Shown here piece by piece: positions 1-64,000 of a stretch of DNA of 64,000 nucleotides; within the stretch, counting starts at the first letter, position 1; every line of letters starts with the position of its first letter. The notes under the pieces are model-generated. The model did no database searches and was not told where the DNA came from. It worked only from the letters and a program-made list of their open reading frames with translations. Location of the stretch: positions 1-64,000 of the forward strand of contig JAGQWR010000030.1 in assembly GCA_020437105.1 (NCBI GenBank), in the 5' to 3' direction. This stretch comes from Saprospiraceae bacterium. Lineage in GTDB: Bacteria > Bacteroidota > Bacteroidia > Chitinophagales > Saprospiraceae. The translations under genes were made by a program, and so were the position numbers.

Positions 1-573
1 GTTTGAGATAGCCCGGATTTGTAAAAAGGGAACACCCTCGAGCATACAAACATAAAAGCAAGCGGCTCCTTCCATACTTTCCAGGTCCGGATCATATTTT
101 TCCCGGATTCTCCGGATGCTGGCCTCTGAGCCATGTACTTTTTGTACGCTAATGCCATGTGCCTGGGGCAAAAAGGAGAGGGGCACATCCGGTTGAAGCA
201 ATCGATTTTCGGAATAGGGTAATTCATCTGATTCCAACAGTTGGAGATCAAACAAATCCAAAAAATCCTGCTCGGCTGTTTCCGTTCCCAGATCACCAAA
301 ACGCTCACTGATTACCTGGTAAACGGTGCCCAGTTTCCAATCTGTTCGAAAGCTGCCGGCAATACCAGCCTGAAGCACCAGATCAACCGATTCGGATGCC
401 AGCTTTCTACCCAGGTGATAGGTTGTAGCTACCAGTCCGACACCGGTTACCAATGGAATAAGCTCCAGCGAACCGGAAATAAATCGATCACCCGCCGTTC
501 GAAAATTTTTTCCCAGCCATTCCAGGCTTGGGGTTATTTCAAAAGGCGTTGCCGAAATCAGGAGTATTTTCAT
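1..573 (-). CDS. mqnB: Futalosine hydrolase, 3' end cut by window edge
   Basis: Hydrolyses futalosine to dehypoxanthine futalosine and hypoxanthine in the cytoplasmic futalosine route to menaquinone. Reading the minus strand from the ATG at 573 gives MKILLISATPFEI, then a nucleosidase-like core with GVGLVATTY, VLQAGIAGSF, a SVQKVHGSE segment and the ligand-binding ESMEGAA motif; the frame is open to base 1, where it reads IRAISN. All of this fits the PNP/MTAN-fold MqnB family, usually about 200-230 residues, so 191 are visible and only the tail is missing. The start codon overlaps the TGA of the upstream barrel gene as ATGA, suggesting translational coupling. A related nucleosidase is possible but less likely. 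Confidence 0.85.
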   Translation of the reverse strand, partial: MKILLISATPFEITPSLEWLGKNFRTAGDRFISGSLELIPLVTGVGLVATTYHLGRKLASESVDLVLQAGIAGSFRTDWKLGTVYQVISERFGDLGTETAEQDFLDLFDLQLLESDELPYSENRLLQPDVPLSFLPQAHGISVQKVHGSEASIRRIREKYDPDLESMEGAACFYVCMLEGVPFLQIRAISN

Positions 574-1394
574 TTTGCCGGCGCTTGATATGAAATACTA
601 ATGCCCGGTGAAACTCCTAGTATCAAATGATATTCCTGCACCAGATCAATCGACAATCCGGAAGTACTTTGCCACCCAAGGCCAAGACTGAATGTAGCCG
701 GATTGCTTTGCACCCCTGCTACGATGCGCACCTGTTCTACCGGTAAATATTCTAAGCCGACGCGCCCTCTAAGTTGATAGGCCAATGTTTTTTCAAGCTC
801 GGCAGCCAGAGTAGCCTGTTTTCCCAATCGGTGGGCAGCTCCTAATCGAAGTGTGGTAGGCAGGTATTCACCCGGTAATTTTTCCTGCAGTGCCGGATTG
901 TATAAACTCATGCCAAGCTGCCAGTCTGCATTTAATTTATAAATCATGCCAAGGTCAAAAGTGACCAAACCACCCGAACCGGTTTCCGGCACTCGGGTAT
1001 TCAGATATATAAATCGGCCTCCAAGGGAGAATTTTTCGGTAAGTTTCCGGGCATAGGCGAGTCCCAGACTTGTTTCATTGTAGGCTTCAAACCCATAATA
1101 TTGAACCTGTAGTCCAAAATTTCCGGCCCTGGTTGGTAAAACATATTGCAAATTGCCGGTGCGCACTTCCGGAAGCCAGAAATACTGCGTGCCAGATAAG
1201 GCAATTGCCCATCGATCCACGCCGGTGAGCGCAGCAGGCTGTAGTGCAGAAGCTGCTAATCCGTCTAAAGGCGCACTAACAGAACCCATACCCAGGTTTC
1301 GATTGTGTTGAAAGGGCGTAATTCCCTGAGCTGACAGCTGTTTAGAACCAATAAGTCCCAGCAAAAGCAGTAGTACTAAAAACAGATTTCTCAT
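570..1394 (-). CDS. PorV/PorQ-like outer-membrane beta-barrel protein
   Basis: 274 residues beginning with a signal peptide (MRNLFLVLLLLLGLIGSKQLSA). The mature part has many alternating hydrophobic strands with Gly/Tyr turns (for example NFGLQVQYYGFEAYNETSLGLAYARKL split over two strands) and an N-terminal NRNLGMGSVSAPLDGLAASALQPAAL segment typical of the PorV/PorQ/FadL-like barrels of Bacteroidota, which place a Gly-Met-Gly-rich plug before the barrel. PorV and PorQ act with the type IX secretion system; whether this protein does is not shown by the sequence. It is followed by futalosine hydrolase through a 4-base overlap. Assignment to the general barrel class is firm, to a subfamily tentative. 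Confidence 0.65.
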   Translation of the reverse strand: MRNLFLVLLLLLGLIGSKQLSAQGITPFQHNRNLGMGSVSAPLDGLAASALQPAALTGVDRWAIALSGTQYFWLPEVRTGNLQYVLPTRAGNFGLQVQYYGFEAYNETSLGLAYARKLTEKFSLGGRFIYLNTRVPETGSGGLVTFDLGMIYKLNADWQLGMSLYNPALQEKLPGEYLPTTLRLGAAHRLGKQATLAAELEKTLAYQLRGRVGLEYLPVEQVRIVAGVQSNPATFSLGLGWQSTSGLSIDLVQEYHLILGVSPGISISYQAPAK

Positions 1395-1579
1395 TGGGGA
1401 AAGTTACAAATATGCCAGGCGATTTTCGAAATTAAAATCGATTTTGAATGAGGACCTTTGTTTTATGGTCAGCGCTGCTTATTCCGGATTACGGGTGTAA
1501 TACCGTTTTGAGTTACTCAAATAGGTTTTTATAGGGAGTATCATTTGTTCCGTTTTTTCGGGATAATACATATAAAATG

Positions 1580-1595
1580 GTCCGGTTAACCGGAC
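1580..1595 (-). terminator. Hairpin after the nicotinamidase-like gene
   Basis: Perfect stem GTCCGG/CCGGAC with a TTAA loop directly beyond the stop codon at 1601-1603. On the minus strand it is followed by a T-rich stretch (CATTTTATA). It likely ends the three-gene minus-strand unit that begins at 4042. Confidence 0.6.
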
Positions 1596-1600
1596 TTTTT

Positions 1601-2227
1601 TTACTGTCCTCCAGATAAGTATGCGCTGGATTCCAATAAAACACCAGCTGCCTCCATCCTTGCAAAAGCATCCGTATCGGCTTTTTCCTGAAAACCGGCA
1701 GCGTAGCAGGCATCGTGTATAACCACCACTTCCAATCCTAGCTCCCTGGCACAAAGGGCCGTTTCCAGAATGTCAAATTCTGTACACATACCAAACAAAT
1801 AAATTCTTTTAATATCCTGTTTGGCCAGGAATTCGGAAAGTAATAAGTCGCCTGTTTTGGCTTTCGCCGAAAGGCAGGAAAACGTATCCCGCAAAGGATC
1901 CATGCCCTTAATGAATTCCATTTGCCACAAGTCTTTTTCGATTTTAGGGTGTAATTCTGCCCCAAAACTTTCGGCAACGGAATGGATTAACCATAACTGA
2001 AGAGGCCCTTCCGGGCGTTCCAGCACCTGACCGGGATAACGCCACAGATGATTGCCGGCAAAACTGACATGATCGGCGGGATGCCAGTCATATACCAATA
2101 CCGACTGCTCAAATCGCCGTGCCAGCTGGTTTGCGACCTGGATTAAATCCTGATTTCCTTTGAAATCAAGCGCACCACCGGGAAAGAAGTCCAGTTGTAA
2201 GTTTACTCCTAATAAAATATCCTGCAT
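1601..2227 (-). CDS. Nicotinamidase/isochorismatase-fold protein, probably catalytically dead
   Basis: 208 residues with the nicotinamidase (PncA) fold: N-terminal GVNLQLDFFPGGAL, metal-site DWHPADH (D47, H49) and a further His at 82, KG at 107, and a C-terminal GMCTEFDILETAL helix. In active family members the first motif is VDxQxDF and the last is G-x-A-T-D-x-C. Here the catalytic Asp is Asn9 and the nucleophilic Cys is Asp152, while the Lys and metal-ligand candidates remain. It should therefore not hydrolyse nicotinamide by the known mechanism; binding, sensing or a different reaction is possible. Cys148 lies four residues before the expected position. The start overlaps the WG-repeat gene stop as TAATG. 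The fold is secure; the function is unknown. Confidence 0.75.
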   Translation of the reverse strand: MQDILLGVNLQLDFFPGGALDFKGNQDLIQVANQLARRFEQSVLVYDWHPADHVSFAGNHLWRYPGQVLERPEGPLQLWLIHSVAESFGAELHPKIEKDLWQMEFIKGMDPLRDTFSCLSAKAKTGDLLLSEFLAKQDIKRIYLFGMCTEFDILETALCARELGLEVVVIHDACYAAGFQEKADTDAFARMEAAGVLLESSAYLSGGQ

Positions 2228-3381
2228 TAATAGTTCAGTTGTACTCGGGCCAGGCCCTCCGAAAAATCCCGGGCATCCAGAAAGGACGGCGTGATCAGCG
2301 GATCACCATGGTGGTCAATGAATCCCATCCCTTCAAAGAAAATAACACGTGCCATTCCTTCTGCAAAAGGCCAGGCTAATCCAAACTGCGGACGGGTTAC
2401 TTCCTGTCCGAGGGTATCTATATAACCCCATAATTCATCTCGTTGATACGGCGCTAATCCTTCTTTAAATGATTGGAGTTGTTGATAATTCATTAAAGAT
2501 ATTTCTATCCCTTTGGTATCAATATAGCCGTATTTATTTGCTTTTTCGACCACAAACAGCCCGGCTCCGGCATACCACATCTGGTTGTAAATCGGTGGCG
2601 ATACCCATACGCCGGATTTGTTTATCAGACCCCAGCCCTTGTTGTTTCTGGCAGGTGCCACTCCTCGTATAAAATCCCCACAACCGGCAAATGTAGTCGG
2701 AATTTGTACCTGCCCGTCCGCATTTAAATATCCGAACAAACCTTTTGATTTAAATCGGGCCAAGCCCTCAGAGTAAGGTTCTACTTTGTCGTAAAGCGGA
2801 TCCAGAATAGGAACTCCATGTCGGTCAATGAGTCCATATTTACCGTTTTCGCGGATTTTGGCCATACCCGATTTAAAGCCGGAAATATATTGGTAGGAGA
2901 TGGGAATAATGAGTTGCCCGTCCCTGTCAATACACCCATATACGCCTTGCATTTTTACAATTGCCCGGTCTTCCTGGAAGTTTTCGGCTTCATCATAAAC
3001 CATAGGGATGACCACCGCTCCGGCTGCATCTATAAATCCGGATTTCCCGGCTTCATTGATCACACGTGCTCGTCCGCCGGAAAAATCAAAGGCCCCTCTA
3101 AACTCCACCGGTATAACTGTTTTGCCCTGTGTATTGATATAGCCCCATTTGCCACCCTGGCGCACTACGGCCAATCCTTCCTGAAAATTTCGGCAATCAT
3201 CAAATTTTGCCCGAATCACCAGATTGCCCGAAGTATTGATATATCCCCAGGGAATAAGCGCCTCTTCGTAATCCGTTTCCACAGGTGGAAGGGGGGCGTT
3301 TGCCGCTTCTTCAACTGGCGTTTCCTCCCGACAGGCGCTGATAAAAGATAAAAAAACCAGTGAAACTAGGAGCTTTTGCAT
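2227..3381 (-). CDS. WG-repeat lipoprotein
   Basis: 384 residues. The N-terminus is a lipoprotein signal with lipobox ISAC (Cys17), so the protein is probably anchored in the outer membrane or periplasm. The rest is about ten WG/KWG beta repeats of roughly 30-35 residues, each with a core such as WGYINTSG, WGYINTQG, SGFIDAAG, YGLIDRHG, WGLINKSG or WGYIDTLG followed by a PxFxxxxxFxEGLAxV segment. Such repeats form open beta folds with a presumed binding role; no enzymatic motif is present. It lies between two proteins that resemble NAD-salvage enzymes and overlaps the nicotinamidase-like gene by one base, so the three are probably co-expressed. Confidence 0.85.
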   Translation of the reverse strand: MQKLLVSLVFLSFISACREETPVEEAANAPLPPVETDYEEALIPWGYINTSGNLVIRAKFDDCRNFQEGLAVVRQGGKWGYINTQGKTVIPVEFRGAFDFSGGRARVINEAGKSGFIDAAGAVVIPMVYDEAENFQEDRAIVKMQGVYGCIDRDGQLIIPISYQYISGFKSGMAKIRENGKYGLIDRHGVPILDPLYDKVEPYSEGLARFKSKGLFGYLNADGQVQIPTTFAGCGDFIRGVAPARNNKGWGLINKSGVWVSPPIYNQMWYAGAGLFVVEKANKYGYIDTKGIEISLMNYQQLQSFKEGLAPYQRDELWGYIDTLGQEVTRPQFGLAWPFAEGMARVIFFEGMGFIDHHGDPLITPSFLDARDFSEGLARVQLNY

Positions 3382-3448
3382 GCTTACCTTCTGATTTTCA
3401 GTGATTTACAAACAGGTGAATCGAAGTAATGATTTACAAACCAAAATA

Positions 3449-4042
3449 CTACAAATTCTGGTGCCATTCCCATCTTTCAATACCTAAAAAAGGAAAGCTT
3501 GCTTTCAGTTTGTCAGAAACCGGCACAAAAACCGGCGTTCCCGGACTGCTTATATCCGGCGTGGAGCGAATTATTTTCATATCCGGATCCAGTAAAAAAT
3601 GCAGGGCAGACCGATGTTGGTAATCGAGTAGCCAGTGGAACTGAATTTGGACCAGTGGGTCTTCAGAAACGCAATTGGATGTCGCCCATTGAATCAGGTG
3701 CTCTGCAAGCAGACAGTTTGCTATTTCAGAAGCGTACATCCGAAGGAGGATACTTCCAGAGGGATAATTTCCGGCTGCAGCCAAAATTTGTATCTCCTGA
3801 TCAAGTCGAAAGCGTTGGAGGTAATTTAAAAATCCTTCCGGATAGCCAAATTGATTGGCTAATTGACGAATTTCTTCGACTGAGAAGGAAATATCCCTTT
3901 GATCGAGCAACAAAGGCTTGGCAAGATATTGGAACCGGAAATCCGTACCTGCCTCTACCTGCAAATAGACAAAATACCTGGGGGAGGAATTTTGTGATTC
4001 CCAGAGTGTATAAGCCTTCTGTATTTGATGGGTGGATATCAA
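3449..4042 (-). CDS. Hypothetical protein resembling the N-terminal part of nicotinate phosphoribosyltransferase
   Basis: 197 residues, no signal peptide, no membrane segment. I do not recognise it with certainty. Residues about 50-120 (SVEEIRQLANQFGYP, then FLNYLQRFRLDQEIQI, then a strand and a SEIANCLLAEHLIQWA helix) follow by eye the order seen in the N-terminal domain of PncB-type nicotinate phosphoribosyltransferase. The N-terminal DxDxYKxxM signature is absent, and at 197 residues against about 400 the phosphoribosyltransferase barrel is missing too. The neighbour two genes downstream is a nicotinamidase homologue, which makes the resemblance more interesting. The large plus-strand frame across the same bases is taken as a shadow. 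Confidence 0.55.
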   Translation of the reverse strand: MISTHQIQKAYTLWESQNSSPRYFVYLQVEAGTDFRFQYLAKPLLLDQRDISFSVEEIRQLANQFGYPEGFLNYLQRFRLDQEIQILAAAGNYPSGSILLRMYASEIANCLLAEHLIQWATSNCVSEDPLVQIQFHWLLDYQHRSALHFLLDPDMKIIRSTPDISSPGTPVFVPVSDKLKASFPFLGIERWEWHQNL

Positions 4043-4055
4043 TTTACCTGAAATG

Positions 4056-4088
4056 AAAACGGGAGCCCTGATATAGAGCTCCCGTTTT
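4056..4088 (-). terminator. Terminator after the T9SS cargo gene
   Basis: Stem AAAACGGGAGC / GCTCCCGTTTT with an 11-base loop lies just downstream of the stop at 4108. The A-run on the plus strand gives a U-tract for minus-strand transcripts. Confidence 0.8.
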
Positions 4089-4107
4089 GCAGTTTAAGAT
4101 TTTCGTA

Positions 4108-4935
4108 TTATCTGTTAATGACCATTTTGCGCGTCACTACGCCATTCTCGTTCCGGAAGCTATACAGGTAAATACCATTAGATAGCTGACTTCCGTCGAA
4201 TTCAATGCGATTAGCACCGGGTTCTACCCGTACTTTTTCTGTATGAATCCGCTCGCCAACCAAATTGCTTACCTCAAATTGATAATCAGCTGCTTCGCGG
4301 GCAACCACTTCAATAGTGGTCCGCTCGCTGAAAGGATTCGGGATATTCCGGATTTGGTCGATCGGCAATGCTGTCTCAGCTATGTCGCTCACATATACGG
4401 AACAATTCGGATAGTTTTCCTCGTGTACATAGAGTGAATAGGTGCCCGGATACAATTGTGCATTCGGAAAAGCCAAATCAAAACCAAGCGGGAAGAAAAG
4501 TCCGTAAACCTTTGCGTTGATCACCAGCTCATTGTCACCAAGGTCGGCCATATTGGTCGGTTTGCCATAAAGTACCACACAACCGATTGTGTTTGCATAA
4601 AACACACAGTTTGGCGGATTACAGGCATAATCAATCCCTTCTGGTAAACCACTTACAGCTCCTTCGGTAGCTAATACAAGCGAGTCAAGGGGGATCATCG
4701 TTCCACCCAGGTTCAGAGTGTCATTTACCACAGCCGTAAAGATGAATTGGTAATCCTTGTTTAAGCAGGCAGAATCTGGAATTCCACCGTCCGGACTTTC
4801 CGCGGCATCATAGGGTAAAGGGTAAACTCCGGCCAGAGAATCCTGGTATGAAGCATCGGCTTCACAACTGTCAAATTGAGCGAATGCAGCTACACTAAAC
4901 AGTAGTCCGCTAAAAAGAAGTACAAGTTTTTTCAT
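4108..4935 (-). CDS. Secreted protein with T9SS type A sorting domain
   Basis: 275 residues from the ATG at 4935, chosen because it gives a clean signal peptide (MKKLVLLFSGLLFSVAAFA, cut before Gln); an ATG at 4941 and a TTG at 4947 lie just upstream. The middle has many Cys (FDSCEADASY, SACLNKDYQF, YACNPPNCVFYANTIGC, NYPNCSVYV) and beta-rich sequence with no enzyme motif. The last 75 residues (IRNIPNPFSERTTIEV, then NLVGERIHTEKV, SNGIYLYSF, and a final KMVINR) are a canonical T9SS C-terminal sorting domain, so the protein is exported across the outer membrane and either released or surface-attached. The passenger function is unknown. Confidence 0.85.
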   Translation of the reverse strand: MKKLVLLFSGLLFSVAAFAQFDSCEADASYQDSLAGVYPLPYDAAESPDGGIPDSACLNKDYQFIFTAVVNDTLNLGGTMIPLDSLVLATEGAVSGLPEGIDYACNPPNCVFYANTIGCVVLYGKPTNMADLGDNELVINAKVYGLFFPLGFDLAFPNAQLYPGTYSLYVHEENYPNCSVYVSDIAETALPIDQIRNIPNPFSERTTIEVVAREAADYQFEVSNLVGERIHTEKVRVEPGANRIEFDGSQLSNGIYLYSFRNENGVVTRKMVINR

Positions 4936-5183
4936 AATCATTTGCAATTTTGGACCAATTTAATGCAAGATAGGAAGTTTTTATCCGCATTTTTAACTCA
5001 GCATCCTTATTTTGAGGAGATTGTAAGTTAGCAAACGTATCAGATGTTAAAACTGAAATCATTTGAGTAAATTTTGTGTAATTCACTATTTGATATACTC
5101 TTCCAAAAATGATTTGCTTGAAAATCAAAAAGGAGCGACTATATTAAAGCCTTAATTTCCTAAGCGCCAAATAAGAACTACAT

Positions 5184-7511
5184 ATGAAATTTTTCCCTTT
5201 TACCCTTGTTTTCCTATTGTTTACCTGTTTTAGTTTTGGACAGAAAGCAGTCTTATATGGTACCATTACGGATGGGGAGACCTCTGAAGCTTTGTTTACG
5301 GCTAGTGTTCGTGTTGGCGCTGTCGGTGTAGTTGCTGATCTCGATGGTCGCTATCGACTCGAACTGGATCCAGGTACCTACGCCGTAGAATTTACCTATA
5401 TCGGCTATACCAAATACAAACCGACCGTTACCCTGACCGCGGGCCAGGAGCTGGAACTTAATGTAACGCTCTCGGAAGCAGCAACTCTGCTGAGCACAGC
5501 CACGGTAACCAGTGGGAAGTACGAAAAACCACTTGGGGAGGTAACGGTTTCACTGGAAGTGCTCAAACCCGGCTTGATCGAAAGAAGTAATACCGTTACT
5601 GTTGATCAGGTTCTGGAAAAAGTGCCGGGTGTCAATATCATTGGCGGACAGGCAAATATTCGGGGAGGCTCCGGATTCTCTTATGGAGCGGGTAGCCGGG
5701 TACTGTTATTGATTGATGACATTCCGATTCTCCAGGCCGATGCCGGATTTCCGCAATGGGATGATGTGCCGATTGAAAGTATTGGTCAGATTGAGGTGCT
5801 AAAAGGGGCTGCCTCTGCTCTTTACGGATCGTCTGCGCTTAATGGGATTATTAATGTGCGTACCGCTTACGCGAAATCGGAACCAGAAGGCAAAGTTGCA
5901 TTGTTCCATACCAACTATTTTTCTCCTTCCGATCCGGACAAAAAGTGGTGGGGAGATCGAAAACCTTATGAATCAGGTTTGTCCTTTTCCTATAAACAGA
6001 AAATTAAAAAACTGGATCTGGTAATTGGTGCTTTTGCTATAAACCGCAGAAGCTTTAACCAGGCAACCGGAGCAAGTTATCAGCGGCTTAATTTAAATAC
6101 CCGTTATCGGTTTACAGACAAGTTTAGTGTCGGGTTAAATGGCAATATCAATGTGGGTAGTTCGTCTTCCTTTTTTTATTGGGCGAATGCCGAATCTGGT
6201 GCCCACCAGGGCAATGCCATGAGTTTATCCAACTCGCGTCGCTTTCGTTATAACCTGGATCCATTTGCTACTTATTTTGACAATGCCGGCAATCGGCATA
6301 AACTCATGGGGCGCTTTTACAATGTGGAAAACCAGTCGTTGAGCTCTGAGTCAGATCAGTCTAACTCCTCTGATTTTTATTATTCTGAATACCAGTTTCA
6401 GCGAAATATGACTGGAGTCGAATTGGTATTCACTGCCGGTTTAGTCGCTTCCGGCACCAATGTGATTGCACCGCTTTATGGTGATGTAAATTTCCTTTCC
6501 AGGAATTATGCTGCGTATGCCCAGTTGGATAAAAAATTCTTCAATCGCTTGAATCTTTCGGCCGGATTCCGCTATGAGCAAAATCGGATTATCAATCCCG
6601 GTTATGCTATTCTGGGTGGAAACATGGGGCAGGACACTTTGGCCGCGGTCAATCCATCCGATGAAAATGAAGCCAAACCGGTGTTTCGCTTAGGTGCTAG
6701 TTTTCAGGTGACAGAATATACTTTTCTCCGGGCTTCCTGGGGTCAGGGGTACCGCTACCCAACAGTAGCTGAGCGCTATATCTACACTGATATTGGAGCC
6801 GTAAATATTATTCCAAATGAGCTGTTGCAATCAGAAACCGGCTGGTCTGCCGAATTAGGCATTAAGCAGGGTTTCCGGATAGGAGAGTTTAACGGTTTCC
6901 TGGATATCGCCGCCTTCTGGACGGAGTATCAGGACATGATGGAATTTAACTTTACCGGATTTGAAGGATTCCAGTCGCAGAATGTGGGCGGAACAATCAT
7001 AAAAGGGGGAGAGTTTACGATTGCCGGCGAGGGAAAACTTTTTGGTTTGCCTACCTCCGTATTAGGTGGCTACACCTACATCGATCCAAAATTCAAACAA
7101 TTTGATAACACCTTACCCGGCTTTGGAGAAACTCCTACAGAGGGGCAGATAAATGCTGCCAACTCCTCAGAGGATTTTAATGTCCTGAAATATCGGAACC
7201 GCCATACCTATAAATTTGACATTGAAACCCGTGTAAAATCCTTCTCTATTGGATTGGCTATGCTAGGTGCAAGTACGATGGAGGCAGTAGATCTCATTTT
7301 TGAAGGCCTTGTCGTTCCGGGGTTGGGTAAATATCGCGACGAGCACAATAAGGGCTACCGGGTGTTTAATGCCCGTATTGGGTATAATTTTAATGAGAAA
7401 CGCAGACTTTCGCTCTTGCTCAACAACCTGACTAATGAGGAGTATGCTGTGCGGCCTGGTCTGCTCGAAGCCCCTCGCAACCTGAGTGTGCGCCTGGATT
7501 TTGGGTTTTAG
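5184..7511 (+). CDS. TonB-dependent receptor with carboxypeptidase-like N-terminal domain
   Basis: 775 residues. Order: signal peptide (1-19), a carboxypeptidase-regulatory-like beta sandwich (about 20-100, GTITDGETSEALFTASVRVG ending in VTLSEAATL), a TonB plug (about 110-230, with VDQVLEKVPGVNI, IRGGSGFSYGAGSRV and IEVLKGAASALYGSSALNGII), and a large beta barrel ending in Phe (RLDFGF). It is an outer-membrane, TonB-powered importer. There is no SusD partner next to it, so a glycan-utilisation role is not indicated; the substrate (siderophore, cobalamin, metal, peptide) cannot be told. It is flanked by a divergent T9SS cargo gene and by repeat DNA downstream. Confidence 0.93.
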   Translation: MKFFPFTLVFLLFTCFSFGQKAVLYGTITDGETSEALFTASVRVGAVGVVADLDGRYRLELDPGTYAVEFTYIGYTKYKPTVTLTAGQELELNVTLSEAATLLSTATVTSGKYEKPLGEVTVSLEVLKPGLIERSNTVTVDQVLEKVPGVNIIGGQANIRGGSGFSYGAGSRVLLLIDDIPILQADAGFPQWDDVPIESIGQIEVLKGAASALYGSSALNGIINVRTAYAKSEPEGKVALFHTNYFSPSDPDKKWWGDRKPYESGLSFSYKQKIKKLDLVIGAFAINRRSFNQATGASYQRLNLNTRYRFTDKFSVGLNGNINVGSSSSFFYWANAESGAHQGNAMSLSNSRRFRYNLDPFATYFDNAGNRHKLMGRFYNVENQSLSSESDQSNSSDFYYSEYQFQRNMTGVELVFTAGLVASGTNVIAPLYGDVNFLSRNYAAYAQLDKKFFNRLNLSAGFRYEQNRIINPGYAILGGNMGQDTLAAVNPSDENEAKPVFRLGASFQVTEYTFLRASWGQGYRYPTVAERYIYTDIGAVNIIPNELLQSETGWSAELGIKQGFRIGEFNGFLDIAAFWTEYQDMMEFNFTGFEGFQSQNVGGTIIKGGEFTIAGEGKLFGLPTSVLGGYTYIDPKFKQFDNTLPGFGETPTEGQINAANSSEDFNVLKYRNRHTYKFDIETRVKSFSIGLAMLGASTMEAVDLIFEGLVVPGLGKYRDEHNKGYRVFNARIGYNFNEKRRLSLLLNNLTNEEYAVRPGLLEAPRNLSVRLDFGF

Positions 7512-7512
7512 T

Positions 7513-7549
7513 GTTCGCTTCGCGAAGGTTTGAAACGTTTAAATCGTGA
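7513..7549 (+). repeat. Dispersed element, TTCGCTTCGCGAAGG type
   Basis: Starts two bases after the receptor stop codon: TTCGCTTCGCGAAGG followed by a TTTGAAACGTTTAAATCGT tail. Close relatives lie at about 38371-38420, 38593-38640 and, inverted, 60070-60110. The first part is a small palindrome. All copies are intergenic. Confidence 0.7.
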
Positions 7550-7554
7550 AGTTT

Positions 7555-7590
7555 CATTCAAAATTAAAAATTAAGACTTAAGAATTCTTT
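7555..7590 (+). repeat. AT-rich dispersed element ending TTAAGACTTAAGAATTC
   Basis: A run of AATTAAAAATT followed by TTAAGACTTAAGAATTC. Similar strings occur at about 42944-42973, 62078-62112 and, more diverged, 62187-62220, always between genes and always next to other repeat families. Confidence 0.7.
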
Positions 7591-7858
7591 AGGTCTATTC
7601 GGCTTCGCCGATGGGTCTATTGCCTTCGGTTTTGGACTATAGTTCGCTTCGAGGTGGACTTGTCGATCCTCGACCTTCGACAGGACGCAGCCCTCTCAAT
7701 AGACTAAATTTCCGATCAGGAAATCAATAGATCCAACGGTCTGAAAGACCGAATAGACCAAAAGGCTAAAAGCCTGAATAGACTCCTAGACCGGGCGCAG
7801 CCCCTAGACCGCGAAGCCGAAAGGCAAGCTAGACCAGGCCAAAGGCCCTAGACCAAAA
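7591..7858. repeat. Mini-hairpin array with GTCTATT/AATAGACC separators
   Basis: This is the bulk of the 415-base gap after the TonB receptor. Short stems (CGGCTTCGCCG; TTTCC-gatca-GGAAA; GGTCT-gaa-AGACC; AGGCT-aaa-AGCCT; GGGC-gca-GCCC; GGCC-aaa-GGCC) are separated by GTCTATT in the left part (7593-7599, 7615-7621) and by the reverse complement AATAGACC or CTAGACC in the right part. The arms can thus pair with each other, giving a multi-branched fold. No open frame worth calling lies here. See the finding on this family. Confidence 0.75.
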
Positions 7859-7926
7859 CTTAATACCCTAATCCAGTGACCATTTTTAGGTATAAAGTTG
7901 TAACTTTAGGCTCAAACCGAAAAAGC

Positions 7927-8529
7927 ATGAATATATCTAAACCGCTCCCTTTGTTTATGGCCTTTGTGGGTCTCCTTTTTGCTTCCTGTGGCCCAAACGG
8001 CCCTGATTTGGATCCTATTTCTATTTCCGGAACCATTTTGTGTTACAATGGCGCTCCAATGGAGGGTGTCAATATCCAGGTCACGAATGACCCAAATGGT
8101 CAGATTGAAACCACTACGGATGCAAATGGCTACTTCATCATAGAGGATTTAGTGTCTGATCTTGACTATAGTATCAAGGTGTTCTATTTTGATGGATCCC
8201 TGCTTGATGATCAGGATCAGGAGATGTTGAAAGACTATATTACGTTTGGTGCTACCAATCTGGATGATCTTCAATTGTTGATGCTCGATTTTGATTTGTC
8301 GGGCACCAACTCCCTGCAGGCAATCTATGCTGAGGTAGAAGACCTTATTTTAAATACCGTTTCAACTCCTTGGCGTTTTGCCACTTCGGATTATGAAGCT
8401 CCTTCACCAACTAATCCAACTGGTACCGGCCAGACAGATAATTTCAATGTGATCGCTCCACAAAGCGATGTCGTAATTGATATGATTGGGGTGAAAATGG
8501 GTGACCTAAACGGTAGTTCCTGTAATTAA
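7927..8529 (+). CDS. Lipoprotein with carboxypeptidase-regulatory-like domain
   Basis: 200 residues from the ATG at 7927, preferred over an upstream in-frame ATG at 7876 because it begins a proper lipoprotein signal with lipobox FASC (Cys21). Residues about 32-90 (ISISGTILCYNGAPMEGVNI, then TTDANGYFIIEDL and YSIKVFYFDG) form a Cna-B/carboxypeptidase-like sandwich with an internal disulfide-prone Cys. The C-terminus (about 115-200) ends in VIDMIGVKMGDLNGSSCN, a GVKxGDxNG tail common in secreted Bacteroidota proteins next to dockerin-like or sorting regions. Likely surface or periplasmic; no catalytic function is visible. Followed by a strong terminator. Confidence 0.7.
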   Translation: MNISKPLPLFMAFVGLLFASCGPNGPDLDPISISGTILCYNGAPMEGVNIQVTNDPNGQIETTTDANGYFIIEDLVSDLDYSIKVFYFDGSLLDDQDQEMLKDYITFGATNLDDLQLLMLDFDLSGTNSLQAIYAEVEDLILNTVSTPWRFATSDYEAPSPTNPTGTGQTDNFNVIAPQSDVVIDMIGVKMGDLNGSSCN

Positions 8530-8560
8530 TTCAGGGAAACTACAGACCGAAAGTTCTGGA

Positions 8561-8598
8561 AAAGAGGCTGTCTCAATTTTTGAGATAGCCTCTTTTTT
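8561..8598 (+). terminator. Terminator after the lipoprotein gene
   Basis: Stem AAAGAGGCTGTCTCAA / TTGAGATAGCCTCTTT with a 3-base loop, one G-U pair and a run of T after it. Clear Rho-independent structure for the gene ending at 8529. Confidence 0.9.
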
Positions 8599-8654
8599 TA
8601 TCGGTGTTGGAGTAGTTGGTCGTAATGTGGAGCGCCGATTTTCGCGTTGCTTAA

Positions 8655-8835
8655 TCTGCTGAGGAGACTTTCCGCCTTTTGGCGAAAATTGGGGAGTGTT
8701 GGTGCCGTTGGCACCTCCTGGGGAGAAACGTATTCTTTATAGAAAATTGATCCACAAAACCGACCTGTCCTCCCCAGGCGGAGAGCCTCTCCCCGAAAAA
8801 GCCGCAGGCGTTTTCATCCCCTTGCAAAGCGTGAC
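8655..8835. repeat. Mini-hairpin array with GGGGAG/CTCCCC separators
   Basis: Fills much of the 525-base gap between 8529 and 9055. Small stems (GCC-tttt-GGC, GTGCC-gtt-GGCAC, GGC-ggaga-GCC, GCC-gca-GGC) are set between GGGGAG strings on the left side and CTCCCC or TCCCC on the right. The design matches the GTCTATT-type arrays with a different separator. Short frames on both strands run through it but cross the hairpins and look random. The rest of the gap (8836-9054) shows nothing I can name. Confidence 0.6.
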
Positions 8836-9054
8836 AGCGCGAGCAAAACTCCACAGGGTTCCAGCTTCCTTCTACCTGAACCGTTCCCCGCAAAGAACAG
8901 ACCATATCCTAAATCATGTGATGAGGGGGAAGATTTTTTTGGAAAGGCATACAATAAGAAGGCTGGTGAAATCCGTTTATAGCCGACCTGAAAGGGAAAA
9001 TAAAAGGCATTTCAAAAACCAATTCCAAATCGATCCATTATGGCATTATCAAAA

Positions 9055-9525
9055 ATGAATCCGGCTAAATCTATTCTATTTGCATTCTTCGTGGTTTTCT
9101 CACTGGGTGCTTTTTCCAGCTGTCAGAAAGAGGGATGTACCGACCCCATGTCTGATAATTATAACCCGGATGCAAAAAAGGATGATGGTACCTGTACTCC
9201 GTGGAGAGACAAATTTCTGGCAACCTATTCTGTTGAACAAAGTTGTACTGGTGAGGCTGCCAAAACAGGTACATTAGTAGCCAGCGCCTCTTCCAAAGGA
9301 GAAAATATGGTACTCTTTTCTTTCGACGGTCTAAATTTTACGGGAACAGTAGCTACCAGCACCTCGATTGTCATCGAAAGTCAAACGATCAATTACCAGG
9401 GGCAGGATGTAAACATCACCGGTTCCGGTGCATTGACAGAAAGCAACAAATCCTTAACACTGAATTTTACCATATCTGCCGGTGTTGTTAACTCCGTTTG
9501 CGGAATTTCGGGTACGAAACTATAA
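9055..9525 (+). CDS. Small lipoprotein with GCTDP motif
   Basis: 156 residues from the ATG at 9055 (an in-frame ATG at 9040 would only add five residues ahead of the signal). Lipobox FSSC, Cys23. Immediately after it comes GCTDPMSDNYNPDAKKDDGT, a short Cys-bracketed Asp/Asn motif frequent in secreted Bacteroidota proteins and thought to bind calcium-like ions or act as a linker. The remaining 110 residues are Ser/Thr-rich beta strands (SFDGLNFTGTVATST, INYQGQDVNITGSGAL, LTLNFTISAGVVNSVCGI) with two Cys that could pair. Function unknown; envelope location likely. Confidence 0.7.
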   Translation: MNPAKSILFAFFVVFSLGAFSSCQKEGCTDPMSDNYNPDAKKDDGTCTPWRDKFLATYSVEQSCTGEAAKTGTLVASASSKGENMVLFSFDGLNFTGTVATSTSIVIESQTINYQGQDVNITGSGALTESNKSLTLNFTISAGVVNSVCGISGTKL

Positions 9526-9546
9526 AAAACAGCTAATTTTCGATGG

Positions 9547-9585
9547 AAAGGAGTGAGTTGATTAATTTCAGCTCGCTCCTTTTTA
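9547..9585 (+). terminator. Terminator between two lipoprotein genes
   Basis: Stem AAAGGAGTGAGTTG / CAGCTCGCTCCTTT with G-U pairs, loop about 8 bases, then T-rich. It lies after the stop at 9525 and before the ATG at 9615. Confidence 0.75.
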
Positions 9586-9614
9586 TTTACCTTTGGCGAA
9601 ATTTTTCTCCTATT

Positions 9615-10250
9615 ATGAAATTGAATACCACCAACATTTTTGCACTGCTCGTTCTGCTAATCGGAATTGGATGCGGACAAGCTGAGCCAGGAGCCAGTGG
9701 ATCAGCTGATTCCATTGCTGTTGAGGCAAGTGATGACATTAAGACGGCTATTGAGGGCCGCCTGGATGAATATCTGGAAAAGACCAATTCAAAGGAATGG
9801 GATGCTTCCTTTAACTACCTGCACCCAACCATTTTTGATATTGCCCCACGGGCAGAAATGGTTGCCGCATTTGAACAGATGGATAAATCCGGATTTAATA
9901 TCCTGGTTGGATCTGCTGATATTACGGATTTCGAGAAAGTTGTTACCTGGGAAAATACCAGCTACAGCCAATTTACCTACAATTGTGATATGAAAATCAA
10001 TCTGTCCGGAGAGCAATTTGCCGACCCGATGATGATTGAATTGATGAATACACAAATGCGCTCGCAATATGGTGAGGAAAAAGTAACCTACGATTCAACT
10101 ACTCAAACCTTTGATGTTGACGCCATTCGTACCGTTTGGGCAATCACCGGCCCGGATAGTAAATGGTACTTTGTAGAAGAAACACCTCAATTGGATATGG
10201 TGTTGGACCAAATCGTACCAGACACCGTACAAGTATTGTTAGGTTTATAG
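9615..10250 (+). CDS. Lipoprotein of unknown function
   Basis: 211 residues from the ATG at 9615; an earlier in-frame ATG at 9543 falls inside the preceding terminator and would add sequence ahead of the signal. Lipobox GIGC gives Cys20. The mature part has a helix (DDIKTAIEGRLDEYLEKTNS), then KEWDASFNYLHPTIFDIAPRA and a beta-rich region resembling the NTF2-like or DUF4878-like lipoproteins in which a small alpha+beta domain follows the lipid anchor. That class is my guess; no ligand can be named. It has its own terminator directly downstream. Confidence 0.65.
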   Translation: MKLNTTNIFALLVLLIGIGCGQAEPGASGSADSIAVEASDDIKTAIEGRLDEYLEKTNSKEWDASFNYLHPTIFDIAPRAEMVAAFEQMDKSGFNILVGSADITDFEKVVTWENTSYSQFTYNCDMKINLSGEQFADPMMIELMNTQMRSQYGEEKVTYDSTTQTFDVDAIRTVWAITGPDSKWYFVEETPQLDMVLDQIVPDTVQVLLGL

Positions 10251-10262
10251 GATTCTTCCTTT

Positions 10263-10309
10263 ATGCATATCGGTTGTGTTTTCAGCCGATATGCATTTCT
10301 CTTTTTTTC
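10263..10309 (+). terminator. Terminator after the lipoprotein gene
   Basis: Perfect 11-base stem ATGCATATCGG / CCGATATGCAT with a 12-base loop followed by TTCTCTTTTTTT. Confidence 0.9.
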
Positions 10310-10457
10310 CTTTCTGACATTTTGTCACATCTCCAGTACTTTTTCCTTATCTTTAGGCCCCGTTTCAAAGGCGCTAATTTGACTATTCGTTAGTGAATGA
10401 AACAGGATATTCTGCTTAAACAACTTCCTTGTTAAAAAACTGAAGTCCGCAATAGAT

Positions 10458-11888
10458 ATGTATAACGATAACCCGACATTGGAGGGATTGCAGCACAAAA
10501 TCGACCCGCAAAAGCAGGGAGAGGTGTTCTTTCAGGAATCTGTTAAGCCCGGCGATAAGTATTTTTATATTGAAAGCTATGGTTGCCAGATGAATTTCAG
10601 CGACAGCGAAATTGTGGCCTCCATTTTGGCAGCTGAAGGATTTCAAGCCACCCGGAATTTAGAAATGGCTGATCTAATCCTGATCAATACCTGTTCGATC
10701 CGCGAGAAAGCAGAAGAAACGGTCCGGAAACGTCTGCGCATTTTCGATAAGCTGAAAACCAATAAACCGGGGATTCTCGTCGGTGTTTTGGGCTGTATGG
10801 CCGAGCGCTTGAAAAAGAAGTTTCTGGAAGACGAAAAGTTAGTGGATCTGGTTGTTGGCCCGGATGCTTACCGGGATCTTCCCCAACTGGTAGCCACAGC
10901 CGAAGACGGCGAAAAAGGCATCAATGTTTTCTTAAGCCGCGAAGAAACCTATGCAGATATTGCGCCGCTGCGTTTAGACAGCAATGGTGTAGCAGCCTTT
11001 ATCTCCATCATGCGTGGCTGTGATAATATGTGCTCTTTTTGTGTAGTGCCTTTTACCCGTGGCCGGGAACGAAGCCGCGAAGTATATAGTATCGTTGCCG
11101 AAGCAACCGACCTTTTTGAAAAAGGATATCGGGAAGTGACCCTGTTGGGTCAAAATGTGGATTCTTTTAAATGGGAAAACCCGGAAACCAAAGAAGTGGT
11201 AAATTTTGCCCGGCTCCTGGAACTGGTGGCGAAGGTACATCCGGATCTGCGTGTTCGTTTTTCGACATCCCACCCAAAAGATATTACAGATGAAGTGCTG
11301 CATACCATAGCAGCCTACGAAAATATTTGTAACTATATTCACCTGCCAGTACAGTCCGGCAACAGCCGTGTGTTGGATTTGATGAACCGAACCTATGACC
11401 GCGAGTGGTACACCGAACGGGTAGAAGCCATTTATCGGATCATTCCGGATTGTGCCATTTCATCTGATATTATTACAGGATTTTGTACCGAAACAGATGC
11501 CGAACATCGGGAAACACTTTCCATGATTGAGCAGGCAGATTTCAGTATGTCATACATGTTTTACTACTCCGAACGTCCGGGTACACTTGCTGCCAAAAAA
11601 TATGCAGATGATATTCCGCTGGAGACTAAAAAATCCAGACTGCAAGAGATCATCAGATTGCAAAATCAGGTTTCCTTTCGCCATAATAAACGGGATATTG
11701 GCAAAACCTTTAAAGTGCTGATCGAGGGTGATTCCAAACGTTCTGATCAACAATTTAAGGGACGTAATTCCCAAAATAAAATGATTGTTTTCCCTAAAAC
11801 ACCTGGTTTAAAACCGGGTGATTACACCCACGTACGGGTAATTGATGCCACGAGCGCCACGCTCATTGCAGAAGGGATTACTGCTTAA
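10458..11888 (+). CDS. miaB: tRNA-2-methylthio-N6-dimethylallyladenosine synthase MiaB
   Basis: 476 residues. Radical-SAM methylthiotransferase that adds a methylthio group to i6A37 in tRNAs reading UNN codons. The N-terminal UPF0004 domain carries the three auxiliary-cluster cysteines (Cys43 in ESYGCQMN, Cys79 in INTCSIR, Cys113 in VLGCMAER). The radical-SAM cluster is Cys188-x3-Cys192-x2-Cys195 ([10 protein letters not shown]), followed by [10 protein letters not shown] and GQNVDSF. The C-terminus (about 405-475) is a TRAM RNA-binding domain. Length and motifs are those of MiaB and not of RimO or MtaB. The ATG at 10458 begins a typical N-terminus. It is followed after 11 bases by a sigma-54 activator gene. 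Confidence 0.97.
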
Positions 11889-11899
11889 CTTACTGAATA

Positions 11900-13189
11900 T
11901 TGGCCAATCTACTTTCAATAAAACAGCGCTTTGGAATCATCGGTAATTCCCCCTTACTCGATCGGGCATTAAGCACGGCCGTGCGGGTATCCAATACCGA
12001 TCTGACCGTATTGATCACCGGCGAAAGCGGGGTAGGGAAGGAGGTCTTTTCAAAGATTATTCATCAACTTAGTCCGCGGAAGCACAACAACTTCATCGCC
12101 GTAAACTGCGGAGCTATTCCGGCAGGTACCATTAATTCGGAGTTGTTTGGACATGATAAAGGCGCTTTTACCGGTGCGACTTCCGACCGAAAAGGATATT
12201 TTGAAACCGTTGACGGCGGCACTATTTTTCTGGATGAAATTGGCGAGATGCCGCTGGATACCCAATCATACCTGTTGCGGATACTGGAGTCGGGCGAGTA
12301 TTTACGAGTAGGCTCTTCGAAAGTACAGCAAACGGACGTGCGCATCATTGCAGCTACCAATGTCGCCCTGGATGAGCGGGTGCGTAAAGGGAAATTTCGC
12401 GACGACTTATATTATCGCCTGAATACCGTACCCATCCTGGTACCTGCGTTAAAAGACCGCCGGGAGGATATTCCAGTTCTGTTCCGAAAATTTACAGTTG
12501 ATTTTGCCGAAAAATACCGCACCGAACCCGTTCGACTTTCCGATGAGGCTATCGGGTTGCTTCGGAATTATCGCTGGCCCGGTAATATCCGGGAATTAAA
12601 AAACATAGCTGAACAGCTGTCTGTTTTGGCTGAAGAGCGCTACCTGTCTGCTGAATCACTGTTGGAATTTATGCCTAAATTATTGCAGCGAAATTTGCCT
12701 GCTCTGGTTAATGAAACAGCAGACTCAGGAAGCTTTCAGGAAAGAGAAATATTATACAAGCTGCTCTTTGACATGAAAAAGGATCTCAACGATCTGAAAG
12801 GACTTGTTTTTGATCTTATCCAACGCAATAATCTGGCCGTGCCGGAACTGAATCCCTTAAAAGAATGGGATGATACACACCCCAATTTGCCGGTGCAGTC
12901 TAATCAGACAGAAAAGTACCGCGATGCAATAGACGATTATTCCGATCAATATCATCAGGTCTCAGATATGGATGTACCTGGCTCAGGAAGGCCCATTATT
13001 TTGGATCGGCAGCAGGAAGCCTACGGACGGGCGGAGGTAGTAGAAGAAAACCTCTCTCTGGAGGAAATGGAAAAAGACCTGATCCAAAAGGCGCTTCGCA
13101 AGCACAAAGGCCGCCGTAAAGATGCCGCTATTGACCTTGGGATTTCTGAACGGACCTTGTACCGAAAAATCAAAGAATACGAACTTTAA
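11900..13189 (+). CDS. Sigma-54-dependent transcriptional activator without receiver domain
   Basis: 429 residues. The AAA+ core starts almost at the N-terminus (FGIIGNSPLL): Walker A GESGVGKE (41-48), sigma-54 contact loop GAFTGA (88-93), Walker B TIFLDEIGE (about 108-116), and arginine-finger region near YRLN. The C-terminus ends with a Fis-type helix-turn-helix (KGRRKDAAIDLGISERTLYR). There is no receiver or GAF domain, so control must come from another protein or from its level. A linker of roughly 150 residues separates the ATPase from the DNA-binding part. The start must be TTG at 11900: the codon two before it is TGA. Bacteroidota homologues are often next to miaB, as here. Confidence 0.92.
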   Translation: MANLLSIKQRFGIIGNSPLLDRALSTAVRVSNTDLTVLITGESGVGKEVFSKIIHQLSPRKHNNFIAVNCGAIPAGTINSELFGHDKGAFTGATSDRKGYFETVDGGTIFLDEIGEMPLDTQSYLLRILESGEYLRVGSSKVQQTDVRIIAATNVALDERVRKGKFRDDLYYRLNTVPILVPALKDRREDIPVLFRKFTVDFAEKYRTEPVRLSDEAIGLLRNYRWPGNIRELKNIAEQLSVLAEERYLSAESLLEFMPKLLQRNLPALVNETADSGSFQEREILYKLLFDMKKDLNDLKGLVFDLIQRNNLAVPELNPLKEWDDTHPNLPVQSNQTEKYRDAIDDYSDQYHQVSDMDVPGSGRPIILDRQQEAYGRAEVVEENLSLEEMEKDLIQKALRKHKGRRKDAAIDLGISERTLYRKIKEYEL

Positions 13190-13194
13190 GGCAG

Positions 13195-14604
13195 GTGGGT
13201 CGATCTATTTATAGTCCCTGGCCATTTGTGGTCTTGTTTTTTGCCCTGGTCTGGTTTTGCCAGTCTAATGCCTTTTTCTGGGATACAGTGCAGTTGTCTT
13301 CCAAACACGCGCATTGGTATTACGAAAATCATTTTTCCCATTTTTTTCTCCCCAACGAGCTGGATAGCGGACATCCACCTACTTGGGGTATGTATCTTGC
13401 ACTTTGCTGGCAATGGTTTGGCCAGAGCCTTCCGGTGAGCCATTGGGCCGTTTTTCCCTTTCTAACGGGCATTTGTGTTTTTGGTTTTCAGCTTGCCGAA
13501 AACCTGCGCGGTGCTCGATGGGCCTTTGCTTTTTTATTACTCCTCTGTCTGGATCCGGTATTACTTGGTCAGGCGGCATTGGTTAGTCCGGATTTGGCAC
13601 TTGTCTGTTTTTTCCTGATGACACTTAGCGGCATTTTTCGCGAAAAGCGTTTGCTAGTCCTGCTCGGAATTATCGGACTATGTATTATCAGCATGCGGGG
13701 CATGATTACCGCGTTTGGTCTTTTTTTATTTGTGTTGAGTGATGCCTGTTTTCTCAGGCATAAACGCAGTTTTTCGGATCTTTTTCGGAGTGTCTGGGCC
13801 TTTTTGCCGGGCGGCTTGCTCGGACTGGCCTTTTTAATTTGGCATTATATAGCCGTGGGCTGGATCGGTTACCATGAAAACTCGCCCTGGGCCGAAAGTT
13901 TTAGTGGAGTGGATTTTCAGGGATTTATTAAGAATGTGGCAGTAATTGGTTGGCGGTTTTTGGATTTTGGGAGATTGTTTTTATTCCTCGTGGCTGCCGG
14001 ATTGCTTCGATATTTATGGCTACATAAACAGCACCCGGGGAAAGCGCTTGCTCGCCTGGCTTTGCTGTTTGTGATCCTGTTGCTGGTTTCCCTGCCGGGG
14101 ATGTTGCTGCATGTCGGATTAAGCGGGCATCGGTATTTGTTGCCCCTCTTTATTTCTCTGAGTTTGTTGCTGTGGTATGTATTGGGTGCCTATCCAAACC
14201 AAACCCTAAAAAATGGAGCGCTGGGGCTGCTTGTATTTGCTTTTTTGACCGGGCACTTTTGGATTTATCCCAGAAATATTTCCCAGCAATGGGATGCCAC
14301 TCTGGCACATATTCCCTATTATGGGCAACGCAAAGAGATGATTCTGTACCTGCACTCAAAGGAGATTCCGATTGAAAGTGTGGGAACTGTTTTCCCGAAT
14401 GCCGGGCCCTTCATGTACCGTGACCTCAATGGGGAAACAACCGGGTTTCCCTTAGCTGATTTAGACCAACAAGATTATATATACTATTCGAATGTGATGA
14501 ATGATTTTTCGGACGAGGAACTTAGACGCTTGTTTGAAGAATGGGAATTGGTTTACCGGATTGGTAACTGGCCGGTAGAAACGTGTTTATTCAAAAGAAA
14601 ATGA
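13195..14604 (+). CDS. GT-C fold (ArnT/GT39-like) integral membrane protein
   Basis: 469 residues, about ten hydrophobic membrane segments. The first periplasmic loop has the acidic signature of GT-C transferases (FFWDTVQLSSKHAHWYYENH), followed by LDSGHPPTWGMYLAL, resembling the D...HPP motif of the dolichyl/undecaprenyl-phosphate-sugar transferases. The short soluble tail (about 375-469) is not recognised. It probably transfers a sugar from a polyprenyl-phosphate donor to a lipid or protein on the outer face of the inner membrane. The GTG start is five bases after the regulator stop; the stop overlaps the next gene as ATGA. Acceptor and donor are not deducible. Confidence 0.7.
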   Translation: MGRSIYSPWPFVVLFFALVWFCQSNAFFWDTVQLSSKHAHWYYENHFSHFFLPNELDSGHPPTWGMYLALCWQWFGQSLPVSHWAVFPFLTGICVFGFQLAENLRGARWAFAFLLLLCLDPVLLGQAALVSPDLALVCFFLMTLSGIFREKRLLVLLGIIGLCIISMRGMITAFGLFLFVLSDACFLRHKRSFSDLFRSVWAFLPGGLLGLAFLIWHYIAVGWIGYHENSPWAESFSGVDFQGFIKNVAVIGWRFLDFGRLFLFLVAAGLLRYLWLHKQHPGKALARLALLFVILLLVSLPGMLLHVGLSGHRYLLPLFISLSLLLWYVLGAYPNQTLKNGALGLLVFAFLTGHFWIYPRNISQQWDATLAHIPYYGQRKEMILYLHSKEIPIESVGTVFPNAGPFMYRDLNGETTGFPLADLDQQDYIYYSNVMNDFSDEELRRLFEEWELVYRIGNWPVETCLFKRK

Positions 14605-15161
14605 TCATGAAAAAGCTATCTCTGGATGAGCTGGATCGCAAAGATGTGGATGCCTTTCGGCGAATGCCTAAACTTGCGGTTCGGCTGGTACTGGACAATA
14701 TACGATCCGGATTGAATGTGGGATCTGCTTTCCGAACAGCAGATGCGTTTGCCCTGCACGGCATTACTATTTGTGGTATCAGTGCAAAACCACCTCACCG
14801 TGAAATTCTTAAAACGGCAATTGGTGCAACCGACTCGGTCGAATGGACTTATTCTGAAAGTGCGTTGGAGGCTGTACGGGCATTAAAAAAGGCCGGGTGG
14901 AAAATCTGTCTTGTCGAACAAACGGATCAAAGTATTTCGTTGGAAAAATTTCGAATGCGTCCGGGTGAATCTTATGCCCTTGTTTTTGGCAATGAAGTAC
15001 GCGGCATATCGGAGGAGCTATTGGCCGAAGCCGATATTGCATTGGAAATTCCGCAGTTTGGGACAAAACACTCGTTGAATGTTTCGGTATGTGTTGGTGT
15101 TTTGAGTTGGGAGTTTTTCAGACAGCAGCAAGCTGAAAGTGGGATAAGAGAGGCCATTTAG
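14601..15161 (+). CDS. SpoU (TrmH) family RNA 2'-O-methyltransferase
   Basis: 187 residues from the ATG at 14601, whose ATGA overlaps the stop of the upstream gene; a second ATG at 14607 is possible. The three SpoU signatures of the alpha/beta-knot fold are present: motif 1 LDNIRSGLNVGSAFRTADAF (about 32-51), motif 2 LVFGNEVRGI, motif 3 IPQFGTKHSLNVSVCVGVL. It should bind SAM in the knot and methylate a ribose in tRNA or rRNA; the specific nucleotide cannot be read from sequence. The length is that of the short TrmH/TrmL-like forms with no extra N-terminal RNA-binding domain. Confidence 0.9.
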   Translation: MIMKKLSLDELDRKDVDAFRRMPKLAVRLVLDNIRSGLNVGSAFRTADAFALHGITICGISAKPPHREILKTAIGATDSVEWTYSESALEAVRALKKAGWKICLVEQTDQSISLEKFRMRPGESYALVFGNEVRGISEELLAEADIALEIPQFGTKHSLNVSVCVGVLSWEFFRQQQAESGIREAI

Positions 15162-15212
15162 CCGTCCCCAACATTTTTCTTACATTAGCGTTCAAATGAA
15201 ACGTCCATATTA

Positions 15213-15626
15213 ATGAACTATTGGTTAGTAAAGAGTGAGCCCTTTGTATATAGCTATGACGATTTGATCAAAGAAGGGAAAACGATGTGGGAAGGTGTGC
15301 GTAATTATGCCGCCAGAAATCACATGCGTGAGATGAAACTGGGCGATTTCGTATTGTTTTATCACAGCCGGGAAGGATTAGAAGTTGTGGCGATTACGAA
15401 GGTGGTAAAAGAGTATTATCCGGATCCTACTGCCGAAAAAGGCGATTGGTCGGTTGTGGAAATTGCTCCATATAAACGCTTTACAAAGCCGGTTACACTG
15501 AAAGCAATAAAAGAGGTAGAGAGTCTGAAGGATATTGCGCTGGTTCGGATTGGCCGGCTTTCAGTAATGCCCCTGGACAAAAAATCCTTTTTTAAGATAT
15601 TAGAAATGGGAGAGACTGAACTTTAG
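15213..15626 (+). CDS. EVE domain protein
   Basis: 137 residues, the whole length being one EVE (PUA-like) domain: start MNYWLVKSEPFVYSYDDL, then TMWEGVRNYAARNHMREMK and GDFVLFYHSREGLEVV, matching the thymocyte nuclear protein 1/YTH-related fold. EVE domains bind modified bases in nucleic acids through an aromatic cage. Free-standing bacterial versions are common in genomes and sometimes sit with defence genes; here the neighbours are housekeeping RNA-modification genes. ATG at 15213 gives the standard N-terminus. Confidence 0.93.
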   Translation: MNYWLVKSEPFVYSYDDLIKEGKTMWEGVRNYAARNHMREMKLGDFVLFYHSREGLEVVAITKVVKEYYPDPTAEKGDWSVVEIAPYKRFTKPVTLKAIKEVESLKDIALVRIGRLSVMPLDKKSFFKILEMGETEL

Positions 15627-15717
15627 ACCTCTATCCCACATTTTCATCCAAAGATCAGTATGCCTTCCGAAAAGTTTATAAATTTGATCACAAACCAAAC
15701 TCTTCAAAATCGCTAAC

Positions 15718-16053
15718 ATGAAATTCGAAATCTTTAAGAGCGAAAAAAACGAGAAGTTTTACTTCAATTTGAAGGCGAAGAATGGCCAAATCATTCTATC
15801 CAGCCAAGGTTACGCCCAAAAATCCGGTGCAAAAAACGGAATTGATTCAGTACGCACCAATTGCGGTGATGATGAATGTTTTGAAATTAAAGAAGCGGCA
15901 AACGGAAAGGTTTTCTTCAACCTTCTTGCTAAAAACAAGCAGGTAATCGGAAAAAGCCAAATGTATGCTTCTAAATCAGGCATGCAAAACGGCATCGAAT
16001 CCGTGAAAACAAATGCTCCGGATGCAGAATTAGTTGATCTAACTGCAGCTTAA
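15718..16053 (+). CDS. YegP/UPF0339 protein with two DUF1508 repeats
   Basis: 111 residues made of two tandem DUF1508 repeats of about 50 residues: FEIFKSEKNEKFYFNLKAKNG...ILSSQGYAQKSGAKNGIDSV and FEIKEAANGKVFFNLLAKNK...IGKSQMYASKSGMQNGIESV. Each repeat is a small beta-alpha unit and the pair forms one compact domain. Function unknown in the family; cytoplasmic, often abundant or stress-linked, which is background and not shown here. It is followed by a strong terminator shared with the convergent MBL gene. Confidence 0.92.
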   Translation: MKFEIFKSEKNEKFYFNLKAKNGQIILSSQGYAQKSGAKNGIDSVRTNCGDDECFEIKEAANGKVFFNLLAKNKQVIGKSQMYASKSGMQNGIESVKTNAPDAELVDLTAA

Positions 16054-16057
16054 TAAA

Positions 16058-16090
16058 AAAAGCCTTCCGTTTTGCGGAAGGCTTTTTTTT
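16058..16090. terminator. Bidirectional terminator between convergent genes
   Basis: Stem AAAAGCCTTCCG / CGGAAGGCTTTT, 5-base loop, with A-run on the left and T-run on the right, so it can stop both the DUF1508 gene and the MBL gene ending at 16089. Confidence 0.92.
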
Positions 16091-16946
16091 ATCCTTCAAG
16101 TGCCTCTTCTAAACTCAACCTCTTATCCAGCGTAATTCTTCCCTTTTCATTTCGGATCAGGGTAGCACACTCGGTTTCCGGATCATGCTCAAATAAGAGT
16201 ATCCAGTTTTTTCCCACCACTTTTTCCAGCAAGGTTCTTTTTTCCTGCAAACTGATAAGCGGACGAATGTCGTAACTCATCACATAGGGTAAGCCGATGT
16301 GGAAGCTGGAAGGTATTAAGTCGGCGCAATAGAAGAATGTTTTGGTACCAACCTCGATCTCTAAAGCCATCATAGCCTCAGTATGTCCGTACAGGTAGTG
16401 CACAATGATTCCGGGCAACCACTCATAAGGTGTTTCCTGTACCGGGATGTATTGCAAACAGTCAAGATTTGAGAGTGGAACAAAGTTTTCCTTTAGGAAA
16501 CTTGCCCGCTCTCTTTCATTTGGGTGTATCGCCCATTGATAATGCTTTTCATTAGACCAATAAACAGCATTTGGGAAGGTCGGAACAAGTTCATCTCCTA
16601 CACCCCGTTTTATAGCACCACCAACATGATCAAAGTGTAAGTGGGTCAGGAAAACATCGGTAATATCTTCCGGAACGAGGTCTAATTCTTCCAGGGAAGT
16701 GATCAGATTTTGAGAGCCATGCGGCTCAAAATGCGACCGAAATTTTTCATCCTGTTTATCGCCCAGTCCGGTATCGACCAAAATCTTTCGGTCACCGGTT
16801 TCAATCAGAAGACAGCGCATCGCCCAGGTACACATATTATTTTCATCTGGCGGGTTGAGTTTCTTCCACATGCTCTTGGGAACTACCCCAAACATGGCAC
16901 CGCCATCCAGTTTAAACAGGCCGGTATGTACAATCTTGATATTCAT
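16089..16946 (-). CDS. Metallo-beta-lactamase fold hydrolase
   Basis: 285 residues. The metal-binding HxHxDH motif is intact (THLHFDHVGG), preceded by ILVDTGLGDK and followed by a later His (GHTEAMM) and FYCADLIPS, which supplies the bridging Asp. These are the two-zinc residues of the MBL superfamily. The N-terminal MNIKIVHTGLFKLDGGAMFG and lactonase-like lengths suggest a quorum-quenching lactonase or general esterase relative, but substrate cannot be assigned. Its ATG overlaps the stop of ribH as TAATG, so it is probably translated from the ribH message. Soluble, no signal peptide. Confidence 0.88.
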   Translation of the reverse strand: MNIKIVHTGLFKLDGGAMFGVVPKSMWKKLNPPDENNMCTWAMRCLLIETGDRKILVDTGLGDKQDEKFRSHFEPHGSQNLITSLEELDLVPEDITDVFLTHLHFDHVGGAIKRGVGDELVPTFPNAVYWSNEKHYQWAIHPNERERASFLKENFVPLSNLDCLQYIPVQETPYEWLPGIIVHYLYGHTEAMMALEIEVGTKTFFYCADLIPSSFHIGLPYVMSYDIRPLISLQEKRTLLEKVVGKNWILLFEHDPETECATLIRNEKGRITLDKRLSLEEALEG

Positions 16947-17461
16947 TAAAATCCAATCTTCTTTTTTGGTTTCTCCAGTTCGGTTTTGGTATGCACCATT
17001 CGGATGGCTGTGACAGCAGCTTCTACGCCCTTATTGCCATGTTTGCCACCTGCCCGATCCTGTGCTTGTTGGAGGGTATTTGGAGTAATGACACCAAAGA
17101 TAAATGGTTTGTTCATGGCCAGGCTAAGGTTCATCAAGGCTGCCGCCACAGTATTGTTGATGTATTCATTGTGGGATGTTTCTCCCTTGATCACACAGCC
17201 TAAACAAATGACTGCATCTACATCCTTGGCGTTGGCCATCCAGCGGGCTGCTGCCGGCAACTCAAAAGAACCAGGTACCTGGGATTGTTGAATATTTTCT
17301 TCCTTCGCTCCATGTTTGAGCAGCGTGTCAATACAGCCCTGATAAAGGGCATGTGTGATTTCCTTATTCCATTCAGATACTACGATACCAAATTTCATAT
17401 CGGCTGCTTCCGGAATATTAGTATCGTCGTATTCAGACAGATTTTTGAGTGCGCTTGCCAT
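16946..17461 (-). CDS. ribH: 6,7-dimethyl-8-ribityllumazine synthase
   Basis: 171 residues. Condenses 5-amino-6-ribitylamino-uracil with dihydroxybutanone phosphate in the penultimate step of riboflavin synthesis. Family motifs in order: GIVVSEWNKEITHALYQGC, SQVPGSFELPAAA, LGCVIKGETSHNEYI (catalytic His in the SHNEY segment), FGVITPNTLQQAQDRAG, and NKGVEAAVTAI. Length is normal for the capsid-forming enzyme apart from a 20-residue N-terminal extension and a Lys-rich tail. It is followed by an MBL hydrolase with a one-base overlap. No FMN riboswitch is visible upstream. Confidence 0.96.
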   Translation of the reverse strand: MASALKNLSEYDDTNIPEAADMKFGIVVSEWNKEITHALYQGCIDTLLKHGAKEENIQQSQVPGSFELPAAARWMANAKDVDAVICLGCVIKGETSHNEYINNTVAAALMNLSLAMNKPFIFGVITPNTLQQAQDRAGGKHGNKGVEAAVTAIRMVHTKTELEKPKKKIGF

Positions 17462-17540
17462 GCGGATCTGATTTTATGATTGAATTATTTGATAACAAGC
17501 TGAGCGGAATGATAGTTTAGGATGTGAAACACCCTAAACG

Positions 17541-17582
17541 AAACAAGAGGCTGCCCCTCATTTGGAGTCAGCCTCTTGTTTT
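17541..17582 (-). terminator. Terminator after the TPR membrane protein gene
   Basis: Thirteen-base stem AAACAAGAGGCTG / CAGCCTCTTGTTT in front of the stop at 17602, in the 140-base gap before ribH. Confidence 0.9.
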
Positions 17583-17601
17583 ATCCATTTTCGGATTATT
17601 C

Positions 17602-18297
17602 TTATCCGCGGCCTTCGAGGCGGATCAGGTATTTCTCAACTTCACGCCCTTGAGCAGAAGTTGGATATTTTGATTTGATCTGCTTGTAAGCTGCGAGTGC
17701 TTCCGCGAATTTGCCTTCTTTTTCATTCAGCATGCCCACCTTCATCAGGTAGATAGGAGTGAGGGCCTCATTATCACCATTGCTTACGGCTTTTTTATAA
17801 TTGCTCATGGCTTTACCGAAGTCACCCAATTCACTATAGGCGTCGCCAAGTACACCGTACTTTACGATTGGCATGATCTGTCCGTCATCGTCAACGTCCT
17901 CGATATAGTCAATTGCGTTTTGGTATTCCCCCAAACGCAGGTAACTGATACCTGTATAGAATGTTGCCACGTTGCCGGTAGGCGTGCTTCCGTATTGGTC
18001 AACAATATCTTTCAATCCCTGAAAAGAACCACCCGGATTAGCGAGTGCCATCGCAAAGGAGTCTTGAAAGAACTGCTGTTCTGCTCCCCAAACCTTGTTA
18101 ACTGCTTCAGCAGCCTTTGGCTTTTTTACAAAATTATTGTAAAAGAATATACCTCCGATCGCCACTACCAGAACGGTAAGACCTCCAAAGAGTAAATTGC
18201 GGTTACCATCGATAAAACTCTGAGCATTGTTTCTGGCTTCCACCAAATCAACTAAGGTATCGTCTTGTTTCTTTTTTGTCGTCTTCCTTTTTGCCAT
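17602..18297 (-). CDS. Membrane-anchored tetratricopeptide-repeat protein
   Basis: 231 residues. A Lys-rich cytoplasmic N-terminus (MAKRKTTKKKQDD), one membrane segment at about 35-55 (LLFGGLTVLVVAIGGIFFY), then a periplasmic part of TPR helices (TFYTGISYLRLGEYQNAIDYI, LGDAYSELGDFGKAMSNYKKA, KVGMLNEKEGKFAEALAAYK). The layout is that of YfgM-like proteins, which work with the SecYEG/periplasmic chaperone network in Proteobacteria; transfer of that role is inference. In many Bacteroidota this gene lies beside ribH and recF, and both are close by here. Confidence 0.85.
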   Translation of the reverse strand: MAKRKTTKKKQDDTLVDLVEARNNAQSFIDGNRNLLFGGLTVLVVAIGGIFFYNNFVKKPKAAEAVNKVWGAEQQFFQDSFAMALANPGGSFQGLKDIVDQYGSTPTGNVATFYTGISYLRLGEYQNAIDYIEDVDDDGQIMPIVKYGVLGDAYSELGDFGKAMSNYKKAVSNGDNEALTPIYLMKVGMLNEKEGKFAEALAAYKQIKSKYPTSAQGREVEKYLIRLEGRG

Positions 18298-18463
18298 GAT
18301 CTTTGTTGCTTGATAATACAGCTTTGTAAAAAACCACGCAAAAATAAGTAAACTTTTGATTTAGGGCTTATAGCTGGGATATTTATTCTCGGTTTCTGTC
18401 CTGTTTTCTGGTTAAGTGACAAAAACCACCTCCATCAAGAAGGGAAGGGCCTCTTTTTCAAAT

Positions 18464-18500
18464 AAAAAATGGCCTCTATGATGCATAGAAGCCATTTTTT
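18464..18500 (-). terminator. Terminator after pdhA
   Basis: Stem AAAAAATGGCCTCTATG / CATAGAAGCCATTTTTT with one mismatch, 30 bases beyond the pdhA stop at 18530. Confidence 0.88.
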
Positions 18501-18529
18501 GAATGTTTTTAGATCAGCTCAAACCCGTT

Positions 18530-19579
18530 CTACGTTAAGAAGGGATAACCGTCTTGGGCATAGTTGTCGGTATAGAGCTCAGATGCATCCGGAAATTCCG
18601 AGTTTTCTGCAAATTCAACAGCTTCATCAATCTCTTTTTTGATCATATCTTTGATCGCCTTGATTTCGGCTTCAGTAGCATAACCGAATTCCAGGATTTT
18701 GGCTTCAGTCAATCTAATAGGATCTTTTTCTTTGTATTCCTCTACCTCTTCTTTTGAGCGATAATTACCCGGATCAGAAACAGAGTGTCCTTTGTACCGG
18801 TAGGTTTTAATCTCCAGGAAATAAGGACCTTTGCCAGCCCGAATGTGCTTGGCTGCTTTGGCAATCGCCTCATGTACACTTTCCGGATTCATACCGTCAA
18901 CCGCCTCGCTTGGCATGTCATAACCCAGTCCCAATTTATATATGTCGGGTACATTACTGGTACGACCTACAGAGGTACCCATGGCATAGCCATTGTTTTC
19001 ACAGATATAGAGTACGGGTAATTTCCAGGCCATGGCCATGTTGAAGGATTCATGGAGTGCGCCCTGGCGAGCAGCTCCATCTCCAAACATAGTTACACAG
19101 AGATTATCTGTGCCACGATATTTTTCAGCGAAAGCGATCCCCGTACCAATTGGAATCTGAGCACCAACGATACCATTACCACCAAAATAGCGTTTTTCAG
19201 CAGAAAAAAAGTGCATCGAGCCCCCTTTCCCTTTATTTACACCAGTGGCTTTGCCATACAGCTCTGCCATAGCCGAACGCGTACTTACGCCGCGACCAAT
19301 AGCTGTGCCGTGCTGACGATAAGCTGTTACAATCGCATCCTCCGGACGAATAGCTGATTCCATGCCGGCAGTTATAGACTCCTGGCCGAGGTACACATGC
19401 AGGAACCCACGAATTTTTTGCATCCCATACATCATCAGGGCCCGTTCCTCAAAACGACGAACCCGAAGCATGGTCTCATACCATTTCAGATAAGTTTCTT
19501 TGTCAAACGTAGGCGTTGACTTTTTCTTCCTGGGAGTTCCCTTGGCAGGTTTACTTTTACTTGTAGGCACTTTATTCAT
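18530..19579 (-). CDS. pdhA: Pyruvate dehydrogenase E1 component subunit alpha
   Basis: 349 residues. Thiamine-diphosphate-dependent subunit that decarboxylates pyruvate and passes the acetyl group to lipoyl-E2. Motifs: GFLHVYLGQES, RQHGTAIGRG, GKGGSMHFFS, the ThDP-binding GDGAARQGALHES...ENN (GDG to NN spacing normal), and the phosphorylation-loop-like YRYKGHSVSDPGNYRS. It begins with a Lys/Thr-rich N-terminal stretch. The E1 beta, E2 and E3 genes are not in the window, so E1 beta is encoded elsewhere. The gene is divergent from recF, with TAnnTTTG-like boxes facing both ways in the 83-base gap. Confidence 0.93.
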   Translation of the reverse strand: MNKVPTSKSKPAKGTPRKKKSTPTFDKETYLKWYETMLRVRRFEERALMMYGMQKIRGFLHVYLGQESITAGMESAIRPEDAIVTAYRQHGTAIGRGVSTRSAMAELYGKATGVNKGKGGSMHFFSAEKRYFGGNGIVGAQIPIGTGIAFAEKYRGTDNLCVTMFGDGAARQGALHESFNMAMAWKLPVLYICENNGYAMGTSVGRTSNVPDIYKLGLGYDMPSEAVDGMNPESVHEAIAKAAKHIRAGKGPYFLEIKTYRYKGHSVSDPGNYRSKEEVEEYKEKDPIRLTEAKILEFGYATEAEIKAIKDMIKKEIDEAVEFAENSEFPDASELYTDNYAQDGYPFLT

Positions 19580-19606
19580 CCTTAAATGGGTTTAACAATT
19601 TCGAAC

Positions 19607-19614
19607 CAAAGATA
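19607..19614 (-). promoter_or_regulatory. Bacteroidota -7 box for pdhA
   Basis: Minus strand reads TATCTTTG, a match to the TAnnTTTG element of the Bacteroidota primary sigma factor, 28 bases before the pdhA ATG. I see no good -33 TTTG at the usual distance. Confidence 0.5.
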
Positions 19615-19621
19615 GGGCAAA

Positions 19622-19655
19622 TTTGAAGAAGCTCTAAACTACTGCATTATCTTTG
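19622..19655 (+). promoter_or_regulatory. Bacteroidota promoter for recF, very short leader
   Basis: TTTG at 19622-19625 and TATCTTTG at 19648-19655, 22 bases apart. Transcription would start about 7 bases later, at or only a few bases before the TTG start codon at 19663, so recF may be nearly leaderless. Confidence 0.55.
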
Positions 19656-19662
19656 CAACAAT

Positions 19663-20766
19663 TTGGAACTGAAAAAGATCATATTAAGCCAGTTTAAGAA
19701 CTATGAAAGCCAGGAACTGCTGCCGGAGCCCGGCTTAAACTGGTTTACCGGATTAAATGGCATGGGCAAAACCAATATGTTGGATGCTATTTATTACCTG
19801 TGTATGACCAAGAGCATGCACGGTACTCCGGATCGGGATCTGGTGCGGCACCAAAGCTCATTCTTTCGTCTGGAAGGTCACTTTCAACTTGACAGCCTGC
19901 AACGCAAAATTGTTGCTAAGGTCGATCCGCCCAAACGCAAGGTTTTTGAAGCCAATGGCATGGAATATGATCGCCTGGCTGATCATATCGGCCTGATCCC
20001 CATCGTATTTGTAGCACCTTCAGATGCCGCGCTGGTTCAGGGGGGGAGTGAGGATCGGCGCCGCTTTCTGGATAATGCCCTTTCTCAGACTGATCCGCTG
20101 TATCTAAATCACCTTATTACCTATAATCGTCTGATCAAACAGCGCAATGCAGCACTGAAGCAAATGGGGCAGAATGGCCATTTTGATCGCACGCTCTTTC
20201 GTACCTATGACAGGCAGCTTTTAATGCCCGCCAGCTATATTTTCCAACAGCGCACTGAATATCTAAACGTTTTTCTGCCCAGGTTTCAACAGTATTATCA
20301 GATAATTTGCCAGGACCGCGAAATGGTGGATTGCAGGTACCAATCGCATTTGCAGGAACAATCCATGGACGCCTGGTTGGAATCAAATTGGGAAAAGGAT
20401 CGGATTTTGCAGCGCACCAATGCCGGCATACACCGAGATGACCTGGTATTCTACATCTTCGACCGTCCGGTAAAACGATTTGCCTCCCAGGGCCAGATGA
20501 AGTCCTTTGTTTTGGCACTGAAACTTGCCCAATATGATACCCTGCAAAACAGTACCCAACGGATTCCGATACTGCTATTGGACGATATTTTTGATAAACT
20601 GGACCAGGAGCGGGTTCGGAAACTGATCGAATTGGTGCAGGAGCCAAATTTCGGACAGGTATTTATCACAGATACTCGTAAAGAAAGGGTGGAATCTTTG
20701 GCAGGAACCGGAAATCGTAAAATCCGTATATTTGAAGTAGAAGATGGAAAAATCTCCAATACCTGA
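19663..20766 (+). CDS. recF: DNA replication and repair protein RecF
   Basis: 367 residues. SMC-like ATPase that loads RecA at gapped DNA with RecO and RecR. N-terminal ILSQFKNYESQELL, Walker A GLNGMGKTNMLDAI (about 32-45), ABC-type signature near RFASQGQMKSFVLALKLAQ, and Walker B ILLLDDIFDKLD. Length matches the family. The start is TTG at 19663; there is no ATG upstream in frame and this codon gives the conserved N-terminus. The TGA overlaps the ATG of the DUF721 gene as TGATG, so the pair is co-translated. Confidence 0.96.
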   Translation: MELKKIILSQFKNYESQELLPEPGLNWFTGLNGMGKTNMLDAIYYLCMTKSMHGTPDRDLVRHQSSFFRLEGHFQLDSLQRKIVAKVDPPKRKVFEANGMEYDRLADHIGLIPIVFVAPSDAALVQGGSEDRRRFLDNALSQTDPLYLNHLITYNRLIKQRNAALKQMGQNGHFDRTLFRTYDRQLLMPASYIFQQRTEYLNVFLPRFQQYYQIICQDREMVDCRYQSHLQEQSMDAWLESNWEKDRILQRTNAGIHRDDLVFYIFDRPVKRFASQGQMKSFVLALKLAQYDTLQNSTQRIPILLLDDIFDKLDQERVRKLIELVQEPNFGQVFITDTRKERVESLAGTGNRKIRIFEVEDGKISNT

Positions 20767-21062
20767 TGATTCGCAAACATAATGACCAGCCTTTAAAGGA
20801 AATTCTACAGGAGTGGATCAAGAGCCGCAAAATGGAGAACCGTCTAAACCTTTCCCGGATCCGGGAGGTCTGGTCGGAAGAAATGGGAACCAGTATCAAC
20901 CAATATACCCGGGAGATGAAGATCATTCGGCGAAAGCTCTTTATTGCCATTGATTCAGCCCCCTTGCGGGAAGAATTACACCTCAACAGAGATAAAATCC
21001 GTGTCCGCATGAATGCAGCCTTGGGAGAGGAGTATTTGGAAGAAGTGGTTGTGCGTGGCTAG
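20766..21062 (+). CDS. DUF721/DciA-like protein
   Basis: 98 residues that match the DUF721 family by layout: a basic N-terminal helix (PLKEILQEWIKSRKMENRLN), IREVWSEEMGTSINQYT, and a KH-like RKLFIAIDSAPLREEL segment followed by a helix and a final VVVRG strand. In bacteria lacking DnaC-type loaders, DciA relatives load the replicative helicase DnaB. The position right after recF, with a one-base overlap, is common and supports a replication role. Function in Bacteroidota is inferred from the family. Confidence 0.85.
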   Translation: MIRKHNDQPLKEILQEWIKSRKMENRLNLSRIREVWSEEMGTSINQYTREMKIIRRKLFIAIDSAPLREELHLNRDKIRVRMNAALGEEYLEEVVVRG

Positions 21063-21156
21063 GGTCAAAGGTTTGGGGTTTATAGCCTCTGCGGCAGACC
21101 TAACTCTGTAAATATGACAAATACAGCGTTTTAATAATTTACCCCTAAACGACAGC

Positions 21157-22611
21157 ATGATGAGATTACCAAATTATTCCTTTTTGATTGGCTTGCTTTT
21201 TTTGACAAGCCTGAACCTGTATGGTCAAAACACGGTTTCTTTTAATTTAGAGAATAAAGAGACCATACTGGCGTCTTTTGAAGTTCCAGGCAGGGGTGTA
21301 TATGTTAAAACGGGATCCGAAAGATTGATCGTAAAAGACAATAATTGGATGATTTATCATTTCGATGAAGCAGGTGATTTAGTTTGGAAGGTTCCAATCG
21401 TAAAAGATCAGATTGAAAAAGGAATGTCTGATTATTTTGTTGGATCTCCCTATTCAGAATATGTTTATCACATTGAGAGTCAGGGCTATAACCCGATAGT
21501 AGGTCCTGCACATTTTATGGTGAACCGGATTAAGGATGGGATGTTTAAAATGTTTGAAATAAAAAAAGTGGAGAAATTAGCTTTTTCTGATGATGTGGAT
21601 GATTGGTTTGTATCCGGAGAGGGTCTTCATGGTATTCGAAAAGATAAAGTTGATAATAATAAAGAGGGGCTGTTTTTTTTGTACTCCTGGGATCATACAA
21701 ATCTGGATCAGACGGATTTTGCCATTGACCTGCCAGACCTTGATAAAGAGGACAAATTTACGGATTGGTGGTTTCAGGGGCATTCTGCAGATCAGTTGTA
21801 TTTTTTAAGAAAACAGGATTTAAAAGGAAATCCACAAAAATCACATGAGTCGATTGATTTTGAATTGGCTATTGTTGCTCTAAACGGTACGTTACAAAAA
21901 ACCACCAGATTCACCATTAAATTGAAGGGAAATAAATTACTGCTCCCACATGCAGACAGAAGTTTTAATGGTGGGGCAGAAATTAGCCATACTGGTATTA
22001 TTTACTCCACTATCGCATCTTCCCCTGGAGCGAGTTCAAGTTCTAAAAGGGATGAAAATTTCTCCTTTGATATGTACGGTGGAATCTGGTTTGATGAAGC
22101 TGGTGGCTGGTATGTTTATGGGATCTATGATGATGGAAGCGAGAAAACCATGGAGGTTGATGGTATGTATTTGCAGCAGTTTGATTCAGATGGCAACCTG
22201 CTCAACGAAAAAACCTATCCATTGCCTGCTTCCGACGACAGACATAAAATGATTTCCGCTGATCCAAGATATTTTAATGCCCGGTTTAATCCGGTCCCCG
22301 GAAAGGGATTTGTCCTGGATTTTTATTCTATTACCCGTATTTATTCATTTGATATCGCACCGGATTTGAGTCTTCTAAAAAAGTCCACCCTTAGTTTTAG
22401 GGAGTCCTATAAAGAAGCAGATATTAAAACGGGGGTCGGTAATTCAGAATTTGCGCCGGAGCAACGATCGTACCTGAATGGTGCACTCAAGAGGCTAAAA
22501 ACCAGAGGTGAATACTCTAATGTCATCCGTTATTTTGGCAACAATGGATATTATCATCTGCTCGTCTTTTCCGGGAATCAGGCGGAGCTAAGCACTTTCG
22601 AAGCAAATTAA
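21157..22611 (+). CDS. Secreted protein of unknown function, paralogue A
   Basis: 484 residues (ATG at 21157; the next codon is also ATG). Signal peptide ends near LNLYGQ. The rest has many beta-strand blocks with Trp/Tyr and Asp-Gly turns (HFDEAGDLVWKVP, WFVSGEGLHGIRK, WWFQGHSADQLYFLRK, GWYVYGIYDDGSEK, GKGFVLDFY), suggesting a propeller-like or repeated-blade fold; no catalytic motif seen. It is homologous throughout to the next gene (shared DLVW, VGSPxS, LHGxR, GNPQKSH, VYGxYD and RYFG blocks). No T9SS sorting domain at the C-terminus, so it is periplasmic or outer-membrane associated. I do not recognise a family. Confidence 0.7.
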   Translation: MMRLPNYSFLIGLLFLTSLNLYGQNTVSFNLENKETILASFEVPGRGVYVKTGSERLIVKDNNWMIYHFDEAGDLVWKVPIVKDQIEKGMSDYFVGSPYSEYVYHIESQGYNPIVGPAHFMVNRIKDGMFKMFEIKKVEKLAFSDDVDDWFVSGEGLHGIRKDKVDNNKEGLFFLYSWDHTNLDQTDFAIDLPDLDKEDKFTDWWFQGHSADQLYFLRKQDLKGNPQKSHESIDFELAIVALNGTLQKTTRFTIKLKGNKLLLPHADRSFNGGAEISHTGIIYSTIASSPGASSSSKRDENFSFDMYGGIWFDEAGGWYVYGIYDDGSEKTMEVDGMYLQQFDSDGNLLNEKTYPLPASDDRHKMISADPRYFNARFNPVPGKGFVLDFYSITRIYSFDIAPDLSLLKKSTLSFRESYKEADIKTGVGNSEFAPEQRSYLNGALKRLKTRGEYSNVIRYFGNNGYYHLLVFSGNQAELSTFEAN

Positions 22612-22651
22612 GCTGCAGACATATTTTCGTAACCTTATAAATACTGGTAGA

Positions 22652-24058
22652 TTGAAATTTTTAGGTTCCATACTTGCCTTTTTTATATTCTTTTCAGGTG
22701 CTGCGCTGCTTCATGCACAGGAAATTGTGCCACTTAAACTGAAATCAGAAAAGAAGATTGTGCGGTCCTTTATGATTCCCGGAAAGGGATTATTTTTTGA
22801 AATTGGAAAATTTAAGGGCTTAGCCTCTTATTCCTTTGATAATGAGATGTGGCATTTTAGCGAATCAGGTGATTTGGTTTGGAGTGTGCCGCTACCGGAT
22901 GCACAAGTCGCAAAAAAAGCAATTGACTTTTTTGTTGGATCGCCTCTTTCAGATTTCTTTTATCATGTGGAAGCACAGACAAAAAAAACGGCAGATGGAA
23001 AAAAACATTTTTACATCCATCAGGTAAACGAGGGCGCCTTGAAAACCCTTGAAGTGGAACTTGTAGATGACCTGGAAGATTGGTTTGTTACCCAAAGTGG
23101 CCTTCATGGAGTAAGATATGACGATGATAAAAAAGGGGTTTTCACCCTTTTCTCCTGGAGTCATTCGAATATGTCTCCGACTGAAAAAGAAATCGACCTT
23201 CCGGATGATAAAGGCTTTACAAAATGGTGGTTTAATGGCTTTAATAAGGATGAGCTATGCTTTATAAGAAAAAGCGACCTGAGCGGCAATCCGCAAAAAT
23301 CGCATAAATCTACCCAAATGGAAATTGCCTTTATTTCCATGAATGGAGAAATTCAAAGAATTAATAAGCATACCATAGCATTAGGGTCTGATAAATATTT
23401 GCTGCCCCACAATGATCGTAGTTATTCAGCCGGAACGGTAATAAGTCACACCGGGATTAAAGAATCCGGCTCTGCTACCATCCTGGAGACCAATCAGAAC
23501 TTTACATTTGAAATGTTTGGTAATATTTGGGTTAACGAAAATGGTGATTATTATGTTTATGGGCTTTATGATAACCAGGATGGCGAGATTGCGGTGGACG
23601 GGCTTTACGTAAGCCATTTTAGCTCGGATGGAAGTCTAATGGAGGCGGAGCTTTATCCATTGCCCAATGTGTTAGACCATAAACATAAAATGATGTTTGC
23701 CCAACCGCAGTTTACTAATGTCCGATTTAGCAGTGCTCCTGGGCGCGGATTTGTATTGGAATTTTTCGACAACGTACATTTTTACACCTTCGACATTTTA
23801 GACGATTTAACCTTATCCGAGCGTTCGGCCGTTTCGGAAATAGTTCTATCCATCGGTTTAATAGGGAAAGATTGGGTTGGAACCAGCTCCTTTGCACCTG
23901 ACCAGGAATCCTTTTTAGAGGCCAGCGAGGAGCGTGCACGTAGTGATAATAAATTAAATGCTTTCCGGGTAACCCGATATTTTGGTTCGGCAGATTCGTA
24001 TGTGTTATTGGCTTCCTGTGCAGACTTTAATGAATTAGGTTTTTTTGGCTTTGATTAA
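22652..24058 (+). CDS. Secreted protein of unknown function, paralogue B
   Basis: 468 residues from a TTG start at 22652, chosen because it starts a clear signal peptide (MKFLGSILAFFIFFSGAALLHA, cut before Gln). It shares with paralogue A the order of blocks SGDLVWSVP, FFVGSPLSDFFYHVE, WFVTQSGLHGVRYDD, WWFNGFNKDELCFIRK, GNPQKSHKS, YYVYGLYDN and VTRYFGSADSY. The 40-base spacing and similarity indicate a tandem duplication. One unit is likely, ended by the terminator at 24074. Role unknown. Confidence 0.7.
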   Translation: MKFLGSILAFFIFFSGAALLHAQEIVPLKLKSEKKIVRSFMIPGKGLFFEIGKFKGLASYSFDNEMWHFSESGDLVWSVPLPDAQVAKKAIDFFVGSPLSDFFYHVEAQTKKTADGKKHFYIHQVNEGALKTLEVELVDDLEDWFVTQSGLHGVRYDDDKKGVFTLFSWSHSNMSPTEKEIDLPDDKGFTKWWFNGFNKDELCFIRKSDLSGNPQKSHKSTQMEIAFISMNGEIQRINKHTIALGSDKYLLPHNDRSYSAGTVISHTGIKESGSATILETNQNFTFEMFGNIWVNENGDYYVYGLYDNQDGEIAVDGLYVSHFSSDGSLMEAELYPLPNVLDHKHKMMFAQPQFTNVRFSSAPGRGFVLEFFDNVHFYTFDILDDLTLSERSAVSEIVLSIGLIGKDWVGTSSFAPDQESFLEASEERARSDNKLNAFRVTRYFGSADSYVLLASCADFNELGFFGFD

Positions 24059-24073
24059 GTATCCGGTAAAAAG

Positions 24074-24113
24074 AAAACCCCTCTTCGGCATCAAGCTAAA
24101 GAGGGGTTTTTTT
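24074..24113. terminator. Terminator between convergent genes
   Basis: Stem AAAACCCCTCTT / AAGAGGGGTTTT with a 13-base loop and a T-run; it sits between the paralogue B stop (24058) and the subtilase stop (24133) and has A/T runs for both directions. Confidence 0.9.
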
Positions 24114-24132
24114 ATAAGCCGGCTAATTTAAA

Positions 24133-25779
24133 TTATGCCCGGTCTTTTTTGTTTGGAGCCTCATCTGCTGTGCGTCCATCTTTAATGCGGGTTTTCTTCT
24201 TCGCTTTACCTTTCGTTTCTGCAGCCATTTCAACTGCATTAAAGGCATTCACCACGCCACCAGTTACAGATAACTGTCTAAATGGAACGGTCTCATCAGA
24301 GCCGGGAAGGGTTACATCCTCGTTCAGTGGATCAACACTGGCCATCAGAATCTCGCGAACTTGTTTCGCACTTAGATCAGGATAGTATGAGCGTACCAGC
24401 GCTGCTACACCAGCGGTAACCGGAGAAGCCATACTTGTACCACTAAAGGAAGCGTAATCGCTTTCCGGAATAGTAGAGTAGATATCAACACCCGGAGCAA
24501 ACAAATCTACACCTCCCTGACCGTAGTTCGAGAAGGATGCTGGTCCGCCATTCCAGGATAATGCACCTACTTCGATCCAGTTGTCAAATGTTTTACGACC
24601 TTTTTTGTAGGTATCATTCGGGAAATTATCCGTGTTGTCATTGTCTTGAGATGAGTTACCGGCAGCATGTACCAATAATACATCGTGTTTGGCAGCATAT
24701 TTTATGGCCTTTTCAACGGCTTCTTTATCCCATGCATATCCTTTACCAAAGCTCATGTTGATAACAGAAGCACCATTGTCAACAGCATAAATGATAGCGT
24801 TAGCAACATCTTTGTCACGCTCATCACCATCTGGCACAGCACGTACAGACATGATGCGTACATTATTTGCCACCCCGTCCATACCAATTCCGTTGCCACG
24901 AACGGCACCAATGATACCTGAAACGTGTGTACCATGGCTCGCATCCGGGCCTTGTACATCATTGTTTCCGTAATATCTTTCGTAAACATCGTTATAGTTG
25001 TCACCAACAATATTACGTGGGTTAAAATCCGGATTGTATCCGTAGTTAAGGCTATTGCTAAAGTATTCTACACCACCTTTAAGTTGTTCTTCTACTTCAG
25101 GCAGGGTCGTACCCTGGCTCAATACATTGTTTAAGATAGCAACTGCCTGGGTAAGATCAGGATCTGTTGGTTCATAACCTTCCAGATCTGCTGCTTTGAT
25201 GTCCTCTTTTCCAAGGGCTTCTTTGAGTTTGCCTAATTTATCGAGGAGACCGGAATAGAAAGCTACATTGCCTTCCATTTCATCGCGTTGCTCGTCGATG
25301 GTTTTTTTGATTTCCATGTACTGATCGTACTCCACCTTTTCCTTTTTGGAAAGGTCGTCGCGGTTAACACCGTCAAAGCGATCCTGATACATTTTGTATA
25401 GGCGGGTGATTTCGTAGGTATCTTCGGCAACATTGCCTTTTGCACCGCCGATAAAATTCCAGCCATTGACATCGTCGATGTAGCCATTGCCATCATCATC
25501 GATTCCATTTCCTGCAATTTCGCCGGCATTCACCCACATAATGTCTTTCAGATCTTCGTGATCATAATCAACACCAGAGTCAATTACAGCTACAATTACT
25601 GTTTCACCTGTGCGTCCGCGTAGGAGCTCCTGATATACACGCTCCGTGCTTACACCCCGAACACCATCTTCCGTTGGATCTAAATTGAACCAATTATCCG
25701 GAGCAGATTCAGGTTGGGCAAGTAGCGAGCCACCCATCAATAGAGCGCCAAAGCACAGCGCCAGTTTAACCTTCTTCAT
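24133..25779 (-). CDS. S8 family (subtilisin-like) serine peptidase
   Basis: 548 residues from the ATG at 25779, which starts the signal peptide MKKVKLALCFGALLMGGSLLA; an ATG 39 bases upstream would only add a hydrophilic stretch. The triad is complete: Asp67 in VAVIDSGVDYDHED, His281 in SHGTHVSG and Ser448 in SGTSMASP, with the oxyanion Asn in HAAGNSS. More than 200 residues lie between Asp and His, including an acidic, Lys-rich helical insert (about 115-235) that is much longer than in subtilisin. No C-terminal sorting domain is present, so it is probably periplasmic or released by the general pathway. Confidence 0.93.
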   Translation of the reverse strand: MKKVKLALCFGALLMGGSLLAQPESAPDNWFNLDPTEDGVRGVSTERVYQELLRGRTGETVIVAVIDSGVDYDHEDLKDIMWVNAGEIAGNGIDDDGNGYIDDVNGWNFIGGAKGNVAEDTYEITRLYKMYQDRFDGVNRDDLSKKEKVEYDQYMEIKKTIDEQRDEMEGNVAFYSGLLDKLGKLKEALGKEDIKAADLEGYEPTDPDLTQAVAILNNVLSQGTTLPEVEEQLKGGVEYFSNSLNYGYNPDFNPRNIVGDNYNDVYERYYGNNDVQGPDASHGTHVSGIIGAVRGNGIGMDGVANNVRIMSVRAVPDGDERDKDVANAIIYAVDNGASVINMSFGKGYAWDKEAVEKAIKYAAKHDVLLVHAAGNSSQDNDNTDNFPNDTYKKGRKTFDNWIEVGALSWNGGPASFSNYGQGGVDLFAPGVDIYSTIPESDYASFSGTSMASPVTAGVAALVRSYYPDLSAKQVREILMASVDPLNEDVTLPGSDETVPFRQLSVTGGVVNAFNAVEMAAETKGKAKKKTRIKDGRTADEAPNKKDRA

Positions 25780-26026
25780 ACCGATTTTAGTTTTGTTGTT
25801 TTCTAGAAAATCTGTCAAAAATAGTTTTTTTAACGCTTCTTTTAAGGAGGAACCCCGGAGAATCCGGAATTTTATATGAACTTCCCTTTTAGAGCGATGA
25901 ACCTTACCGCAAATATCTAATGAATAACTGGAATTTTGGTTTTTTTGGTATATCCTGATGATAAAGGGCTGTTTTTGTGTTAACGGTCTTTTTGTGTACA
26001 GTCCTTCGCATTTCTACTCAACAGAT

Positions 26027-26034
26027 TATCTTTG
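26027..26034 (+). promoter_or_regulatory. Possible -7 box for the DUF6089 gene
   Basis: TATCTTTG about 65 bases before the ATG at 26100, matching TAnnTTTG. No convincing -33 element was seen at the right distance. Confidence 0.4.
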
Positions 26035-26099
26035 CATACAATCCTGGAAAGCTTCCAGACGTTCCTCCCATGTTTTGCTTAATATTTTATCCTTTTGCC

Positions 26100-26942
26100 A
26101 TGAAACGTTTGCTTTTACTTTTTGTCCTTTGCTATTCAACTGGTATTAATGCCCAAGGCATCGAGCTTGGATTCCAGGTTGGGGGTTCCAACTACATTGG
26201 AGACCTGTCCAACAACTCCGTCAGCTTGTACATGAGTGAAACACATTTTGCGATCGGAGGGTTTGCCAGCTACCATTTTGGTCCGATAGTAGCCGCAACG
26301 CTGGAGTTTAATTATGGTACTATTTCCGGCCGGGATAGCAATTCTTCTGATGAAACTGTTCGGGCACGCAACCTGAGCTTTCGATCCTATTTGATTGATG
26401 CCGGGCTAAGTGCCGAAATTTATATTCCCGGTTTCCAGCCCTACAACCTGTATCGGCCTATTTCGGGCTTTCTTTTTGTTGGAGTGGGTATGAATGCTTA
26501 TAACCCGAAGACTGTATATGATGGGCAATGGGTAAATCTACAGCCATTGGGTACGGAGGGCCAGGCTGCCTATTCTAAAGTTACTTTAAGTATTCCATTT
26601 GGGGTAGGAATGAAGTATGCCATTACTGATGGCTTTAATCTGGGCCTTCGGATCGGTGCCCGCAAGACCTTCTCTGATTATCTGGATGATGTTGGTGGAT
26701 CATATGTCAGCTATCCGGAGTTATTGGCATCCAATGGAGAATTGGCTGCTGCTCTTGGCAATAGAACCGGTGAATTCTTAAATACAGAACCTGTAATTGT
26801 ACCTACCGGTTCTCCACGCGGCGATGGTACTGCCTCTGATTTAACCTTCCTGGCTATGTTTACGGTTTCCTGGAATTTATCTGATAACGGCCTGGTAGGG
26901 TCCAGAGGCCGGAGTAAACGGAAAACAGGTTGTTATAACTAA
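26100..26942 (+). CDS. DUF6089 family outer-membrane beta-barrel protein
   Basis: 280 residues from the ATG at 26100, which opens a signal peptide (MKRLLLLFVLCYSTGINA, then QGIELG). An upstream in-frame start at 25977 would put 41 residues ahead of this signal and is rejected. FQVGGSNYIGDLSNN at the mature N-terminus, alternating barrel strands such as GLRIGARKTFSDYLDDVGGSYV, and the Cys-containing tail KRKTGCYN fit DUF6089, a Bacteroidota barrel family related to PorG of the type IX secretion apparatus. Whether this copy works in secretion is not shown. It converges on the amidase gene with only three bases between stops. Confidence 0.8.
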   Translation: MKRLLLLFVLCYSTGINAQGIELGFQVGGSNYIGDLSNNSVSLYMSETHFAIGGFASYHFGPIVAATLEFNYGTISGRDSNSSDETVRARNLSFRSYLIDAGLSAEIYIPGFQPYNLYRPISGFLFVGVGMNAYNPKTVYDGQWVNLQPLGTEGQAAYSKVTLSIPFGVGMKYAITDGFNLGLRIGARKTFSDYLDDVGGSYVSYPELLASNGELAAALGNRTGEFLNTEPVIVPTGSPRGDGTASDLTFLAMFTVSWNLSDNGLVGSRGRSKRKTGCYN

Positions 26943-26945
26943 TTC

Positions 26946-28175
26946 TTAATCTTCCAGTCCTTCGTAGAGCCAGTTGGCGAGCGCCTGCCGATTACTTTCC
27001 AGAACAATACGTTGTTGATCGAAAGCATTTCGAATATTGGCCAGTTCAATATACACAGAAGTAGGTTTGGTTTCGCGTAACATGTGCAGGTCACGTGTAG
27101 AAACGGTGCCATGATATTCACCGCTTTGTCTGTATTTATTGTACTTTCTTTTCATCAAGGTATGTAGCTGGTTTGCCAGAGCTTTTCCAGAAGCACTATT
27201 TGGATGATGATAGAAAAAAAGATCTGTCTGGGTGCTTTGGCTCCTGGAATCTACATGGATCATGATAGCATATTGCTCCTTTACGCCTTGTGCACGATGT
27301 TTCTCATATAATTTATTAATTGCCGCACTTCGTTGCTTGAGTCTGGCGAGCTGCTGTCGGTAAATGGGTTTGTTGCCCCAAATAACCTCATCATAATCAC
27401 AATCCAGAAATTCCCCGGATCGGATTCCATCATTCGGGTCCCTGACAATTACATAAACCGTTGCTCCATTGGCAATGAGATTCCGAGCCAGGCGAAGCCC
27501 CACATCATAAGCGTATTCATCTTCACATAAAGTGTGGCCGCTTTTGGTGCCCATGGCGCCAGGATCTGGTCCGCCATGACCGGTAACAATGTAATATACG
27601 CGCCCTTTCATTTTTGTGCTGAGCAGGGGCACGTATTCATTTTCCCTCCCAAAGATCGGGAACCGGCGGGACCCTCCTTCCGTGGCAGCCAGATTGAGGC
27701 CGTTTTCCATTTCTACTGACTCTGGATTGTCAATTGGCTCTTCCTTTGGGTCAGAACGCTTCACCTCCTCCGGACAATTTAGCAAGTGGTAGGGAACCCA
27801 GAGTACCTTACTTTCCTTAAAACTATCCTTGCGGAGCCCGTCACCCAGCATGGTTTCATTATAGGTTTGGATTTCTTTGGCAAGTGGATAGTCTGTTATA
27901 CCAATTGAAGACCGGATGGTCTTTCCATTAAATTCATATAATAAAATAGGCAGGGAGTAATACTTACCGACAATCAATCCGGTATTTCGATCAATGGTAT
28001 TCAGGCGATAAAACTCTTCATGGTTGCAGTTGAAATCATCAAGTTTGTATCTGCGGAGCAGCGAATAAACACCATCTCCAGGCAGGGCCGGTACCTGATA
28101 ATATCGGCTTCCATCCGCATGCAGAGGCAGCAGAAAACATAAAAAAAGACCAATGGTGCATAGAATACGCAGCAT
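26946..28175 (-). CDS. N-acetylmuramoyl-L-alanine amidase (Amidase_3)
   Basis: 409 residues from the ATG at 28175, which starts a signal peptide (MLRILCTIGLFLCFLLPLHA); the longer frame begins with TTG at 28241. It cleaves the bond between MurNAc and the stem peptide in peptidoglycan. Zinc ligands and catalytic Glu of Amidase_3 are in order: His in IVTGHGGPDPGA, Glu in CEDEYAYDVG, His in AIMIHVDSRS, Glu in SVYIELANIRN. A region of about 180 residues precedes the catalytic domain and includes a LysM-like start (LPGDGVYSLLRRYKL). Periplasmic, acting in cell separation or wall remodelling. Confidence 0.88.
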   Translation of the reverse strand: MLRILCTIGLFLCFLLPLHADGSRYYQVPALPGDGVYSLLRRYKLDDFNCNHEEFYRLNTIDRNTGLIVGKYYSLPILLYEFNGKTIRSSIGITDYPLAKEIQTYNETMLGDGLRKDSFKESKVLWVPYHLLNCPEEVKRSDPKEEPIDNPESVEMENGLNLAATEGGSRRFPIFGRENEYVPLLSTKMKGRVYYIVTGHGGPDPGAMGTKSGHTLCEDEYAYDVGLRLARNLIANGATVYVIVRDPNDGIRSGEFLDCDYDEVIWGNKPIYRQQLARLKQRSAAINKLYEKHRAQGVKEQYAIMIHVDSRSQSTQTDLFFYHHPNSASGKALANQLHTLMKRKYNKYRQSGEYHGTVSTRDLHMLRETKPTSVYIELANIRNAFDQQRIVLESNRQALANWLYEGLED

Positions 28176-28400
28176 GAATTTACTCAGGTTTCGTTGCCTT
28201 TCGAAAGATACTAAGAGTCTGCTGGGAATTTTGGACTTCAAGTAAAAACAAGATCATTTTTTCAATTCAAGGTGTAAAAACCGGAGTATAGCAGCACTAA
28301 ATGAGGTTTTTTCAACGCAGAGTTGGAGAAAATGAGCCAGTTTGACGCTGATTACCAGTCTCCCGGGAGACTTTAGATTTAGAATGTATTTTCCGAAATC

Positions 28401-28757
28401 TTATTTTACGGGTGGAATAATTTCCGTCTTTTCTCCAAAATACTGTACAAAACGCTGCATCTCATTTGCAAGTTCCGCATTTTGAGTTGCCTTATAGTAC
28501 GTGTCGGCCAGCCCTCTTAAGGTTTGATAAAAAAAACGATCCATTTCAAGGACCTGCATCTCGGTTGTCCACAGATCAATTTTGAGGGTATCCATGTGGG
28601 TTTTGTCAAACAAGGATAAGAGCATTGCCTTTGCTCTGTTTTTTCCATTTTCATTAGGCTGATCATCAGAATGCCAGGTGATATCTACAGGCACTTTTTG
28701 ATCATTTAGACCGATGGTAATATCAATCTTAGATGTTTTTTTTATTTCGTTCTTCAT
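28401..28757 (-). CDS. gldC: Gliding motility protein GldC
   Basis: 118 residues matching GldC over its length: IDITIGLNDQKVPVDITWHSDD, AKAMLLSLFDKTHMDTLKIDLWTTEMQVLEMD (in parts), FFYQTLRGLADTYYKAT, FVQYFGEKTEII. GldC is a small cytoplasmic protein associated with Bacteroidota gliding and type IX secretion; its exact role is unsettled and many non-gliding members keep it. It lies 7 bases after the NAD(P)-binding protein gene. The ATG at 28757 is the only sensible start. Confidence 0.92.
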   Translation of the reverse strand: MKNEIKKTSKIDITIGLNDQKVPVDITWHSDDQPNENGKNRAKAMLLSLFDKTHMDTLKIDLWTTEMQVLEMDRFFYQTLRGLADTYYKATQNAELANEMQRFVQYFGEKTEIIPPVK

Positions 28758-28764
28758 GTTCAGT

Positions 28765-29466
28765 TTACCTTATTTTTTCGGGAAGCCCGGAGGCGTCTGC
28801 CAGAAATTTCAATTCATGGGAAGGGATAGTAAATTGGCCACTTTGTAATTGCTGGGCACTTTGAATCATCGCCCCTGCAACGACTGCGGCTTCCACTGGT
28901 TCGTATTTACCAAGTCGCCCACCACTTAAACGATGAGCGCCTAATGAAAGTCTGGCTCCAATGCGTTCACCTATCCGATTTTCCTTCCGATCACCCAAGA
29001 GAACGGAGGGTTGCAGTATATGAATTGCCCAAAAGGGAAGTTTTTTTACAGCTTCTTCCAACTCGCCTTTTACCCGGCTATAATAGAATAAAGAATTACT
29101 ATCCGCTCCAACAGCAGAAACTAACAAAAGTTGATTTACCCCATTGTTTACTGCTGCTTGTGCGGCTTGGTAGGCGTAGGTAAAATCCACTTTGTAAAAA
29201 GCCTCCCGGCTACCTGCTTTAGCCATTGTTGTTCCTAAGCAAAGAAATAAATCGTTGCCCTTTATGTGGTCTTCAAAACTGACAGGATTGTTGAAATCGA
29301 TAAGCTGTTGATCCAGTTTCGGATGTGTAATATCCAGTTGATGGCGCACAAAAATCCGGACGGTCGTATAGGCCGGATGATCCAGCAATTGCTGCGTAAG
29401 TTGCGAGCCAACTAATCCGCTTGCTCCAAAGACTAATGCCGTTTTTTTATTTACGAGGATTTCCAA
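28765..29466 (-). CDS. NAD(P)-binding Rossmann protein, TIP30/HTATIP2-like
   Basis: 233 residues starting at TTG (29466). Dinucleotide-binding motif GASGLVGSQL at about 14-23, then FLCLGTTMAKAGSREAFYKVD, YYSRVKGELE (active-site-like Tyr-x3-Lys) and LQPSVLLGDRKENRIGER. This is the order of atypical short-chain dehydrogenases related to human TIP30 and plant/bacterial NAD(P)-dependent epimerase-like proteins. Substrate unknown. Cytoplasmic. It lies in a minus-strand run between a TraB protein and gldC with short gaps (21 and 7 bases), so co-transcription is likely. Confidence 0.8.
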   Translation of the reverse strand: MEILVNKKTALVFGASGLVGSQLTQQLLDHPAYTTVRIFVRHQLDITHPKLDQQLIDFNNPVSFEDHIKGNDLFLCLGTTMAKAGSREAFYKVDFTYAYQAAQAAVNNGVNQLLLVSAVGADSNSLFYYSRVKGELEEAVKKLPFWAIHILQPSVLLGDRKENRIGERIGARLSLGAHRLSGGRLGKYEPVEAAVVAGAMIQSAQQLQSGQFTIPSHELKFLADASGLPEKIR

Positions 29467-29487
29467 ACGCTTATTTTGGATACAAAG

Positions 29488-30297
29488 CTAAGGAATTTCC
29501 GGGCGCTCTGCGGGTAGAATTGGCCGGAGTTTGAAGCCTTTGTGTTTGAGGATACGAAGCATGCCTTTTTCGCCTGGCAGATGTGCAACACCCACACCGG
29601 CAAAAACTGTTTTTTCCATAAGCAATGCCGCCAGTCGGTTGGCCATCAGTCTGTTTCTGTCAAAAAGCAGCGCATTACGGGAGCCTCCAAGGCTTTTCCG
29701 GGTACTTTGATAGAGCTGTTGAATAGCTCCCTGCTCATACCTTTCATTCATTCGAAGCATCTCTCTTCGATAAGCTGAAATATTCGTGGTCATTTTTACC
29801 AGGGACTGGAGCTGTTCTTTGTTTGAATAGGCCGTGTATATAGCCATTTGCTCTTCCTGGGTTTCGAGCCCGCCTGTACTTTTACCGGCATCGACGGCCA
29901 GATCCCATAAAAATTGATCCAGATGAAAAGGGCGTCCAACGGGCACCAGAATCCGGCTACTCAAAATATTAACCAGAAACAAGGGTGGATACAGGGCTAA
30001 TTGTTCGCTTGGGATCCGGGTCGTTTTCCGGATTATCCTGGCCAATTTTTCAAATTTCCTGGGAGTAAGTTCTTTTGTCCAATCTTTGCTGGCGGCTTTT
30101 TCTACTGAGAGATGCTGACTTTCAGACAGATCTAACTCTGCTACAAAATGAGTGCAACTCAACAAGCGCTCCCGGGCTAGTTCTAAAATAGGAAGATGTA
30201 GGTGGCGACGCAAATGCATCGTACCAAACAGGTAAGAAGGGGCAGACAAATCCGGATGATCTATCTGCCACAATAGGCTCTGTCGGGAAGCTCCCAT
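29488..30297 (-). CDS. TraB/GumN family protein
   Basis: 269 residues. The N-terminal SLLWQIDHP, SAPSYLFGTMHLR and AELDLSES segments and the C-terminal VFAGVGVAHLPGEKGMLRIL are the signatures of the TraB/GumN/Tiki fold, whose characterised relatives are metal-dependent peptidases using the GTxH and GxxHLxG His residues; both are present. No signal peptide is visible, unusual for secreted GumN relatives, so it is probably cytoplasmic. Flanked by Lrp and the NAD(P)-binding protein with short gaps. Confidence 0.87.
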   Translation of the reverse strand: MGASRQSLLWQIDHPDLSAPSYLFGTMHLRRHLHLPILELARERLLSCTHFVAELDLSESQHLSVEKAASKDWTKELTPRKFEKLARIIRKTTRIPSEQLALYPPLFLVNILSSRILVPVGRPFHLDQFLWDLAVDAGKSTGGLETQEEQMAIYTAYSNKEQLQSLVKMTTNISAYRREMLRMNERYEQGAIQQLYQSTRKSLGGSRNALLFDRNRLMANRLAALLMEKTVFAGVGVAHLPGEKGMLRILKHKGFKLRPILPAERPEIP

Positions 30298-30316
30298 GTT
30301 AGTTGCCGGGAACTAA

Positions 30317-30790
30317 TTAGTCGTAATTATAAGGTAAAACCTTGGTATCTTTTACAGTAGAGAGGGTCATCAGCGTTTTGAGTCGCTCAATCTCCTCAAT
30401 TTGGGAAAGCGTTTTAAAGAGCAGTTGCTCGTAGGTAGGAATATCCTTACAAACAATCTTAATCAGGAAATCAGCCTCACCAGTAATGATGTAACACTCT
30501 GTGATTTCTTCAATTTCCCGAATTTTCTCCAGAAAATGGTTGAGCGCATTTTCTTTTTGCCAGGCCAGGGAAACCAACACAAAGGTTTTTACATTCAGAC
30601 CAATGGTTTGAGGGTTTACCATGGCGTGGTAACTCTCAATTACACCGGACGTTTCCAACTTTTTTACCCGCTCAAGCGTTGGGGCAGGTGACAAACCAAT
30701 CTTCTTTGAAAGATCCAAATTAGTGATCTTGCTATTATCCTGTAGGATCTGCAATATTTTTAAATCGATCTTATCGAGTTTCTCTGGCAT
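30317..30790 (-). CDS. Lrp/AsnC family transcriptional regulator
   Basis: 157 residues. Winged helix-turn-helix at about 5-55 (DLKILQILQDNSKITNLDLSKKIGLSPAP, LERVKKLETSGVI) followed by the AsnC ligand-binding beta-alpha domain (KTFVLVSLAW, ECYIITGEADFLIKIVC, LKTLMTLSTVKDTKVLPYN). It forms dimers or octamers that respond to amino acids. The gene directly upstream is glutamate dehydrogenase, with a terminator between them, which hints at amino-acid control of nitrogen metabolism; the ligand is not deducible. Confidence 0.93.
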   Translation of the reverse strand: MPEKLDKIDLKILQILQDNSKITNLDLSKKIGLSPAPTLERVKKLETSGVIESYHAMVNPQTIGLNVKTFVLVSLAWQKENALNHFLEKIREIEEITECYIITGEADFLIKIVCKDIPTYEQLLFKTLSQIEEIERLKTLMTLSTVKDTKVLPYNYD

Positions 30791-30960
30791 GATTTTCTAG
30801 GGTTTTGAATTTTTTGGTCAACAAAAGCGATAACAACCCTTAAAACTTTTGAAGCATGCAAGATATATACTAAGAAATAAAACTCAAAGATTTGATGGAA
30901 TTTCCTTTGGATATTTTATATAAGGTCGAATTGGCAGAAGAAATGGAATATTATTCGGAG

Positions 30961-31002
30961 AAAAAAAAACGGGTTCGTTACTGCAAAGTAGTAACGAACC
31001 CG
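30961..31002 (-). terminator. Terminator after gdhA
   Basis: Perfect 14-base stem ACGGGTTCGTTACT / AGTAACGAACCCGT with an A8 run on the plus strand (T-run for the minus transcript). The stop of gdhA is at 31031. Confidence 0.93.
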
Positions 31003-31030
31003 TACAAAGTATGTTTTAGACCCCTTGTGT

Positions 31031-32461
31031 TTATGGGAAGATTCCCATAGTCAGGTAGTCATTTCCAATTTTTTTGATTGCATTGACAAATGCAGCCGTT
31101 CTCAGGTCTTCAATTTTCTTTTTCCGACGCTGAATCTCTATGATCTGCTGGTAGGCATTGATCATCGTTTCTTCCAAACCGGAACGTACAAGATCAATTT
31201 CGTCAGCTCCTTTTGCGATAAGCATCCGGTCGCGTGCCGTAACGATCTTTCCGGTTGAATCTTCCACCAGATCAACCACTTGCCGCAGTATGTTTTGGTT
31301 GAATCGTTTTTCCATCCGACCAAAGCGCATGTGCGACAGGTTTTTCAGCCACTCAAAATAAGAAACAGTTACACCGCCTGCATTTAAGAAAAGGTCAGGG
31401 ATAATAAGTTTTCCCTTTTTAAGCAGGATTTGTTCCGCTTCGAATGTTGTCGGGCCGTTGGCTGCTTCAGCGATAATTTTTGCTTTAATCCGGCCGGCAT
31501 TTTCCTGGGTGATCTGATTTTCGAGTGCCGAAGGCACCAAAATATCACACTCGAATTCCAATACTTTGTTGCGATCTTCTTTTTGGAAATTGACCGCACC
31601 CGGAAACCCAAGAATGGAACCGGTCTCTTCGCGGAATTTCAGGAGTTTATAGATATCAATACCTTTGGCGTCGTAGATAGCACCTTCCACCTCCGAAACC
31701 CCGACAATGATAGCATCTCCTTCGTCCTGGCTGATTTTGGCCGTATAAGAACCAACATTTCCCAGTCCCTGGATGACCATCGTTTTTCCAGCAATACCGG
31801 TTTCCAGTCCAAGGCGTTTCATTTCTTCTTTCTGGTCAACAGCCTCCCGGATGCCATAAAATACACCCCGGCCGGTAGCCTCCTGGCGTCCCTGGATTCC
31901 GTGAAGGCCAACAGGCTTACCTGTTACACAACCTGCTGCATCAATATCGTTGCCTTTGAATGCCCGGTAAGTGTCATAGATCCAGGCCATTTCCCGGCTG
32001 CCTGTTCCGTAATCAGGCGCAGGTACATCAACAGAAGGGCCAATGAAGTTTCGTTGGATCAGCTCTGTGGTGTATCGACGCGTAATTTTCTGAAGCTGTG
32101 CTTCATTGTATTCCCAGGGGTTGATCTTTACACCACCTTTAGCTCCGCCAAAAGGCACATCTACAATGGCACATTTGTAGGACATCAAGGTCGCCAACGC
32201 CATGACCTCCTCCTGGTTCACGTGGTTACTGTAGCGAATACCACCTTTGGTTGGCAGGCGGTGGTGACTATGCTGCACCCGGTAAGCTTCAATAACCCGA
32301 TATTCGTTTCCAATGCGTACTGGAAACTGTATCTGGTAAACAGCATTACAAACTTTAATCTGGGTTAATAAACCCTGGTGCAGGCCGGTATGAACAGCAG
32401 CTTTATCAAAATAATTCTGAACACTGCCAAAAAAACTGGGTTGCGGTTTTGTCTTAGTCAT
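31031..32461 (-). CDS. gdhA: Glu/Leu/Phe/Val family amino-acid dehydrogenase (glutamate dehydrogenase)
   Basis: 476 residues from the ATG at 32461 (MTKTKPQPSFFGSVQ). Reversibly deaminates glutamate to 2-oxoglutarate. Substrate site GGIRYS...KCAIVDVPFGGAKGGVKINP holds the catalytic Lys; DVPAPDYGTGSREMAWIYD is the family loop; NAD(P) motif IQGLGNVGS; C-terminal FEWLKNLSH. Length fits the bacterial hexameric enzymes with a short C-terminal extension. It overlaps the CcmD gene by 8 bases, so it is translated from the end of the ccm message. Cofactor preference cannot be decided by eye. Confidence 0.92.
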   Translation of the reverse strand: MTKTKPQPSFFGSVQNYFDKAAVHTGLHQGLLTQIKVCNAVYQIQFPVRIGNEYRVIEAYRVQHSHHRLPTKGGIRYSNHVNQEEVMALATLMSYKCAIVDVPFGGAKGGVKINPWEYNEAQLQKITRRYTTELIQRNFIGPSVDVPAPDYGTGSREMAWIYDTYRAFKGNDIDAAGCVTGKPVGLHGIQGRQEATGRGVFYGIREAVDQKEEMKRLGLETGIAGKTMVIQGLGNVGSYTAKISQDEGDAIIVGVSEVEGAIYDAKGIDIYKLLKFREETGSILGFPGAVNFQKEDRNKVLEFECDILVPSALENQITQENAGRIKAKIIAEAANGPTTFEAEQILLKKGKLIIPDLFLNAGGVTVSYFEWLKNLSHMRFGRMEKRFNQNILRQVVDLVEDSTGKIVTARDRMLIAKGADEIDLVRSGLEETMINAYQQIIEIQRRKKKIEDLRTAAFVNAIKKIGNDYLTMGIFP

Positions 32462-32672
32462 TATCCATAATTTGGTTTTCCAAACGAGCAATTTTTCGGT
32501 CCAGTCGGATCAAATAAATTACCAAGCCGATGAAAATGACAAGAATGACACCCACAACGACATAAATTTTTCCAATACTATCCATAAAATCCACTAAACC
32601 ACCATCTTGAGCAGACAGGGGAATTGTCGTTCCAAATAACAGACAGAAAATGGAAAGAATCCTGATTCTCAT
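32454..32672 (-). CDS. ccmD: CcmD family small membrane protein
   Basis: 72 residues: a cleavable-looking signal (MRIRILSIFCLLFGTTIPLSA, then QDGG), one membrane helix at about 34-55 (IYVVVGVILVIFIGLVIYLIRL) and a charged tail (DRKIARLENQIMDND). This is the Bacteroidota CcmD type, which bridges CcmC and the CcmAB ABC exporter during heme delivery to CcmE. The downstream gdhA start lies inside its last codons. The assignment rests mainly on position after ccmB and ccmC and on the membrane topology. Confidence 0.75.
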   Translation of the reverse strand: MRIRILSIFCLLFGTTIPLSAQDGGLVDFMDSIGKIYVVVGVILVIFIGLVIYLIRLDRKIARLENQIMDND

Positions 32673-32779
32673 ATTTGATTTTTAAATGAGCTATACCTAA
32701 AGTATGCTCTATTAATCCGCCTACCTATGTGTTGCTACATTTAGCTAATAGTTAGGAAGCCCAAAACTCGTCAAAATTT

Positions 32780-33835
32780 TTATTCTGACAAATACTTTTC
32801 TCTTAGAATAAGCAGTCTGGCTGAAAGATTTGCCAACCAATAACCCAGTAGGGTCCATCCAATGATTGCCGGATAAAAAACCATACGCATGGTATTGTCC
32901 AAATCTTCTGATCCAAATGCCGGATTTCCGCCTGAGCCCGGGTGTAAACTGTCGCTCAATCGCGGAATAATATAGATGAGCGGAATAAGCAGCGAAAAGG
33001 CGAAAATATTATAACTCGCTCCCAATCGGGCTTGTCGCTCAGCATCTTCAAAGCTGTTTCTCAATACAAAATAAGCCAGATAAATCAACAGGGCAATGGC
33101 AGTCATATTCTGTTTGATATCCCAGCTCCAGAAGGCTCCCCAGGTGAATCGTGCCCAAACAGCACCTGTGGTTAAGCCCAGAATACCAAAAAGTACACCA
33201 ATTCTGGTGAAACTCTCTGCCCAATGATCATAAATCAACTCCCGTGTCCTCAAATGTTTGATGCTGTAATACACACTGGCAATAAACAGAAAAAGCATCG
33301 CAAACCATAATGACACATGGAAATAGGTGTTTCGGATCGTTTCTTTCAGAATATTTCGAAAAGGAAAATTCATGCCGGATGTCTTATGCAAATCCTGGAT
33401 TACTGTCTGTGACCAGGCAATATTTCCGGCAGCGGGATCAAGTACCTGTTGCCGGATAAAAACCGCGTCTGGCAATACCTGAACGCCACTTTGGGCCTCA
33501 TCTATAATCAAACTGGCAGGCATGACATCGGCACGGCTTGGAAGACTGGCAGGCAAGACAAAATCCAACTCAATAGCACGTCTGGATGTTTGGCGGATGC
33601 TATTCGCCGCAAGGGCATGGATAGAATCGACCTTTAACCAGGCTCGAATAGCTGTCGGATCAGCCGGATAGGAGGTATTGTATCCGTTTACCAGCACCGT
33701 AATCGGTGTGCCGGCATCAGCCGAACGAGGTGAAACCTGCTGAATACCTGGTTTTAAAGGAACCAAAAGCCCCACCGTGAATGCATAAATAAGAAGCACT
33801 ACACCTAAAGCCTTCCACCAATGTTTTTTAATCAT
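32780..33835 (-). CDS. ccmC: CcmC-type cytochrome c biogenesis protein with a periplasmic insert
   Basis: 351 residues from the ATG at 33835. CcmC holds heme for transfer to CcmE. The core carries the tryptophan-rich heme-site motif (VWARFTWGAFWSWD), five membrane helices and flanking His residues. Unlike the normal 220-250 residue protein, about 135 residues lie between the first helix (residues 8-25) and the second; they begin IQQVSPRSADAGTPITVLVNGY, resembling an IPT/TIG-like immunoglobulin fold, and are beta-rich. That insert should be in the periplasm. The gene is between ccmB and ccmD. Confidence 0.88.
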   Translation of the reverse strand: MIKKHWWKALGVVLLIYAFTVGLLVPLKPGIQQVSPRSADAGTPITVLVNGYNTSYPADPTAIRAWLKVDSIHALAANSIRQTSRRAIELDFVLPASLPSRADVMPASLIIDEAQSGVQVLPDAVFIRQQVLDPAAGNIAWSQTVIQDLHKTSGMNFPFRNILKETIRNTYFHVSLWFAMLFLFIASVYYSIKHLRTRELIYDHWAESFTRIGVLFGILGLTTGAVWARFTWGAFWSWDIKQNMTAIALLIYLAYFVLRNSFEDAERQARLGASYNIFAFSLLIPLIYIIPRLSDSLHPGSGGNPAFGSEDLDNTMRMVFYPAIIGWTLLGYWLANLSARLLILREKYLSE

Positions 33836-33897
33836 TTTGCACGCTATTTTACTCCGGAAAGGTCGCAAATTTCGGCAATAGCCAAGTCATAAATAGG

Positions 33898-34557
33898 TCA
33901 ATCTCTCCAAAGAAATGGAAACAGGAGCAACGAAACTGCCAGTAAGACAAGGTCGATGCCAACCAACGTGGCAATATCACTACGAATTGAATTTCCCTGA
34001 ATCAGTCCCATGGATTGTGCACCCATTTTGACCATAGTAAGCAATATCGGGATAATCAACGGAAACCCCAAGATAGCCATTAGGGTAGCCCTGTTATCTG
34101 CCTTAGAAGCGATCCCGGAAATAAAGGTAAATGTCAACGCAAATCCCAGACTCCCCAAAAAGATGGCTAAAAAGAAGGGGCCTGCATCTTTGACCGGGTT
34201 ACCTGCCACAAAACTGAAACAGGCATAGGTAAGCAGGGTGAGTACCAATAACAACAGGCAATTGTATAGCCCTTTTGCTAAAATAACTGCTCGTGGATCC
34301 AGAAGGGAATAATAATACAATTGCCGCTGACCGCTTTCCTGCTGAAAACTTTTAGTGATCGCATTGACAGACGCAAATAGTACGATAATCCAAAACAGGA
34401 CATTCCAAACCGCTCCATCTATCCGTACGGCAGATATATACACAATAAATACGGTAGAAAGCACGTACAGAAGAATGCCGCTGATGGCATAGCGCATCCG
34501 ATATTCGAGCGTAAGCTCCTTCTTTAATAACCAGCCAATTTCGCGAATGAGTGCCAT
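33898..34557 (-). CDS. ccmB: Heme exporter protein CcmB
   Basis: 219 residues, six predicted membrane helices. N-terminal amphipathic LLKKELTLEYRMRYA, then SAVRIDGAVWNVLFWIIVLFASVNAITKSFQQE, a family signature with the Gln/Phe segment, and the later YYYSLLDPRAVILAKGLYN. It is the permease of the CcmAB complex that releases heme-loaded CcmE. CcmA is not in the window. It starts 7 bases after the T9SS lipase-like gene stop, which suggests the ccm genes are expressed from that transcript or have a promoter inside it. Confidence 0.9.
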   Translation of the reverse strand: MALIREIGWLLKKELTLEYRMRYAISGILLYVLSTVFIVYISAVRIDGAVWNVLFWIIVLFASVNAITKSFQQESGQRQLYYYSLLDPRAVILAKGLYNCLLLLVLTLLTYACFSFVAGNPVKDAGPFFLAIFLGSLGFALTFTFISGIASKADNRATLMAILGFPLIIPILLTMVKMGAQSMGLIQGNSIRSDIATLVGIDLVLLAVSLLLFPFLWRD

Positions 34558-34564
34558 GCCACGT

Positions 34565-36718
34565 TTATTTTACAACTTTCCCCTGCCACTGATAGGCTCC
34601 CTGCTTGATTTGTAATACATAGAATCCACCCGGCCAATTGCTGCTATCCAACACCAGGGTCGTTGAACCTAAAAACCGGTCCTCTACCTGCGTCAGAATC
34701 AGCCGGCCAAAGGAGTCAATAAGCCTGATTTCAACAGGTTCCAGGCTACTGGTTTGCAGGTCGATGAGCAATTGCTGCCCGGCAGGCATCGGATAAACAG
34801 CACGTACCTGTAACACGGCTTCATTTGTGATCGCCCGCACCGGACTGTATCGAACTTGTCCGTCTTCTTCCTCTATCCGCAACCGGTAATAGTTGATTCC
34901 CGGAAGGGGTTGCGAATCTAAATGATAGTAGTATTGCTTTGCAGCCTGATTTCCAGGAGTTACAGCCGCGATCGAATGGTATTGCTGATCTTCTCCTGCA
35001 CGCTCAATGTGAAACATACGCAAATCCTGCTCCATCTCTGTTTCCCAGGAGATCAGGTTTCCTTTTGCTTCGGCTTTCGCCGAAAAGGCAAGCAACTCCA
35101 GGGGTAAGGGCAGAATGGTTTGGATGTTAAAGGTGTAAGGCGTCGTCCAGTCATCATAATCGATTCCCTGATGAATGACCCGAAAATAATAAGTTCCTCC
35201 CGGGTTAACGGTGCCCAAAGGCAAGTTGAAAATGATCGGCGCACTGCCTGCCGTAAAAGTTTGAAACAGACTGCCATTTGTACCCAGGGAGGTATAGGTG
35301 GAGGGACTGCTTCCAAAAAAGTCGATGCGCCCGGCGAGTCCCGGATGTGGATTAAACAGGATTTCAATATCATTGCTTAAAGAACCGGGAGCCGTAAATT
35401 TAAACCAATCCGGATCGGTCGTTTTAGGTCCTTCCGGAACGGCGCTGGCACGCACCTGAACGAGGCCGCCGAAAATAGCGTCCAGCCCCACTTCCCATGG
35501 GTTAGCCGGATAATCGCCTTCGTCAATGCCACGTACCATCAGGGCCGGACTGGAGTTTCCGCTTGTATGAAACACGTTGGTGAGCAGGGTGTCTGTTAAG
35601 CGATGCGGGGTGCCATCGGAAGGGTAGGGCGTGCTGCCATTATAGAGCCATTGCCGCGACCAGGCTACTACGCCATCCCCCGTGTCGCCAATGATATCGG
35701 ATGTAATCCAGGTGTAGCGAAGATTTGTAGGAAGGGGCAATTGTGGATTGTCATAAGTGCCATCCCATTCATAGCCGGTTCCCTGGGTGACACCACTAAT
35801 ATTGACACCCACTACTGTCGGACTGGATTCGTCCCCATCACAGTCAACATCATCATTCCAGTATGGGTAGGGGAAAGAGATATAGTCGTCTTCATCGCCG
35901 CCATATAGATATACTCCCGGACAATCGTCCAGCCCCAGAAAGCCACAGGCGTTGCTGTAACGCATATCCCGAACTGCTTCGGAAGCGAGATCGAAAGTTC
36001 CATCTTTGTCTGCTGCGTCTGGTGGTCCGAGCGGACTAATATTTCCAAGTGTATTACTTCCCCGGTGTGGGGTTACGGTGGTGACCAGTTTGGCAACCCG
36101 ATGTCCGTCTGCTGCACTCGGGTTTACCCACCAACGCGGCGTTCCGCCCGGATTTTCCGGTACCCGCCGCTGTAGGTATTCCCGGGCTTCCAGTCCGCCC
36201 ATGGAATGGCAAACCAGTATAACCTTAGATTTTGTTGGGTTCGCAGCGAGGACCTTTTCGATCATTTTACCCAGAGCATAGCCTTGTTTTAGGATAGCAG
36301 ACTCATTGCTGTCTGATTCGAATAGTCCCGGAGAGTCACAGCCATGCAGATCAAGTATAGGCACGGCTGCATTTTCGTTCCAGAAATTTTGAAGGTTAAT
36401 CGCATAAACACAACCCGGATTGAGGGTGTTCGTTTCGTTGACAAACTGGACCAATACATCATCATCATTGGTACCCTGAATATGATCTGCGCCAAAGATG
36501 TGGGTGTCATCGGTCGCATTGACAACGGCGTGAAAAACATCGGTGAGCGGACCCCAAATTGCGGCAAATTGCGGATCATTATATACAGCTGCAAAGGACG
36601 TTTCATTGCCGGTCCATCCATGCAAAAAGATGATTGGGTAGGCACAATCCATAGTTTGGGCCTTTGCCTGGAAATTCAGAAACAACGACAGGAAAAGTAA
36701 GATGTACAGGTGTTTCAT
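34565..36718 (-). CDS. Secreted lipase-like alpha/beta hydrolase with T9SS sorting domain
   Basis: 717 residues from the ATG at 36718 (signal MKHLYILLFLSLFLNFQAKA, then QTMDC); the longer frame adds sequence before this signal. IIFLHGWTGNETSF forms the oxyanion strand and VCHSMGGLEAREYL the nucleophile elbow with Ser in CHSMGG. This is the PGAP1/lipase type of alpha/beta hydrolase; Asp and His partners are likely in GDTGDGVV and later positions. A second beta domain follows (about 430-540), and the last 80 residues (YPMPAGQQLLIDLQ, LIDSFGRLIL, WPGGFYVLQI, KVVK) are a T9SS sorting domain. Exported across the outer membrane. Confidence 0.85.
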   Translation of the reverse strand: MKHLYILLFLSLFLNFQAKAQTMDCAYPIIFLHGWTGNETSFAAVYNDPQFAAIWGPLTDVFHAVVNATDDTHIFGADHIQGTNDDDVLVQFVNETNTLNPGCVYAINLQNFWNENAAVPILDLHGCDSPGLFESDSNESAILKQGYALGKMIEKVLAANPTKSKVILVCHSMGGLEAREYLQRRVPENPGGTPRWWVNPSAADGHRVAKLVTTVTPHRGSNTLGNISPLGPPDAADKDGTFDLASEAVRDMRYSNACGFLGLDDCPGVYLYGGDEDDYISFPYPYWNDDVDCDGDESSPTVVGVNISGVTQGTGYEWDGTYDNPQLPLPTNLRYTWITSDIIGDTGDGVVAWSRQWLYNGSTPYPSDGTPHRLTDTLLTNVFHTSGNSSPALMVRGIDEGDYPANPWEVGLDAIFGGLVQVRASAVPEGPKTTDPDWFKFTAPGSLSNDIEILFNPHPGLAGRIDFFGSSPSTYTSLGTNGSLFQTFTAGSAPIIFNLPLGTVNPGGTYYFRVIHQGIDYDDWTTPYTFNIQTILPLPLELLAFSAKAEAKGNLISWETEMEQDLRMFHIERAGEDQQYHSIAAVTPGNQAAKQYYYHLDSQPLPGINYYRLRIEEEDGQVRYSPVRAITNEAVLQVRAVYPMPAGQQLLIDLQTSSLEPVEIRLIDSFGRLILTQVEDRFLGSTTLVLDSSNWPGGFYVLQIKQGAYQWQGKVVK

Positions 36719-36851
36719 GGTCAAGTAGTTTTTATGGAACATTTCTGGCATTAAAATATACCAAATTCCTGAGGAATGAAACAATTCCATCGGAAGAGCT
36801 GACCTGGATACCGGATTTGGCAGCAGTTAGGCAACAAGGTATCAAAAAAAT

Positions 36852-36883
36852 AAAGCCCCCTCTTTGAGTCAAGAGGGGGCTTT
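36852..36883 (-). terminator. Terminator after nhaD
   Basis: Thirteen-base stem AAAGCCCCCTCTT / AAGAGGGGGCTTT with a 6-base loop and A-run on the left, downstream of the nhaD stop at 36922. Confidence 0.9.
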
Positions 36884-36921
36884 AAAGGGTCTTTTGCTAA
36901 TCGGGATAATCCGAAATAATG

Positions 36922-38286
36922 CTACCAGAGGTAGGCATACATTATTAAAAAGGCTGCCGCACCGGCCAGGAAGCCTGCCATTGCAAGCCAGGTAATGTTT
37001 TTCAAATACCAGATAAAGTCGATGCGCTCCATACCCATCGCGGCAACGCCGGCAGCAGAACCGATAATCAACATACTACCACCTGTACCGGCAGAGTAAG
37101 CGATAAAATGCCAAATTTTATGGTCGATTGGGAAATCGTACATCCCGATGGAAGCGGCAACTAGAGGCACGTTGTCAATAACAGCCGACAGTCCACCCAG
37201 CAATATGACCACAATGTCCTGATTAGGGATGGCCAGCTGCAGGTGTTGTGCCATTGCTTTCAGTAATCCGACCTGCTCGCCTGTGGGCCCGGTAATGGCC
37301 ACCGATTCCAATGCAGCTACTGCTACCAAAATTCCGAGGAAGAACAGGATACTCGACATCTCAATACGCGAAAGCGCTCTGTGCGCAGAATAAAGATGTT
37401 TGCGTTCTTCTGTAAAATCTTCTTCCGGATGAATATATTCGGATACCAGCCAAACAATACCCATCGAAAGCATCATGCCAACATACGGAGGCAGGTGGGT
37501 AATAGATTTGAATACGGGTACAAAAACCAAGGCGCCGATACCTACAAAAAGCATGGTCCGACTACTGAGCAGTTTTTCTTCTTTGAAATCAGAATCCCGA
37601 TCAGTTACCGCCGGAGTAATATTGCCTTTAAAAGGCTTCATAAAAGAGGCAATGAGTACCGGTACAGCGAGGCAAACAAAAGCAGGGAAAACCAGGTGAT
37701 CGATCAATCCCAGAGTTGTTACTTTTTTACTGATCCAGAGCATGGTGGTGGTGACATCACCAATTGGTGACCAGGCACCGCCGGCATTCGCACCGATCAC
37801 GGCCATGCAGACAAACCAAATACGCTCTTCTTTAACCGGTACCAATCGACGCAAGAGTGAAACAAGTACGATGGTAGATGCCAGATTGTCCAGCGTGGCA
37901 GAAAGGAAAAATGCCAGGACGCAAATCAGGATGAGCATCGTCCGTTTACGGGTAGTGGTAATGCGATTGGTTATAACAGCAAAACCCCTGTGCAAGTCAA
38001 CTAACTCTACAATGGTCATGGCACCAATGAGGAAAAACAGAATTTCCGCTATTTTTCCAACATGGTGGAGCAACACTTCCAGCATGTGGTCGCTTTGGTG
38101 TTCGCCACCAAGATGTTCTCCTACTGATCCGGCAGCATCCACTACGTCCAGATGCCCGAGTGAAATGAATGCCCAACAAGCAGCCCCCATTAATAAAGCA
38201 GGTACTGTCTTGTCCAGTTTTAATGGATGTTCCAAGACAATGGCAATGTATCCAAGGATAAAACAAAGTATGACGCCGGTAATCAT
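36922..38286 (-). CDS. nhaD: NhaD-type sodium/proton antiporter
   Basis: 454 residues, about 11 membrane helices. Features of the NhaD/IT superfamily: LEHPLKLDKTVPALLMGA, MTIVELVDLHRGF, LSATLDNLASTIVLVSLLRRLVP, IGANAGGAWSPIGDVTTTMLWI and GGLSAVIDNVPLVAASIGM. The repeated DN motifs (TLDNLAST, VIDNVPLVA) are the usual ion-path residues. Exchanges internal Na+ or Li+ for protons; a His-rich loop (GEHLGGEHQSDHMLEVLLHH) is present near the N-terminus. Function by family, ion preference not tested. Confidence 0.93.
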   Translation of the reverse strand: MITGVILCFILGYIAIVLEHPLKLDKTVPALLMGAACWAFISLGHLDVVDAAGSVGEHLGGEHQSDHMLEVLLHHVGKIAEILFFLIGAMTIVELVDLHRGFAVITNRITTTRKRTMLILICVLAFFLSATLDNLASTIVLVSLLRRLVPVKEERIWFVCMAVIGANAGGAWSPIGDVTTTMLWISKKVTTLGLIDHLVFPAFVCLAVPVLIASFMKPFKGNITPAVTDRDSDFKEEKLLSSRTMLFVGIGALVFVPVFKSITHLPPYVGMMLSMGIVWLVSEYIHPEEDFTEERKHLYSAHRALSRIEMSSILFFLGILVAVAALESVAITGPTGEQVGLLKAMAQHLQLAIPNQDIVVILLGGLSAVIDNVPLVAASIGMYDFPIDHKIWHFIAYSAGTGGSMLIIGSAAGVAAMGMERIDFIWYLKNITWLAMAGFLAGAAAFLIMYAYLW

Positions 38287-38323
38287 TTCGGACAGTTATA
38301 TTATATGAGAAATATTTCCGGCG

Positions 38324-38331
38324 CAAAAATA
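38324..38331 (-). promoter_or_regulatory. Possible -7 box for nhaD
   Basis: Minus strand reads TATTTTTG, fitting TAnnTTTG, 37 bases upstream of the nhaD ATG; TTG occurs close upstream (TATTGTCT) but too near to be a proper -33. Confidence 0.4.
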
Positions 38332-38359
38332 AGACAATACTTGAGACCGGAAAGGTATT

Positions 38360-38811
38360 GGATTTCTATTTCTGTGTTCGCTGCGCGAAAGTTTAAATCG
38401 TTTTACGCGTTTAAAACGTGGTCTTGTGATTCTGTGGTCGAGTTGGTTAGTTGGTTAGTGGGTTAGTTTTCAGTGAGTTAGTGACCTCAGTAAAAATTAA
38501 TCCCGATAGCTATTGGGACAGCATTCAAAAATTCTGTCTGTCTATTCCACCTTTGGTGGTTTGGTCTATTGCCTACGGCTTGGGTCTATTTTGTTCGCTT
38601 CGCGAAGGTTTGACCCGTTTAAATCGTTAAAACCGTGAATATATCGATCACTAGACAGGGCGCAACTCTCAACCCTCCTTATAGACCAAAATTTCCGCCA
38701 GGAAATTAAATAGACCCAAAAGGTCTGAAAGACCGCTTCGACCCAAGCCAAAGGCTTCGACCTTAGACCTTCGACCAGGCGATAGCCTGCCAACTCAAAC
38801 TCCCTCCCGTA
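38360..38811. repeat. Repeat-rich gap with mini-hairpin array, GTTAGT strings and other families
   Basis: The 580-base gap between nhaD and dusB holds at least four repeat types: the TTCGC element twice (38371-38420 and about 38593-38640); GGTTAGT/GTGAGTTAGT strings (38428-38485); a CCCGATAGCTATTGGGA near-palindrome (38504-38520); and a mini-hairpin array (38535-38790) with GTCTATT on the left, TAGACC on the right, and stems CCACC-ttt-GGTGG, GCC-tac-GGC, TTTCC-gcca-GGAAA, GGTCT-gaa-AGACC and GCC-aaa-GGC. I see no gene in it. Confidence 0.75.
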
Positions 38812-38839
38812 TTTGGAATCATGTGCATTGGTTTTTTGT

Positions 38840-38847
38840 TATTTTTG
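38840..38847 (+). promoter_or_regulatory. Possible -7 box for dusB
   Basis: TATTTTTG with TTTG at 38812-38815 as a candidate -33 element (24-base spacer, slightly long). The leader before the ATG at 38867 would be about 13 bases. Confidence 0.45.
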
Positions 38848-38866
38848 CGGTTCAAATTTTTATGTC

Positions 38867-39862
38867 ATGGTAAAGATCGGCTCAGTAGAATTGGGAGAAT
38901 TCCCGCTTTTGCTTGCTCCAATGGAGGATGTGAGTGATCCGCCCTTTCGAGCCTTGTGCAAAGAACAGGGCTGCGACATGATGTACACCGAGTTCATTTC
39001 GGTGGAAGGGCTGATCCGGGATGCGACAAAAAGCGTGCAGAAACTGGATATTTACGACTACGAGCGACCAATCGGCGTACAGATATTTGGTGCCGAATTG
39101 GATTCCATGATGCAGGCTGCAGAAATTGTGGAAAATGCCAATCCGGAAGTATTGGACATCAATTTTGGTTGCCCGGTCAAAAAAGTGACCTGTAAAATGG
39201 CGGGTGCCGGGATATTGCAAGATATTCCGAAAATGGTCGCACTAACTAAAGCCGTTGTTGACTCGACCAAATTGCCTGTCACCGTAAAAACCAGATTGGG
39301 TTGGGACGACCAGACCAAATTTATTGAAGAGGTAGCCGAACGCTTGCAGGATGTAGGCATCCAGGCCTTATCCATTCATGGGCGAACCCGAAAACAAATG
39401 TATAAGGGGGAGGCCGACTGGACGCTCATAGGTAAGATTGCACAAAATCCGCGCATTCAAATTCCAATTTTTGGGAATGGCGATATCGACAGTCCGCAAA
39501 AAGCATTGGAATATAAAAACCGATACGGGGTAGATGGGATTATGATCGGACGGGCAAGTATCGGGAATCCCTGGATTTTCAGGGAAATAAAGCATTTCCT
39601 GGAAACAGGGGAAATCCTGGAGCCACCAACCGTTGCCGAACGGGTTGCTGCAGCCCGGCAACATCTTCAACACTCACTGGAATGGAAAGGAATAAAACTG
39701 GGAATTGTGGAAATGCGCCGGCATTATGGAAATTATTTCCGAGGTTTCCCGAATATTAAGCCCTATCGGTCGAGACTCGTTACAGAAGATGAGCCCGCAA
39801 ATGTTTTTGCCGTACTGGAAGAAATCGAAGCGATTTATTCCACTGAATTAGCTTGGGTTTAA
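38867..39862 (+). CDS. dusB: tRNA-dihydrouridine synthase
   Basis: 331 residues from the ATG at 38867 (MVKIGSVELGEFPLLLAPME); an upstream in-frame start at 38813 would add a non-conserved stretch. FMN-dependent reduction of uridine to dihydrouridine in the tRNA D-loop. Motifs: LAPMEDVSDPPFRALC, DINFGCPVKKVTCKMAGAG with catalytic Cys (CKMAG region), VTVKTRLGWDD, LSIHGRTRKQMYKGEADW, FGNGDIDSP and DGIMIGRASIGNPWIF. The overall pattern is that of the DusB class. Confidence 0.94.
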   Translation: MVKIGSVELGEFPLLLAPMEDVSDPPFRALCKEQGCDMMYTEFISVEGLIRDATKSVQKLDIYDYERPIGVQIFGAELDSMMQAAEIVENANPEVLDINFGCPVKKVTCKMAGAGILQDIPKMVALTKAVVDSTKLPVTVKTRLGWDDQTKFIEEVAERLQDVGIQALSIHGRTRKQMYKGEADWTLIGKIAQNPRIQIPIFGNGDIDSPQKALEYKNRYGVDGIMIGRASIGNPWIFREIKHFLETGEILEPPTVAERVAAARQHLQHSLEWKGIKLGIVEMRRHYGNYFRGFPNIKPYRSRLVTEDEPANVFAVLEEIEAIYSTELAWV

Positions 39863-39907
39863 TGAAATTAAGCCTTCAGAATCAACGAACTACAGAATTA
39901 CGAACCC

Positions 39908-41335
39908 TTGGTCTTTAATATCGAACCACACGAACGCCAGATTTTTAAAATCATCAAAGATGCCGCAGATGACTTGGGCTATCCCACTTTTGTGGTAGGA
40001 GGATATGTACGCGATCGATTGTTGGGGCGCCCTTCCAAGGACATGGATATCGTTTGCGTTGGCAGTGGTATCCAACTGGCAGAAAATGTGGCCTCCTATC
40101 TGCGTCCCATCCCGCGGGTAGCTGTTTACAAGCGGTTTGGGACAGCCATGCTGCACCACCAGGATATGGAGGTGGAATTTGTTGGCGCACGCAAAGAATC
40201 ATATCGTCAGGATTCTCGTAAACCTTCTGTAGAGGAAGGCAGTCTCGAAGATGACCAAAATCGGCGCGATTTTACGATTAATGCCCTGGCAGTAAGTCTG
40301 AACGACAACGACTACGGTGCCATCATTGATCCCTTTCACGGACTCCAGCACCTGGAAGAAAAGTTAATTAAAACACCCTTGGAGCCCGGACAAACCTTCT
40401 CCGATGACCCACTTCGAATGATGCGGGCTATCCGTTTTTCTACACAGTTGGGTTTTCGGATCGAGGCTGAAACGTATGAAGCAATCGCCGCCTATAAGAG
40501 TCGGATCAATATTGTTTCCAAGGAACGGATAACGGTTGAACTGGAAAAAATTCTGGCATCCCCTAAACCCTCAGTCGGGTTTAAATTGCTTTTTGATACG
40601 GGTTTGCTCCAACTGATCTTTCCGGAGATGACAGATTTGTATGGGGTAGAGATCAGAAACGGGAAAGGACATAAAGACAATTTTTACCACACGCTGGAGG
40701 TGATCGACAACCTTAGCCGGAAAACCAATAATATTTGGTTGCGTTGGGCAGCCGTTTTGCATGATATTGCCAAACCGCCTACCAAACGCTTTTATCCGGA
40801 GCAAGGCTGGACCTTTCACGGTCATGAGGCACTTGGTGCTGCCATGGTACCCCGAATCTTTAAGCGCTTAAAGCTGCCCCTGGATTCTAAAATGAAGTAC
40901 GTGCAAAAACTGGTTCGCTTGCACCTGCGTCCGATCAGCCTGACCAAGGAAAACATTACAGATTCTGCAATCCGACGCTTGCTCTTTGATGCAGGCGACG
41001 AAATTGAAGATTTGATGCTCCTTTGTGAAGCAGATATTACTTCCAAAAATCCCAAGAAAGTGGAAAAGTATCTGGAGAATTATAATCTGGTACGGGAGCG
41101 CCTGGAAGCGGTGGAAGCACAGGACAAAATCCGTAATTGGCAGCCACCGATTTCTGGCGAACTGATCATGAATACCTTTGGGATTTCCCCATCTCGCGAA
41201 GTAGGAATTATCAAAAATGCGATTCGCGAAGCCATTCTCGAAGGCGAAATCTCGAATGAATACGAAGCAGCCTTTGAATTTATGGTAGCAAAAGGCAAAG
41301 AATTGGGATTGAAATTGGAACAGCGTACCAAGTAA
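39908..41335 (+). CDS. cca: CCA tRNA nucleotidyltransferase / poly(A) polymerase family with HD domain
   Basis: 475 residues from a TTG start at 39908. N-terminal class II nucleotidyltransferase: FVVGGYVRDRLLGRPSKDMDIVC (catalytic Asp45/Asp47), RRDFTINALAVSL, DDPLRMMRAIRFSTQLGF and a following helical RNA-binding region (ISKERITVELEKIL type). Then an HD-type hydrolase domain with WAAVLHDIAKPPTKRF and HGHEALGAA. Adds CCA to tRNA 3' ends; bacterial HD-fused versions also have phosphatase activity. The HD histidine-aspartate pair (LHDIAK) is intact. Confidence 0.95.
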   Translation: MVFNIEPHERQIFKIIKDAADDLGYPTFVVGGYVRDRLLGRPSKDMDIVCVGSGIQLAENVASYLRPIPRVAVYKRFGTAMLHHQDMEVEFVGARKESYRQDSRKPSVEEGSLEDDQNRRDFTINALAVSLNDNDYGAIIDPFHGLQHLEEKLIKTPLEPGQTFSDDPLRMMRAIRFSTQLGFRIEAETYEAIAAYKSRINIVSKERITVELEKILASPKPSVGFKLLFDTGLLQLIFPEMTDLYGVEIRNGKGHKDNFYHTLEVIDNLSRKTNNIWLRWAAVLHDIAKPPTKRFYPEQGWTFHGHEALGAAMVPRIFKRLKLPLDSKMKYVQKLVRLHLRPISLTKENITDSAIRRLLFDAGDEIEDLMLLCEADITSKNPKKVEKYLENYNLVRERLEAVEAQDKIRNWQPPISGELIMNTFGISPSREVGIIKNAIREAILEGEISNEYEAAFEFMVAKGKELGLKLEQRTK

Positions 41336-41345
41336 GGCGGAAGAA

Positions 41346-42329
41346 CTATTCCTCCGGCCGCAGCTTTTTCAGATCCCGGTTTACAGCTATACTGGAGTTT
41401 AATTCAAAGCCAACCAGTAAGACAAAACAATTCAACTGGATCCAAAGCATAATCACGATAATGGTCCCAATAGATCCGTACAACTTATTGTAGGTGTTGA
41501 AATTTTCTACGTAAAACGAGAATGCCACCGATGAGAGGATCGATAAAACAGTCGCCAGCGTTGCGCCTGGTGTAAAAAAAGAAAAGCGCCTTTGATAGGG
41601 CACTGCATATCGGTAAATCATCGCAATGATCGAATAAAAGAGCAGGATAATAACCAGATAACGTAGCAAGGATACCGATACCGCGCCAAACCAGTCCAGA
41701 CGGATAAAGTCGGATAACCAATAGATGATCAGGTTGCCCAGGATCAGAAAAATAGCAGATGTAATCAATAAAACCCCAAGTAAACCGGTCAGTGCAATAC
41801 TGATCATACGTTTTCGTAAACCGGTTCGTTTCTTGAAGGTTTGCACATGGGCTTTTTCAAAGCTCTTCATCATCCCCATCATACCATTGGAAGCGAAAAA
41901 GACTGCCAGCAGGAAACCGATAGATAAGAGTCCATTTCTAGGCCGGGTAGTCAGATCCTGAATCGTTCCAAAAAGCATATCTCCGGCATTACCCGGCATC
42001 ACTATATTAATTTGGGTTTCCAGTTGGGTCATCAGGGTTTCTCCTTCCGGAATAACTGACAAAAGAGAATTGGTGAAAAAGGGTAGGAGTGTAAGCAGTA
42101 CGATCAGGGCTGGGAAAAGCGATAAAAAGAAGCTAAAAGCCATCGAGTTTGCCCGGGTAACCAGGGCAGAACGCTTGATCTCATTGAGAATAAATACCAG
42201 TACATCAAAAATAGGCACCTTAAAAAAGCCGGGAAGCGAAGAACGCTTTGACCACTCCACCAGATTAACGATTCCTGGCAGCGCCCAAAACCTGGCTTTT
42301 ATTTCCGAATATTTTGGGAGTTTTATCAA
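41346..42329 (-). CDS. YihY/BrkB family integral membrane protein
   Basis: 327 residues starting with TTG at 42329, the only start before conserved sequence. Six membrane helices; family pattern ANSMAFSFFLSLFPALIVLLTLLPFF near residues 60-86, KRMISIALTGLLGVLLI, YRYAVPYQRRFSFFTPGA and GSIGTIIVIMLWIQLNCFVLLVGFELN. The family was once called ribonuclease BN by mistake; its true role, probably in envelope lipid or transport, is unsettled. Converges on cca with ten bases between stops. Confidence 0.88.
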   Translation of the reverse strand: MIKLPKYSEIKARFWALPGIVNLVEWSKRSSLPGFFKVPIFDVLVFILNEIKRSALVTRANSMAFSFFLSLFPALIVLLTLLPFFTNSLLSVIPEGETLMTQLETQINIVMPGNAGDMLFGTIQDLTTRPRNGLLSIGFLLAVFFASNGMMGMMKSFEKAHVQTFKKRTGLRKRMISIALTGLLGVLLITSAIFLILGNLIIYWLSDFIRLDWFGAVSVSLLRYLVIILLFYSIIAMIYRYAVPYQRRFSFFTPGATLATVLSILSSVAFSFYVENFNTYNKLYGSIGTIIVIMLWIQLNCFVLLVGFELNSSIAVNRDLKKLRPEE

Positions 42330-42436
42330 GGTTTGACCTGGAAGTTGCTTGGTTTAAACTGTGAAAGTAAGTAATTGAGACACAATTCTTACTTCGAAAT
42401 TCCCATAAAGGAATAAAAATATCGGATAAACCTGGA

Positions 42437-42853
42437 TTATTCTATACCAAAAAAAGGAGCTAATGCCACCCGGAGCTTCTCGGGTATCTGTACCCGTTTC
42501 CGGGTATCAATTTCCACAAAACATAATTTAACCTGCCCGCCATTTAACAGTTTCCCCGCTTCATTAAATAGCTCCATATGAAACACAATCGTGTCAGCTG
42601 GCATCTCCCGCAAAGTGGTCCTGATTGTAAGCAACTCATCATAAAATGCCGGACGAACATACTTGACCTCCAAGCGCATAACAGGCATCATAATGCGGTG
42701 ATCCTTTTCGATTTCCTGGTACGACATTCCCAACGACCGCATCATTTCTACCCGGCCAATCTCATAGTATTGCGCATAGTTGCCGTAATAGAGATAGCCC
42801 ATCTGGTCTGTCTCCCCGTATCGAACCCGCTTTTTAAAATCGAAACTGTACAT
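42437..42853 (-). CDS. YbgC/FadM-type acyl-CoA thioesterase
   Basis: 138 residues, complete hotdog fold: RVRYGETDQMGYLYYGNYAQYYEIGRVE (Asp in DQMG is the catalytic residue of the 4-hydroxybenzoyl-CoA thioesterase group), EVKYVRPAFYDELLTIRT, FHMELFNEAGKLL and QVKLCFVEIDTRKR. It hydrolyses acyl-CoA or acyl-ACP thioesters; the chain-length preference cannot be read. Related YbgC proteins belong to the Tol-Pal system, but no tol gene is next to it here. Followed upstream of its ATG by repeat DNA. Confidence 0.9.
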   Translation of the reverse strand: MYSFDFKKRVRYGETDQMGYLYYGNYAQYYEIGRVEMMRSLGMSYQEIEKDHRIMMPVMRLEVKYVRPAFYDELLTIRTTLREMPADTIVFHMELFNEAGKLLNGGQVKLCFVEIDTRKRVQIPEKLRVALAPFFGIE

Positions 42854-42859
42854 TGGTTT

Positions 42860-43066
42860 GTGGTTGAGTGGTCCTGTGGTCCTGTGCCCCGATAGTTATC
42901 GGGGGTGAGTTAGTGAGTTAGTTTTTCAGTGGAGTAGAACCTAATTAAAAATTAAAAATCAAGACTTAAGAATTTAGCGTTCAACCCTCAACTATAAACC
43001 GGGCGAAGCCCCTCAAACTCACACTCACACTCCCCCGATAGTTATCGGGGCAAACTCAAACTACCT
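42860..43066. repeat. Repeat cluster between thioesterase and arginine deiminase genes
   Basis: Contains GTGGTCCTGTGGTCCTGTG, the palindrome CCCCGATAGTTATCGGGG (42892-42909), GTGAGTTAGT repeats, the AT-rich element (42944-42973), an imperfect GGGCGAAGCCC hairpin, hexamer strings ACTCAC (43018-43032), a second copy of the CCCCGATA palindrome (43034-43050) and CAAACTCAAACTACCTCC, which runs into the arginine deiminase stop codon at 43061-43063. Confidence 0.75.
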
Positions 43067-44347
43067 CCGCTCTATCGGACAAGTCATACAATGCGATCCA
43101 CCCCGTGCCCTGGAAAGCTCATTTGAGGGTAAGGTAATGATCGTATTTTGGATGTTGTCTGCTTGTATTTCTCCACGTTCCATTTTTTCCAATAGATCCC
43201 GGGCATGAAGCACCTCGTAGCCTTTATCCCGGAACGCCTGTTCGGTATAGGGATTGCGATCATAGGTCAGGGCAACACCCGGACGAATAGCCACCAGGTT
43301 GCAACCGTCTGTCCATTGCTCACGCTCCTGATAGGGTGTTTCGCCATTCCCACTCAGAATGAATTCCATTTCCGGATTGATTTCCGACTGGAAAAACTGT
43401 GCGACAGAGGAGTAGGTTGCCATTTCACCGTTGCGACGGAATACTTCCACATTAGAACTTAAACCGTCCACAATGATCGGTTTGAATGCAACAATATGGT
43501 TTTCCTTGATCTGCGTGAAAATGGTATCAATATGCATGTAAGACCGGTCGGCCGGAATGTTTATTTGCACCACATTATTAACTACACCTTTTGCAAACAA
43601 GACATCCCGAAGCGAATGGATCGCATGCTGGGTCGTTCGCTCGCTGCGTCCGATAAGCAAATAATCTTTGTTGATGATCATCACATCTCCGCCTTCCAGA
43701 CTAACCTGTTGACCCAGGCGGGAGGGCGGAAATTCATTGATATGATTCAGATTAATCAATTTGCCGGATTCCTTTAACTTCCGAAAGATCGGATGGGCGA
43801 AAAAGATAAATCGGGTTAGGAAGTTTTCCCGTGCACGCGCTTCTTTGGCCGCTTTGGTAATCAGCACATGGTCGTTGATCGTAACAGCAATATCGCGGGT
43901 GAATATGAAATTCGGAATCGGATCAAATAAATATGTATCTATCGCTTTGTAATAACCGGAAATCAACACCTGCGCCAGCTCCTTATTATCCATTTCTGTA
44001 AGCAGCTTAGCGTAATCGGCATGTAGCTCCTCATAATCGATAATCCGGTCGAGCATCCACTTCTTGCTGTCAGTATCCTCAATTAAGGCTTCTTCCAACA
44101 AATTTTGGGTTTCCAAGACATTTTCAGCGCCCAGGAATTGACGAAGAATACCGGTAAACACATCATGCTCTTCCTGCATCTGTGGTAAATGTACGATATC
44201 ATCAAAGAGCAATTCTTCTGCTCTTCTCGGCGAAATTCGGGAAATACCCTCATCTGGCCGGTGTACAATTACACGCTTAAGCGAACCGATCTCGGATGAA
44301 ACCTGGATAGGATTATTCATAATTTGATGCTTGTCTGGTAGTGGCAT
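43061..44347 (-). CDS. arcA: Arginine deiminase
   Basis: 428 residues from the ATG at 44347 (TAATG overlap with the upstream gene); an internal ATG at 44320 (MNNPIQVSSE) gives the more usual N-terminus. It hydrolyses arginine to citrulline and ammonia. Catalytic pieces of the guanidino-group modifying fold: LKRVIVHRPDEG, PNFIFTRDIAV (Asp), LEGGDVMIINKDYLLIGRSERT, MHIDTIFTQI (His) and the C-terminal RGGSHCMTCPIERR with the nucleophilic Cys. No arcB or arcC is in the window, so an ATP-making deiminase pathway is not evident here. Its last codon and stop lie in repeat DNA. Confidence 0.9.
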   Translation of the reverse strand: MPLPDKHQIMNNPIQVSSEIGSLKRVIVHRPDEGISRISPRRAEELLFDDIVHLPQMQEEHDVFTGILRQFLGAENVLETQNLLEEALIEDTDSKKWMLDRIIDYEELHADYAKLLTEMDNKELAQVLISGYYKAIDTYLFDPIPNFIFTRDIAVTINDHVLITKAAKEARARENFLTRFIFFAHPIFRKLKESGKLINLNHINEFPPSRLGQQVSLEGGDVMIINKDYLLIGRSERTTQHAIHSLRDVLFAKGVVNNVVQINIPADRSYMHIDTIFTQIKENHIVAFKPIIVDGLSSNVEVFRRNGEMATYSSVAQFFQSEINPEMEFILSGNGETPYQEREQWTDGCNLVAIRPGVALTYDRNPYTEQAFRDKGYEVLHARDLLEKMERGEIQADNIQNTIITLPSNELSRARGGSHCMTCPIERR

Positions 44348-45480
44348 TATAAGATCTTTTCGACTTCATAAATCGAGTTAATCTTGCCGGCAAAGATGCA
44401 ATAAAAATAGGGATTTTCCTGAAGTACACTGATCTCTGTTGGCCGACCATCATCAATATGGCTGGCCTTCAATTTGGACTTTATCGTGAAGTATGATTGA
44501 AAATGCTGCCAGTCAACTGGCTCCCGAAAATATTGCCCCATCTGTACCTTCATCTTGCGAAAATTGGATTTGGGTCGGGCAAAACAGGTTTTACAATCAC
44601 GCAGTTGATCCGGCTGGCAATCGGTACGCCGATGCTGGCAATTAAACTCCGGCAGGTTCCTGTAAGAAACTTCATGATGGGTATAGGCAACGGAACTCAA
44701 AGAGTGAAGTCCCGACCGACCAAAGGGCATGATCGATCCAAAAGGCCCATCCATAACAGTCAGGCCGATGTCTTTTAATTGGGATGAATGCAGCAAGGCA
44801 ATCTCCGAAATTTCGTGCATCAGTTCAATTTCCCGAACCCCAAACATGCGGTTGATCTGGTTTGTACCGGCATAGGTGGCATTCAATACTGCTGCACATT
44901 GAATCGTCTGTTCCTCTCCGGATGCATCCCTTAAACAGACCAGCCATTGATCTGCCTGCCTTTCGGCGAAAGCCGGACTACAATTGGTCAACACCGGCAA
45001 ACCGGAAGCTTGAATTTGTTCCCGATAATAGGCGGCAATTAAAACCGGGTCGAAGGTATCTTCCCGGGTCAGGTATAAAGCTTCGAGGCGATCATAAGAG
45101 AATGCCGGATGGTTGCGGATGCGTTCGCAGGGCAATTTCAGGTAGTTGCAGAAACGCTCAAATTGAGAGGCATCGGTGAAGGAGCCATAGCGATCTATTG
45201 CGTAATATTTCTTGAAGTGACCGAGTATAAAGTCTTGATGATCAGCAGTAAATCGAACTTTGTTATCGTCCGACATTTTGGCAGTCGCGATACTTCTGGG
45301 GTAGTGGTAGCCGCCGTGTAACCGTGCCTGATTTACCAGGGAGGCCCGCCGCATCAGCTCCTGATCTTTTTCGACCAGGAGTACCCGGTGACCTGCCCGG
45401 TGCAGGTAAAGTGCGGCATAGACTCCAAACAGTCCGCCGCCGATGATCAGAAAGTCATATGTTTCATGCCGGGATTTCAA
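44347..45480 (-). CDS. FAD-dependent oxidoreductase (DAO-like) with a cysteine cluster
   Basis: 377 residues from a TTG at 45480, which is the first start that keeps the FAD site near the N-terminus and limits overlap with the preceding gene to 17 bases; the frame is open further upstream to 45579. FAD-binding motif YDFLIIGGGLFGVYAALYL with LLVEKD, then NQARLHGGYHYPRS, the signature of a DAO-like group seen in sugar or polysaccharide loci. A C-x6-C-x7-C-x2-C block (CQHRRTDCQPDQLRDCKTC, Cys 281-299) might bind a metal or cluster. Substrate unknown. Confidence 0.8.
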   Translation of the reverse strand: MKSRHETYDFLIIGGGLFGVYAALYLHRAGHRVLLVEKDQELMRRASLVNQARLHGGYHYPRSIATAKMSDDNKVRFTADHQDFILGHFKKYYAIDRYGSFTDASQFERFCNYLKLPCERIRNHPAFSYDRLEALYLTREDTFDPVLIAAYYREQIQASGLPVLTNCSPAFAERQADQWLVCLRDASGEEQTIQCAAVLNATYAGTNQINRMFGVREIELMHEISEIALLHSSQLKDIGLTVMDGPFGSIMPFGRSGLHSLSSVAYTHHEVSYRNLPEFNCQHRRTDCQPDQLRDCKTCFARPKSNFRKMKVQMGQYFREPVDWQHFQSYFTIKSKLKASHIDDGRPTEISVLQENPYFYCIFAGKINSIYEVEKIL

Positions 45481-46375
45481 GCAAGCGTAGTTTTTGGTAA
45501 AGGTCGCGATAATCAACCGATTGCAACAGGCTCCAACACCGGATGTTTTCTTTAAGCTGGTCGGCATTTGACGGACCAATCAGTATGCCTGTTACCTGGT
45601 CGAGGTAGTATGAAAAGAGCATGCCTAACTGAAAAAAGTGCGCTAAGGGCGGCCGGCCATTATCTGTACTGCTTTTCAAAATTTCTTCCAGCTTGTGCTG
45701 TATGTTCAGCAGCAGATCAGGTGCAATATTTCGAACCTGAATAGAACTTTCTTTCCGATAGACCCGGTTTAATTTGAGTCCTCCGGCGTTGGTGCCATAG
45801 GTAAGAAATTCAGCCTTACCGTGGAAGGACTGGTAATGGGCAAAAGCGCTTTGGAGGATATTGTGCTTGATCTGAATACGGAAAGGAAGCAGGAATGTCT
45901 GATTTAGGGCCGCATAAATTTCCGGATGCCGGATGCCGGATAAACCGGGTGTTAAGCCCTGCTGATGAGCGAGTTGCAGGGCTTCCATACTTTCGGCAAC
46001 AGCCGCTTCCGAATCCCGGTTATCCCAGTGAATCATGAATGTCTCTAGATTTGCCCCAAAGGCTTCCTGGTAGTCAGCGAGATTCATAAGCAGAAAGGAC
46101 CGGGAAAGGTTGTTTTCTGCTCCGCCCAGGTTATTTAGGCTGCCCACTTTTATCAATAGTCTCAGGTCAGAAACCCGATGAGCACGGATCCATTCTTTCA
46201 GGATATGTTCGGCCTTCCGGAACGCATGTGGATCCTGGTTGATCGGGTAATTTGTGGCACAGTCAATTTGCCTGAATCCGGATTCGTAAAAGTTGTCCAG
46301 TAATTGAAAACATGCGTCTTGATCAATGGTCCATCCCCACAATGCCGTGCCGAGAATAAGATCAGGATTATCCAT
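45464..46375 (-). CDS. Aldo/keto reductase family protein
   Basis: 303 residues. TIM-barrel oxidoreductase: N-terminal ILGTALWGW, FRQIDCATNYPI (Asp and Tyr of the catalytic tetrad), LLIKVGS (Lys), FMIHWDN (His), and a C-terminal GILIGPSNADQLKENI phosphate-binding segment for NADPH. All four tetrad positions are filled. Substrate unknown. It overlaps the upstream glycosyltransferase by 8 bases and the FAD oxidoreductase by about 17, implying one transcript. Confidence 0.9.
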   Translation of the reverse strand: MDNPDLILGTALWGWTIDQDACFQLLDNFYESGFRQIDCATNYPINQDPHAFRKAEHILKEWIRAHRVSDLRLLIKVGSLNNLGGAENNLSRSFLLMNLADYQEAFGANLETFMIHWDNRDSEAAVAESMEALQLAHQQGLTPGLSGIRHPEIYAALNQTFLLPFRIQIKHNILQSAFAHYQSFHGKAEFLTYGTNAGGLKLNRVYRKESSIQVRNIAPDLLLNIQHKLEEILKSSTDNGRPPLAHFFQLGMLFSYYLDQVTGILIGPSNADQLKENIRCWSLLQSVDYRDLYQKLRLLEIPA

Positions 46376-47102
46376 GCTGGCGGATTTTATTTTTACGCTG
46401 TTTTAAAGCCCGCATGGAGGCCAGGTATCTTTTAGCGAGGGGCAGAATTTCTACCCGACTGCTGGACACATCATCCGTCCACACAACGGGGAGTTCGTAT
46501 AGTTTCAGGCCAAGCCACTCTCCAACGGTCAGCAATTCGGTAGAGAAAAACCAGCCGTCGTTTTGGGCCCCGGCTTCCATCAGGGCATTCAGTTTTTTTC
46601 GTTTGAGGAATTTAAAGCCACACATCCCATCCGAAAAGCCCACGCCTAAATAGACCTGGAGCAGGTGATTGAATATTCGGGAGGTAATTTCCCGCTTCAG
46701 GCTGCGGCCAATTACTTTAGATTGGCTATGTAAACGGGTGCCATATACGATGTCAAAATTCTGATTTACCAAAGCCTCAATTGCCGGCTGAAAATGCTGC
46801 AGGTCTGTAGCCAAATCCAGATCCATGTAGCCTACAATGTCTGCATTTGATTGGCCCCAGGATGTTTTTAGTGCCAGTCCGACGCCGCGTTTTGGCACCT
46901 GAACAAACGCTACTTCCGGCCATTCTTCTGCCAGTGTTTTTCCAATAGTGCCTGTTTGATCAGTAGAGCCATTGTCTGCGATTACGATCTTCCAGTTCGC
47001 CGAAAGGCTAAACTGGTCGAGTAAATATTGACGAAGGATAGTTACCTGCCGAGCCAGCGTTGCTTCTTCATTTAAGACCGGAATGGTAATTTCGATAGTC
47101 AT
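46368..47102 (-). CDS. Family 2 glycosyltransferase, dolichyl-phosphate-sugar synthase type
   Basis: 244 residues from the ATG at 47102 (MTIEITIPVLNEEATLARQV); the upstream 33 codons of the frame look non-coding. GT-A fold: IVIADNGSTDQTG, YMDLDLATDLQHF (metal-binding DLD), GTRLHSQSKVIGRSLKREITSRIFN, and DGMCGFKFLKRK. This group moves a sugar from a nucleotide donor to a polyprenyl phosphate. No C-terminal membrane helices are seen, unlike ArnC. It heads a four-gene overlapping run. Confidence 0.88.
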   Translation of the reverse strand: MTIEITIPVLNEEATLARQVTILRQYLLDQFSLSANWKIVIADNGSTDQTGTIGKTLAEEWPEVAFVQVPKRGVGLALKTSWGQSNADIVGYMDLDLATDLQHFQPAIEALVNQNFDIVYGTRLHSQSKVIGRSLKREITSRIFNHLLQVYLGVGFSDGMCGFKFLKRKKLNALMEAGAQNDGWFFSTELLTVGEWLGLKLYELPVVWTDDVSSSRVEILPLAKRYLASMRALKQRKNKIRQHG

Positions 47103-47361
47103 ATAAGCCAGGATTTGTGGCGTGAAGATAGGTTGATTGCCCAAAAAACAAACCAAATCTACCGGAGCGTTCGACTCAAAACAATCTACAAAACCATACA
47201 TTCTGCGAGATTGGGTCTTTAGAACAATTTTCCTGCCCCTTCCGAATTCAAAAATGTAAACGCTTTTTCCTTACTTTGTAGATTATTATGGAGGATTAAT
47301 CGAATGCTCGTCTTTCTGGTTAAACCCGAATAGGAATCTTTGCATTATTAGTTGAAATTGC

Positions 47362-48030
47362 ATGTCTGTGTTTAAGAATATCAAATCGTTATTTGTTTTG
47401 GAAGATGAGAACCCATCTCCAAAAACGACATCGAAATCGGAATCGAATAAAGGCGCAACAACCCCGGATTCAGGCTCTCCGGTCGTACGGGAAAGCCCTG
47501 CCGGTGTTCGTGGCCAGGTGACCATCAAATTCATGGATGTGTTATTTGCCGCCATGGAAAAAAATAACCTGGACGGATTTGATTATCTGGAGTACAAACA
47601 GTCTCTTCAGTCACTGGCTAAAATGCCAATGGATGAAGCCACCCGATACCAGTCGGCTTATGCTATGGCACAAACAATGGGAGCTACTCCTCAGAAATTA
47701 ATTCAGTCTGCTTCGCATTACATCCAGGTGCTTCAGGCAGAAGAACAAAAGTTTCAGGTAGCCCTGGCCAACCAAAAACAACAGAACATCTCCGAAAAGG
47801 AAAAACTGGCCAACGATTTGGATCTGACGGTGAAGACGAAAGAAGAGGCGATCAAAAAATTGCAACAGGAAATAGAAACGACACGAAAACAGCAGCAAAG
47901 CCTCCGCAAGGAAGTGGAATCAGCAACCATAAAGGTCGAAAGTACCAAGAATGATTTTATTGCTTCTTTCAATAAATTGGTCAGTCAGATCAATCAGGAT
48001 ATGGAGGCGATGAAGAACTATCTTAAGTAA
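47362..48030 (+). CDS. Cytoplasmic coiled-coil protein, first gene of the SBP-OmpA locus
   Basis: 222 residues, no signal peptide or membrane helix. A Ser/Thr/Pro-rich N-terminus (about 15-55) is followed by a compact helical block (VTIKFMDVLFAAMEKNNLDG, DYLEYKQSLQSLAKMPMDEATRYQSAYAMA, KLIQSASHYIQVLQAE) and a long coiled coil (about 130-220) with heptads such as EIETTRKQQQSLRKEVESAT. I do not know a family name. The next gene encodes a membrane coiled-coil protein, so a pair acting at the inner membrane is plausible. Start ATG 47362; the divergent glycosyltransferase operon starts 260 bases away. Confidence 0.75.
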   Translation: MSVFKNIKSLFVLEDENPSPKTTSKSESNKGATTPDSGSPVVRESPAGVRGQVTIKFMDVLFAAMEKNNLDGFDYLEYKQSLQSLAKMPMDEATRYQSAYAMAQTMGATPQKLIQSASHYIQVLQAEEQKFQVALANQKQQNISEKEKLANDLDLTVKTKEEAIKKLQQEIETTRKQQQSLRKEVESATIKVESTKNDFIASFNKLVSQINQDMEAMKNYLK

Positions 48031-48058
48031 TTTTGAATTTTGAATTTTGAATTTTGAA
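48031..48058 (+). repeat. Perfect heptanucleotide repeat (TTTTGAA)x4
   Basis: Four exact copies of TTTTGAA, beginning immediately after the stop of the coiled-coil gene and ending 56 bases before the next ATG, followed by TTTTTAG. Slippage would change the spacing between two genes of the locus but not a reading frame. Confidence 0.9.
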
Positions 48059-48114
48059 TTTTTAGTGCTGGATTGCGGCTGCTTGAAACAATCAGGCTAC
48101 ATGTAAATTATACA

Positions 48115-49143
48115 ATGGTGGACACAAACGAATTTAAACCAAAATCATTTTGGAAACGCCCGGAGGGTGTAACCGGCGCGATCTTCCTGGGGGGGCTGAT
48201 TATTGGAGGCGGGTATTTACTCTATGCCATCCTGCCGATATTGGTGGGTTTGGCGGCTAATACGCTTTACCTGGCCTTGATGCTGGTTGCCTTTGCGGCA
48301 CTGGTATTTGTCGTGCTCGACCCCAAAGCCCGGAACCTGATCTCCTATATGTACAAGAGTGTCATGCGTTGGGTTACCAGCCTTTTCATCCAAATTGATC
48401 CGATCGGAATACTAAAGTCCTATGTAGAAGACCTGGAAGACAACCTGAAGAAGATGAACAAACAAATCAACCAGTTGCGTGGCCAAATGCACAAGCTGGG
48501 AGAGATTATCTTCAACAACAAAAAAGCGATCAAGGATAATCTGGAATTGGCCTCTGAAGCCAGAGAGCGGAATAAAGACAGTCAGATGATTCTCAAATCC
48601 CGGAAAGCAGGACGCTTGAAGGAATCGAATGTACGTCTGGAAGATCTGTATCACAAGATGGAAGTACTCTATCGGGTACTTAGCAAGATGTATGAGAATT
48701 CGGAGGTGATGAAGGAAGACATCAAAGATCAGGTCATGGTCAAAGAGCAGGAGCGCAAAGCCATCCACGCCAGTAATTCTGCCATGAAATCAGCGATGAA
48801 TATTATCGCCGGTAATACAGACGCACGCTATATGTTTGATATGGCCCTGGAAGCAATCGCCAATGATGTCTCAGAAAAAGTCGGCGAAATGGAGCAATTC
48901 ATGGAAATGTCTTCTAATTTCATGGAGTCTGTTGATTTACAAAACGGCATTTTTGAAGAGGAAGGCCTGCGGATGTTGGAAAAATGGGAAAAAGAAGGCG
49001 TCTCCCGAATTCTTGGAGAAGAAAAATCGACGCTTCTGTTAGAAGCACAGGACGAAGGCAATGTTTTGGATCTGAATGCGCCTGTGAAACGCGCTACACC
49101 CGAAGCAGAGCGGATTAATCAATATGACAGCTTCTTCGATTAA
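48115..49143 (+). CDS. Two-TM coiled-coil membrane protein, PspA-like in appearance
   Basis: 342 residues from the ATG at 48115; the upstream 14 codons of the frame begin at TTG and run through repeat-like sequence. Two membrane helices at about 18-70 (GAIFLGGLIIGGGYLLYAILPILV, LYLALMLVAFAALVFVVL) precede a long helical domain: SYVEDLEDNLKKMNKQINQLR, LGEIIFNNKKAIKDNL, then a Lys/Arg-rich stretch, MYENSEVMKEDIKDQV, ARYMFDMALEAIANDV and a terminal RMLEKWEKEG. The opening DxxxxLKxYxEDLEDxLxKM resembles PspA/IM30 in its start, but the membrane helices are extra. PspA kinship is a guess needing structure comparison. Confidence 0.7.
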   Translation: MVDTNEFKPKSFWKRPEGVTGAIFLGGLIIGGGYLLYAILPILVGLAANTLYLALMLVAFAALVFVVLDPKARNLISYMYKSVMRWVTSLFIQIDPIGILKSYVEDLEDNLKKMNKQINQLRGQMHKLGEIIFNNKKAIKDNLELASEARERNKDSQMILKSRKAGRLKESNVRLEDLYHKMEVLYRVLSKMYENSEVMKEDIKDQVMVKEQERKAIHASNSAMKSAMNIIAGNTDARYMFDMALEAIANDVSEKVGEMEQFMEMSSNFMESVDLQNGIFEEEGLRMLEKWEKEGVSRILGEEKSTLLLEAQDEGNVLDLNAPVKRATPEAERINQYDSFFD

Positions 49144-49210
49144 GCTTTTCTCCTGTTGATTTTGATCAAAACACTACACATCCAAAATAGCAATAAACAA
49201 CAACCAAGTC

Positions 49211-50767
49211 ATGGCTAAGAGACTCACAACTTTTTCCAAATTCGTTATTACCCTGGTCATTGTGGCCGGTGTGTTTTTTGGTGGCAAATACATTTTGCAA
49301 AACACAGAATTTGGACAAAACCTCCTGAATAAATCCGATAATCCGGAAAACCCCAAAAAGGATAACCCGAAACCATCCGGTAATACTGATGTAATCAGTG
49401 TCGGAGTTGTAACCTGGGGTGGTTATGCGGGCGGACAATACTTTAACGAGGGCTTTGATGCTAATACAAATTCTCGTTTCTATAAAGATTACGGATTTGA
49501 AGTCGAGTTTAAGGTACTTGACGATTTTGATGCTTCCCGGGCAGCCTGGAAACGCGATGAAGTGCAACTGCTCTGGTGTACCATTGATGCCTTCCCAACC
49601 GAAGTAAACGCCCTAAAGGATTTTGATCCGGTTGTAGTCTGGCAGGCCGACTGGTCGCGCGGTGGAGATGCCATCGTAGCCCGTCGGGGAATCAATAGCG
49701 TGGCCGATCTTCGCGGAAAGCGGATCGCCGTAGCCGAATTATCTCCTTCCCATTCCTTCCTGATCTGGTTGCTGGATGCCGGCGGACTAAGTGTTAATGA
49801 TGTGGAAATAGTACCACAGTCAAGTGCCATTGATGCCGCAGAAGTATTCAAATCGCAACGCGTTGACGCAGCTGTTGTTTGGAGTCCGGATGATGAGGCT
49901 TGTTTGCGGGCTGTTGCAGGTTCCAGTGTACTGGAAAGCACCCGCTCTGCTTCCAATATCATTGCCGATGTATTCATTGCCAAGCGTTCATTCGTGGAAG
50001 CAAACAAGGATAAAATGAGGCAAATGTATGAGGGTTGGATGCGTGGTTCAGCAGAGATCAACAGCTCTGATGCCAATAAACGTAAAGCGGCACAAATCCT
50101 TTCCGAGAACTTCCCTGGCTTTACAGTAGATGACACCTACCAGGCCATCAATAATGTACGGCTGACCACTCACGGAGATAACCAAAATTTCTTTGGCTTG
50201 GATCCGAACTTCCGGGGTGTAAATGGAAACAGCCTTTATACTCGGATGGCTAATGTGTATCGGGATTTGGGTTACATCGAAGGAAGTGTTCCAAATTGGC
50301 GACTCATTGCCATGCCGGAATTAGTGGAATCAACCAACCTCTCCGGTAGCCAGCATGAGGCAGAAGGTACTAAGGAATTTTCTGAACTTGACGACCAATC
50401 CGGCCGGGACGCAGAAGCAATTGCCTCCAAACAGGTGCGTATCAATTTCCGTACAGCCGAGTATATTTTGGATGAAAATGCCAAATATATTATCGACAAG
50501 GAATTTGTAGAGATTGCAAAAGCTTTCGCGAATGCCCGTATTCGGATCGAGGGAAATACAGACAGCCAGGGTTCTCGTTCAACAAATATTGCCCTGTCCA
50601 AAAAACGGGCAGAAGCGGTGCGGGATTATCTGGTTGAAGTACACAATATGCCACGCAACCGTTTTATCGTAATCGGCAACGGACCAGATAAACCCTTGGC
50701 CTCTAATGATACGGAAAGCGGACGGGCACAAAACCGGCGCACTGATTTTGAATTGGTTCGGGAATAA
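49211..50767 (+). CDS. ABC substrate-binding protein fused to OmpA peptidoglycan-binding domain
   Basis: 518 residues. A signal-anchor helix at about 10-28 (FVITLVIVAGVFFGGKYIL, no lipobox) is followed by a Lys/Asn/Pro linker, an NMT1/TauA-type periplasmic binding domain (about 60-370: GVVTWGGYAGGQYFN, LLWCTIDAFPTEV, VADLRGKRIAVAELSPSHSF, RVDAAVVWSPDDEACLRA) and a complete OmpA-like domain (409-518: IEGNTDSQGSRSTNIALSKK with Asp451, and the Arg509-Arg510 pair in NRRTDF, which hold diaminopimelate). It should sit in the inner membrane, reach the wall, and feed the downstream permease. Such a fusion is rarely described. Ligand unknown. Confidence 0.88.
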   Translation: MAKRLTTFSKFVITLVIVAGVFFGGKYILQNTEFGQNLLNKSDNPENPKKDNPKPSGNTDVISVGVVTWGGYAGGQYFNEGFDANTNSRFYKDYGFEVEFKVLDDFDASRAAWKRDEVQLLWCTIDAFPTEVNALKDFDPVVVWQADWSRGGDAIVARRGINSVADLRGKRIAVAELSPSHSFLIWLLDAGGLSVNDVEIVPQSSAIDAAEVFKSQRVDAAVVWSPDDEACLRAVAGSSVLESTRSASNIIADVFIAKRSFVEANKDKMRQMYEGWMRGSAEINSSDANKRKAAQILSENFPGFTVDDTYQAINNVRLTTHGDNQNFFGLDPNFRGVNGNSLYTRMANVYRDLGYIEGSVPNWRLIAMPELVESTNLSGSQHEAEGTKEFSELDDQSGRDAEAIASKQVRINFRTAEYILDENAKYIIDKEFVEIAKAFANARIRIEGNTDSQGSRSTNIALSKKRAEAVRDYLVEVHNMPRNRFIVIGNGPDKPLASNDTESGRAQNRRTDFELVRE

Positions 50768-50784
50768 TTTGAAACACACACATT

Positions 50785-52476
50785 ATGTCCTTATTCACGC
50801 TCCGTGGAAATCTAAGTAAGGTCCAAAGCCTGATTCTTGGTCTGGTTGGCCTGCTTATTTTCCTGGGACTTTGGTGGCTTATGGCCGAATGGTTTGCCAT
50901 CGATAAGTCAGAATTGTCGGAGAATCCCCGGTTGGAAGAAACGGAAACAGATTTCGTACTTTCTGCTCTGGAGGATTTAGACCCGCTTGATAATAAACTG
51001 CCGGAGGATGCACAGACTGGTACTTATACCGGTCTGCGCATTCATGCACCCGGCTATGATTCTACTTCCATTGCCCTCCGCCTGGCTGATGATGCCGGCG
51101 GCCTGTTTAGTATTCATCCCAAAACAGGGGAAGTACGACTGGCAGAAGGCCCGCTCAATTACGAAGAATCGACTGTTTATACTATTGTTGCTTCCGCGGA
51201 TGCGAGTGACGGACGAAAATTCTCATCCAATTTTACGATTCAGGTTCAGGATCGAAATGAATTCTGGATAGGGCCACTCGAAGATGCCGATTCACAGGTG
51301 AATGAGGTGTCCGTATTAGCAGGTGTGGAAGAATATACGGGCTTGCAGGCTTTCGCCGAAGATCGGGATGGCACGGATAAGGTTAGTTACCGATTGCTTA
51401 ATCATGCGAAAGGGTTGTTTGCTATCGACCGGGAATCAGGTCGGGTGGTAGTGCAGGATACCGCTAAGCTGAGGCAACAGGGCCTTGGGGCCGTACCGTT
51501 AACGATTGTAGCCAACAGTACAGATTTTTCGGCCGATACGGCCAATTTTTATGTGCAGTTGATCCAGTCAAATCAGTCTGTTACCCAAGTAGCGGGTCCG
51601 GATAAGGTTTATCCTATTTTGCCGACACCCGGCCAGGTGGTCAAGTCTTTTCCATCCCTGATTCAGGATGACCATTTATGGATGCACACCTTTAAATCAA
51701 TCTGGCTGAACATGCAGGGTTATTGGTGGGCCATTCTGATTTCGATTCCGATTGGATTTGTCATTGGGTTGTTTCCGATTTTTCGGGGCATGTTTAGCAA
51801 ACAGGTTGATGCTCTGCGCTATTTACCGCTGACTGCCCTGACCGGATTGTTTATTATCTGGTTTGGGATTGAGGACCAGATGAAGATTGCCTTTTTGGCC
51901 TTTGGTATTATTGTTTACCTGCTTCCGGTAGTCGTGCAGCGGGTGGATGAGGTGGTGGACGTTTATACCCAGACTGTTTTTACGCTGGGCGCGACCAAAT
52001 GGCAGACGATTCGATCTGTTTTTATTCCTTCGGTCATGTCTAAAGTGGTTGACGACATTCGGGTATTGACAGCCATTTCCTGGACCTATATAATTATTGC
52101 TGAATTGCTCAACCGCGAAGACGGTATTGGGGCACTCATTTATATTAAGGCCCGGCAGGGGCAAATTGCAAAAGTTTTTGCGATCCTGTTGGTCATTATA
52201 CTGGTAGGGTTTATTCAGGACCGGCTTTTTGTTTATATGGATCGCCGGTTATTTCCACATAAATACCTCAAGTCGAGACTGGATGGTATCCGGGAAACTG
52301 AATATGGACTTACGGCGCTTTTCCTGTTGGTTACCCTCACTATTTTGCAAGGTATTTTCCTTCCGGGAATGGGTGCAGCTATGATGAATATTGCCATTAT
52401 CGTGGCCCTGGCTGCCTTGATCATTATCGGTTATGGAGAAATAAAATTGTTCCAAAGCCGTAAACAAACGAATTAA
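50785..52476 (+). CDS. ABC transporter permease with cadherin-like repeats in a periplasmic loop
   Basis: 563 residues. TM1 at about 15-36 is followed by some 260 periplasmic residues, then a TauC/SsuC-type permease core (about 300-500) with the coupling EAA-like loop (TLGATKWQTIRSVFIPSVMS) and C-terminal helices. The periplasmic part holds two cadherin-like units: residues 78-160 (LFSIHPKTGEVRL, LNYEES, YTIVASADAS, QVQDRNE) and 175-262 (LFAIDRESGRVVV, LTIVANSTD), each with the F-x-I-x-x-x-T/S-G core and Asp/Asn/Glu for calcium. I know no standard permease with this insert. It begins 17 bases after the SBP gene and 3 bases before the ATPase gene. Confidence 0.88.
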   Translation: MSLFTLRGNLSKVQSLILGLVGLLIFLGLWWLMAEWFAIDKSELSENPRLEETETDFVLSALEDLDPLDNKLPEDAQTGTYTGLRIHAPGYDSTSIALRLADDAGGLFSIHPKTGEVRLAEGPLNYEESTVYTIVASADASDGRKFSSNFTIQVQDRNEFWIGPLEDADSQVNEVSVLAGVEEYTGLQAFAEDRDGTDKVSYRLLNHAKGLFAIDRESGRVVVQDTAKLRQQGLGAVPLTIVANSTDFSADTANFYVQLIQSNQSVTQVAGPDKVYPILPTPGQVVKSFPSLIQDDHLWMHTFKSIWLNMQGYWWAILISIPIGFVIGLFPIFRGMFSKQVDALRYLPLTALTGLFIIWFGIEDQMKIAFLAFGIIVYLLPVVVQRVDEVVDVYTQTVFTLGATKWQTIRSVFIPSVMSKVVDDIRVLTAISWTYIIIAELLNREDGIGALIYIKARQGQIAKVFAILLVIILVGFIQDRLFVYMDRRLFPHKYLKSRLDGIRETEYGLTALFLLVTLTILQGIFLPGMGAAMMNIAIIVALAALIIIGYGEIKLFQSRKQTN

Positions 52477-52479
52477 TCC

Positions 52480-53283
52480 ATGCCGCAATTTATAGATACT
52501 CCGGATCCTAATATTATAGAACTGCGTGGCATTAACCAGTCTTACGATGGAGGCGAAAACTTCATCATTCAGGGCTTGGATTTCCTGGTAGAGGATAAAC
52601 CGGCACAAGGTCAGTTTGTGGTCATTCTGGGCATGTCTGGTTGTGGTAAATCTACCATTTTGCGCTACATCGCCGGTTTGCAGGAGCCCACTGCCGGAAA
52701 AGTACTGATACATGATAAACCGGTCAGTCCCGATAATCGGGTAGGGATGGTGTTTCAACAATATTCTTCTCTGCCCTGGATGACGGTTTTGGAAAATGTG
52801 TCCCTGGCACTGAAGTATAAAGGCATCTCTGCCGCCGAACGTCGTAAGCGTGCCATGGAATTAATTGAAATGGTTGGACTCGCCGGCCATGAACATAAAT
52901 TTGCCCAATACCCTACGCTTTCGGGTGGTCAGCTACAACGTGTGGCCATTGCGCGTAGCCTCATCGCCAATCCCGAAATCATTTTGATGGACGAGCCCTT
53001 TGGCGCCCTGGATGTTAATACAAGGCTACAAATGCAAGACCTCCTGGCAGATCTCTGGTTGAAGTTTCATCCGACCATCATTTTTGTAACCCACGACATC
53101 TCGGAAGCTGTTTACCTCGGAGATGATATTTATATAATGAAATCTGCTCCTTCCCGTTTTGTAGAGCACATTAAAGTAGATCTGCCTTTCGAACGAAATC
53201 GGGATACGAAACGCGACCCGCACTTTGTGGAGCTGGTACGGGAAGTTGAAGACCGTATGGTACGGGTGGCCGAATTGGGGTAA
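52480..53283 (+). CDS. ABC transporter ATP-binding protein (TauB/SsuB/NrtD type)
   Basis: 267 residues. Walker A GMSGCGKST (51-59), Q-loop FQQYSSLPWM, signature LSGGQLQRVAIARSL, Walker B IILMDEPFGALD, H-loop VTHDISEAV. The C-terminal segment (DLPFERNRDTKRDPHFVEL) is the usual end of the taurine/nitrate/sulfonate group. It energises the cadherin-containing permease just upstream (3-base gap). All catalytic residues are present, so ATP hydrolysis is expected. Confidence 0.94.
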   Translation: MPQFIDTPDPNIIELRGINQSYDGGENFIIQGLDFLVEDKPAQGQFVVILGMSGCGKSTILRYIAGLQEPTAGKVLIHDKPVSPDNRVGMVFQQYSSLPWMTVLENVSLALKYKGISAAERRKRAMELIEMVGLAGHEHKFAQYPTLSGGQLQRVAIARSLIANPEIILMDEPFGALDVNTRLQMQDLLADLWLKFHPTIIFVTHDISEAVYLGDDIYIMKSAPSRFVEHIKVDLPFERNRDTKRDPHFVELVREVEDRMVRVAELG

Positions 53284-53355
53284 TAAAATCATTTACGGCA
53301 TAATCGGCATTTTTCACTACTTTGGATGTATTCCTTAAATGAAAAACCACCTATT

Positions 53356-53532
53356 ATGAGTAAATTGTTACCACAGGCACCAAAAAACACTACTGTTATT
53401 ATTAGTGTTGCCCTCGTTCTTTTAGGATTGTTTGGTGCGGTATTAAGTCCCACAATTGCCGATAATGGCGACTGGTTTATGTTGGCCGGATTCGTTTTTC
53501 TTTTACTGGGCGTTTATGTAAAAGGGCTTTAA
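53356..53532 (+). CDS. Small two-TM membrane protein
   Basis: 58 residues from the ATG at 53356; an earlier in-frame ATG at 53326 would add ten hydrophilic residues (MYSLNEKPPI). Two hydrophobic helices (VIISVALVLLGLFGAVLS and WFMLAGFVFLLLGVYVKGL) joined by a short NGD loop. No recognised family. It is the last gene before the terminator at 53561 and follows the ATPase by 72 bases, so it may be part of the transport unit or just a neighbour. Confidence 0.6.
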   Translation: MSKLLPQAPKNTTVIISVALVLLGLFGAVLSPTIADNGDWFMLAGFVFLLLGVYVKGL

Positions 53533-53560
53533 GAAGCAGTTTGATTTAACATAGTTTTGA

Positions 53561-53594
53561 GCGTGTTTGGGTTTAAGAATCCAAACACGCTTTT
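53561..53594 (+). terminator. Terminator closing the SBP-OmpA/permease unit
   Basis: Perfect stem GCGTGTTTGG / CCAAACACGC with a 10-base loop and T-run, between the small membrane protein gene and the 964-residue gene. It implies that the latter has its own promoter in the following 200 bases. Confidence 0.9.
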
Positions 53595-53804
53595 AATTTG
53601 GGCTATTTTTACAAGCCTGTATTCCCTCATTTGCACGGGTTATTGGCGGCATTAGGGATTTTTGCATTTCGTTAACACCTTACTTACCAGCTAAGGGTAG
53701 TATTTTCCGATCCTTTGTCCTAACTTGGATTGTCATTTTTTGGGAAGTTACAATTTCCATACCATGTTACTTCGTAACGGGTATATTGCCTTAGAACACA
53801 AATA

Positions 53805-56699
53805 ATGTTAGCATCCACACCACAGTTCTTTTTGGAATTCAGCTTCCTGCTGCTGGTGTTTTATTTGTGTATTCAAAATCTAAACCTGCTGCCAACAGAG
53901 CGAGCCAGTTTGCTTGCCGGCATTCCGCTGGTGGCTTTTTTACTCCCCGGCTTTCGATTCGCTTTTTCAATGGATTCTCCGGCTATGATTGGCTGGGCTG
54001 CCGGTTCCTTTTCCTGGTGGGAAGCAGACTGGGGAGTCTTTGCGCGAAATGCGAGTCTGGCCGATTTGATATTAATCGCTTATTGGCTCGGATTTGCCTG
54101 GTTTCTGGCCCGTTTTCTGGATCAGCTTGCCCGGCTTGGGCTTTCCAATAATGGCTTTTCCGTAAATCGCTTTTTTAATCGATCGTTTGATCCGGCGCAG
54201 GCACATCAACGGGCTATCGCTGCTTTACTTGTTCTGGGGCGCCCGGAAGATTCCCGGATGTTGGAGCAGGCACAAATTCAGTTGCCCGGGCGGTTGCACC
54301 GGGGTCATTTTTTTGAAGTAGCATTGGTGGAATTGATGGTACTGATCAATTGGTGGAATCCATTGATTCATCTCTATAGGAAAAAGTACCTTGGGCAAAT
54401 CCGGCTGGAGTTGGACCGGCAGTTGATGCCGTCACGGATTGTTTATTCCAAGGAGCAGGATCAAATTCATTTGGCGCTTAGGCGAATTATAGCCTCTTGC
54501 GCGGGTTTTCTCTTATTCATTAACCTGCCCCTTCCCGGCGCAGAAACTTATGTGCAGTTTTTCCGGAACATAGAAATAAAGAGTCAAACGGCATTCCTGG
54601 ATGATCCGACCCTAATGGAACCCACTGCTACCCTTGAGTGGGGCGGACATGAAATTCCATTGGCAGCCGTACATTCAGACGCCACGCTGGCTTATGAGTT
54701 ATATTATCTCCAGCCTTTCGAGTTTTATATGCTGCGCCAGTATCACATGCGCCTGCGGGTAGGTGCAGCACATCCTGAAATTTTATCCCTGGTCGGGCGT
54801 ATTGGCGTGCCCCATTCTAATGAGTTATCGCTTATCGAATCGAATGCTGACTTTGAAGAACGTTTGCCGCGCCTGGTATCTATGGGTGAGCAGACCCTCT
54901 TTCTTCGTTTGGAAGGAAAAGACGGGCGCACCTGGGTAGCTGTTCTTGCGATTTCTGAAACGGCTCAGGTATATAACGAAGAAAACGGCATGAATGCGAT
55001 CGCCCGGGATGTAGCGGGTATTGAGCAGATTAAAAAAGCTAAACCGACGCCTGTTACTCCTTATCGTTTTGTCTGGGGTAACCTGGAAATTCCCCTGGAA
55101 AAATATGCCAATCCGGATGTATATCGTGGATTTTTAGAGCTTCCGCTGGATAGTTTCCTGAATTCCGTGTCGAGCCAGATGCGTTTCTTTGCCCGTGACT
55201 CCCTTCTGGAAATGGAGCATCTGACAATCCGTGCGTATGGGGATCCCAGTTGGCGGTCTGTGATCTGGTATCCGGAAATCGTTGATGATGCGGCGACCCT
55301 GGATGAATGGGTGAGTCGGGATGACCTGGCTGCAAAGTTGACTCCCGGGTCAGAAATTACCTTGTACGGACGAGCGGGCGATATGTATGTGAATACGGTA
55401 GCGATCCGAATACATGATCCCAATGAGCTTTACCAACCGCTTTTCCGGGCGCCGGAGATCAATCAGGACCCCGCGGAGTTTGATTACCAGTTGATTAACA
55501 GACCTGGTTATGAATCCATTGTTCGCATGGATACCCTGCAGGAAAGTAGCCACCGGATTGTAAATATGTATCGCAATAAGCCGGATTATCGCATTGTGCA
55601 TGTACCTGGCTTCCGAACCAACGAACGCCTTGTTAATGCCTGGGAATCTGAAACGGAGTTTATCGAATCACAGCCCTATTTGTCGGTAGCCGATTTTAAT
55701 ATTTTTTCGGAATTGCCTGAATATCATGACTTTCAGGATTCTTTGGTACAGCTTAACTGGGGCGAGATGTGGGCGATGCCAAACAGTGAGGTTTACGAAC
55801 CCAACGAATATGAATTAAACCGCCGGGAATCGCTTCGTTTATGGATTGGAAGTCGATCTTTTACCATTGAAAAGGCCACCGTGGATTTTGCCAGAGATGG
55901 TGAAGTGCGGGGACTCTACTTTTTGGATTCGACCGATCTTCAAACCCCACATGTGCTTCCGAAAGCTGAACCTGAAACCAGTGTATTCTTTAAAAATCTG
56001 GTTATTCGCGACAGCGCCGGAACAGCTTATGTGCTGCCTGTTATTTTTGGATTTCATATTGGTAAAGAAACAAATCCGGGCGATTGGAATATTTTAATAG
56101 ATGCTGACACGGAAGGGCGATCGGAGCGTACATTCGAACCCGGGTCTTATCTCTTTCAGCATTATCGACTTTCGGAATTAGTAGAGGAATTGCTTGGCGT
56201 ACGTGCAAACCGCCTTACTTTTGAGAACCAAAAACAGGATCCCTGGGTTATGGTTCGTTTTATTGGCGAACACTATCGAGAATCCCAGGCTACTAAAATT
56301 ATCTTGCGTTCGCTGATGAAGAAATATGGCTTTGTCGTCAAATCAGAACGCCTTAATGGTCCGGTGGCGCGTGTTCAGGTAAATTTTGAAGATAAATTAC
56401 TGGAGTCCAGATCTGATACTTTGACGATTGCAGAAGGAGATAAAATGCAGGTTTTTGACCCGGAAGGTTTTCATCTGCTCCGTGGAATCACGTTGGTAGA
56501 GCTTACACACCTTCTGGAAGATCGTTTCGGCCAAATTTTTGAAATGTATCCAACGCCTTATAATAATATCCCTTTTAACTTTTCTTTGGTGCTGGATAAC
56601 CTGCCGTCTGTAAAAAAACAATTACTCGACCAATATGGCCTCCAGGTTTTTGAAGGCGATTGGAGTTATTATGCCGTAAAGGTGCAGTTTGGAAATTAA
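53805..56699 (+). CDS. Large membrane protein with degenerate M56 (BlaR1-like) domain and repeats
   Basis: 964 residues. Four membrane helices (about 9-25, 35-52, 88-105, 225-240) enclose a BlaR1/M56-like cytosolic loop: after RLHRGHFFEVALVELMVL comes NWWNPLIHLYRKKY and LELDRQ, which align with the family's WFNP...HExxAD tail, but the HExxH zinc motif is lacking, so peptidase activity is doubtful. Periplasmic part: three related modules starting WGGHEIPL (279), WGNLEIPL (423) and NWGEMWAMP (650), then a C-terminal module (780-964) with LVELTHLLEDRFGQIFEMY, similar to DUF3738-like ends. No blaI-type repressor gene adjoins. Role unknown; signalling across the membrane is a guess. Confidence 0.7.
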   Translation: MLASTPQFFLEFSFLLLVFYLCIQNLNLLPTERASLLAGIPLVAFLLPGFRFAFSMDSPAMIGWAAGSFSWWEADWGVFARNASLADLILIAYWLGFAWFLARFLDQLARLGLSNNGFSVNRFFNRSFDPAQAHQRAIAALLVLGRPEDSRMLEQAQIQLPGRLHRGHFFEVALVELMVLINWWNPLIHLYRKKYLGQIRLELDRQLMPSRIVYSKEQDQIHLALRRIIASCAGFLLFINLPLPGAETYVQFFRNIEIKSQTAFLDDPTLMEPTATLEWGGHEIPLAAVHSDATLAYELYYLQPFEFYMLRQYHMRLRVGAAHPEILSLVGRIGVPHSNELSLIESNADFEERLPRLVSMGEQTLFLRLEGKDGRTWVAVLAISETAQVYNEENGMNAIARDVAGIEQIKKAKPTPVTPYRFVWGNLEIPLEKYANPDVYRGFLELPLDSFLNSVSSQMRFFARDSLLEMEHLTIRAYGDPSWRSVIWYPEIVDDAATLDEWVSRDDLAAKLTPGSEITLYGRAGDMYVNTVAIRIHDPNELYQPLFRAPEINQDPAEFDYQLINRPGYESIVRMDTLQESSHRIVNMYRNKPDYRIVHVPGFRTNERLVNAWESETEFIESQPYLSVADFNIFSELPEYHDFQDSLVQLNWGEMWAMPNSEVYEPNEYELNRRESLRLWIGSRSFTIEKATVDFARDGEVRGLYFLDSTDLQTPHVLPKAEPETSVFFKNLVIRDSAGTAYVLPVIFGFHIGKETNPGDWNILIDADTEGRSERTFEPGSYLFQHYRLSELVEELLGVRANRLTFENQKQDPWVMVRFIGEHYRESQATKIILRSLMKKYGFVVKSERLNGPVARVQVNFEDKLLESRSDTLTIAEGDKMQVFDPEGFHLLRGITLVELTHLLEDRFGQIFEMYPTPYNNIPFNFSLVLDNLPSVKKQLLDQYGLQVFEGDWSYYAVKVQFGN

Positions 56700-57841
56700 T
56701 CCAGCAAGCTACTTGCCCGTCCCAGCGCATTCTTCCCAAATTTCCGCCGGATATGATCCAATTGTTGCAGGAGTTGCGTTTCTTCAACCGTATCTTCAAA
56801 AAGTTGCATTTGGTAATTGCCGTGTACAAGTCCGCTGAAGCGTACACCGAGTAGTCGTACGAGTTGTCGGCGTTGATAGAGTTTATCAAATAGCTCTTCT
56901 GTTTTTTCGAGTAAAACCCGATCATTGGCGGTATAGGGAATCTTGCATTGATGCGTGTAGGTATTAAAATCAGCGTAACGAATCTTGACTGTAATAACGG
57001 ATGTGAGTTTTTGTGCTTCCCGCAATTCAAACGCCAGCTTGGTCAGCATATCGGTGAGCCTGGATTTGAGGTAACGTACATCAATCGTATCCTCATTAAA
57101 TGTGCGCTCGGTCGAGATGGATTTTCGTTCGTGAAAAGGTACTACCGGACTATCATCCAACCCGTTTGCTTTACGCCAAATGCTGAGGCCTTGTTTGCCG
57201 AATTCACGCCGCAATAATTCGGGTGGAATCTCTGCGAGTTTGCCAACAGTACGTACCCCCATAAAGCTCAGTTTCTTATACGTCGCTTTTCCGATAGACG
57301 GAATTTTAGAGGTGGACAGGGGGGCCAAAAACCCTTTCTCGTCTCCGGTTTCCACGAGCTTCATGCCATTGGGTTTGGCCTCACCCGTACCGACTTTGGA
57401 AACCAGTTTGTTGATGGATAAACCAAAAGAAATCGGCAATCCGGATTCTTTTATGATCCGTTGCCGCAATTCTTTCGACCATTTCCAGCAACCCATGTGG
57501 CGGTCCATTCCGGTCAGATCCAGGTAAAACTCATCAATTGAAGCTTTTTCGAAAAGCGGCGCCTGCTCTGCTATGATCTCCGTTACAATTTTTGAATGTT
57601 TGGAGTAGGCCTCCATATCACCCTTTATCACAATCGCATCCGGACATAAACGCATCGCCATCTTCGTCGGCATCGCCGAGTGTACACCAAAACGCCGCGC
57701 TTCATAACTGCAGGAAGAAACAACACCCCGCGTACCCCCGCCAATAATGAGGGGCTTACCTAACAACGCGCTGTTGCGAAGGCATTCGACCGACACAAAG
57801 AAAGCATCCAAATCCATATGCAGAATAGCGCGATCAAACAT
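56696..57841 (-). CDS. dinB: DNA polymerase IV
   Basis: 381 residues. Y-family error-prone polymerase. AILHMDLDAFFVSVE (first metal Asp), SSCSYEARRFGVHSAMP, KASIDEFYLDLTG (catalytic Asp-Glu), helix-hairpin-helix IGKATYKKLSFMGVRTVGKL, and a little-finger domain. It ends QMQLFEDT with a following helical tail where DinB usually carries the beta-clamp binding motif. Convergent with the 964-residue gene, and the two stop codons overlap by 4 bases, so there is no room for a terminator between them. Confidence 0.95.
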   Translation of the reverse strand: MFDRAILHMDLDAFFVSVECLRNSALLGKPLIIGGGTRGVVSSCSYEARRFGVHSAMPTKMAMRLCPDAIVIKGDMEAYSKHSKIVTEIIAEQAPLFEKASIDEFYLDLTGMDRHMGCWKWSKELRQRIIKESGLPISFGLSINKLVSKVGTGEAKPNGMKLVETGDEKGFLAPLSTSKIPSIGKATYKKLSFMGVRTVGKLAEIPPELLRREFGKQGLSIWRKANGLDDSPVVPFHERKSISTERTFNEDTIDVRYLKSRLTDMLTKLAFELREAQKLTSVITVKIRYADFNTYTHQCKIPYTANDRVLLEKTEELFDKLYQRRQLVRLLGVRFSGLVHGNYQMQLFEDTVEETQLLQQLDHIRRKFGKNALGRASSLLD

Positions 57842-58109
57842 TTGTCTAACTGATTAAGGGGTGTGGTCAAAGTTAAACAAAATGTTTGTTATCCTGGTTG
57901 GTTTAAAATATTTTATTTCAAGTGTAATTCAAACTCAAACTACCTCCGCTTCTCGTCGTGGGGAGTGCGCGCCTACGGCTTGCGGGGGAGTGCTTGCCTG
58001 CGGCTGCGCGGGGGAGAATCAGCTGCGCTGATTGGGGAGAATGCACTGCGTACTCTCACACTCACACTCACACTCACACTCAAACCCACACTCACACTCA
58101 AACTACCCC

Positions 58110-58310
58110 AAGTCTATGCCTACGGCTTGGTCTAGGCGGCCTTTCAGGCCTGCCGGTCTAGGTGTTTCCTTCCCGGAAATACGGTCTATTATTCAACCTG
58201 CCAAACTTAGACCGCGAAGCTCAGACCACAATGCAGAAGGCAAGCTAGACCGGGCCAAAGGCCCTAGACTGCCAGTTTATTGTCGATTTGCCATGTAGTT
58301 AAAGTTCTCA
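58110..58310. repeat. Direct repeat, copy 1 (201 bases)
   Basis: Differs from copy 2 (58356-58556) at two positions that I can see (GTGTTTCC/GTATTTCC and CATGTAG/CATGCAG). Inside lies a mini-hairpin array: GCC-tac-GGC, GGCC-tttca-GGCC, TTCCttccCGGAA and GGCC-aaa-GGCC divided by GTCTA/TAGAC strings. Confidence 0.9.
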
Positions 58311-58355
58311 AACTCAAACTCACACTCAAACTCAAACTCACACTCAAACTACCTC

Positions 58356-58556
58356 AAGTCTATGCCTACGGCTTGGTCTAGGCGGCCTTTCAGGCCTGCC
58401 GGTCTAGGTATTTCCTTCCCGGAAATACGGTCTATTATTCAACCTGCCAAACTTAGACCGCGAAGCTCAGACCACAATGCAGAAGGCAAGCTAGACCGGG
58501 CCAAAGGCCCTAGACTGCCAGTTTATTGTCGATTTGCCATGCAGTTAAAGTTCTCA
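58356..58556. repeat. Direct repeat, copy 2 (201 bases)
   Basis: Second member of the pair, offset 246 bases. The 45 bases between copies, and the bases after copy 2, are ACTCAA/ACTCAC hexamers, so the hexamer array may have mediated the duplication by unequal exchange. Confidence 0.9.
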
Positions 58557-58588
58557 CACTCAAACTCAAACTCAAACTCACACTCAAA

Positions 58589-59713
58589 CTACCTCCACTT
58601 CACGCAGCGAACTAACCCCTCCACCATTAATTTTCCGGCGCGGGAAGAAGCCCCTGGTTTACCGAGGAGCTGACGCAACTCCGCATAACCGGAGCGGATA
58701 TCTGCGGCTTTGCCCTGATTTAGGATATAGAGCAGTTCTTCGCGCATGCGATTGACGGTACAGTTTTCCTGAATCAGTTCCTCCACGACTTTTTTGTCGG
58801 CGATCAGGTTGACCAGCGAGATGTATTTGACACGCACCAGTTGGCGCGCAATGAGGTAAGAAAGCGGACTGCCTTTGTAGCAAACCACCTGTGGCACATT
58901 AAAAAGTGCTGTTTCGAGAGTAGCGGTACCGGAGGTCACAAGCGCAGCGGAAGCTTGAGCAAGCAGCTGGTAAGTATCTCCGTGAATCAGTTGGATCGAT
59001 TGATCGTTGCCTAATAAACTGCGGTAAAAAGATTCCTCCGTGGAGGGTGCACCGGCGATCACAAACTGGTATTCCGGGAAGGCGCCGGCAACCTCTGCCA
59101 TCAGAGGGAGCAGGCGGCTGATCTCTTGTTTTCGGCTACCAGGTAACAAGGCAATTATTGGTCGTTTATCCAGTTTATGCTTTTCGCGAAAGCGGGCATC
59201 TTTTTGAAAATTTGCGGTGATATCAAGTAGGGGATGACCAACAAAATCGACATCCATCCCATACTTTTTATAAAAGGCCTTTTCGAAAGGCAGGATCACA
59301 AACAGGCGATCCACTGATTCGCGGATTCCTTCGGCCCGTTTGGCATTCCAGGCCCAGATTTGGGGCGCTATGTAGTAGAATACCGGAAAGGATTTTGGTG
59401 CCGCCCATTTGGCAATCCGGAGATTAAAACCGGGATAGTCAATAAGAATGAGCGCATCAGGCTGGTAGGCCTCAATATCGGTTTTACAGAATCGGATATT
59501 GCGCAGGATGGTTCGGATATTCAGCAGAACCTCCAGAAAACCCATGAAGGCCAGATCGCGAAAATGCCGGACAAGGGTAGCTCCGGCAGCTTCCATCTGA
59601 TCACCGCCCCATACCCGAAATTCGGCAGCAGGATCAGATTCCCGGATAGCCCGGAGTAGGTTCGCGCCATGCAGATCACCGGAAGCTTCTCCGGCAATAA
59701 TGTAATACTTCAT
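58589..59713 (-). CDS. lpxB: Lipid-A-disaccharide synthase
   Basis: 374 residues. Joins UDP-2,3-diacylglucosamine and lipid X to the lipid A disaccharide at the inner membrane. GT19 fold: YIIAGEASGDLHGANLLRAI, VWGGDQMEAAGA, FMGFLEVLLNI, LIDYPGFNLRIAKWA, YYIAPQIWAWNAKR, LPFEKAFYKKYGMDVDFVGHPLLD, LLPGSRKQEI and TSGTATLETALFNVPQVVCYK. Family length. Its last codons and TAG stop (CTACCTCC on the plus strand) coincide with the start of the hexamer repeat DNA. Upstream lie a small membrane protein gene and surE, a common Bacteroidota arrangement. Confidence 0.97.
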   Translation of the reverse strand: MKYYIIAGEASGDLHGANLLRAIRESDPAAEFRVWGGDQMEAAGATLVRHFRDLAFMGFLEVLLNIRTILRNIRFCKTDIEAYQPDALILIDYPGFNLRIAKWAAPKSFPVFYYIAPQIWAWNAKRAEGIRESVDRLFVILPFEKAFYKKYGMDVDFVGHPLLDITANFQKDARFREKHKLDKRPIIALLPGSRKQEISRLLPLMAEVAGAFPEYQFVIAGAPSTEESFYRSLLGNDQSIQLIHGDTYQLLAQASAALVTSGTATLETALFNVPQVVCYKGSPLSYLIARQLVRVKYISLVNLIADKKVVEELIQENCTVNRMREELLYILNQGKAADIRSGYAELRQLLGKPGASSRAGKLMVEGLVRCVKWR

Positions 59714-59728
59714 AGAGAAAACGATTCA

Positions 59729-60028
59729 CTAAATAAGATCGCCAAGAAAGAGGTACATCCAGATCGCTACATAGATGAATGTAGGTAGCACGACACCTCT
59801 CATAGAATCGGTAAATCGCTTTTTCTGAAAAATATTCATCAGGATCGCATTAAATGCAATGGCTACAATGCCAATAGTACGCTCCTTAAAGTGCGGACTA
59901 AAACCTTTCGAACTCATAATTCCCGTGCTTTCCAATACACCAAAAAGGAAATATAGAATCCCGAAGCCAATCACCGGAAAAACCAATCCGAGTAATAAGC
60001 CGTTTACAAAAGAATTTTTTCGAAACAT
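59729..60028 (-). CDS. Small three-helix membrane protein
   Basis: 99 residues with three hydrophobic helices (LLLGLVFPVIGFGILYFLFGVL, IGIVAIAFNAILMNIF, GVVLPTFIYVAIWMYLFLG) and a short basic loop (FQKKRFTDSM). I do not recognise a named family. Placed 15 bases upstream of lpxB and next to surE on the same strand, so it may be co-transcribed with lpxB. ATG at 60028 is the only start. Confidence 0.75.
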   Translation of the reverse strand: MFRKNSFVNGLLLGLVFPVIGFGILYFLFGVLESTGIMSSKGFSPHFKERTIGIVAIAFNAILMNIFQKKRFTDSMRGVVLPTFIYVAIWMYLFLGDLI

Positions 60029-60069
60029 AGAATAAATAATTCCTAAATTTTAATGTTTAATTCTTAGCC

Positions 60070-60110
60070 GGATCTAACGATTTAAACGTTTTAAACCTTC
60101 GCAAAGCGAA
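60070..60110 (-). repeat. Dispersed TTCGC-type element, inverted copy
   Basis: Minus strand reads GTTCGCTTTGCGAAGGTTT then AAAACGTTTAAATCGTTAG, the same element as at 7513, 38371 and 38593. It lies directly before the surE stop at 60114. Confidence 0.7.
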
Positions 60111-60113
60111 CAA

Positions 60114-60878
60114 CTAAAAATTGTTTTCCAACTTTTTTAATCCGGCAATTGCCTGATGTACTGTGAGGTCATGCCCTGAAGGAACGACCGAAACATAACC
60201 ATTATCCAGCGCCCATAAATCTGTGTCAGGAGCCACATCGGATTTGACAAACTCGCCCGTGAGCCAGTAGTATTTTTGTCCGCGAGGATCTTTGGCCTCC
60301 ATAAAGTCTTCTTTCCAGTTGGCTTCAGCCTGTCGGCAAATACGGATTCCTTTGATCTCGGCTTCCGGAATCTTCGGGATATTTACATTGAGCAAATTAC
60401 AGCCATTTATGCCGTGTTCCAACACTTTTCGGATGACCTGTCGAACCACCGTTTTTGCAGGTTCGAAATCCGCATCCCAGGAATAATCGAGCAGCGAAAA
60501 ACCAATAGACGGAATGCCTTCAATAGAAGCTTCCATCGCTGCCGACATGGTGCCTGAGTAAATGATATTGATCGAGGCATTCGATCCGTGATTGATCCCC
60601 GATAAACAAAGGTCGATTTGCTGATCTTTCAAAACGACATGCTTTGCCAATTTAACGCAATCGACCGGTGTGCCGGTACATTCATAGGTCTCTACTCCAG
60701 GGATAACTTCTACCTGATGCAGTCTGATCGGCTCCGAAATCGTGATCGCGTGGCCTTGAGCAGACTGTGGAGAATCGGGTGCAACTACGACCACTTCCCC
60801 GAATTCACGGGCTACTTCTACCAGTGCCCGAATACCCGGAGCCGCTATCCCATCGTCGTTGGTAACCAGAATACGCAT
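60114..60878 (-). CDS. surE: 5'/3'-nucleotidase SurE
   Basis: 254 residues from the ATG at 60878 (MRILVTNDDGIAAPGIRAL); the longer start at 60902 adds eight residues only. Metal-dependent nucleotidase active on nucleoside monophosphates and short polyphosphates. NDDG metal site, SPQSAQGHAIT, CTGTPVDCVKLA, GINHGSNASINIIYSGTMSAAMEA are the conserved blocks. Cytoplasmic, stress or survival related by family knowledge. Confidence 0.96.
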   Translation of the reverse strand: MRILVTNDDGIAAPGIRALVEVAREFGEVVVVAPDSPQSAQGHAITISEPIRLHQVEVIPGVETYECTGTPVDCVKLAKHVVLKDQQIDLCLSGINHGSNASINIIYSGTMSAAMEASIEGIPSIGFSLLDYSWDADFEPAKTVVRQVIRKVLEHGINGCNLLNVNIPKIPEAEIKGIRICRQAEANWKEDFMEAKDPRGQKYYWLTGEFVKSDVAPDTDLWALDNGYVSVVPSGHDLTVHQAIAGLKKLENNF

Positions 60879-60991
60879 GTGTTGATTTTTTAGAGTCCCC
60901 AAGGTAGGACTTCTTCCCGAGAGCTGCTGTCTGCCAGCTTAAGTGAATACAATGAAATAACCATAAGTACTTAAAAATCAAAATCTATCTA

Positions 60992-60999
60992 TATTTTTG
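60992..60999 (+). promoter_or_regulatory. Possible -7 box for the CDF gene
   Basis: TATTTTTG 34 bases before the ATG at 61034, fitting TAnnTTTG. A -33 element is not evident. Confidence 0.4.
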
Positions 61000-61033
61000 G
61001 CTTGCAAGCTTAATCCAAAAAAACACCTCCTGC

Positions 61034-61921
61034 ATGGCGCATGATCATCACCACCATCACCATTCCTCCGGCGAGAATTTGAAGGTGGCTTTTTTTCTCA
61101 ATCTGGCATTTACGGTGATCGAAATCTTTGGCGGGATTTATACGAATAGCATAGCGATTATTTCGGATGCGATTCACGATTTAGGGGATAGCCTCTCCCT
61201 GGGCACCGCCTGGTATCTGGAGCGGAAATCCAAGCAAGAAGCCGACAAGCATTTCTCTTTCGGGTACAGACGGTTTTCGCTCCTGGGTGCCCTGATCAAT
61301 AGCCTGGTGCTGATCGCTGGTTCGATTTATGTGATCAATCAGGCTATCGGCCGGATTTTAGAACCTGAACCTTCCAATGCTTCCGGAATGATCTTGTTTG
61401 CTGTCGGCGGCATACTCATAAATGGCTTTGCCGCCTGGAAACTCAGTGGCGGCAAATCACTCAACGAAAAGGTGGTTTCCTGGCATTTAATGGAAGATGT
61501 ACTGGGCTGGGTGGCGGTCCTCATCGTAGCTATTGTCCTCCTGTTTAAAGAGGTAAACTACCTCGATCCGGCGCTATCTCTGTTTATTGCCGCCTATATT
61601 TTGTGGAATGTGGTCAGAAACTTAAAGAAAACGCTGTACATCTTCCTGCAAGGCACTCCCGATGATATAAAACTCCACGAAATAGAAGCGCGATTATTGG
61701 CTGTGCCAAGTGTTCAGTCGATGCACCACACCCATGTCTGGTCCCTGGAAGGCGAAAACCATGTCTTCACCACACACGTAAAATTGGAGCATATTAGTAC
61801 CTTTAGTCAATTACTCGAAGCTAAAATGAGCATTAAAAAAATTCTCCGGGATTACCCCTTCCAGCATTACACCGTAGAAACGGAGTTGGATGAGGAGACG
61901 TGTGGGTTAGGGGCCCGATAG
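61034..61921 (+). CDS. Cation diffusion facilitator (zinc-type) exporter
   Basis: 295 residues. Six membrane helices; transport-site HxxxD pairs in SDAIHDLGDSLSLG and SWHLMEDVLG, and a C-terminal cytoplasmic metal-sensing domain (MHHTHVWSLEGENHVFTTHV). It exports Zn2+ or related divalent cations by proton exchange, close to the CzcD/ZitB group. The N-terminus is an extreme His run (MAHDHHHHHHSSGENL), which is natural coding sequence here and a likely metal-binding tail. The stop at 61919-61921 is followed at once by repeat DNA. Confidence 0.93.
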   Translation: MAHDHHHHHHSSGENLKVAFFLNLAFTVIEIFGGIYTNSIAIISDAIHDLGDSLSLGTAWYLERKSKQEADKHFSFGYRRFSLLGALINSLVLIAGSIYVINQAIGRILEPEPSNASGMILFAVGGILINGFAAWKLSGGKSLNEKVVSWHLMEDVLGWVAVLIVAIVLLFKEVNYLDPALSLFIAAYILWNVVRNLKKTLYIFLQGTPDDIKLHEIEARLLAVPSVQSMHHTHVWSLEGENHVFTTHVKLEHISTFSQLLEAKMSIKKILRDYPFQHYTVETELDEETCGLGAR

Positions 61922-62222
61922 ATATCGGGAGTGAGTTAGTGGGTTAGTGATTCAGTGAGTTAGTGGTTCAGTGAGTTAGTGGTTCAGTGAGTTAGTTGGT
62001 TAGTGATTCAGTGGTCCTGTTGTCCTGTTGTCCTGTGCCCCGATAGTTATCGGGGGTGGTCCTGTGAGTTAGTGACCTCATTAAAAATTAAAAATTAAGA
62101 CTTAAGAATTCTAGAGTGGTCCTGTTGTCCTGTTGTCCTGTTGTCCTGTTGTCCTGTGGTTCTGTGGTTCTGTGAGTTAGTATCTAATTCAAAATTAAAA
62201 ATTCAGAATTAAAAATTCTTTA
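61904..62222. repeat. Repeat region between CDF gene and holA
   Basis: The 301-base gap: CCCGATAGATATCGGGA palindrome (61916-61932 region), strings of GTGAGTTAGTGGTTCA, GTCCTGTTGTCCTGTT runs, a CCCCGATAGTTATCGGGG palindrome (62038-62055), then two AT-rich elements (62078-62112 and 62187-62220). No gene. The last element abuts the holA GTG start. Confidence 0.8.
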
Positions 62223-63254
62223 GTGGGTGATTATCAGCAAATACTAAAGGCTATTAAAACCGGCGAATTTCACCCGGTTTATTTTCTGCACGGACAGGAA
62301 GCATATTTCATTGACCAGATCTCGGATTTGCTTGAATCAAAAGTGCTTACGGAAGCAGAAAAATCCTTTAACCAAACGATTCTGTACGGAAAGGAAACAA
62401 CGGCCAATACCGTCATTGACTCGGCGCGACGCTACCCAATGATGGCGCAGCGGCAGTTGGTTATGGTCAAAGAAGCACAGGAAATGAAGGAGTTGACCGA
62501 TCTGGAAAAATACATAACAAATCCACTCGAATCGACTGTTTTAGTTATTTGCCATAAGTATAAAAAGCACAGTCTGACCGGCAAGTTTGGTAAGGCAGTG
62601 AAAGCCTCTGCGCTGGTGTTTGAGTCCAAGCCGGTGTATGACAACCAGATGCCCGACTGGATTATGAGCTACCTGAATGGTAAAAAAAGAAAGATCGATC
62701 CGGGTGCTGCCCGCCTGGTAGGAGAGTACCTCGGAACCAACCTGGCCAATGTGACAAATGAACTGGAAAAACTGATCCTCAACATTCCGGTAGGCCATCA
62801 AATTACAGACAAAGAGATCGAAGAACATATCGGTATTAGCCGGGAGTACAATGTTTTTGAACTCCAGAAAGCCCTCGGTTTTCGGGATTCCGGAAAGGCT
62901 TTTCGGATCTGTAAATACTTTGCTGCCAATGCCCGAAAACACCCGCTGGTAATGATTGTCGGAGCATTGTACAACTACTTTAGCAAGATTTATATGCTCA
63001 AAGGCCTGATGGCTGAGCGCAAATCCGAACAGGAAATTCTCAAAGCACTTGGACTGCGGTCTTCCTTTTTTCTGCGCGAATATAACCAGGCGGTTAAACA
63101 GTACTCCAGGCAACAATTAGAAGGGGTTATCCATCAGCTGGCCAGTTATGATTTACGCTCTAAAGGAGTTGATTTTAATGCGACCACCAGCGATGATGAA
63201 GCACTCTATGTAGAACTTGTCTGGAAAATATTACACGAAAAAGTTGCATCTTAA
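62223..63254 (+). CDS. holA: DNA polymerase III subunit delta
   Basis: 343 residues from a GTG at 62223. Clamp-loader subunit that opens the beta clamp: AAA+-like without a P-loop. Features: HPVYFLHGQEAYFIDQI (N-terminal signature), KTIDSARRYPMMAQRQLVMV type strand order, LEKLILNIPVGHQITDKEIEEHIG, EYNVFELQKALGFRDSGKAF, HPLVMIVGALYNYFSKIYMLKGL and a C-terminal helical collar (YDLRSKGVDFNATTSDDEAL). The gene stands alone with repeat DNA before it and a terminator after. Confidence 0.93.
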   Translation: MGDYQQILKAIKTGEFHPVYFLHGQEAYFIDQISDLLESKVLTEAEKSFNQTILYGKETTANTVIDSARRYPMMAQRQLVMVKEAQEMKELTDLEKYITNPLESTVLVICHKYKKHSLTGKFGKAVKASALVFESKPVYDNQMPDWIMSYLNGKKRKIDPGAARLVGEYLGTNLANVTNELEKLILNIPVGHQITDKEIEEHIGISREYNVFELQKALGFRDSGKAFRICKYFAANARKHPLVMIVGALYNYFSKIYMLKGLMAERKSEQEILKALGLRSSFFLREYNQAVKQYSRQQLEGVIHQLASYDLRSKGVDFNATTSDDEALYVELVWKILHEKVAS

Positions 63255-63387
63255 ATTATTACGACCCTATATTTGGCCCCACAGAAAGTATTACAACATG
63301 AATTTTTCGCTGAACAACAAATTTTGGTGGCACGATATCTCCGCACATGAGTGAGGTGACTGTCCCGTTGTTCTAATACCATAAAAC

Positions 63388-63427
63388 AAAAGCGGCTTGT
63401 CGATTCACTCGGCAAGCCGCTTTTTTT
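63388..63427 (+). terminator. Terminator after holA
   Basis: Stem AAAAGCGGCTTG(t)CGA / TCG(g)CAAGCCGCTTTT with a 5-base loop and T7. It lies between holA and the next gene; bases 63255-63387 hold nothing I can name. Confidence 0.92.
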
Positions 63428-63445
63428 ATTTCCAAAACGAACAAG

Positions 63446-64000
63446 ATGTTTCCAGATACTACAATCAAATACGACTTAAGCCTGCGCTGCAAAAAAATGC
63501 TGGCAGATACCCTGACTCCTGTTGGCTGCTTTCTGCGGCTCCGCGATCGCTATCGGCAGGCGGCGCTGTTAGAAAGCAATGACTTCCGCTCGGCCGAAAA
63601 CTGTTTTTCCTATATCGGCTTAGATCCTATCGCCGGCTTCCAACTCCAGGGGCCGCTGCTCAAAACAACCTACCCAAATGGCACCATCGAAGAGGAATAT
63701 ATCTCCGATTTGTTATCCATTCCGACAAGAATACAGGCTTTTCTAAAGGCTTTTGAGCCTTCCGGCGAATTGCCTGCCGGACTGTTTAATGGCTTCTTCG
63801 GACATGCTTCTTTTGAAGCTTACCAGTATTTTGATACACTACAGTACCCAAAATCAGATAAGCCCGCACTGGTACCGGATATGAATTATAGCCTGTTCCG
63901 TTTTATTCTTGCCTTCGATCATTTTCGGGAAGAAATTTACCTGATCGAAAATCGGCCGGAGGGCAGTGCCAGCCAACTGGATCAGCTGGAAGCCCTGCTC
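63446..64000 (+). CDS. trpE: Anthranilate synthase component I, 3' end beyond window
   Basis: The frame from the ATG at 63446 is open to the last base (185 codons). The visible N-terminal domain (LTPVGCFLRLRDRYRQAALL, ESNDFRSAENCFSYIGLDPI, GLFNGFFGHASFEAYQYFD, YSLFRFILAFDHFREEIYLI) matches the regulatory N-terminal region of chorismate-binding TrpE, whose catalytic core would follow outside the window. The LLES-type tryptophan-binding motif is present as LLESNDF. PabB-like enzymes share part of this but lack the ESxD/FSYIG combination, so trpE is preferred. Confidence 0.85.
   Translation, partial: MFPDTTIKYDLSLRCKKMLADTLTPVGCFLRLRDRYRQAALLESNDFRSAENCFSYIGLDPIAGFQLQGPLLKTTYPNGTIEEEYISDLLSIPTRIQAFLKAFEPSGELPAGLFNGFFGHASFEAYQYFDTLQYPKSDKPALVPDMNYSLFRFILAFDHFREEIYLIENRPEGSASQLDQLEALL

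Follow-up and report, generated by a model that had tools for sequence, protein, structure and literature searches.

Arrays of mini-hairpins on short separator words, a lineage-specific, structured intergenic repeat in a Saprospiraceae genome

Between a TonB-dependent receptor gene (positions 5184 to 7511, + strand), whose closest named relatives belong to the Saprospiraceae, and a small gene encoding a carboxypeptidase-regulatory-like domain (about 7930 to 8529, + strand), a first-pass annotation made from the letters alone had described an array of mini-hairpins divided by complementary separators. The window in which it lies is the stretch of 64,000 nucleotides at the start of contig JAGQWR010000030.1 of a Saprospiraceae bacterium. 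Is the array real, what kind of element is it, and in which nucleic acid does it fold?

Anatomy of the array at 7591 to 7858

The array is real. Counting perfect stems of at least 4 bp with loops of 3 to 5 bases, we identified seven nonoverlapping hairpins in 7591 to 7858, whereas dinucleotide shuffles gave 2.1 ± 1.2 and only 1 of 1,000 shuffles reached seven. The folding z-scores of the region were -4.0 for the + strand as RNA, -3.3 for the - strand as RNA, and -3.9 for DNA. The following elements were recognized.

7591 to 7858, + strand: whole array, the reported finding, with a left arm carrying GGTCTA and a right arm carrying TAGACC
7592 to 7621, - strand: left arm, consisting of GGTCTATT (7592), the hairpin TCGGC-TTC-GCCGA (7599 to 7611), and GGTCTATT again (7614)
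7662 to 7674, + strand: hairpin GTCGA-TCC-TCGAC, located centrally, with one arm on either side
7700 to 7760, + strand: module H23, with ATTTCC-GATCA-GGAAAT (7708 to 7724), CGGTCT-GAA-AGACCG (7737 to 7751), and TAGAC separators; 17 genomic copies aligned
7763 to 7775, + strand: hairpin AGGCT-AAA-AGCCT, flanked by TAGAC separators
7787 to 7853, + strand: module R3, with GGGC-GCA-GCCC, GC..GCC-GAAA-GGC..GC, and GGCC-AAA-GGCC, with TAGACC ahead of each hairpin; 27 genomic copies aligned

The separators are as first described, with the two copies of GGTCTATT on the left and TAGAC(C) on the right, the latter at 7700, 7754, 7779, 7787, 7805, 7830, and 7849. In the whole window, AATAGACC occurs 9 times (1.6 expected) and CTAGACC 10 times (3.5 expected), and neither count was matched by any shuffle. 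The proposal that separators of the two sides pair, so that the array folds as a long arm bearing side hairpins, agrees with the predicted folds, in which the opposed separators pair with a probability of ~0.7 to 0.9; in other two-arm copies, the predicted value is up to 0.99. Across the entire window, Rfam 15 gave no match at the gathering score. A repeated module, TTCGCTTCGCGAAGGTTT..CGTTTAAATCGT, often stands ahead of arrays, in the window at 7512 to 7560 and 38590 to 38640.

Hairpin units, paired changes, and the loop rule

From between separators of this genome we extracted 213 units, 138 of them distinct, and 121 of the 138 distinct units form hairpins, versus 38 in shuffles. The stems are mostly 3 to 6 bp long, with a few of 8 to 9 bp. 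On the TAGACC strand, the loops are almost always G/A-N-A, or G-N-N-A if four bases long, and include GAA, GCA, GTA, AAA, ACA, ATA, GACA, GAAA, GTCA, and GGCA; AAA, the most common single loop, falls outside the GNA rule. GNA loops make up 30% of triloop hairpins in intergenic DNA versus 13% in coding DNA, and closure by a C-G pair was seen in 68 of 98. Loops of the GNA and GNNA types closed by two or more G-C pairs are described as extraordinarily stable DNA mini-hairpins (PMC4686876).

The stems had been said to vary freely with compensatory changes. This does not hold within one array, where the hairpins belong to different families, but it does hold between loci, among copies of one module. 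In the 27 copies of R3, 95.5% of cells are paired, a value matched by none of 500 shuffles, and three pairs carry double changes; the first three helices have no broken cell, and both sides have changed there, for example from G-C to A-T or from C-G to T-A. In the 17 copies of H23, 86.4% of cells are paired, and double changes occur at three of the five pairs of the second stem, which exists as GGTCT/AGACC, GGCCT/AGGCC, GGTTT/AAACC, and GGTCA/TGACC. These values support a conserved structure, as first proposed. Such paired changes may reflect selection or templated correction of quasi-palindromes, and the copies compared, lying within one genome, are paralogues. Since templated correction could also yield changes on both sides, paired changes alone cannot tell selection from copying between arms. 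Taken as a whole, the interpretation first offered is partly supported.

As to the folded form, the loop type favors DNA, and a signal in sense-strand RNA is made less likely by the absence of a fixed orientation to the genes of tandem gaps, neither of which is proof. RNA parameters yield predicted structures similar to the DNA ones, and in this genome the separator strand folds only slightly better than its complement. A comparison of G-T with A-C mismatches between strands gave no clean signal, and symmetric scoring invents hairpins.

Distribution in the genome and in relatives

The window holds four arrays, three of them in addition to that at 7591 to 7858.

38538 to 38772, + strand: second array, arranged <<<>>>>, with TCGACC variants
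58108 to 58275, + strand: third array, two-arm form <<<<>>>
58354 to 58521, + strand: fourth array, repeating the third almost identically in tandem at a distance of 246 bp

Individually, the third and fourth arrays are not hairpin-rich compared with shuffles. The near-identical 246-bp duplication that they form spans the whole two-arm array together with its ACTCAAACTC flank. A second separator system, with hairpins spaced by GGGGAGT or GTGGAG/ACTCCAC, was also seen in this genome (window positions 57955 to 58045; locus L154, 1346 to 1432).

In the genome as a whole (G000; a draft of 5.27 Mb in 229 contigs, 97.8% complete), we counted 332 TAGACC-spacer-TAGACC pairs (reversed control, 40), whereas none of 59 relatives has more than 10. 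The six-letter word was used, as TAGAC alone gave an uninformative reversed-pattern control (243 + 243). Five contigs (C4, C15, C22, C86, and C124) start inside or near an array, so that the arrays probably break the assembly and the copy counts are lower bounds; on the practical side, assemblies may be broken by such arrays. The arrays are assembled from a limited number of modules whose order recurs, and they run either one way or as two opposed arms around a core. Tandem amplification is seen in the 246-bp duplicate of the window and at locus L049, with six consecutive GGGCGCAGCCC units, and the arrays of locus L048 include 7-bp runs that lack hairpins. No array matches were found in plasmids, phages, or viral contigs.

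Among 50 arrays in ~1.1 Mb of sampled sequence, 49 are intergenic by crude open reading frame calls. By the same crude calls, and in a sample partly selected for the presence of arrays, we found arrays in 16 of 66 gaps between convergent genes, 16 of 275 between tandem genes, and 9 of 156 between divergent genes (odds ratio for convergent gaps, 5.2; P = 1.2e-5). In tandem gaps, eight arrays run with transcription and six against it, showing no bias. Array orientation relative to GC skew or replication strand (19 of 29) was not significant.

The same design was found in relatives, built on other words. A sister genome of the same genus (G001) has 94 CTCAACC pairs (control, 6), a pair type with no occurrence in G000, as well as one clear TAGACC array (L095), and 7 of its 11 classified arrays lie in convergent gaps. 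In a family member of another genus (G004), 118 TCTCGC pairs were counted, some plain tandem repeats among them, versus 4 in the control. Its stems of 2 to 5 bp (GC/GC, AC/GT, AT/AT, GCC/GGC, ATGCC/GGCAT, and GTGCC/GGCAC) enclose loops that are nearly always G/A-N-A. All 13 distinct short units of G004, hand-picked from printed places with one nonfolding 10-nucleotide spacer excluded, are paired, and reshuffling of partners did as well in 3 of 100,000 trials. When a 302-nucleotide composite was compared with 199 family genomes, nothing real was found outside G000, the sole other hit (in G179) having no array. The architecture therefore recurs across lineages while the separator and the hairpins change. 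Runs of 7 bp that lack hairpins also occur in other genera.

Two further observations were made. Genome G080 has 159 GCRAAGC pairs (reversed control, 36) and recurring units, GCGAAGCCGCCGCAAAGGAGCGAAGC among them, and may hold another such system. The gaps 3' of relatives of the TonB receptor gene at three loci (L118, L119, and L124) contain unrelated quasi-tandem repeats with an inverted complement after them; of these loci, L118 and L124 are apparently orthologous, yet their gap sequence is fully different.

Known repeats and competing explanations

The arrays are neither canonical REP elements nor CRISPRs, as had been surmised. The foot of a REP hairpin bears the tetranucleotide GTAG/GTGG or CGTC (PMC6006769, PMC3733652), whereas the separators here are TAGACC, CTCAACC, and TCTCGC. 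Basal REP stems measure 7 to 20 bp; those found here are mostly 3 to 6 bp (a few of 8 to 9 bp) in G000 and 2 to 5 bp in G004. Many interspersed intergenic copies are present, as in REP elements, but in G000, a draft genome 97.8% complete, and in G001 we found no cognate Y1 transposase gene with the repeats on either side. Instead of CRISPR repeats there are words of 6 to 8 nucleotides, and the spacers, which are palindromes, turn up again at many loci. From ERIC, an enterobacterial element of about 126 bp, the arrays are set apart by architecture only. This is a real, lineage-specific, structured intergenic repeat whose closest kind is REP/BIME. With REP, BIME, and REPIN elements it shares multiple copies, intergenic location, palindromic and species-specific sequence, frequent inverted doublets, and a short conserved word 5' of the hairpins; it differs in having several distinct hairpins per separator in long head-to-tail arrays and no linked RAYT.

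Other likenesses are more distant. The TAACTGA heptamer repeats of Beggiatoaceae and some Bacteroidetes are likewise lineage-specific intergenic runs of a 7-nucleotide word (PMC4679880), but they are plain tandem repeats located mostly near start codons, whereas here hairpins stand between the words and gaps between two 3' ends are favored. In the P6b region of the Nostoc trnL intron, degenerate heptanucleotide repeats pair into a stem of variable length and the repeat class shifts between lineages; as far as the cited accounts go, that is a single locus in a group I intron RNA, not dispersed and with no side mini-hairpins described (PMC3488679, PMC4476775). DNA mini-hairpins of the d(GCGAAGC) type share the GNA/GNNA loop and the short G-C stem, and G004 uses GC-GAA-GC itself, but the portion of the source cited treats them as oligonucleotides and tools, not as genomic arrays (PMC4686876). 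The short, abundant palindromes of Volvox, thought to be selfish, belong to organelle genomes according to the part of that account used here (PMC2670323). Our literature search, which covered few subscription journals, found no description of such arrays.

The reading that we tentatively favor, at somewhat less than even confidence, sees in the array one of many copies of a species-specific repeat of intergenic DNA, which folds in the single-stranded state and is retained at the 3' ends of transcripts. Its build is directly observed: tiny G/A-N-A (or G-N-N-A) hairpins on a separator of ~7 nucleotides, often in two opposed complementary arms. The data also directly establish that the arrays are dispersed and amplified in tandem, that their stems change in pairs, that their loops follow a rule, that they favor convergent gaps, and that the separator is replaced from one lineage to another; DNA as the folded form, the mechanism of amplification, and a role at transcript ends are inferred. 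Three features favor folding as single-stranded DNA: the loop rule holds on one strand, the stems are very short, and the arrays have no direction relative to transcription. The separator strand would most likely fold into a branched hairpin or a cruciform, either as lagging-strand template or when extruded under supercoiling. Hairpin units may be gained and lost by replication slippage between separators, which the repetition of whole units favors, and copying between arms within a hairpin could maintain stem pairing through sequence change. Composites shared by distant loci require dispersal in addition. Copies would build up and persist where promoters are undisturbed, particularly between convergent genes; there the structure probably has the further effect of marking or protecting the ends of transcripts coming from both directions.

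It is also conceivable, but rather unlikely, that the arrays are RNA-level elements, i.e., structures transcribed at 3' ends, where they terminate or protect the mRNAs arriving from both sides, and selected for their RNA fold. Their concentration between convergent genes, the stable predicted folds (z-scores of about -4) with arm-to-arm pairing, and the presence of canonical terminators at no more than 5 of the 32 convergent ends next to arrays are consistent with this. However, the terminator deficit is not significant (5 of 32 versus 26 of 100; P = 0.34), and the arrays lack the design of intrinsic terminators, as their hairpins lead into a separator and not into a T tract. The balanced direction in tandem gaps (8 versus 6) and the 9 arrays in divergent gaps also argue against an RNA element, and the 2-bp stems of G004 look too short for stable RNA hairpins.

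No more probable is a neutral satellite, in which heptamer slippage and template switching at quasi-palindromes make and correct functionless hairpins that convergent gaps merely tolerate. The hairpin-free 7-bp runs at L048 and in other genera fit this explanation, as do the unrelated quasi-tandem repeats with inverted complements in corresponding gaps of other Saprospiraceae, and templated correction would yield paired changes without selection. Copying between arms does not explain, however, why the loop rule holds on the separator strand in about a dozen hairpin families of three genomes, and slippage without dispersal would not place identical modules in identical order at dozens of loci far apart.

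A bolder reading, which we regard as similarly doubtful, is that selection conserves the shape itself, a single-stranded DNA architecture of short separator, GNA/GNNA mini-hairpins, and opposed arms, while lineages swap the word and the hairpin set. This would make the arrays a new class of Saprospiraceae repeat and imply a cellular factor that reads the shape and coevolves with the word.

Mobilization as single-stranded DNA by a REP/RAYT-type Y1 (HUH) transposase recognizing separator plus hairpin is very improbable: the intergenic, interspersed, species-specific copies with inverted doublets and a short conserved word before the hairpin behave like REP elements (PMC6006769, PMC3733652), but there is no GTAG/CGTC tag, the stems are mostly of 2 to 6 bp and not 7 to 20 bp, and, while Y1_Tnp (PF01797) genes are present in G000, G001, and G004, neither the one in G000 nor the two in G001 have arrays around them. 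The sole Y1_Tnp gene of this genome is flanked by unrelated hairpins, and the two of the sister species likewise have other hairpins at their sides. A link to a reverse transcriptase was likewise rejected, as the sister species G001 has arrays yet no RVT_1.

If the favored reading of a DNA repeat folding when single-stranded is true, the arrays would show the most stable known DNA mini-hairpins in natural use on the scale of a genome and would be a case of architecture outlasting sequence between sister species. They would then offer a way to study the origin, spread, and tolerance of hairpin DNA in the chromosomes of bacteria, and transcript termination between convergent genes in Bacteroidota.

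A separate structured element was seen at locus L044 (330 to 1020), where a tRNA gene, apparently for Met, is split by a group I intron (Rfam RF00028, 756 to 956) that carries a 147-amino-acid ORF, possibly a homing endonuclease.

Follow-up and report, generated by a model that had tools for sequence, protein, structure and literature searches.

In the genome of a Saprospiraceae bacterium, five adjacent genes are predicted to form a conserved unit (47362-53283) in which a divergent PspA-like protein and its coiled-coil companion precede a solute-binding protein fused to an OmpA domain, an ABC permease, and an ABC ATPase. On balance, we favour the reading that a Psp-type (PspA/ESCRT-III-like) membrane-maintenance pair is coupled here to a type I ABC importer tethered to the wall, with the importer fixed at wall-membrane contacts and the pair on the same membrane patch. 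The gene combination has already been described in one earlier survey; the set found here is a Bacteroidota variant with a cadherin-bearing permease, the coiled-coil gene in first position, and no AAA+ gene. The DNA studied, hereafter the window, is the 64,000-nt stretch covering positions 1 to 64,000 of contig JAGQWR010000030.1 (assembly GCA_020437105.1), forward strand, and the features of the cluster are as follows.

Gene 1: 47362-48030, + strand, 222-aa soluble coiled-coil protein.
Gene 2: open reading frame 48073-49143, favoured start 48115, + strand, PspA/IM30-like protein with an N-terminal transmembrane pair and a helical hairpin.
Gene 3: 49211-50767, + strand, solute-binding protein of NMT1/TauA/SsuA type, predicted to be signal-anchored, with a C-terminal OmpA fusion.
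Gene 4: 50785-52476, + strand, ABC permease of TauC/SsuC type with two cadherin repeats and extra C-terminal transmembrane helices.
Gene 5: 52480-53283, + strand, ABC ATPase.
Gene 6: 53326-53532, + strand, 68-aa open reading frame with two transmembrane helices, non-conserved.
Intrinsic terminator: 53559-53592, + strand, 15 pairs, closing the cluster.

All six open reading frames are intact, lie on the + strand at the positions given by the initial annotation, and are separated, from gene 1 to gene 6, by 84 (or 42), 67, 17, 3, and 42 bases; for gene 2, homology and an in-frame ATG favour the start at 48115. The terminator, first placed at 53561-53594, is present at 53559-53592 and is the strongest terminator-like site within the 64-kb window. 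A short tandem repeat (48030-48065), with TTTTGAAT present in about four copies, lies between the first two genes. A Pfam scan of the six proteins, judged by curated cut-offs, identified NMT1 and OmpA in gene 3, BPD_transp_1 and two Cadherin repeats in gene 4, and ABC_tran in gene 5; genes 1, 2, and 6 had no match that passed. The six genes had been taken as one set, but only five belong together: no fetched locus contains a convincing homologue of gene 6, and in the congeneric locus, where it is absent, gene 5 directly adjoins the next gene. On these two grounds gene 6 was rejected as a part of the system, and it probably lies outside it. Positions 53805-56699 encode a protein of 964 aa whose N-terminal helices are hydrophobic and which matches no Pfam family; its homologues are found 3' of gene 5 on the same strand in two other loci (L069 and L073).

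Scanning 84,980 species genomes yielded 80 loci, their titles all from Bacteroidota (Saprospiraceae, Chitinophagales, Cytophagales, and Bacteroidales), and the order of genes 1, 2, and 3 recurs across the phylum, deep branches included. Where enough sequence was available, gene 1 lies 5' of gene 3 in 55 of 63 Bacteroidota loci and gene 2 directly 5' of it in 64 of 67, and genes 1 and 2 occur together in 34 of the 38 genomes having either. The permease directly follows gene 3 in 36 of 62 loci; of the loci checked, about two in five have the permease and ATPase elsewhere, where they remain paired. Of the 61 genomes surveyed around the window, 24 have gene 3 as well as the permease of gene 4 and 35 lack both, with one exception each way (Fisher 1e-14; 5e-8 inside the family), and the association holds even when the two are unlinked. 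The contig of the gene 3-only exception ends at that point, and the permease-only exception is a fragmented assembly. One genome (G002) shares its upstream neighbours with the window and a downstream beta-barrel-type gene with other family members; it has kept genes 1-2, has lost gene 3 from the locus, and carries no permease anywhere. Together with the co-occurrence, this pattern points to a transporter set that is a single unit and is lost whole, and to a function of genes 1-2 without it. Genes 1-2 lack the binding protein in 12 of the 61 genomes and, because gene 2 is nearly always present, its co-occurrence with gene 3 is non-significant within the family (p 0.14). The solitary pairs, and the frequent location of the permease-ATPase pair elsewhere, weigh against a physical coupling of genes 1-2 to the importer. 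The association put forward in the initial annotation is real and conserved; the cadherin form of the permease and gene 6 are not constant.

Gene 2 is predicted to be a divergent PspA-like protein, which scores below the family cut-off and is not filed here as a PspA family member. The PspA_IM30 profile (PF04012, curated cut-off 33.9 bits) was searched against 31 genomes, namely the window genome and 30 relatives, and matched both gene 2 paralogues over profile positions of about 22-204, always below the cut-off. Gene 2 homologues were the top match in most of the searched relatives from the window's family, the best reaching 26.6 bits (E 9e-6 per genome). Taken singly, 7 of 40 homologues match the profile (best E 8e-7 per protein), and the window gene 2 itself does not. 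No classical PspA scored above the PF04012 cut-off in the 31 genomes, window genome included, and gene 2 is probably the PspA equivalent in these bacteria. The model of gene 2 (pLDDT 70) aligns with Vipp1 (7o3w; Z 9.8, 2.9 A, 156 residues) and with E. coli PspA (4whe; Z 9.3, 2.4 A, 122 residues); axonemal helices are also among its best matches and BAR domains score equally high, and since such helical bundles do so, the fold match (Z 9-10) alone does not settle PspA kinship. The registers agree: D95 of the conserved DPxxxL motif, counted from the ATG, falls on position 24 of PspA/Vipp1 in structural and profile alignments alike, model residue 95 lying on Vipp1 24 and the motif on Asp24 of E. 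coli PspA. These profile matches and the register bear out the PspA-like character first claimed for a helical protein of the cluster.

It could still be argued that gene 2 is unrelated to PspA, that any hairpin behind two transmembrane helices would look alike, and that the pair is some other coiled-coil scaffold. An hhalign comparison with a 31-sequence PspA alignment placed the DP motif in the right register and was not significant, and the PDB, searched by sequence with gene 2 and with its alignment, yielded no relative; the first of these results, the sub-cut-off Pfam scores, and the unrelated BAR and axonemal helices among the top structural matches all fit such a view. Yet PF04012 is matched over the full domain in a constant register by many homologues and both paralogues, the DP-motif registers agree, the paralogue adjoins a YdjI-type SPFH gene, and classical PspA is missing from these genomes, which together make an unrelated scaffold improbable. 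In the PspA-like protein that we favour, two transmembrane helices occupy the place of the N-terminal amphipathic membrane helix of PspA/IM30, and the helical hairpin would be cytoplasmic.

Gene 1 is the coiled-coil companion of gene 2. It is gene 1, not gene 2, that has a short amphipathic-looking N-terminus, a conserved segment (MSVFKNIKSLFV) with the pattern FKxLKSLF. Its AlphaFold model (pLDDT 83) shows a small three-helix head and a long helical hairpin. A fold search returned only generic long helices and helices of alpha-pore toxins, below the trusted level, and a fold assignment was dropped on that account.

The window genome carries a second pair of genes 1-2 (L166, G000:C81:50797-51735), which lies 3' of SbcCD-like genes and is followed by a Band_7_1 SPFH-SHOCT gene (270 bits), a zinc-ribbon gene, and an asparaginase-fold gene. 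In the gene 2 tree, which has one very long branch, the second-copy group has moderate support (92/71). In B. subtilis, YdjI, a product of the pspA-ydjGHI operon, recruits PspA to the membrane (PMC8581546, PMC9239133), and with its PspA-like gene next to SPFH (YdjI-type Band_7_1) and zinc-ribbon partners, the second locus appears to resemble a Psp-like operon of that type. The window operon is unlike the B. subtilis operon in having neither an SPFH nor a zinc-ribbon gene, its partner being the ABC/SBP-OmpA set, and in that its gene 2 bears a transmembrane anchor of its own.

The binding protein encoded by gene 3 matches NMT1 with 37.1 bits (cut-off 20.5), and its residues 413-509 match OmpA (PF00691) with 69.6 bits (cut-off 27.2). 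A single hydrophobic helix (residues 11-29) forms its N-terminus, and no lipobox-like cysteine is present, any cysteine within the first 40 residues being found in just 5 of 78 homologues; on these features the protein would remain uncleaved and anchored in the inner membrane. The OmpA fusion is universal, with D451 and R466 invariant in 78 of 78 homologues, which agrees with the membrane-anchored, wall-binding protein first proposed. We take these two residues to be the counterparts of Asp271 and Arg286, presumably the diaminopimelate-binding residues of A. baumannii OmpA, which have the same spacing of +15. Of the site residues named in the initial annotation, Asp451 therefore stands, while Arg509/510, although conserved, is not the matching arginine, which is Arg466. 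In the binding domain, invariant residues cluster at, for example, W69-Y72, W122, D147-D153, S180-H181, and W224-D228. When this domain alone was searched phylum-wide in 395 evenly drawn genomes, the matches other than the window were all distant, at 50-55 bits or less.

Genes 3-5 are assigned, from their motifs and families, as an ATPase-competent type I ABC importer of the taurine/sulfonate/NMT1 class. The nearest NCBIfam matches are TauC/SaoP for the permease and TauB/SaoA for the ATPase. As initially described, gene 5 is canonical, with Walker A, Q-loop, LSGGQ, Walker B, and H-loop all intact; 41 ATPase homologues show no variation in LSGGQ, in the Gly/Lys/Ser/Thr of Walker A, in the Asp-Glu of Walker B, or in the His of the H-loop, and 45 permeases share a conserved EAA loop. 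These conserved motifs speak for an importer that is energised, against a degenerate ABC pair, and with the class-specific binding protein they are the features of type I importers of the TauT/NitT class. The families of all three genes are those of TauABC/SsuABC/NitT-type importers, from which the set differs in a binding protein predicted to be membrane-anchored and wall-bound, where theirs is free or lipid-anchored, and in the insert of the gene 4 permease. This insert consists of two stretches of cadherin repeat (PF00028, 40.6 bits, above cut-off) in the periplasmic loop that joins TM1 to the permease core. Cadherin-bearing permeases were found in two genera only, that of the window (window, L069) and one other (G028, L205), while most Saprospiraceae permeases have a short linker instead (total about 370-380 aa), those of deep branches have no insert (254-266 aa), and a few of 430-446 aa bear other inserts. 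The cadherin repeats thus appear to be a rare, late insertion and were rejected as a defining feature, contrary to the earlier view of the cadherin permease as a defining part. Homologues without the extra domains had been expected to speak against the original proposal: most permeases do lack cadherins, whereas the OmpA domain is never lost (78 of 78).

The initial annotation knew of no described system with the full set, which proved not to be so. In section 18 of their survey, Ravi et al. 2024 (PMC11237479) describe operons of PspA/Snf7-TM, ABC ATPase, permease, and PBPB-OmpA (e.g., OGG56892.1) "along with the AAA+ ATPase", with PspA not always associated with one, report that a third, coiled-coil gene occurs in PspA/Snf7 neighbourhoods of Bacteroidetes, and tentatively link membrane remodelling to solute transport. 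Taking gene 2 as PspA-like, the window has the same combination of a PspA-superfamily transmembrane gene, ABC ATPase, permease, and PBPB-OmpA in one predicted operon and is, judged by gene content, a Bacteroidota variant of this operon kind. It differs in the cadherin repeats of its permease, in its coiled-coil gene 1, which stands first, and in having no AAA+ gene in the cluster. AAA+ genes lie near system genes in some loci (L117, L121, and L171), in the first of them directly 3' of the cluster, and a two-AAA+ protein, found in 42 of 61 genomes, is encoded elsewhere in the window genome (G000:C19:10052-12691); it is a possible remote partner of the system.

Two other gene sets carry a similar cassette. 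On two Vibrio plasmids (L149 and L150), the order is ABC ATPase, SBP-OmpA, vWA, SBP-OmpA, a helical protein with two transmembrane helices, TelA, a urea-type SBP, and permease. Here too an SBP-OmpA with an NMT1-type binding domain and an ABC pair stand beside helical membrane-stress proteins, yet identity is 24-26%, and TelA and vWA replace genes 1-2. Compared as profiles, genes 1 and 2 showed no similarity to the Vibrio TelA or to its two-transmembrane neighbour. In a relative (L183, G019:C36), a different set of SBP-OmpA, permease, and ATPase adjoins two TerD genes and a PRTase_3 (phosphoribosyltransferase) gene, which suggests a Ter-linked version of the cassette. The presence of this cassette type next to stress modules of three different kinds speaks against a plain nutrient importer, that is, against genes 3-5 importing a small solute with the OmpA domain merely keeping the binding protein near the permease and genes 1-2 as unrelated neighbours. 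Canonical ABC motifs with a conserved EAA loop, the invariant residues clustered in the binding domain, and the permease-ATPase genes located elsewhere in about two in five loci would suit such an importer; however, the near-constant position of genes 1-2 directly 5' of gene 3, deep branches included, the same pairing as described independently by Ravi et al. 2024 (PMC11237479), and the other cassettes next to TelA-vWA or TerD stress genes make it unlikely.

The same stress modules, of three kinds, would agree with a sensor in place of an importer, in which the wall-bound binding protein and the ABC pair gauge the wall-membrane state or an envelope breakdown product and the state of the ATPase gates the PspA-like assembly. 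Its N-terminal anchor and OmpA domain would let gene 3 span from membrane to wall, and gene 2, itself a membrane protein, could contact the permease. Real transport is nevertheless suggested by the full conservation of the pocket and of the catalytic and coupling motifs, and in many genomes the permease-ATPase pair is encoded far from genes 1-3; we regard a pure sensor as rather doubtful.

In the favoured coupling of membrane-maintenance pair and importer, the OmpA domain of gene 3 would grip diaminopimelate in the peptidoglycan and hold the protein over its inner-membrane permease, so that the importer would stay at set points of contact between wall and membrane, much as the flagellar stator is fixed by MotB. 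The products of genes 1 and 2 would come together on the cytoplasmic side of this membrane patch, which they would stabilise or remodel in response to envelope stress, and they would work without the transporter too, while the importer may supply a small polar solute at the contact sites or report its presence. The initial annotation had proposed that import may be restricted to places where wall and membrane are aligned, or that the machine may signal by way of the coiled-coil proteins. It could further be speculated, with some reserve, that the wall-bound importer directly controls the membrane-anchored PspA-like polymer, relaying solute occupancy or membrane-wall spacing from the binding protein through the permease, as a PspA equivalent where the classical protein is lacking.

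For these bacteria, a PspA-like protein with its own membrane anchor seems to replace classical PspA. The two copies of genes 1-2, one set with SPFH and zinc-ribbon partners and the other with a wall-tethered transporter, offer a natural comparison of how one ESCRT-III-like protein is wired to different envelope partners. Cultured organisms such as Lewinella cohaerens and Flavilitoribacter nigricans carry genes 1-3, and the published, tentative remark on a link between membrane remodelling and transport thereby becomes testable.

Follow-up and report, generated by a model that had tools for sequence, protein, structure and literature searches.

The locus analysed here raises the question of what two cadherin-like repeats are doing inside an ABC transporter permease. 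Type I importer permeases are usually compact. In our window, the whole stretch of 64,000 nucleotides of a Saprospiraceae bacterium that was analysed, an intact open reading frame at 50785-52476 encodes a permease of 563 amino acids, in which the original prediction had recognised the repeats from the letters of the sequence. The gene belongs to an operon whose order is kept in many relatives and comprises the following genes:

47362..48030, plus strand: coiled-coil-rich protein of 222 amino acids (g222) at the operon head, a position before the coiled-coil gene that it also has at many orthologous loci
48073..49143, plus strand: coiled-coil protein with two transmembrane (TM) segments, possibly PspA/Snf7-like
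49211..50767, plus strand: binding protein anchored by one N-terminal TM segment, with a C-terminal OmpA domain (Pfam NMT1 and OmpA; 19-orthologue alignment)
50785..52476, plus strand: ABC permease whose TM1-core loop contains two cadherin-type domains (Pfam BPD_transp_1 and Cadherin, both above cut-offs)
52480..53283, plus strand: ABC ATPase of the permease operon (Pfam ABC_tran)

The permease has the marks of a type I ABC importer, namely the BPD_transp_1 profile (residues 321-489, E 1.8e-12, 47.8 bits against a cut-off of 26.4), the core fold, which in the predicted structure superposes on CmpB with a TM-score of 0.69 and an rmsd of 3.3, and an adjoining binding protein and ATPase. By profile it is a TauC/CmpB-type permease, yet not TauC, SsuC or SaoP proper by the NCBIfam equivalog cut-offs, below which all its scores fall (SaoP 99.1 of 295 bits, TauC 73.3 of 342, SsuC 53.7 of 347). 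With TauC, SsuC, NrtB and CmpB it shares the core fold, the profile and the operon with binding protein and ATPase, whereas it adds two C-terminal TM helices and, in the loop that separates TM1 from the core, about 230 residues that hold both Cadherin stretches. This loop lies outside the cytoplasm, as judged from the basic N-terminus, the single TM segment at residues 16-34 and the TauC/CmpB-type core that follows; the predicted layout of one extracytoplasmic loop before a normal TauC-like core is thus borne out by topology, profiles and the CmpB superposition. The parts of the permease are:

50830..50886, plus strand: TM1 (residues 16-34 by hydropathy; predicted helix 12-36)
50968..51258, plus strand: cadherin-type domain EC1 (residues 62-158; best Pfam Cadherin stretch 73-154; seven strands in the model)
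51259..51570, plus strand: cadherin-type domain EC2 (residues 159-262; second Cadherin stretch; seven strands in the model; aligns to adhesin repeats)
51607..52275, plus strand: conserved permease core (residues 275-497; 51-orthologue alignment; CmpB fold)
52288..52470, plus strand: pair of additional TM helices at the C-terminus (residues 502-562; helices predicted at 502-525 and at 527-562; hydropathy)

The two extra helices follow the six-helix core, and several other permease clades stop before them.

The cadherin assignment of the loop is carried by both profiles and structure. Pfam Cadherin (PF00028) matches the protein in two stretches, with 40.6 bits over the whole protein against a cut-off of 28.8 (E 3.4e-10), and the same double match is found in two other genomes, at L021 (42.8 bits) and L022 (55.2 bits); NCBIfam holds no good model for the insert. 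An AlphaFold2 model of the insert alone (residues 51-277) consists of two seven-strand Greek-key sandwiches in tandem, with pLDDT mostly between 60 and 90, and the top 50 Foldseek matches in the PDB are all EC tandems of cadherins and protocadherins (best E 2.8e-11), so that a fold other than cadherin/Ig was not found among them. Superposition on solved EC tandems gave Z scores up to 13.0 over 202 aligned residues, with an rmsd of 16 (about 15 to most tandems) that is high because the angle between the domains differs, and this angle is unreliable in a model built without calcium. In the model of the full permease EC1 is of low confidence (pLDDT 40-66), and its fold therefore rests on the insert-alone model and the profiles. 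Taken as a whole, these results confirm that the gene at 50785-52476 encodes a permease with two tandem cadherin-type domains in a periplasmic loop. The boundaries first proposed for the repeats, 78-160 and 175-262, were right to within the first strands, the domains actually spanning about 62-158 and 159-262.

The nearest sequences to the insert, retrieved by tblastn against plasmids, are repeat proteins of alphaproteobacteria and Hymenobacter, RTX/VCBS-type adhesins such as Palleronia WP_317376853.1 and Hymenobacter WP_324680612.1. Their repeats carry the same signature as the insert (GRFAID..TG-x-VTV..LDYE and others) and are 29-45% identical to it per repeat; one of the matched proteins adjoins a type I secretion gene. 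The pair is for this reason of the bacterial adhesin-repeat kind and not an animal-like cadherin. In the adhesins the repeats stand in large secreted proteins, whereas the permease has only two, enclosed in the loop of a membrane protein. Animal EC tandems (cadherin-23, protocadherin-15, E-cadherin) have the same domain fold and the same layout of predicted inter-domain calcium motifs, but they are only about 20% identical, bacterial repeats are closer, and the permease pair is periplasmic with no sign of an adhesive strand-swap. With only 29% identity, the window's EC1 and EC2 are less alike than either is to its counterpart in the other two permeases, which indicates that the pair predates the split of those genera. 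A donor in the same genome was not found, the permease gene being its only Pfam Cadherin match, and the GC content of the insert resembles that of the window and thus gives no sign of recent transfer.

The permease occurs in 231 of the 398 genomes of the family Saprospiraceae, and a search for other permeases with the insert found three in the family, those of G000, G001 and G028, which belong to two genera. Cadherin searches of the family (398 genomes) and the class (315 genomes) returned only these three permeases and open reading frames of 1275-6042 amino acids, and the one of the latter that was read proved to be a repeat protein; a phylum-wide search at the strict limit of 1e-30, which says nothing on distant permeases, returned the window's own permease alone. 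In other permeases the TM1-core loop spans about 8 to 55 residues, the long-loop clades described below excepted. In a tree built from the core alone, the three cadherin-bearing permeases form one group (support 84) nested among permeases with loops of about 45 residues, and a single, derived gain of the insert is therefore most likely. A chimeric contig that fused an adhesin fragment to a permease might be suspected in draft assemblies of many contigs such as these, but this explanation is practically refuted, since three genomes from two genera, each assembled separately, show the same in-frame arrangement, and their sequences are divergent and under purifying selection. Comparison of the window with L021 gives dN/dS ratios of 0.14 (EC1) and 0.25 (EC2), rough values because dS is high, and by these ratios the insert is under purifying selection, although such selection could reflect folding alone and to that extent counts against a specific role. 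Bacterial cadherin repeats and this type of transporter are each known; the open-access literature yielded no case of the two combined.

Calcium binding is central to cadherin architecture: the site between two EC domains is formed by the xEx, DxE and DxNDN motifs of the first domain and the DxD and xDx motifs of the second. Comparison with this pattern yielded a plausible predicted site at the joint between EC1 and EC2, the residues of which are invariant in the three inserts:

51004..51006, plus strand: E74, predicted calcium ligand of EC1, xEx type
51163..51165, plus strand: E127, predicted calcium ligand of EC1, DxE type
51250..51261, plus strand: D156-x-N158-E159, predicted calcium linker, DxNDN type
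51361..51369, plus strand: D193-x-D195, predicted calcium ligands of EC2, DxD type
51523..51525, plus strand: D247, predicted calcium ligand of EC2, xDx type

All five inner motifs are present, DxNDN in the bacterial form DxNE, and all eight inner ligands (E74, E127, D156, N158, E159, D193, D195 and D247 in the numbering of the window) are conserved; the first D of DxE is N125 in the window and was left out of the eight. Ligands at the outer edges are lost or variable in eight of nine cases (DxD of EC1; xEx, DxE and the terminal DxNDN of EC2), the sole one kept being the aspartate of the EC1 xDx. The difference between inner (8/8) and outer (1/9) invariance is significant (Fisher p 0.0004), and the chance of finding eight D/E/N columns, drawn at random, without any variation is 0.0005; these values are suggestive and not proof because the insert is represented by only three sequences. 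Loss of the outer ligands is expected for a pair and gives no reason to deny the cadherin fold. The adhesins differ here too from the permease pair, which keeps only the ligands of the inner joint, and the pattern is suggestive of an array-derived pair cut back to its one internal joint. The insert would thus bind calcium at the EC1-EC2 joint. In RTX adhesins, calcium in the linkers stiffens tandem repeats (PMC7493085), and bacterial cadherin domains are reported to be capable of calcium-dependent homophilic and heterophilic binding and of carbohydrate binding (PMC12153261).

The cadherin pair is not the only domain found at this place. Six genomes of family f12, which belongs to the same order (G047, G889, G902, G873, G885 and G899; permeases L135, L142, L143, L144, L145 and L146), have a TM1-core loop of about 150 residues, and a profile of five of these loops matches GroEL apical domains with an E-value of 2.7e-12, the best match being a reconstructed chaperonin of the Bacteroidetes group; a single-sequence phmmer search reached 3.7e-5. 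These permeases form one clade (support 95) in the core tree, and their neighbour has a loop of seven residues. That an ABC permease should have a minichaperone-like domain in the periplasm may surprise more than the cadherin pair, and no GroEL-apical permease was found in open-access text either. The TM1-core loop has thus received domains on at least two occasions, accommodating them whole, and can be regarded as a site where insertions are tolerated; it looks like a socket for new contact domains because an unrelated GroEL apical domain fills the same loop in another family. As separate observations, the insert of L017 gave no significant Pfam match, and its reading as ExbD/TolR-like was dropped when a profile search returned the GroEL apical domain; in genus g10 (L128, L129 and L130), a third clade, the loop measures about 92-95 residues, has a helical look and was assigned to no known family.

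This permissiveness bears on the reading in which a foreign pair sits in the loop as a tolerated passenger, without a partner, with selection acting on its folding alone, since a misfolded pair would harm the permease. The rarity of the insert (3 of 231), the spread of loop lengths from about 8 to about 240 residues across permeases and the unrelated domains of other clades agree with it, and a structural calcium site is expected under it too. Set against this are the retention of the pair through the divergence of two genera (37% identity in EC1 and 38% in EC2 between the window and L022) and the invariance of all inner ligands, and we regard a passenger as unlikely, though a serious contender.

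The operon is of a type described by Ravi et al. (2024), who suggested that ESCRT-like membrane remodelling and solute transport are linked (PMC11237479). The operon of that study and ours have in common the ABC ATPase, the permease, the PBPB-OmpA protein and a coiled-coil membrane protein in one operon; cadherin domains are not mentioned in the paper, and in our locus no AAA+ gene lies between the operon genes and kinship to PspA/Snf7 is not confirmed by profiles. PspA_IM30 matches four of 18 orthologues of the two-TM coiled-coil protein, the best at only 0.0079, and a PDB profile search with this protein gave no match. Compared across genomes, binding protein and permease go together: a full-length binding protein occurs in 14 of 16 permease genomes, with one more partial at a contig end and the last being the fragmented G028, and in one of seven genomes that lack the permease. 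At L022 the end of the contig truncates the operon. In many genomes (L023, L025, L027, L028 and others) the permease and ATPase genes lie apart from the binding-protein and coiled-coil genes, all being present.

We propose, tentatively and at somewhat short of an even chance, that an adhesin-type pair was inserted once and was kept, and that it furnishes calcium-stiffened contact arms for the permease of a wall-tethered importer. Two bacterial adhesin-type cadherin repeats would have entered the permissive periplasmic loop a single time, in the ancestor of the two related genera, and EC1 and EC2 would fold together, with a single calcium site at their joint. The presence of just one permease gene in the operon makes a homodimeric transporter probable, and two arms per complex would therefore stand beside the docking face of the binding protein. 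Since both ends of the insert return to the membrane through linkers of about 25 and 15 residues, the pair would not form an upright free rod unless these linkers stretch. The arms would most likely act as calcium-stiffened modules that touch peptidoglycan or the tethered binding protein, a partner which the original prediction had also suggested and whose co-occurrence with the permease speaks for this reading, and such contacts could help to keep the parts of the transporter in register; the binding protein itself is predicted to be fixed by its TM anchor and OmpA domain, and contact with it or with the wall would be the simplest use. A necessary role of the domains is argued against by the 228 of 231 family permeases that lack them, which implies that the transporter works without them, and by the alignment of 19 orthologues, in which no change of the binding protein tracks the insert in the two readable cadherin-bearing genomes.

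Other uses of the arms were weighed. The pairs of two subunits, or of neighbouring transporters, might bind each other and so cluster the transporter, as the original prediction suggested, in keeping with the two copies expected per transporter and with the homophilic binding known for some bacterial cadherin domains (cited in PMC12153261); but likeness of fold does not carry adhesion with it, most of the solved likenesses being only about 20% identical, and we think self-association quite improbable. The pair might instead bind peptidoglycan or another polysaccharide and anchor the permease to the wall beside the OmpA domain. Carbohydrate binding is reported for the cadherin domains of Saccharophagus CabC/CabD (cited in PMC12153261), and an action on exopolysaccharide for the rhizobial cadherin-like Rap proteins (PMC9298526, PMC5061743), but no glycan-binding site was identified in the insert and the operon already has a peptidoglycan domain in OmpA, which makes a glycan module very doubtful. 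Broader than our proposal of contact arms is the view that the loop serves as a modular socket, filled in separate lineages with unrelated protein-binding domains (the cadherin pair, the GroEL apical domain) because the transporter must engage a periplasmic protein or wall partner. We judge it improbable; if it were true, this wall-tethered, possibly PspA/ESCRT-linked transporter would do more than import solutes and could, for example, be an envelope machine with mechanical coupling. The cadherin- and chaperone-loop permeases are natural chimeras with which to probe what this OmpA-linked transporter touches outside the membrane.

Downstream of the operon, at 53805-56699, lies a gene for a protein of 964 amino acids with four TM segments and no Pfam match, which follows the operon in the window and at L021 and was not seen at the other loci. 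By eye, its N-terminal part is like an M56/BlaR1-type membrane protein without an intact HExxH.
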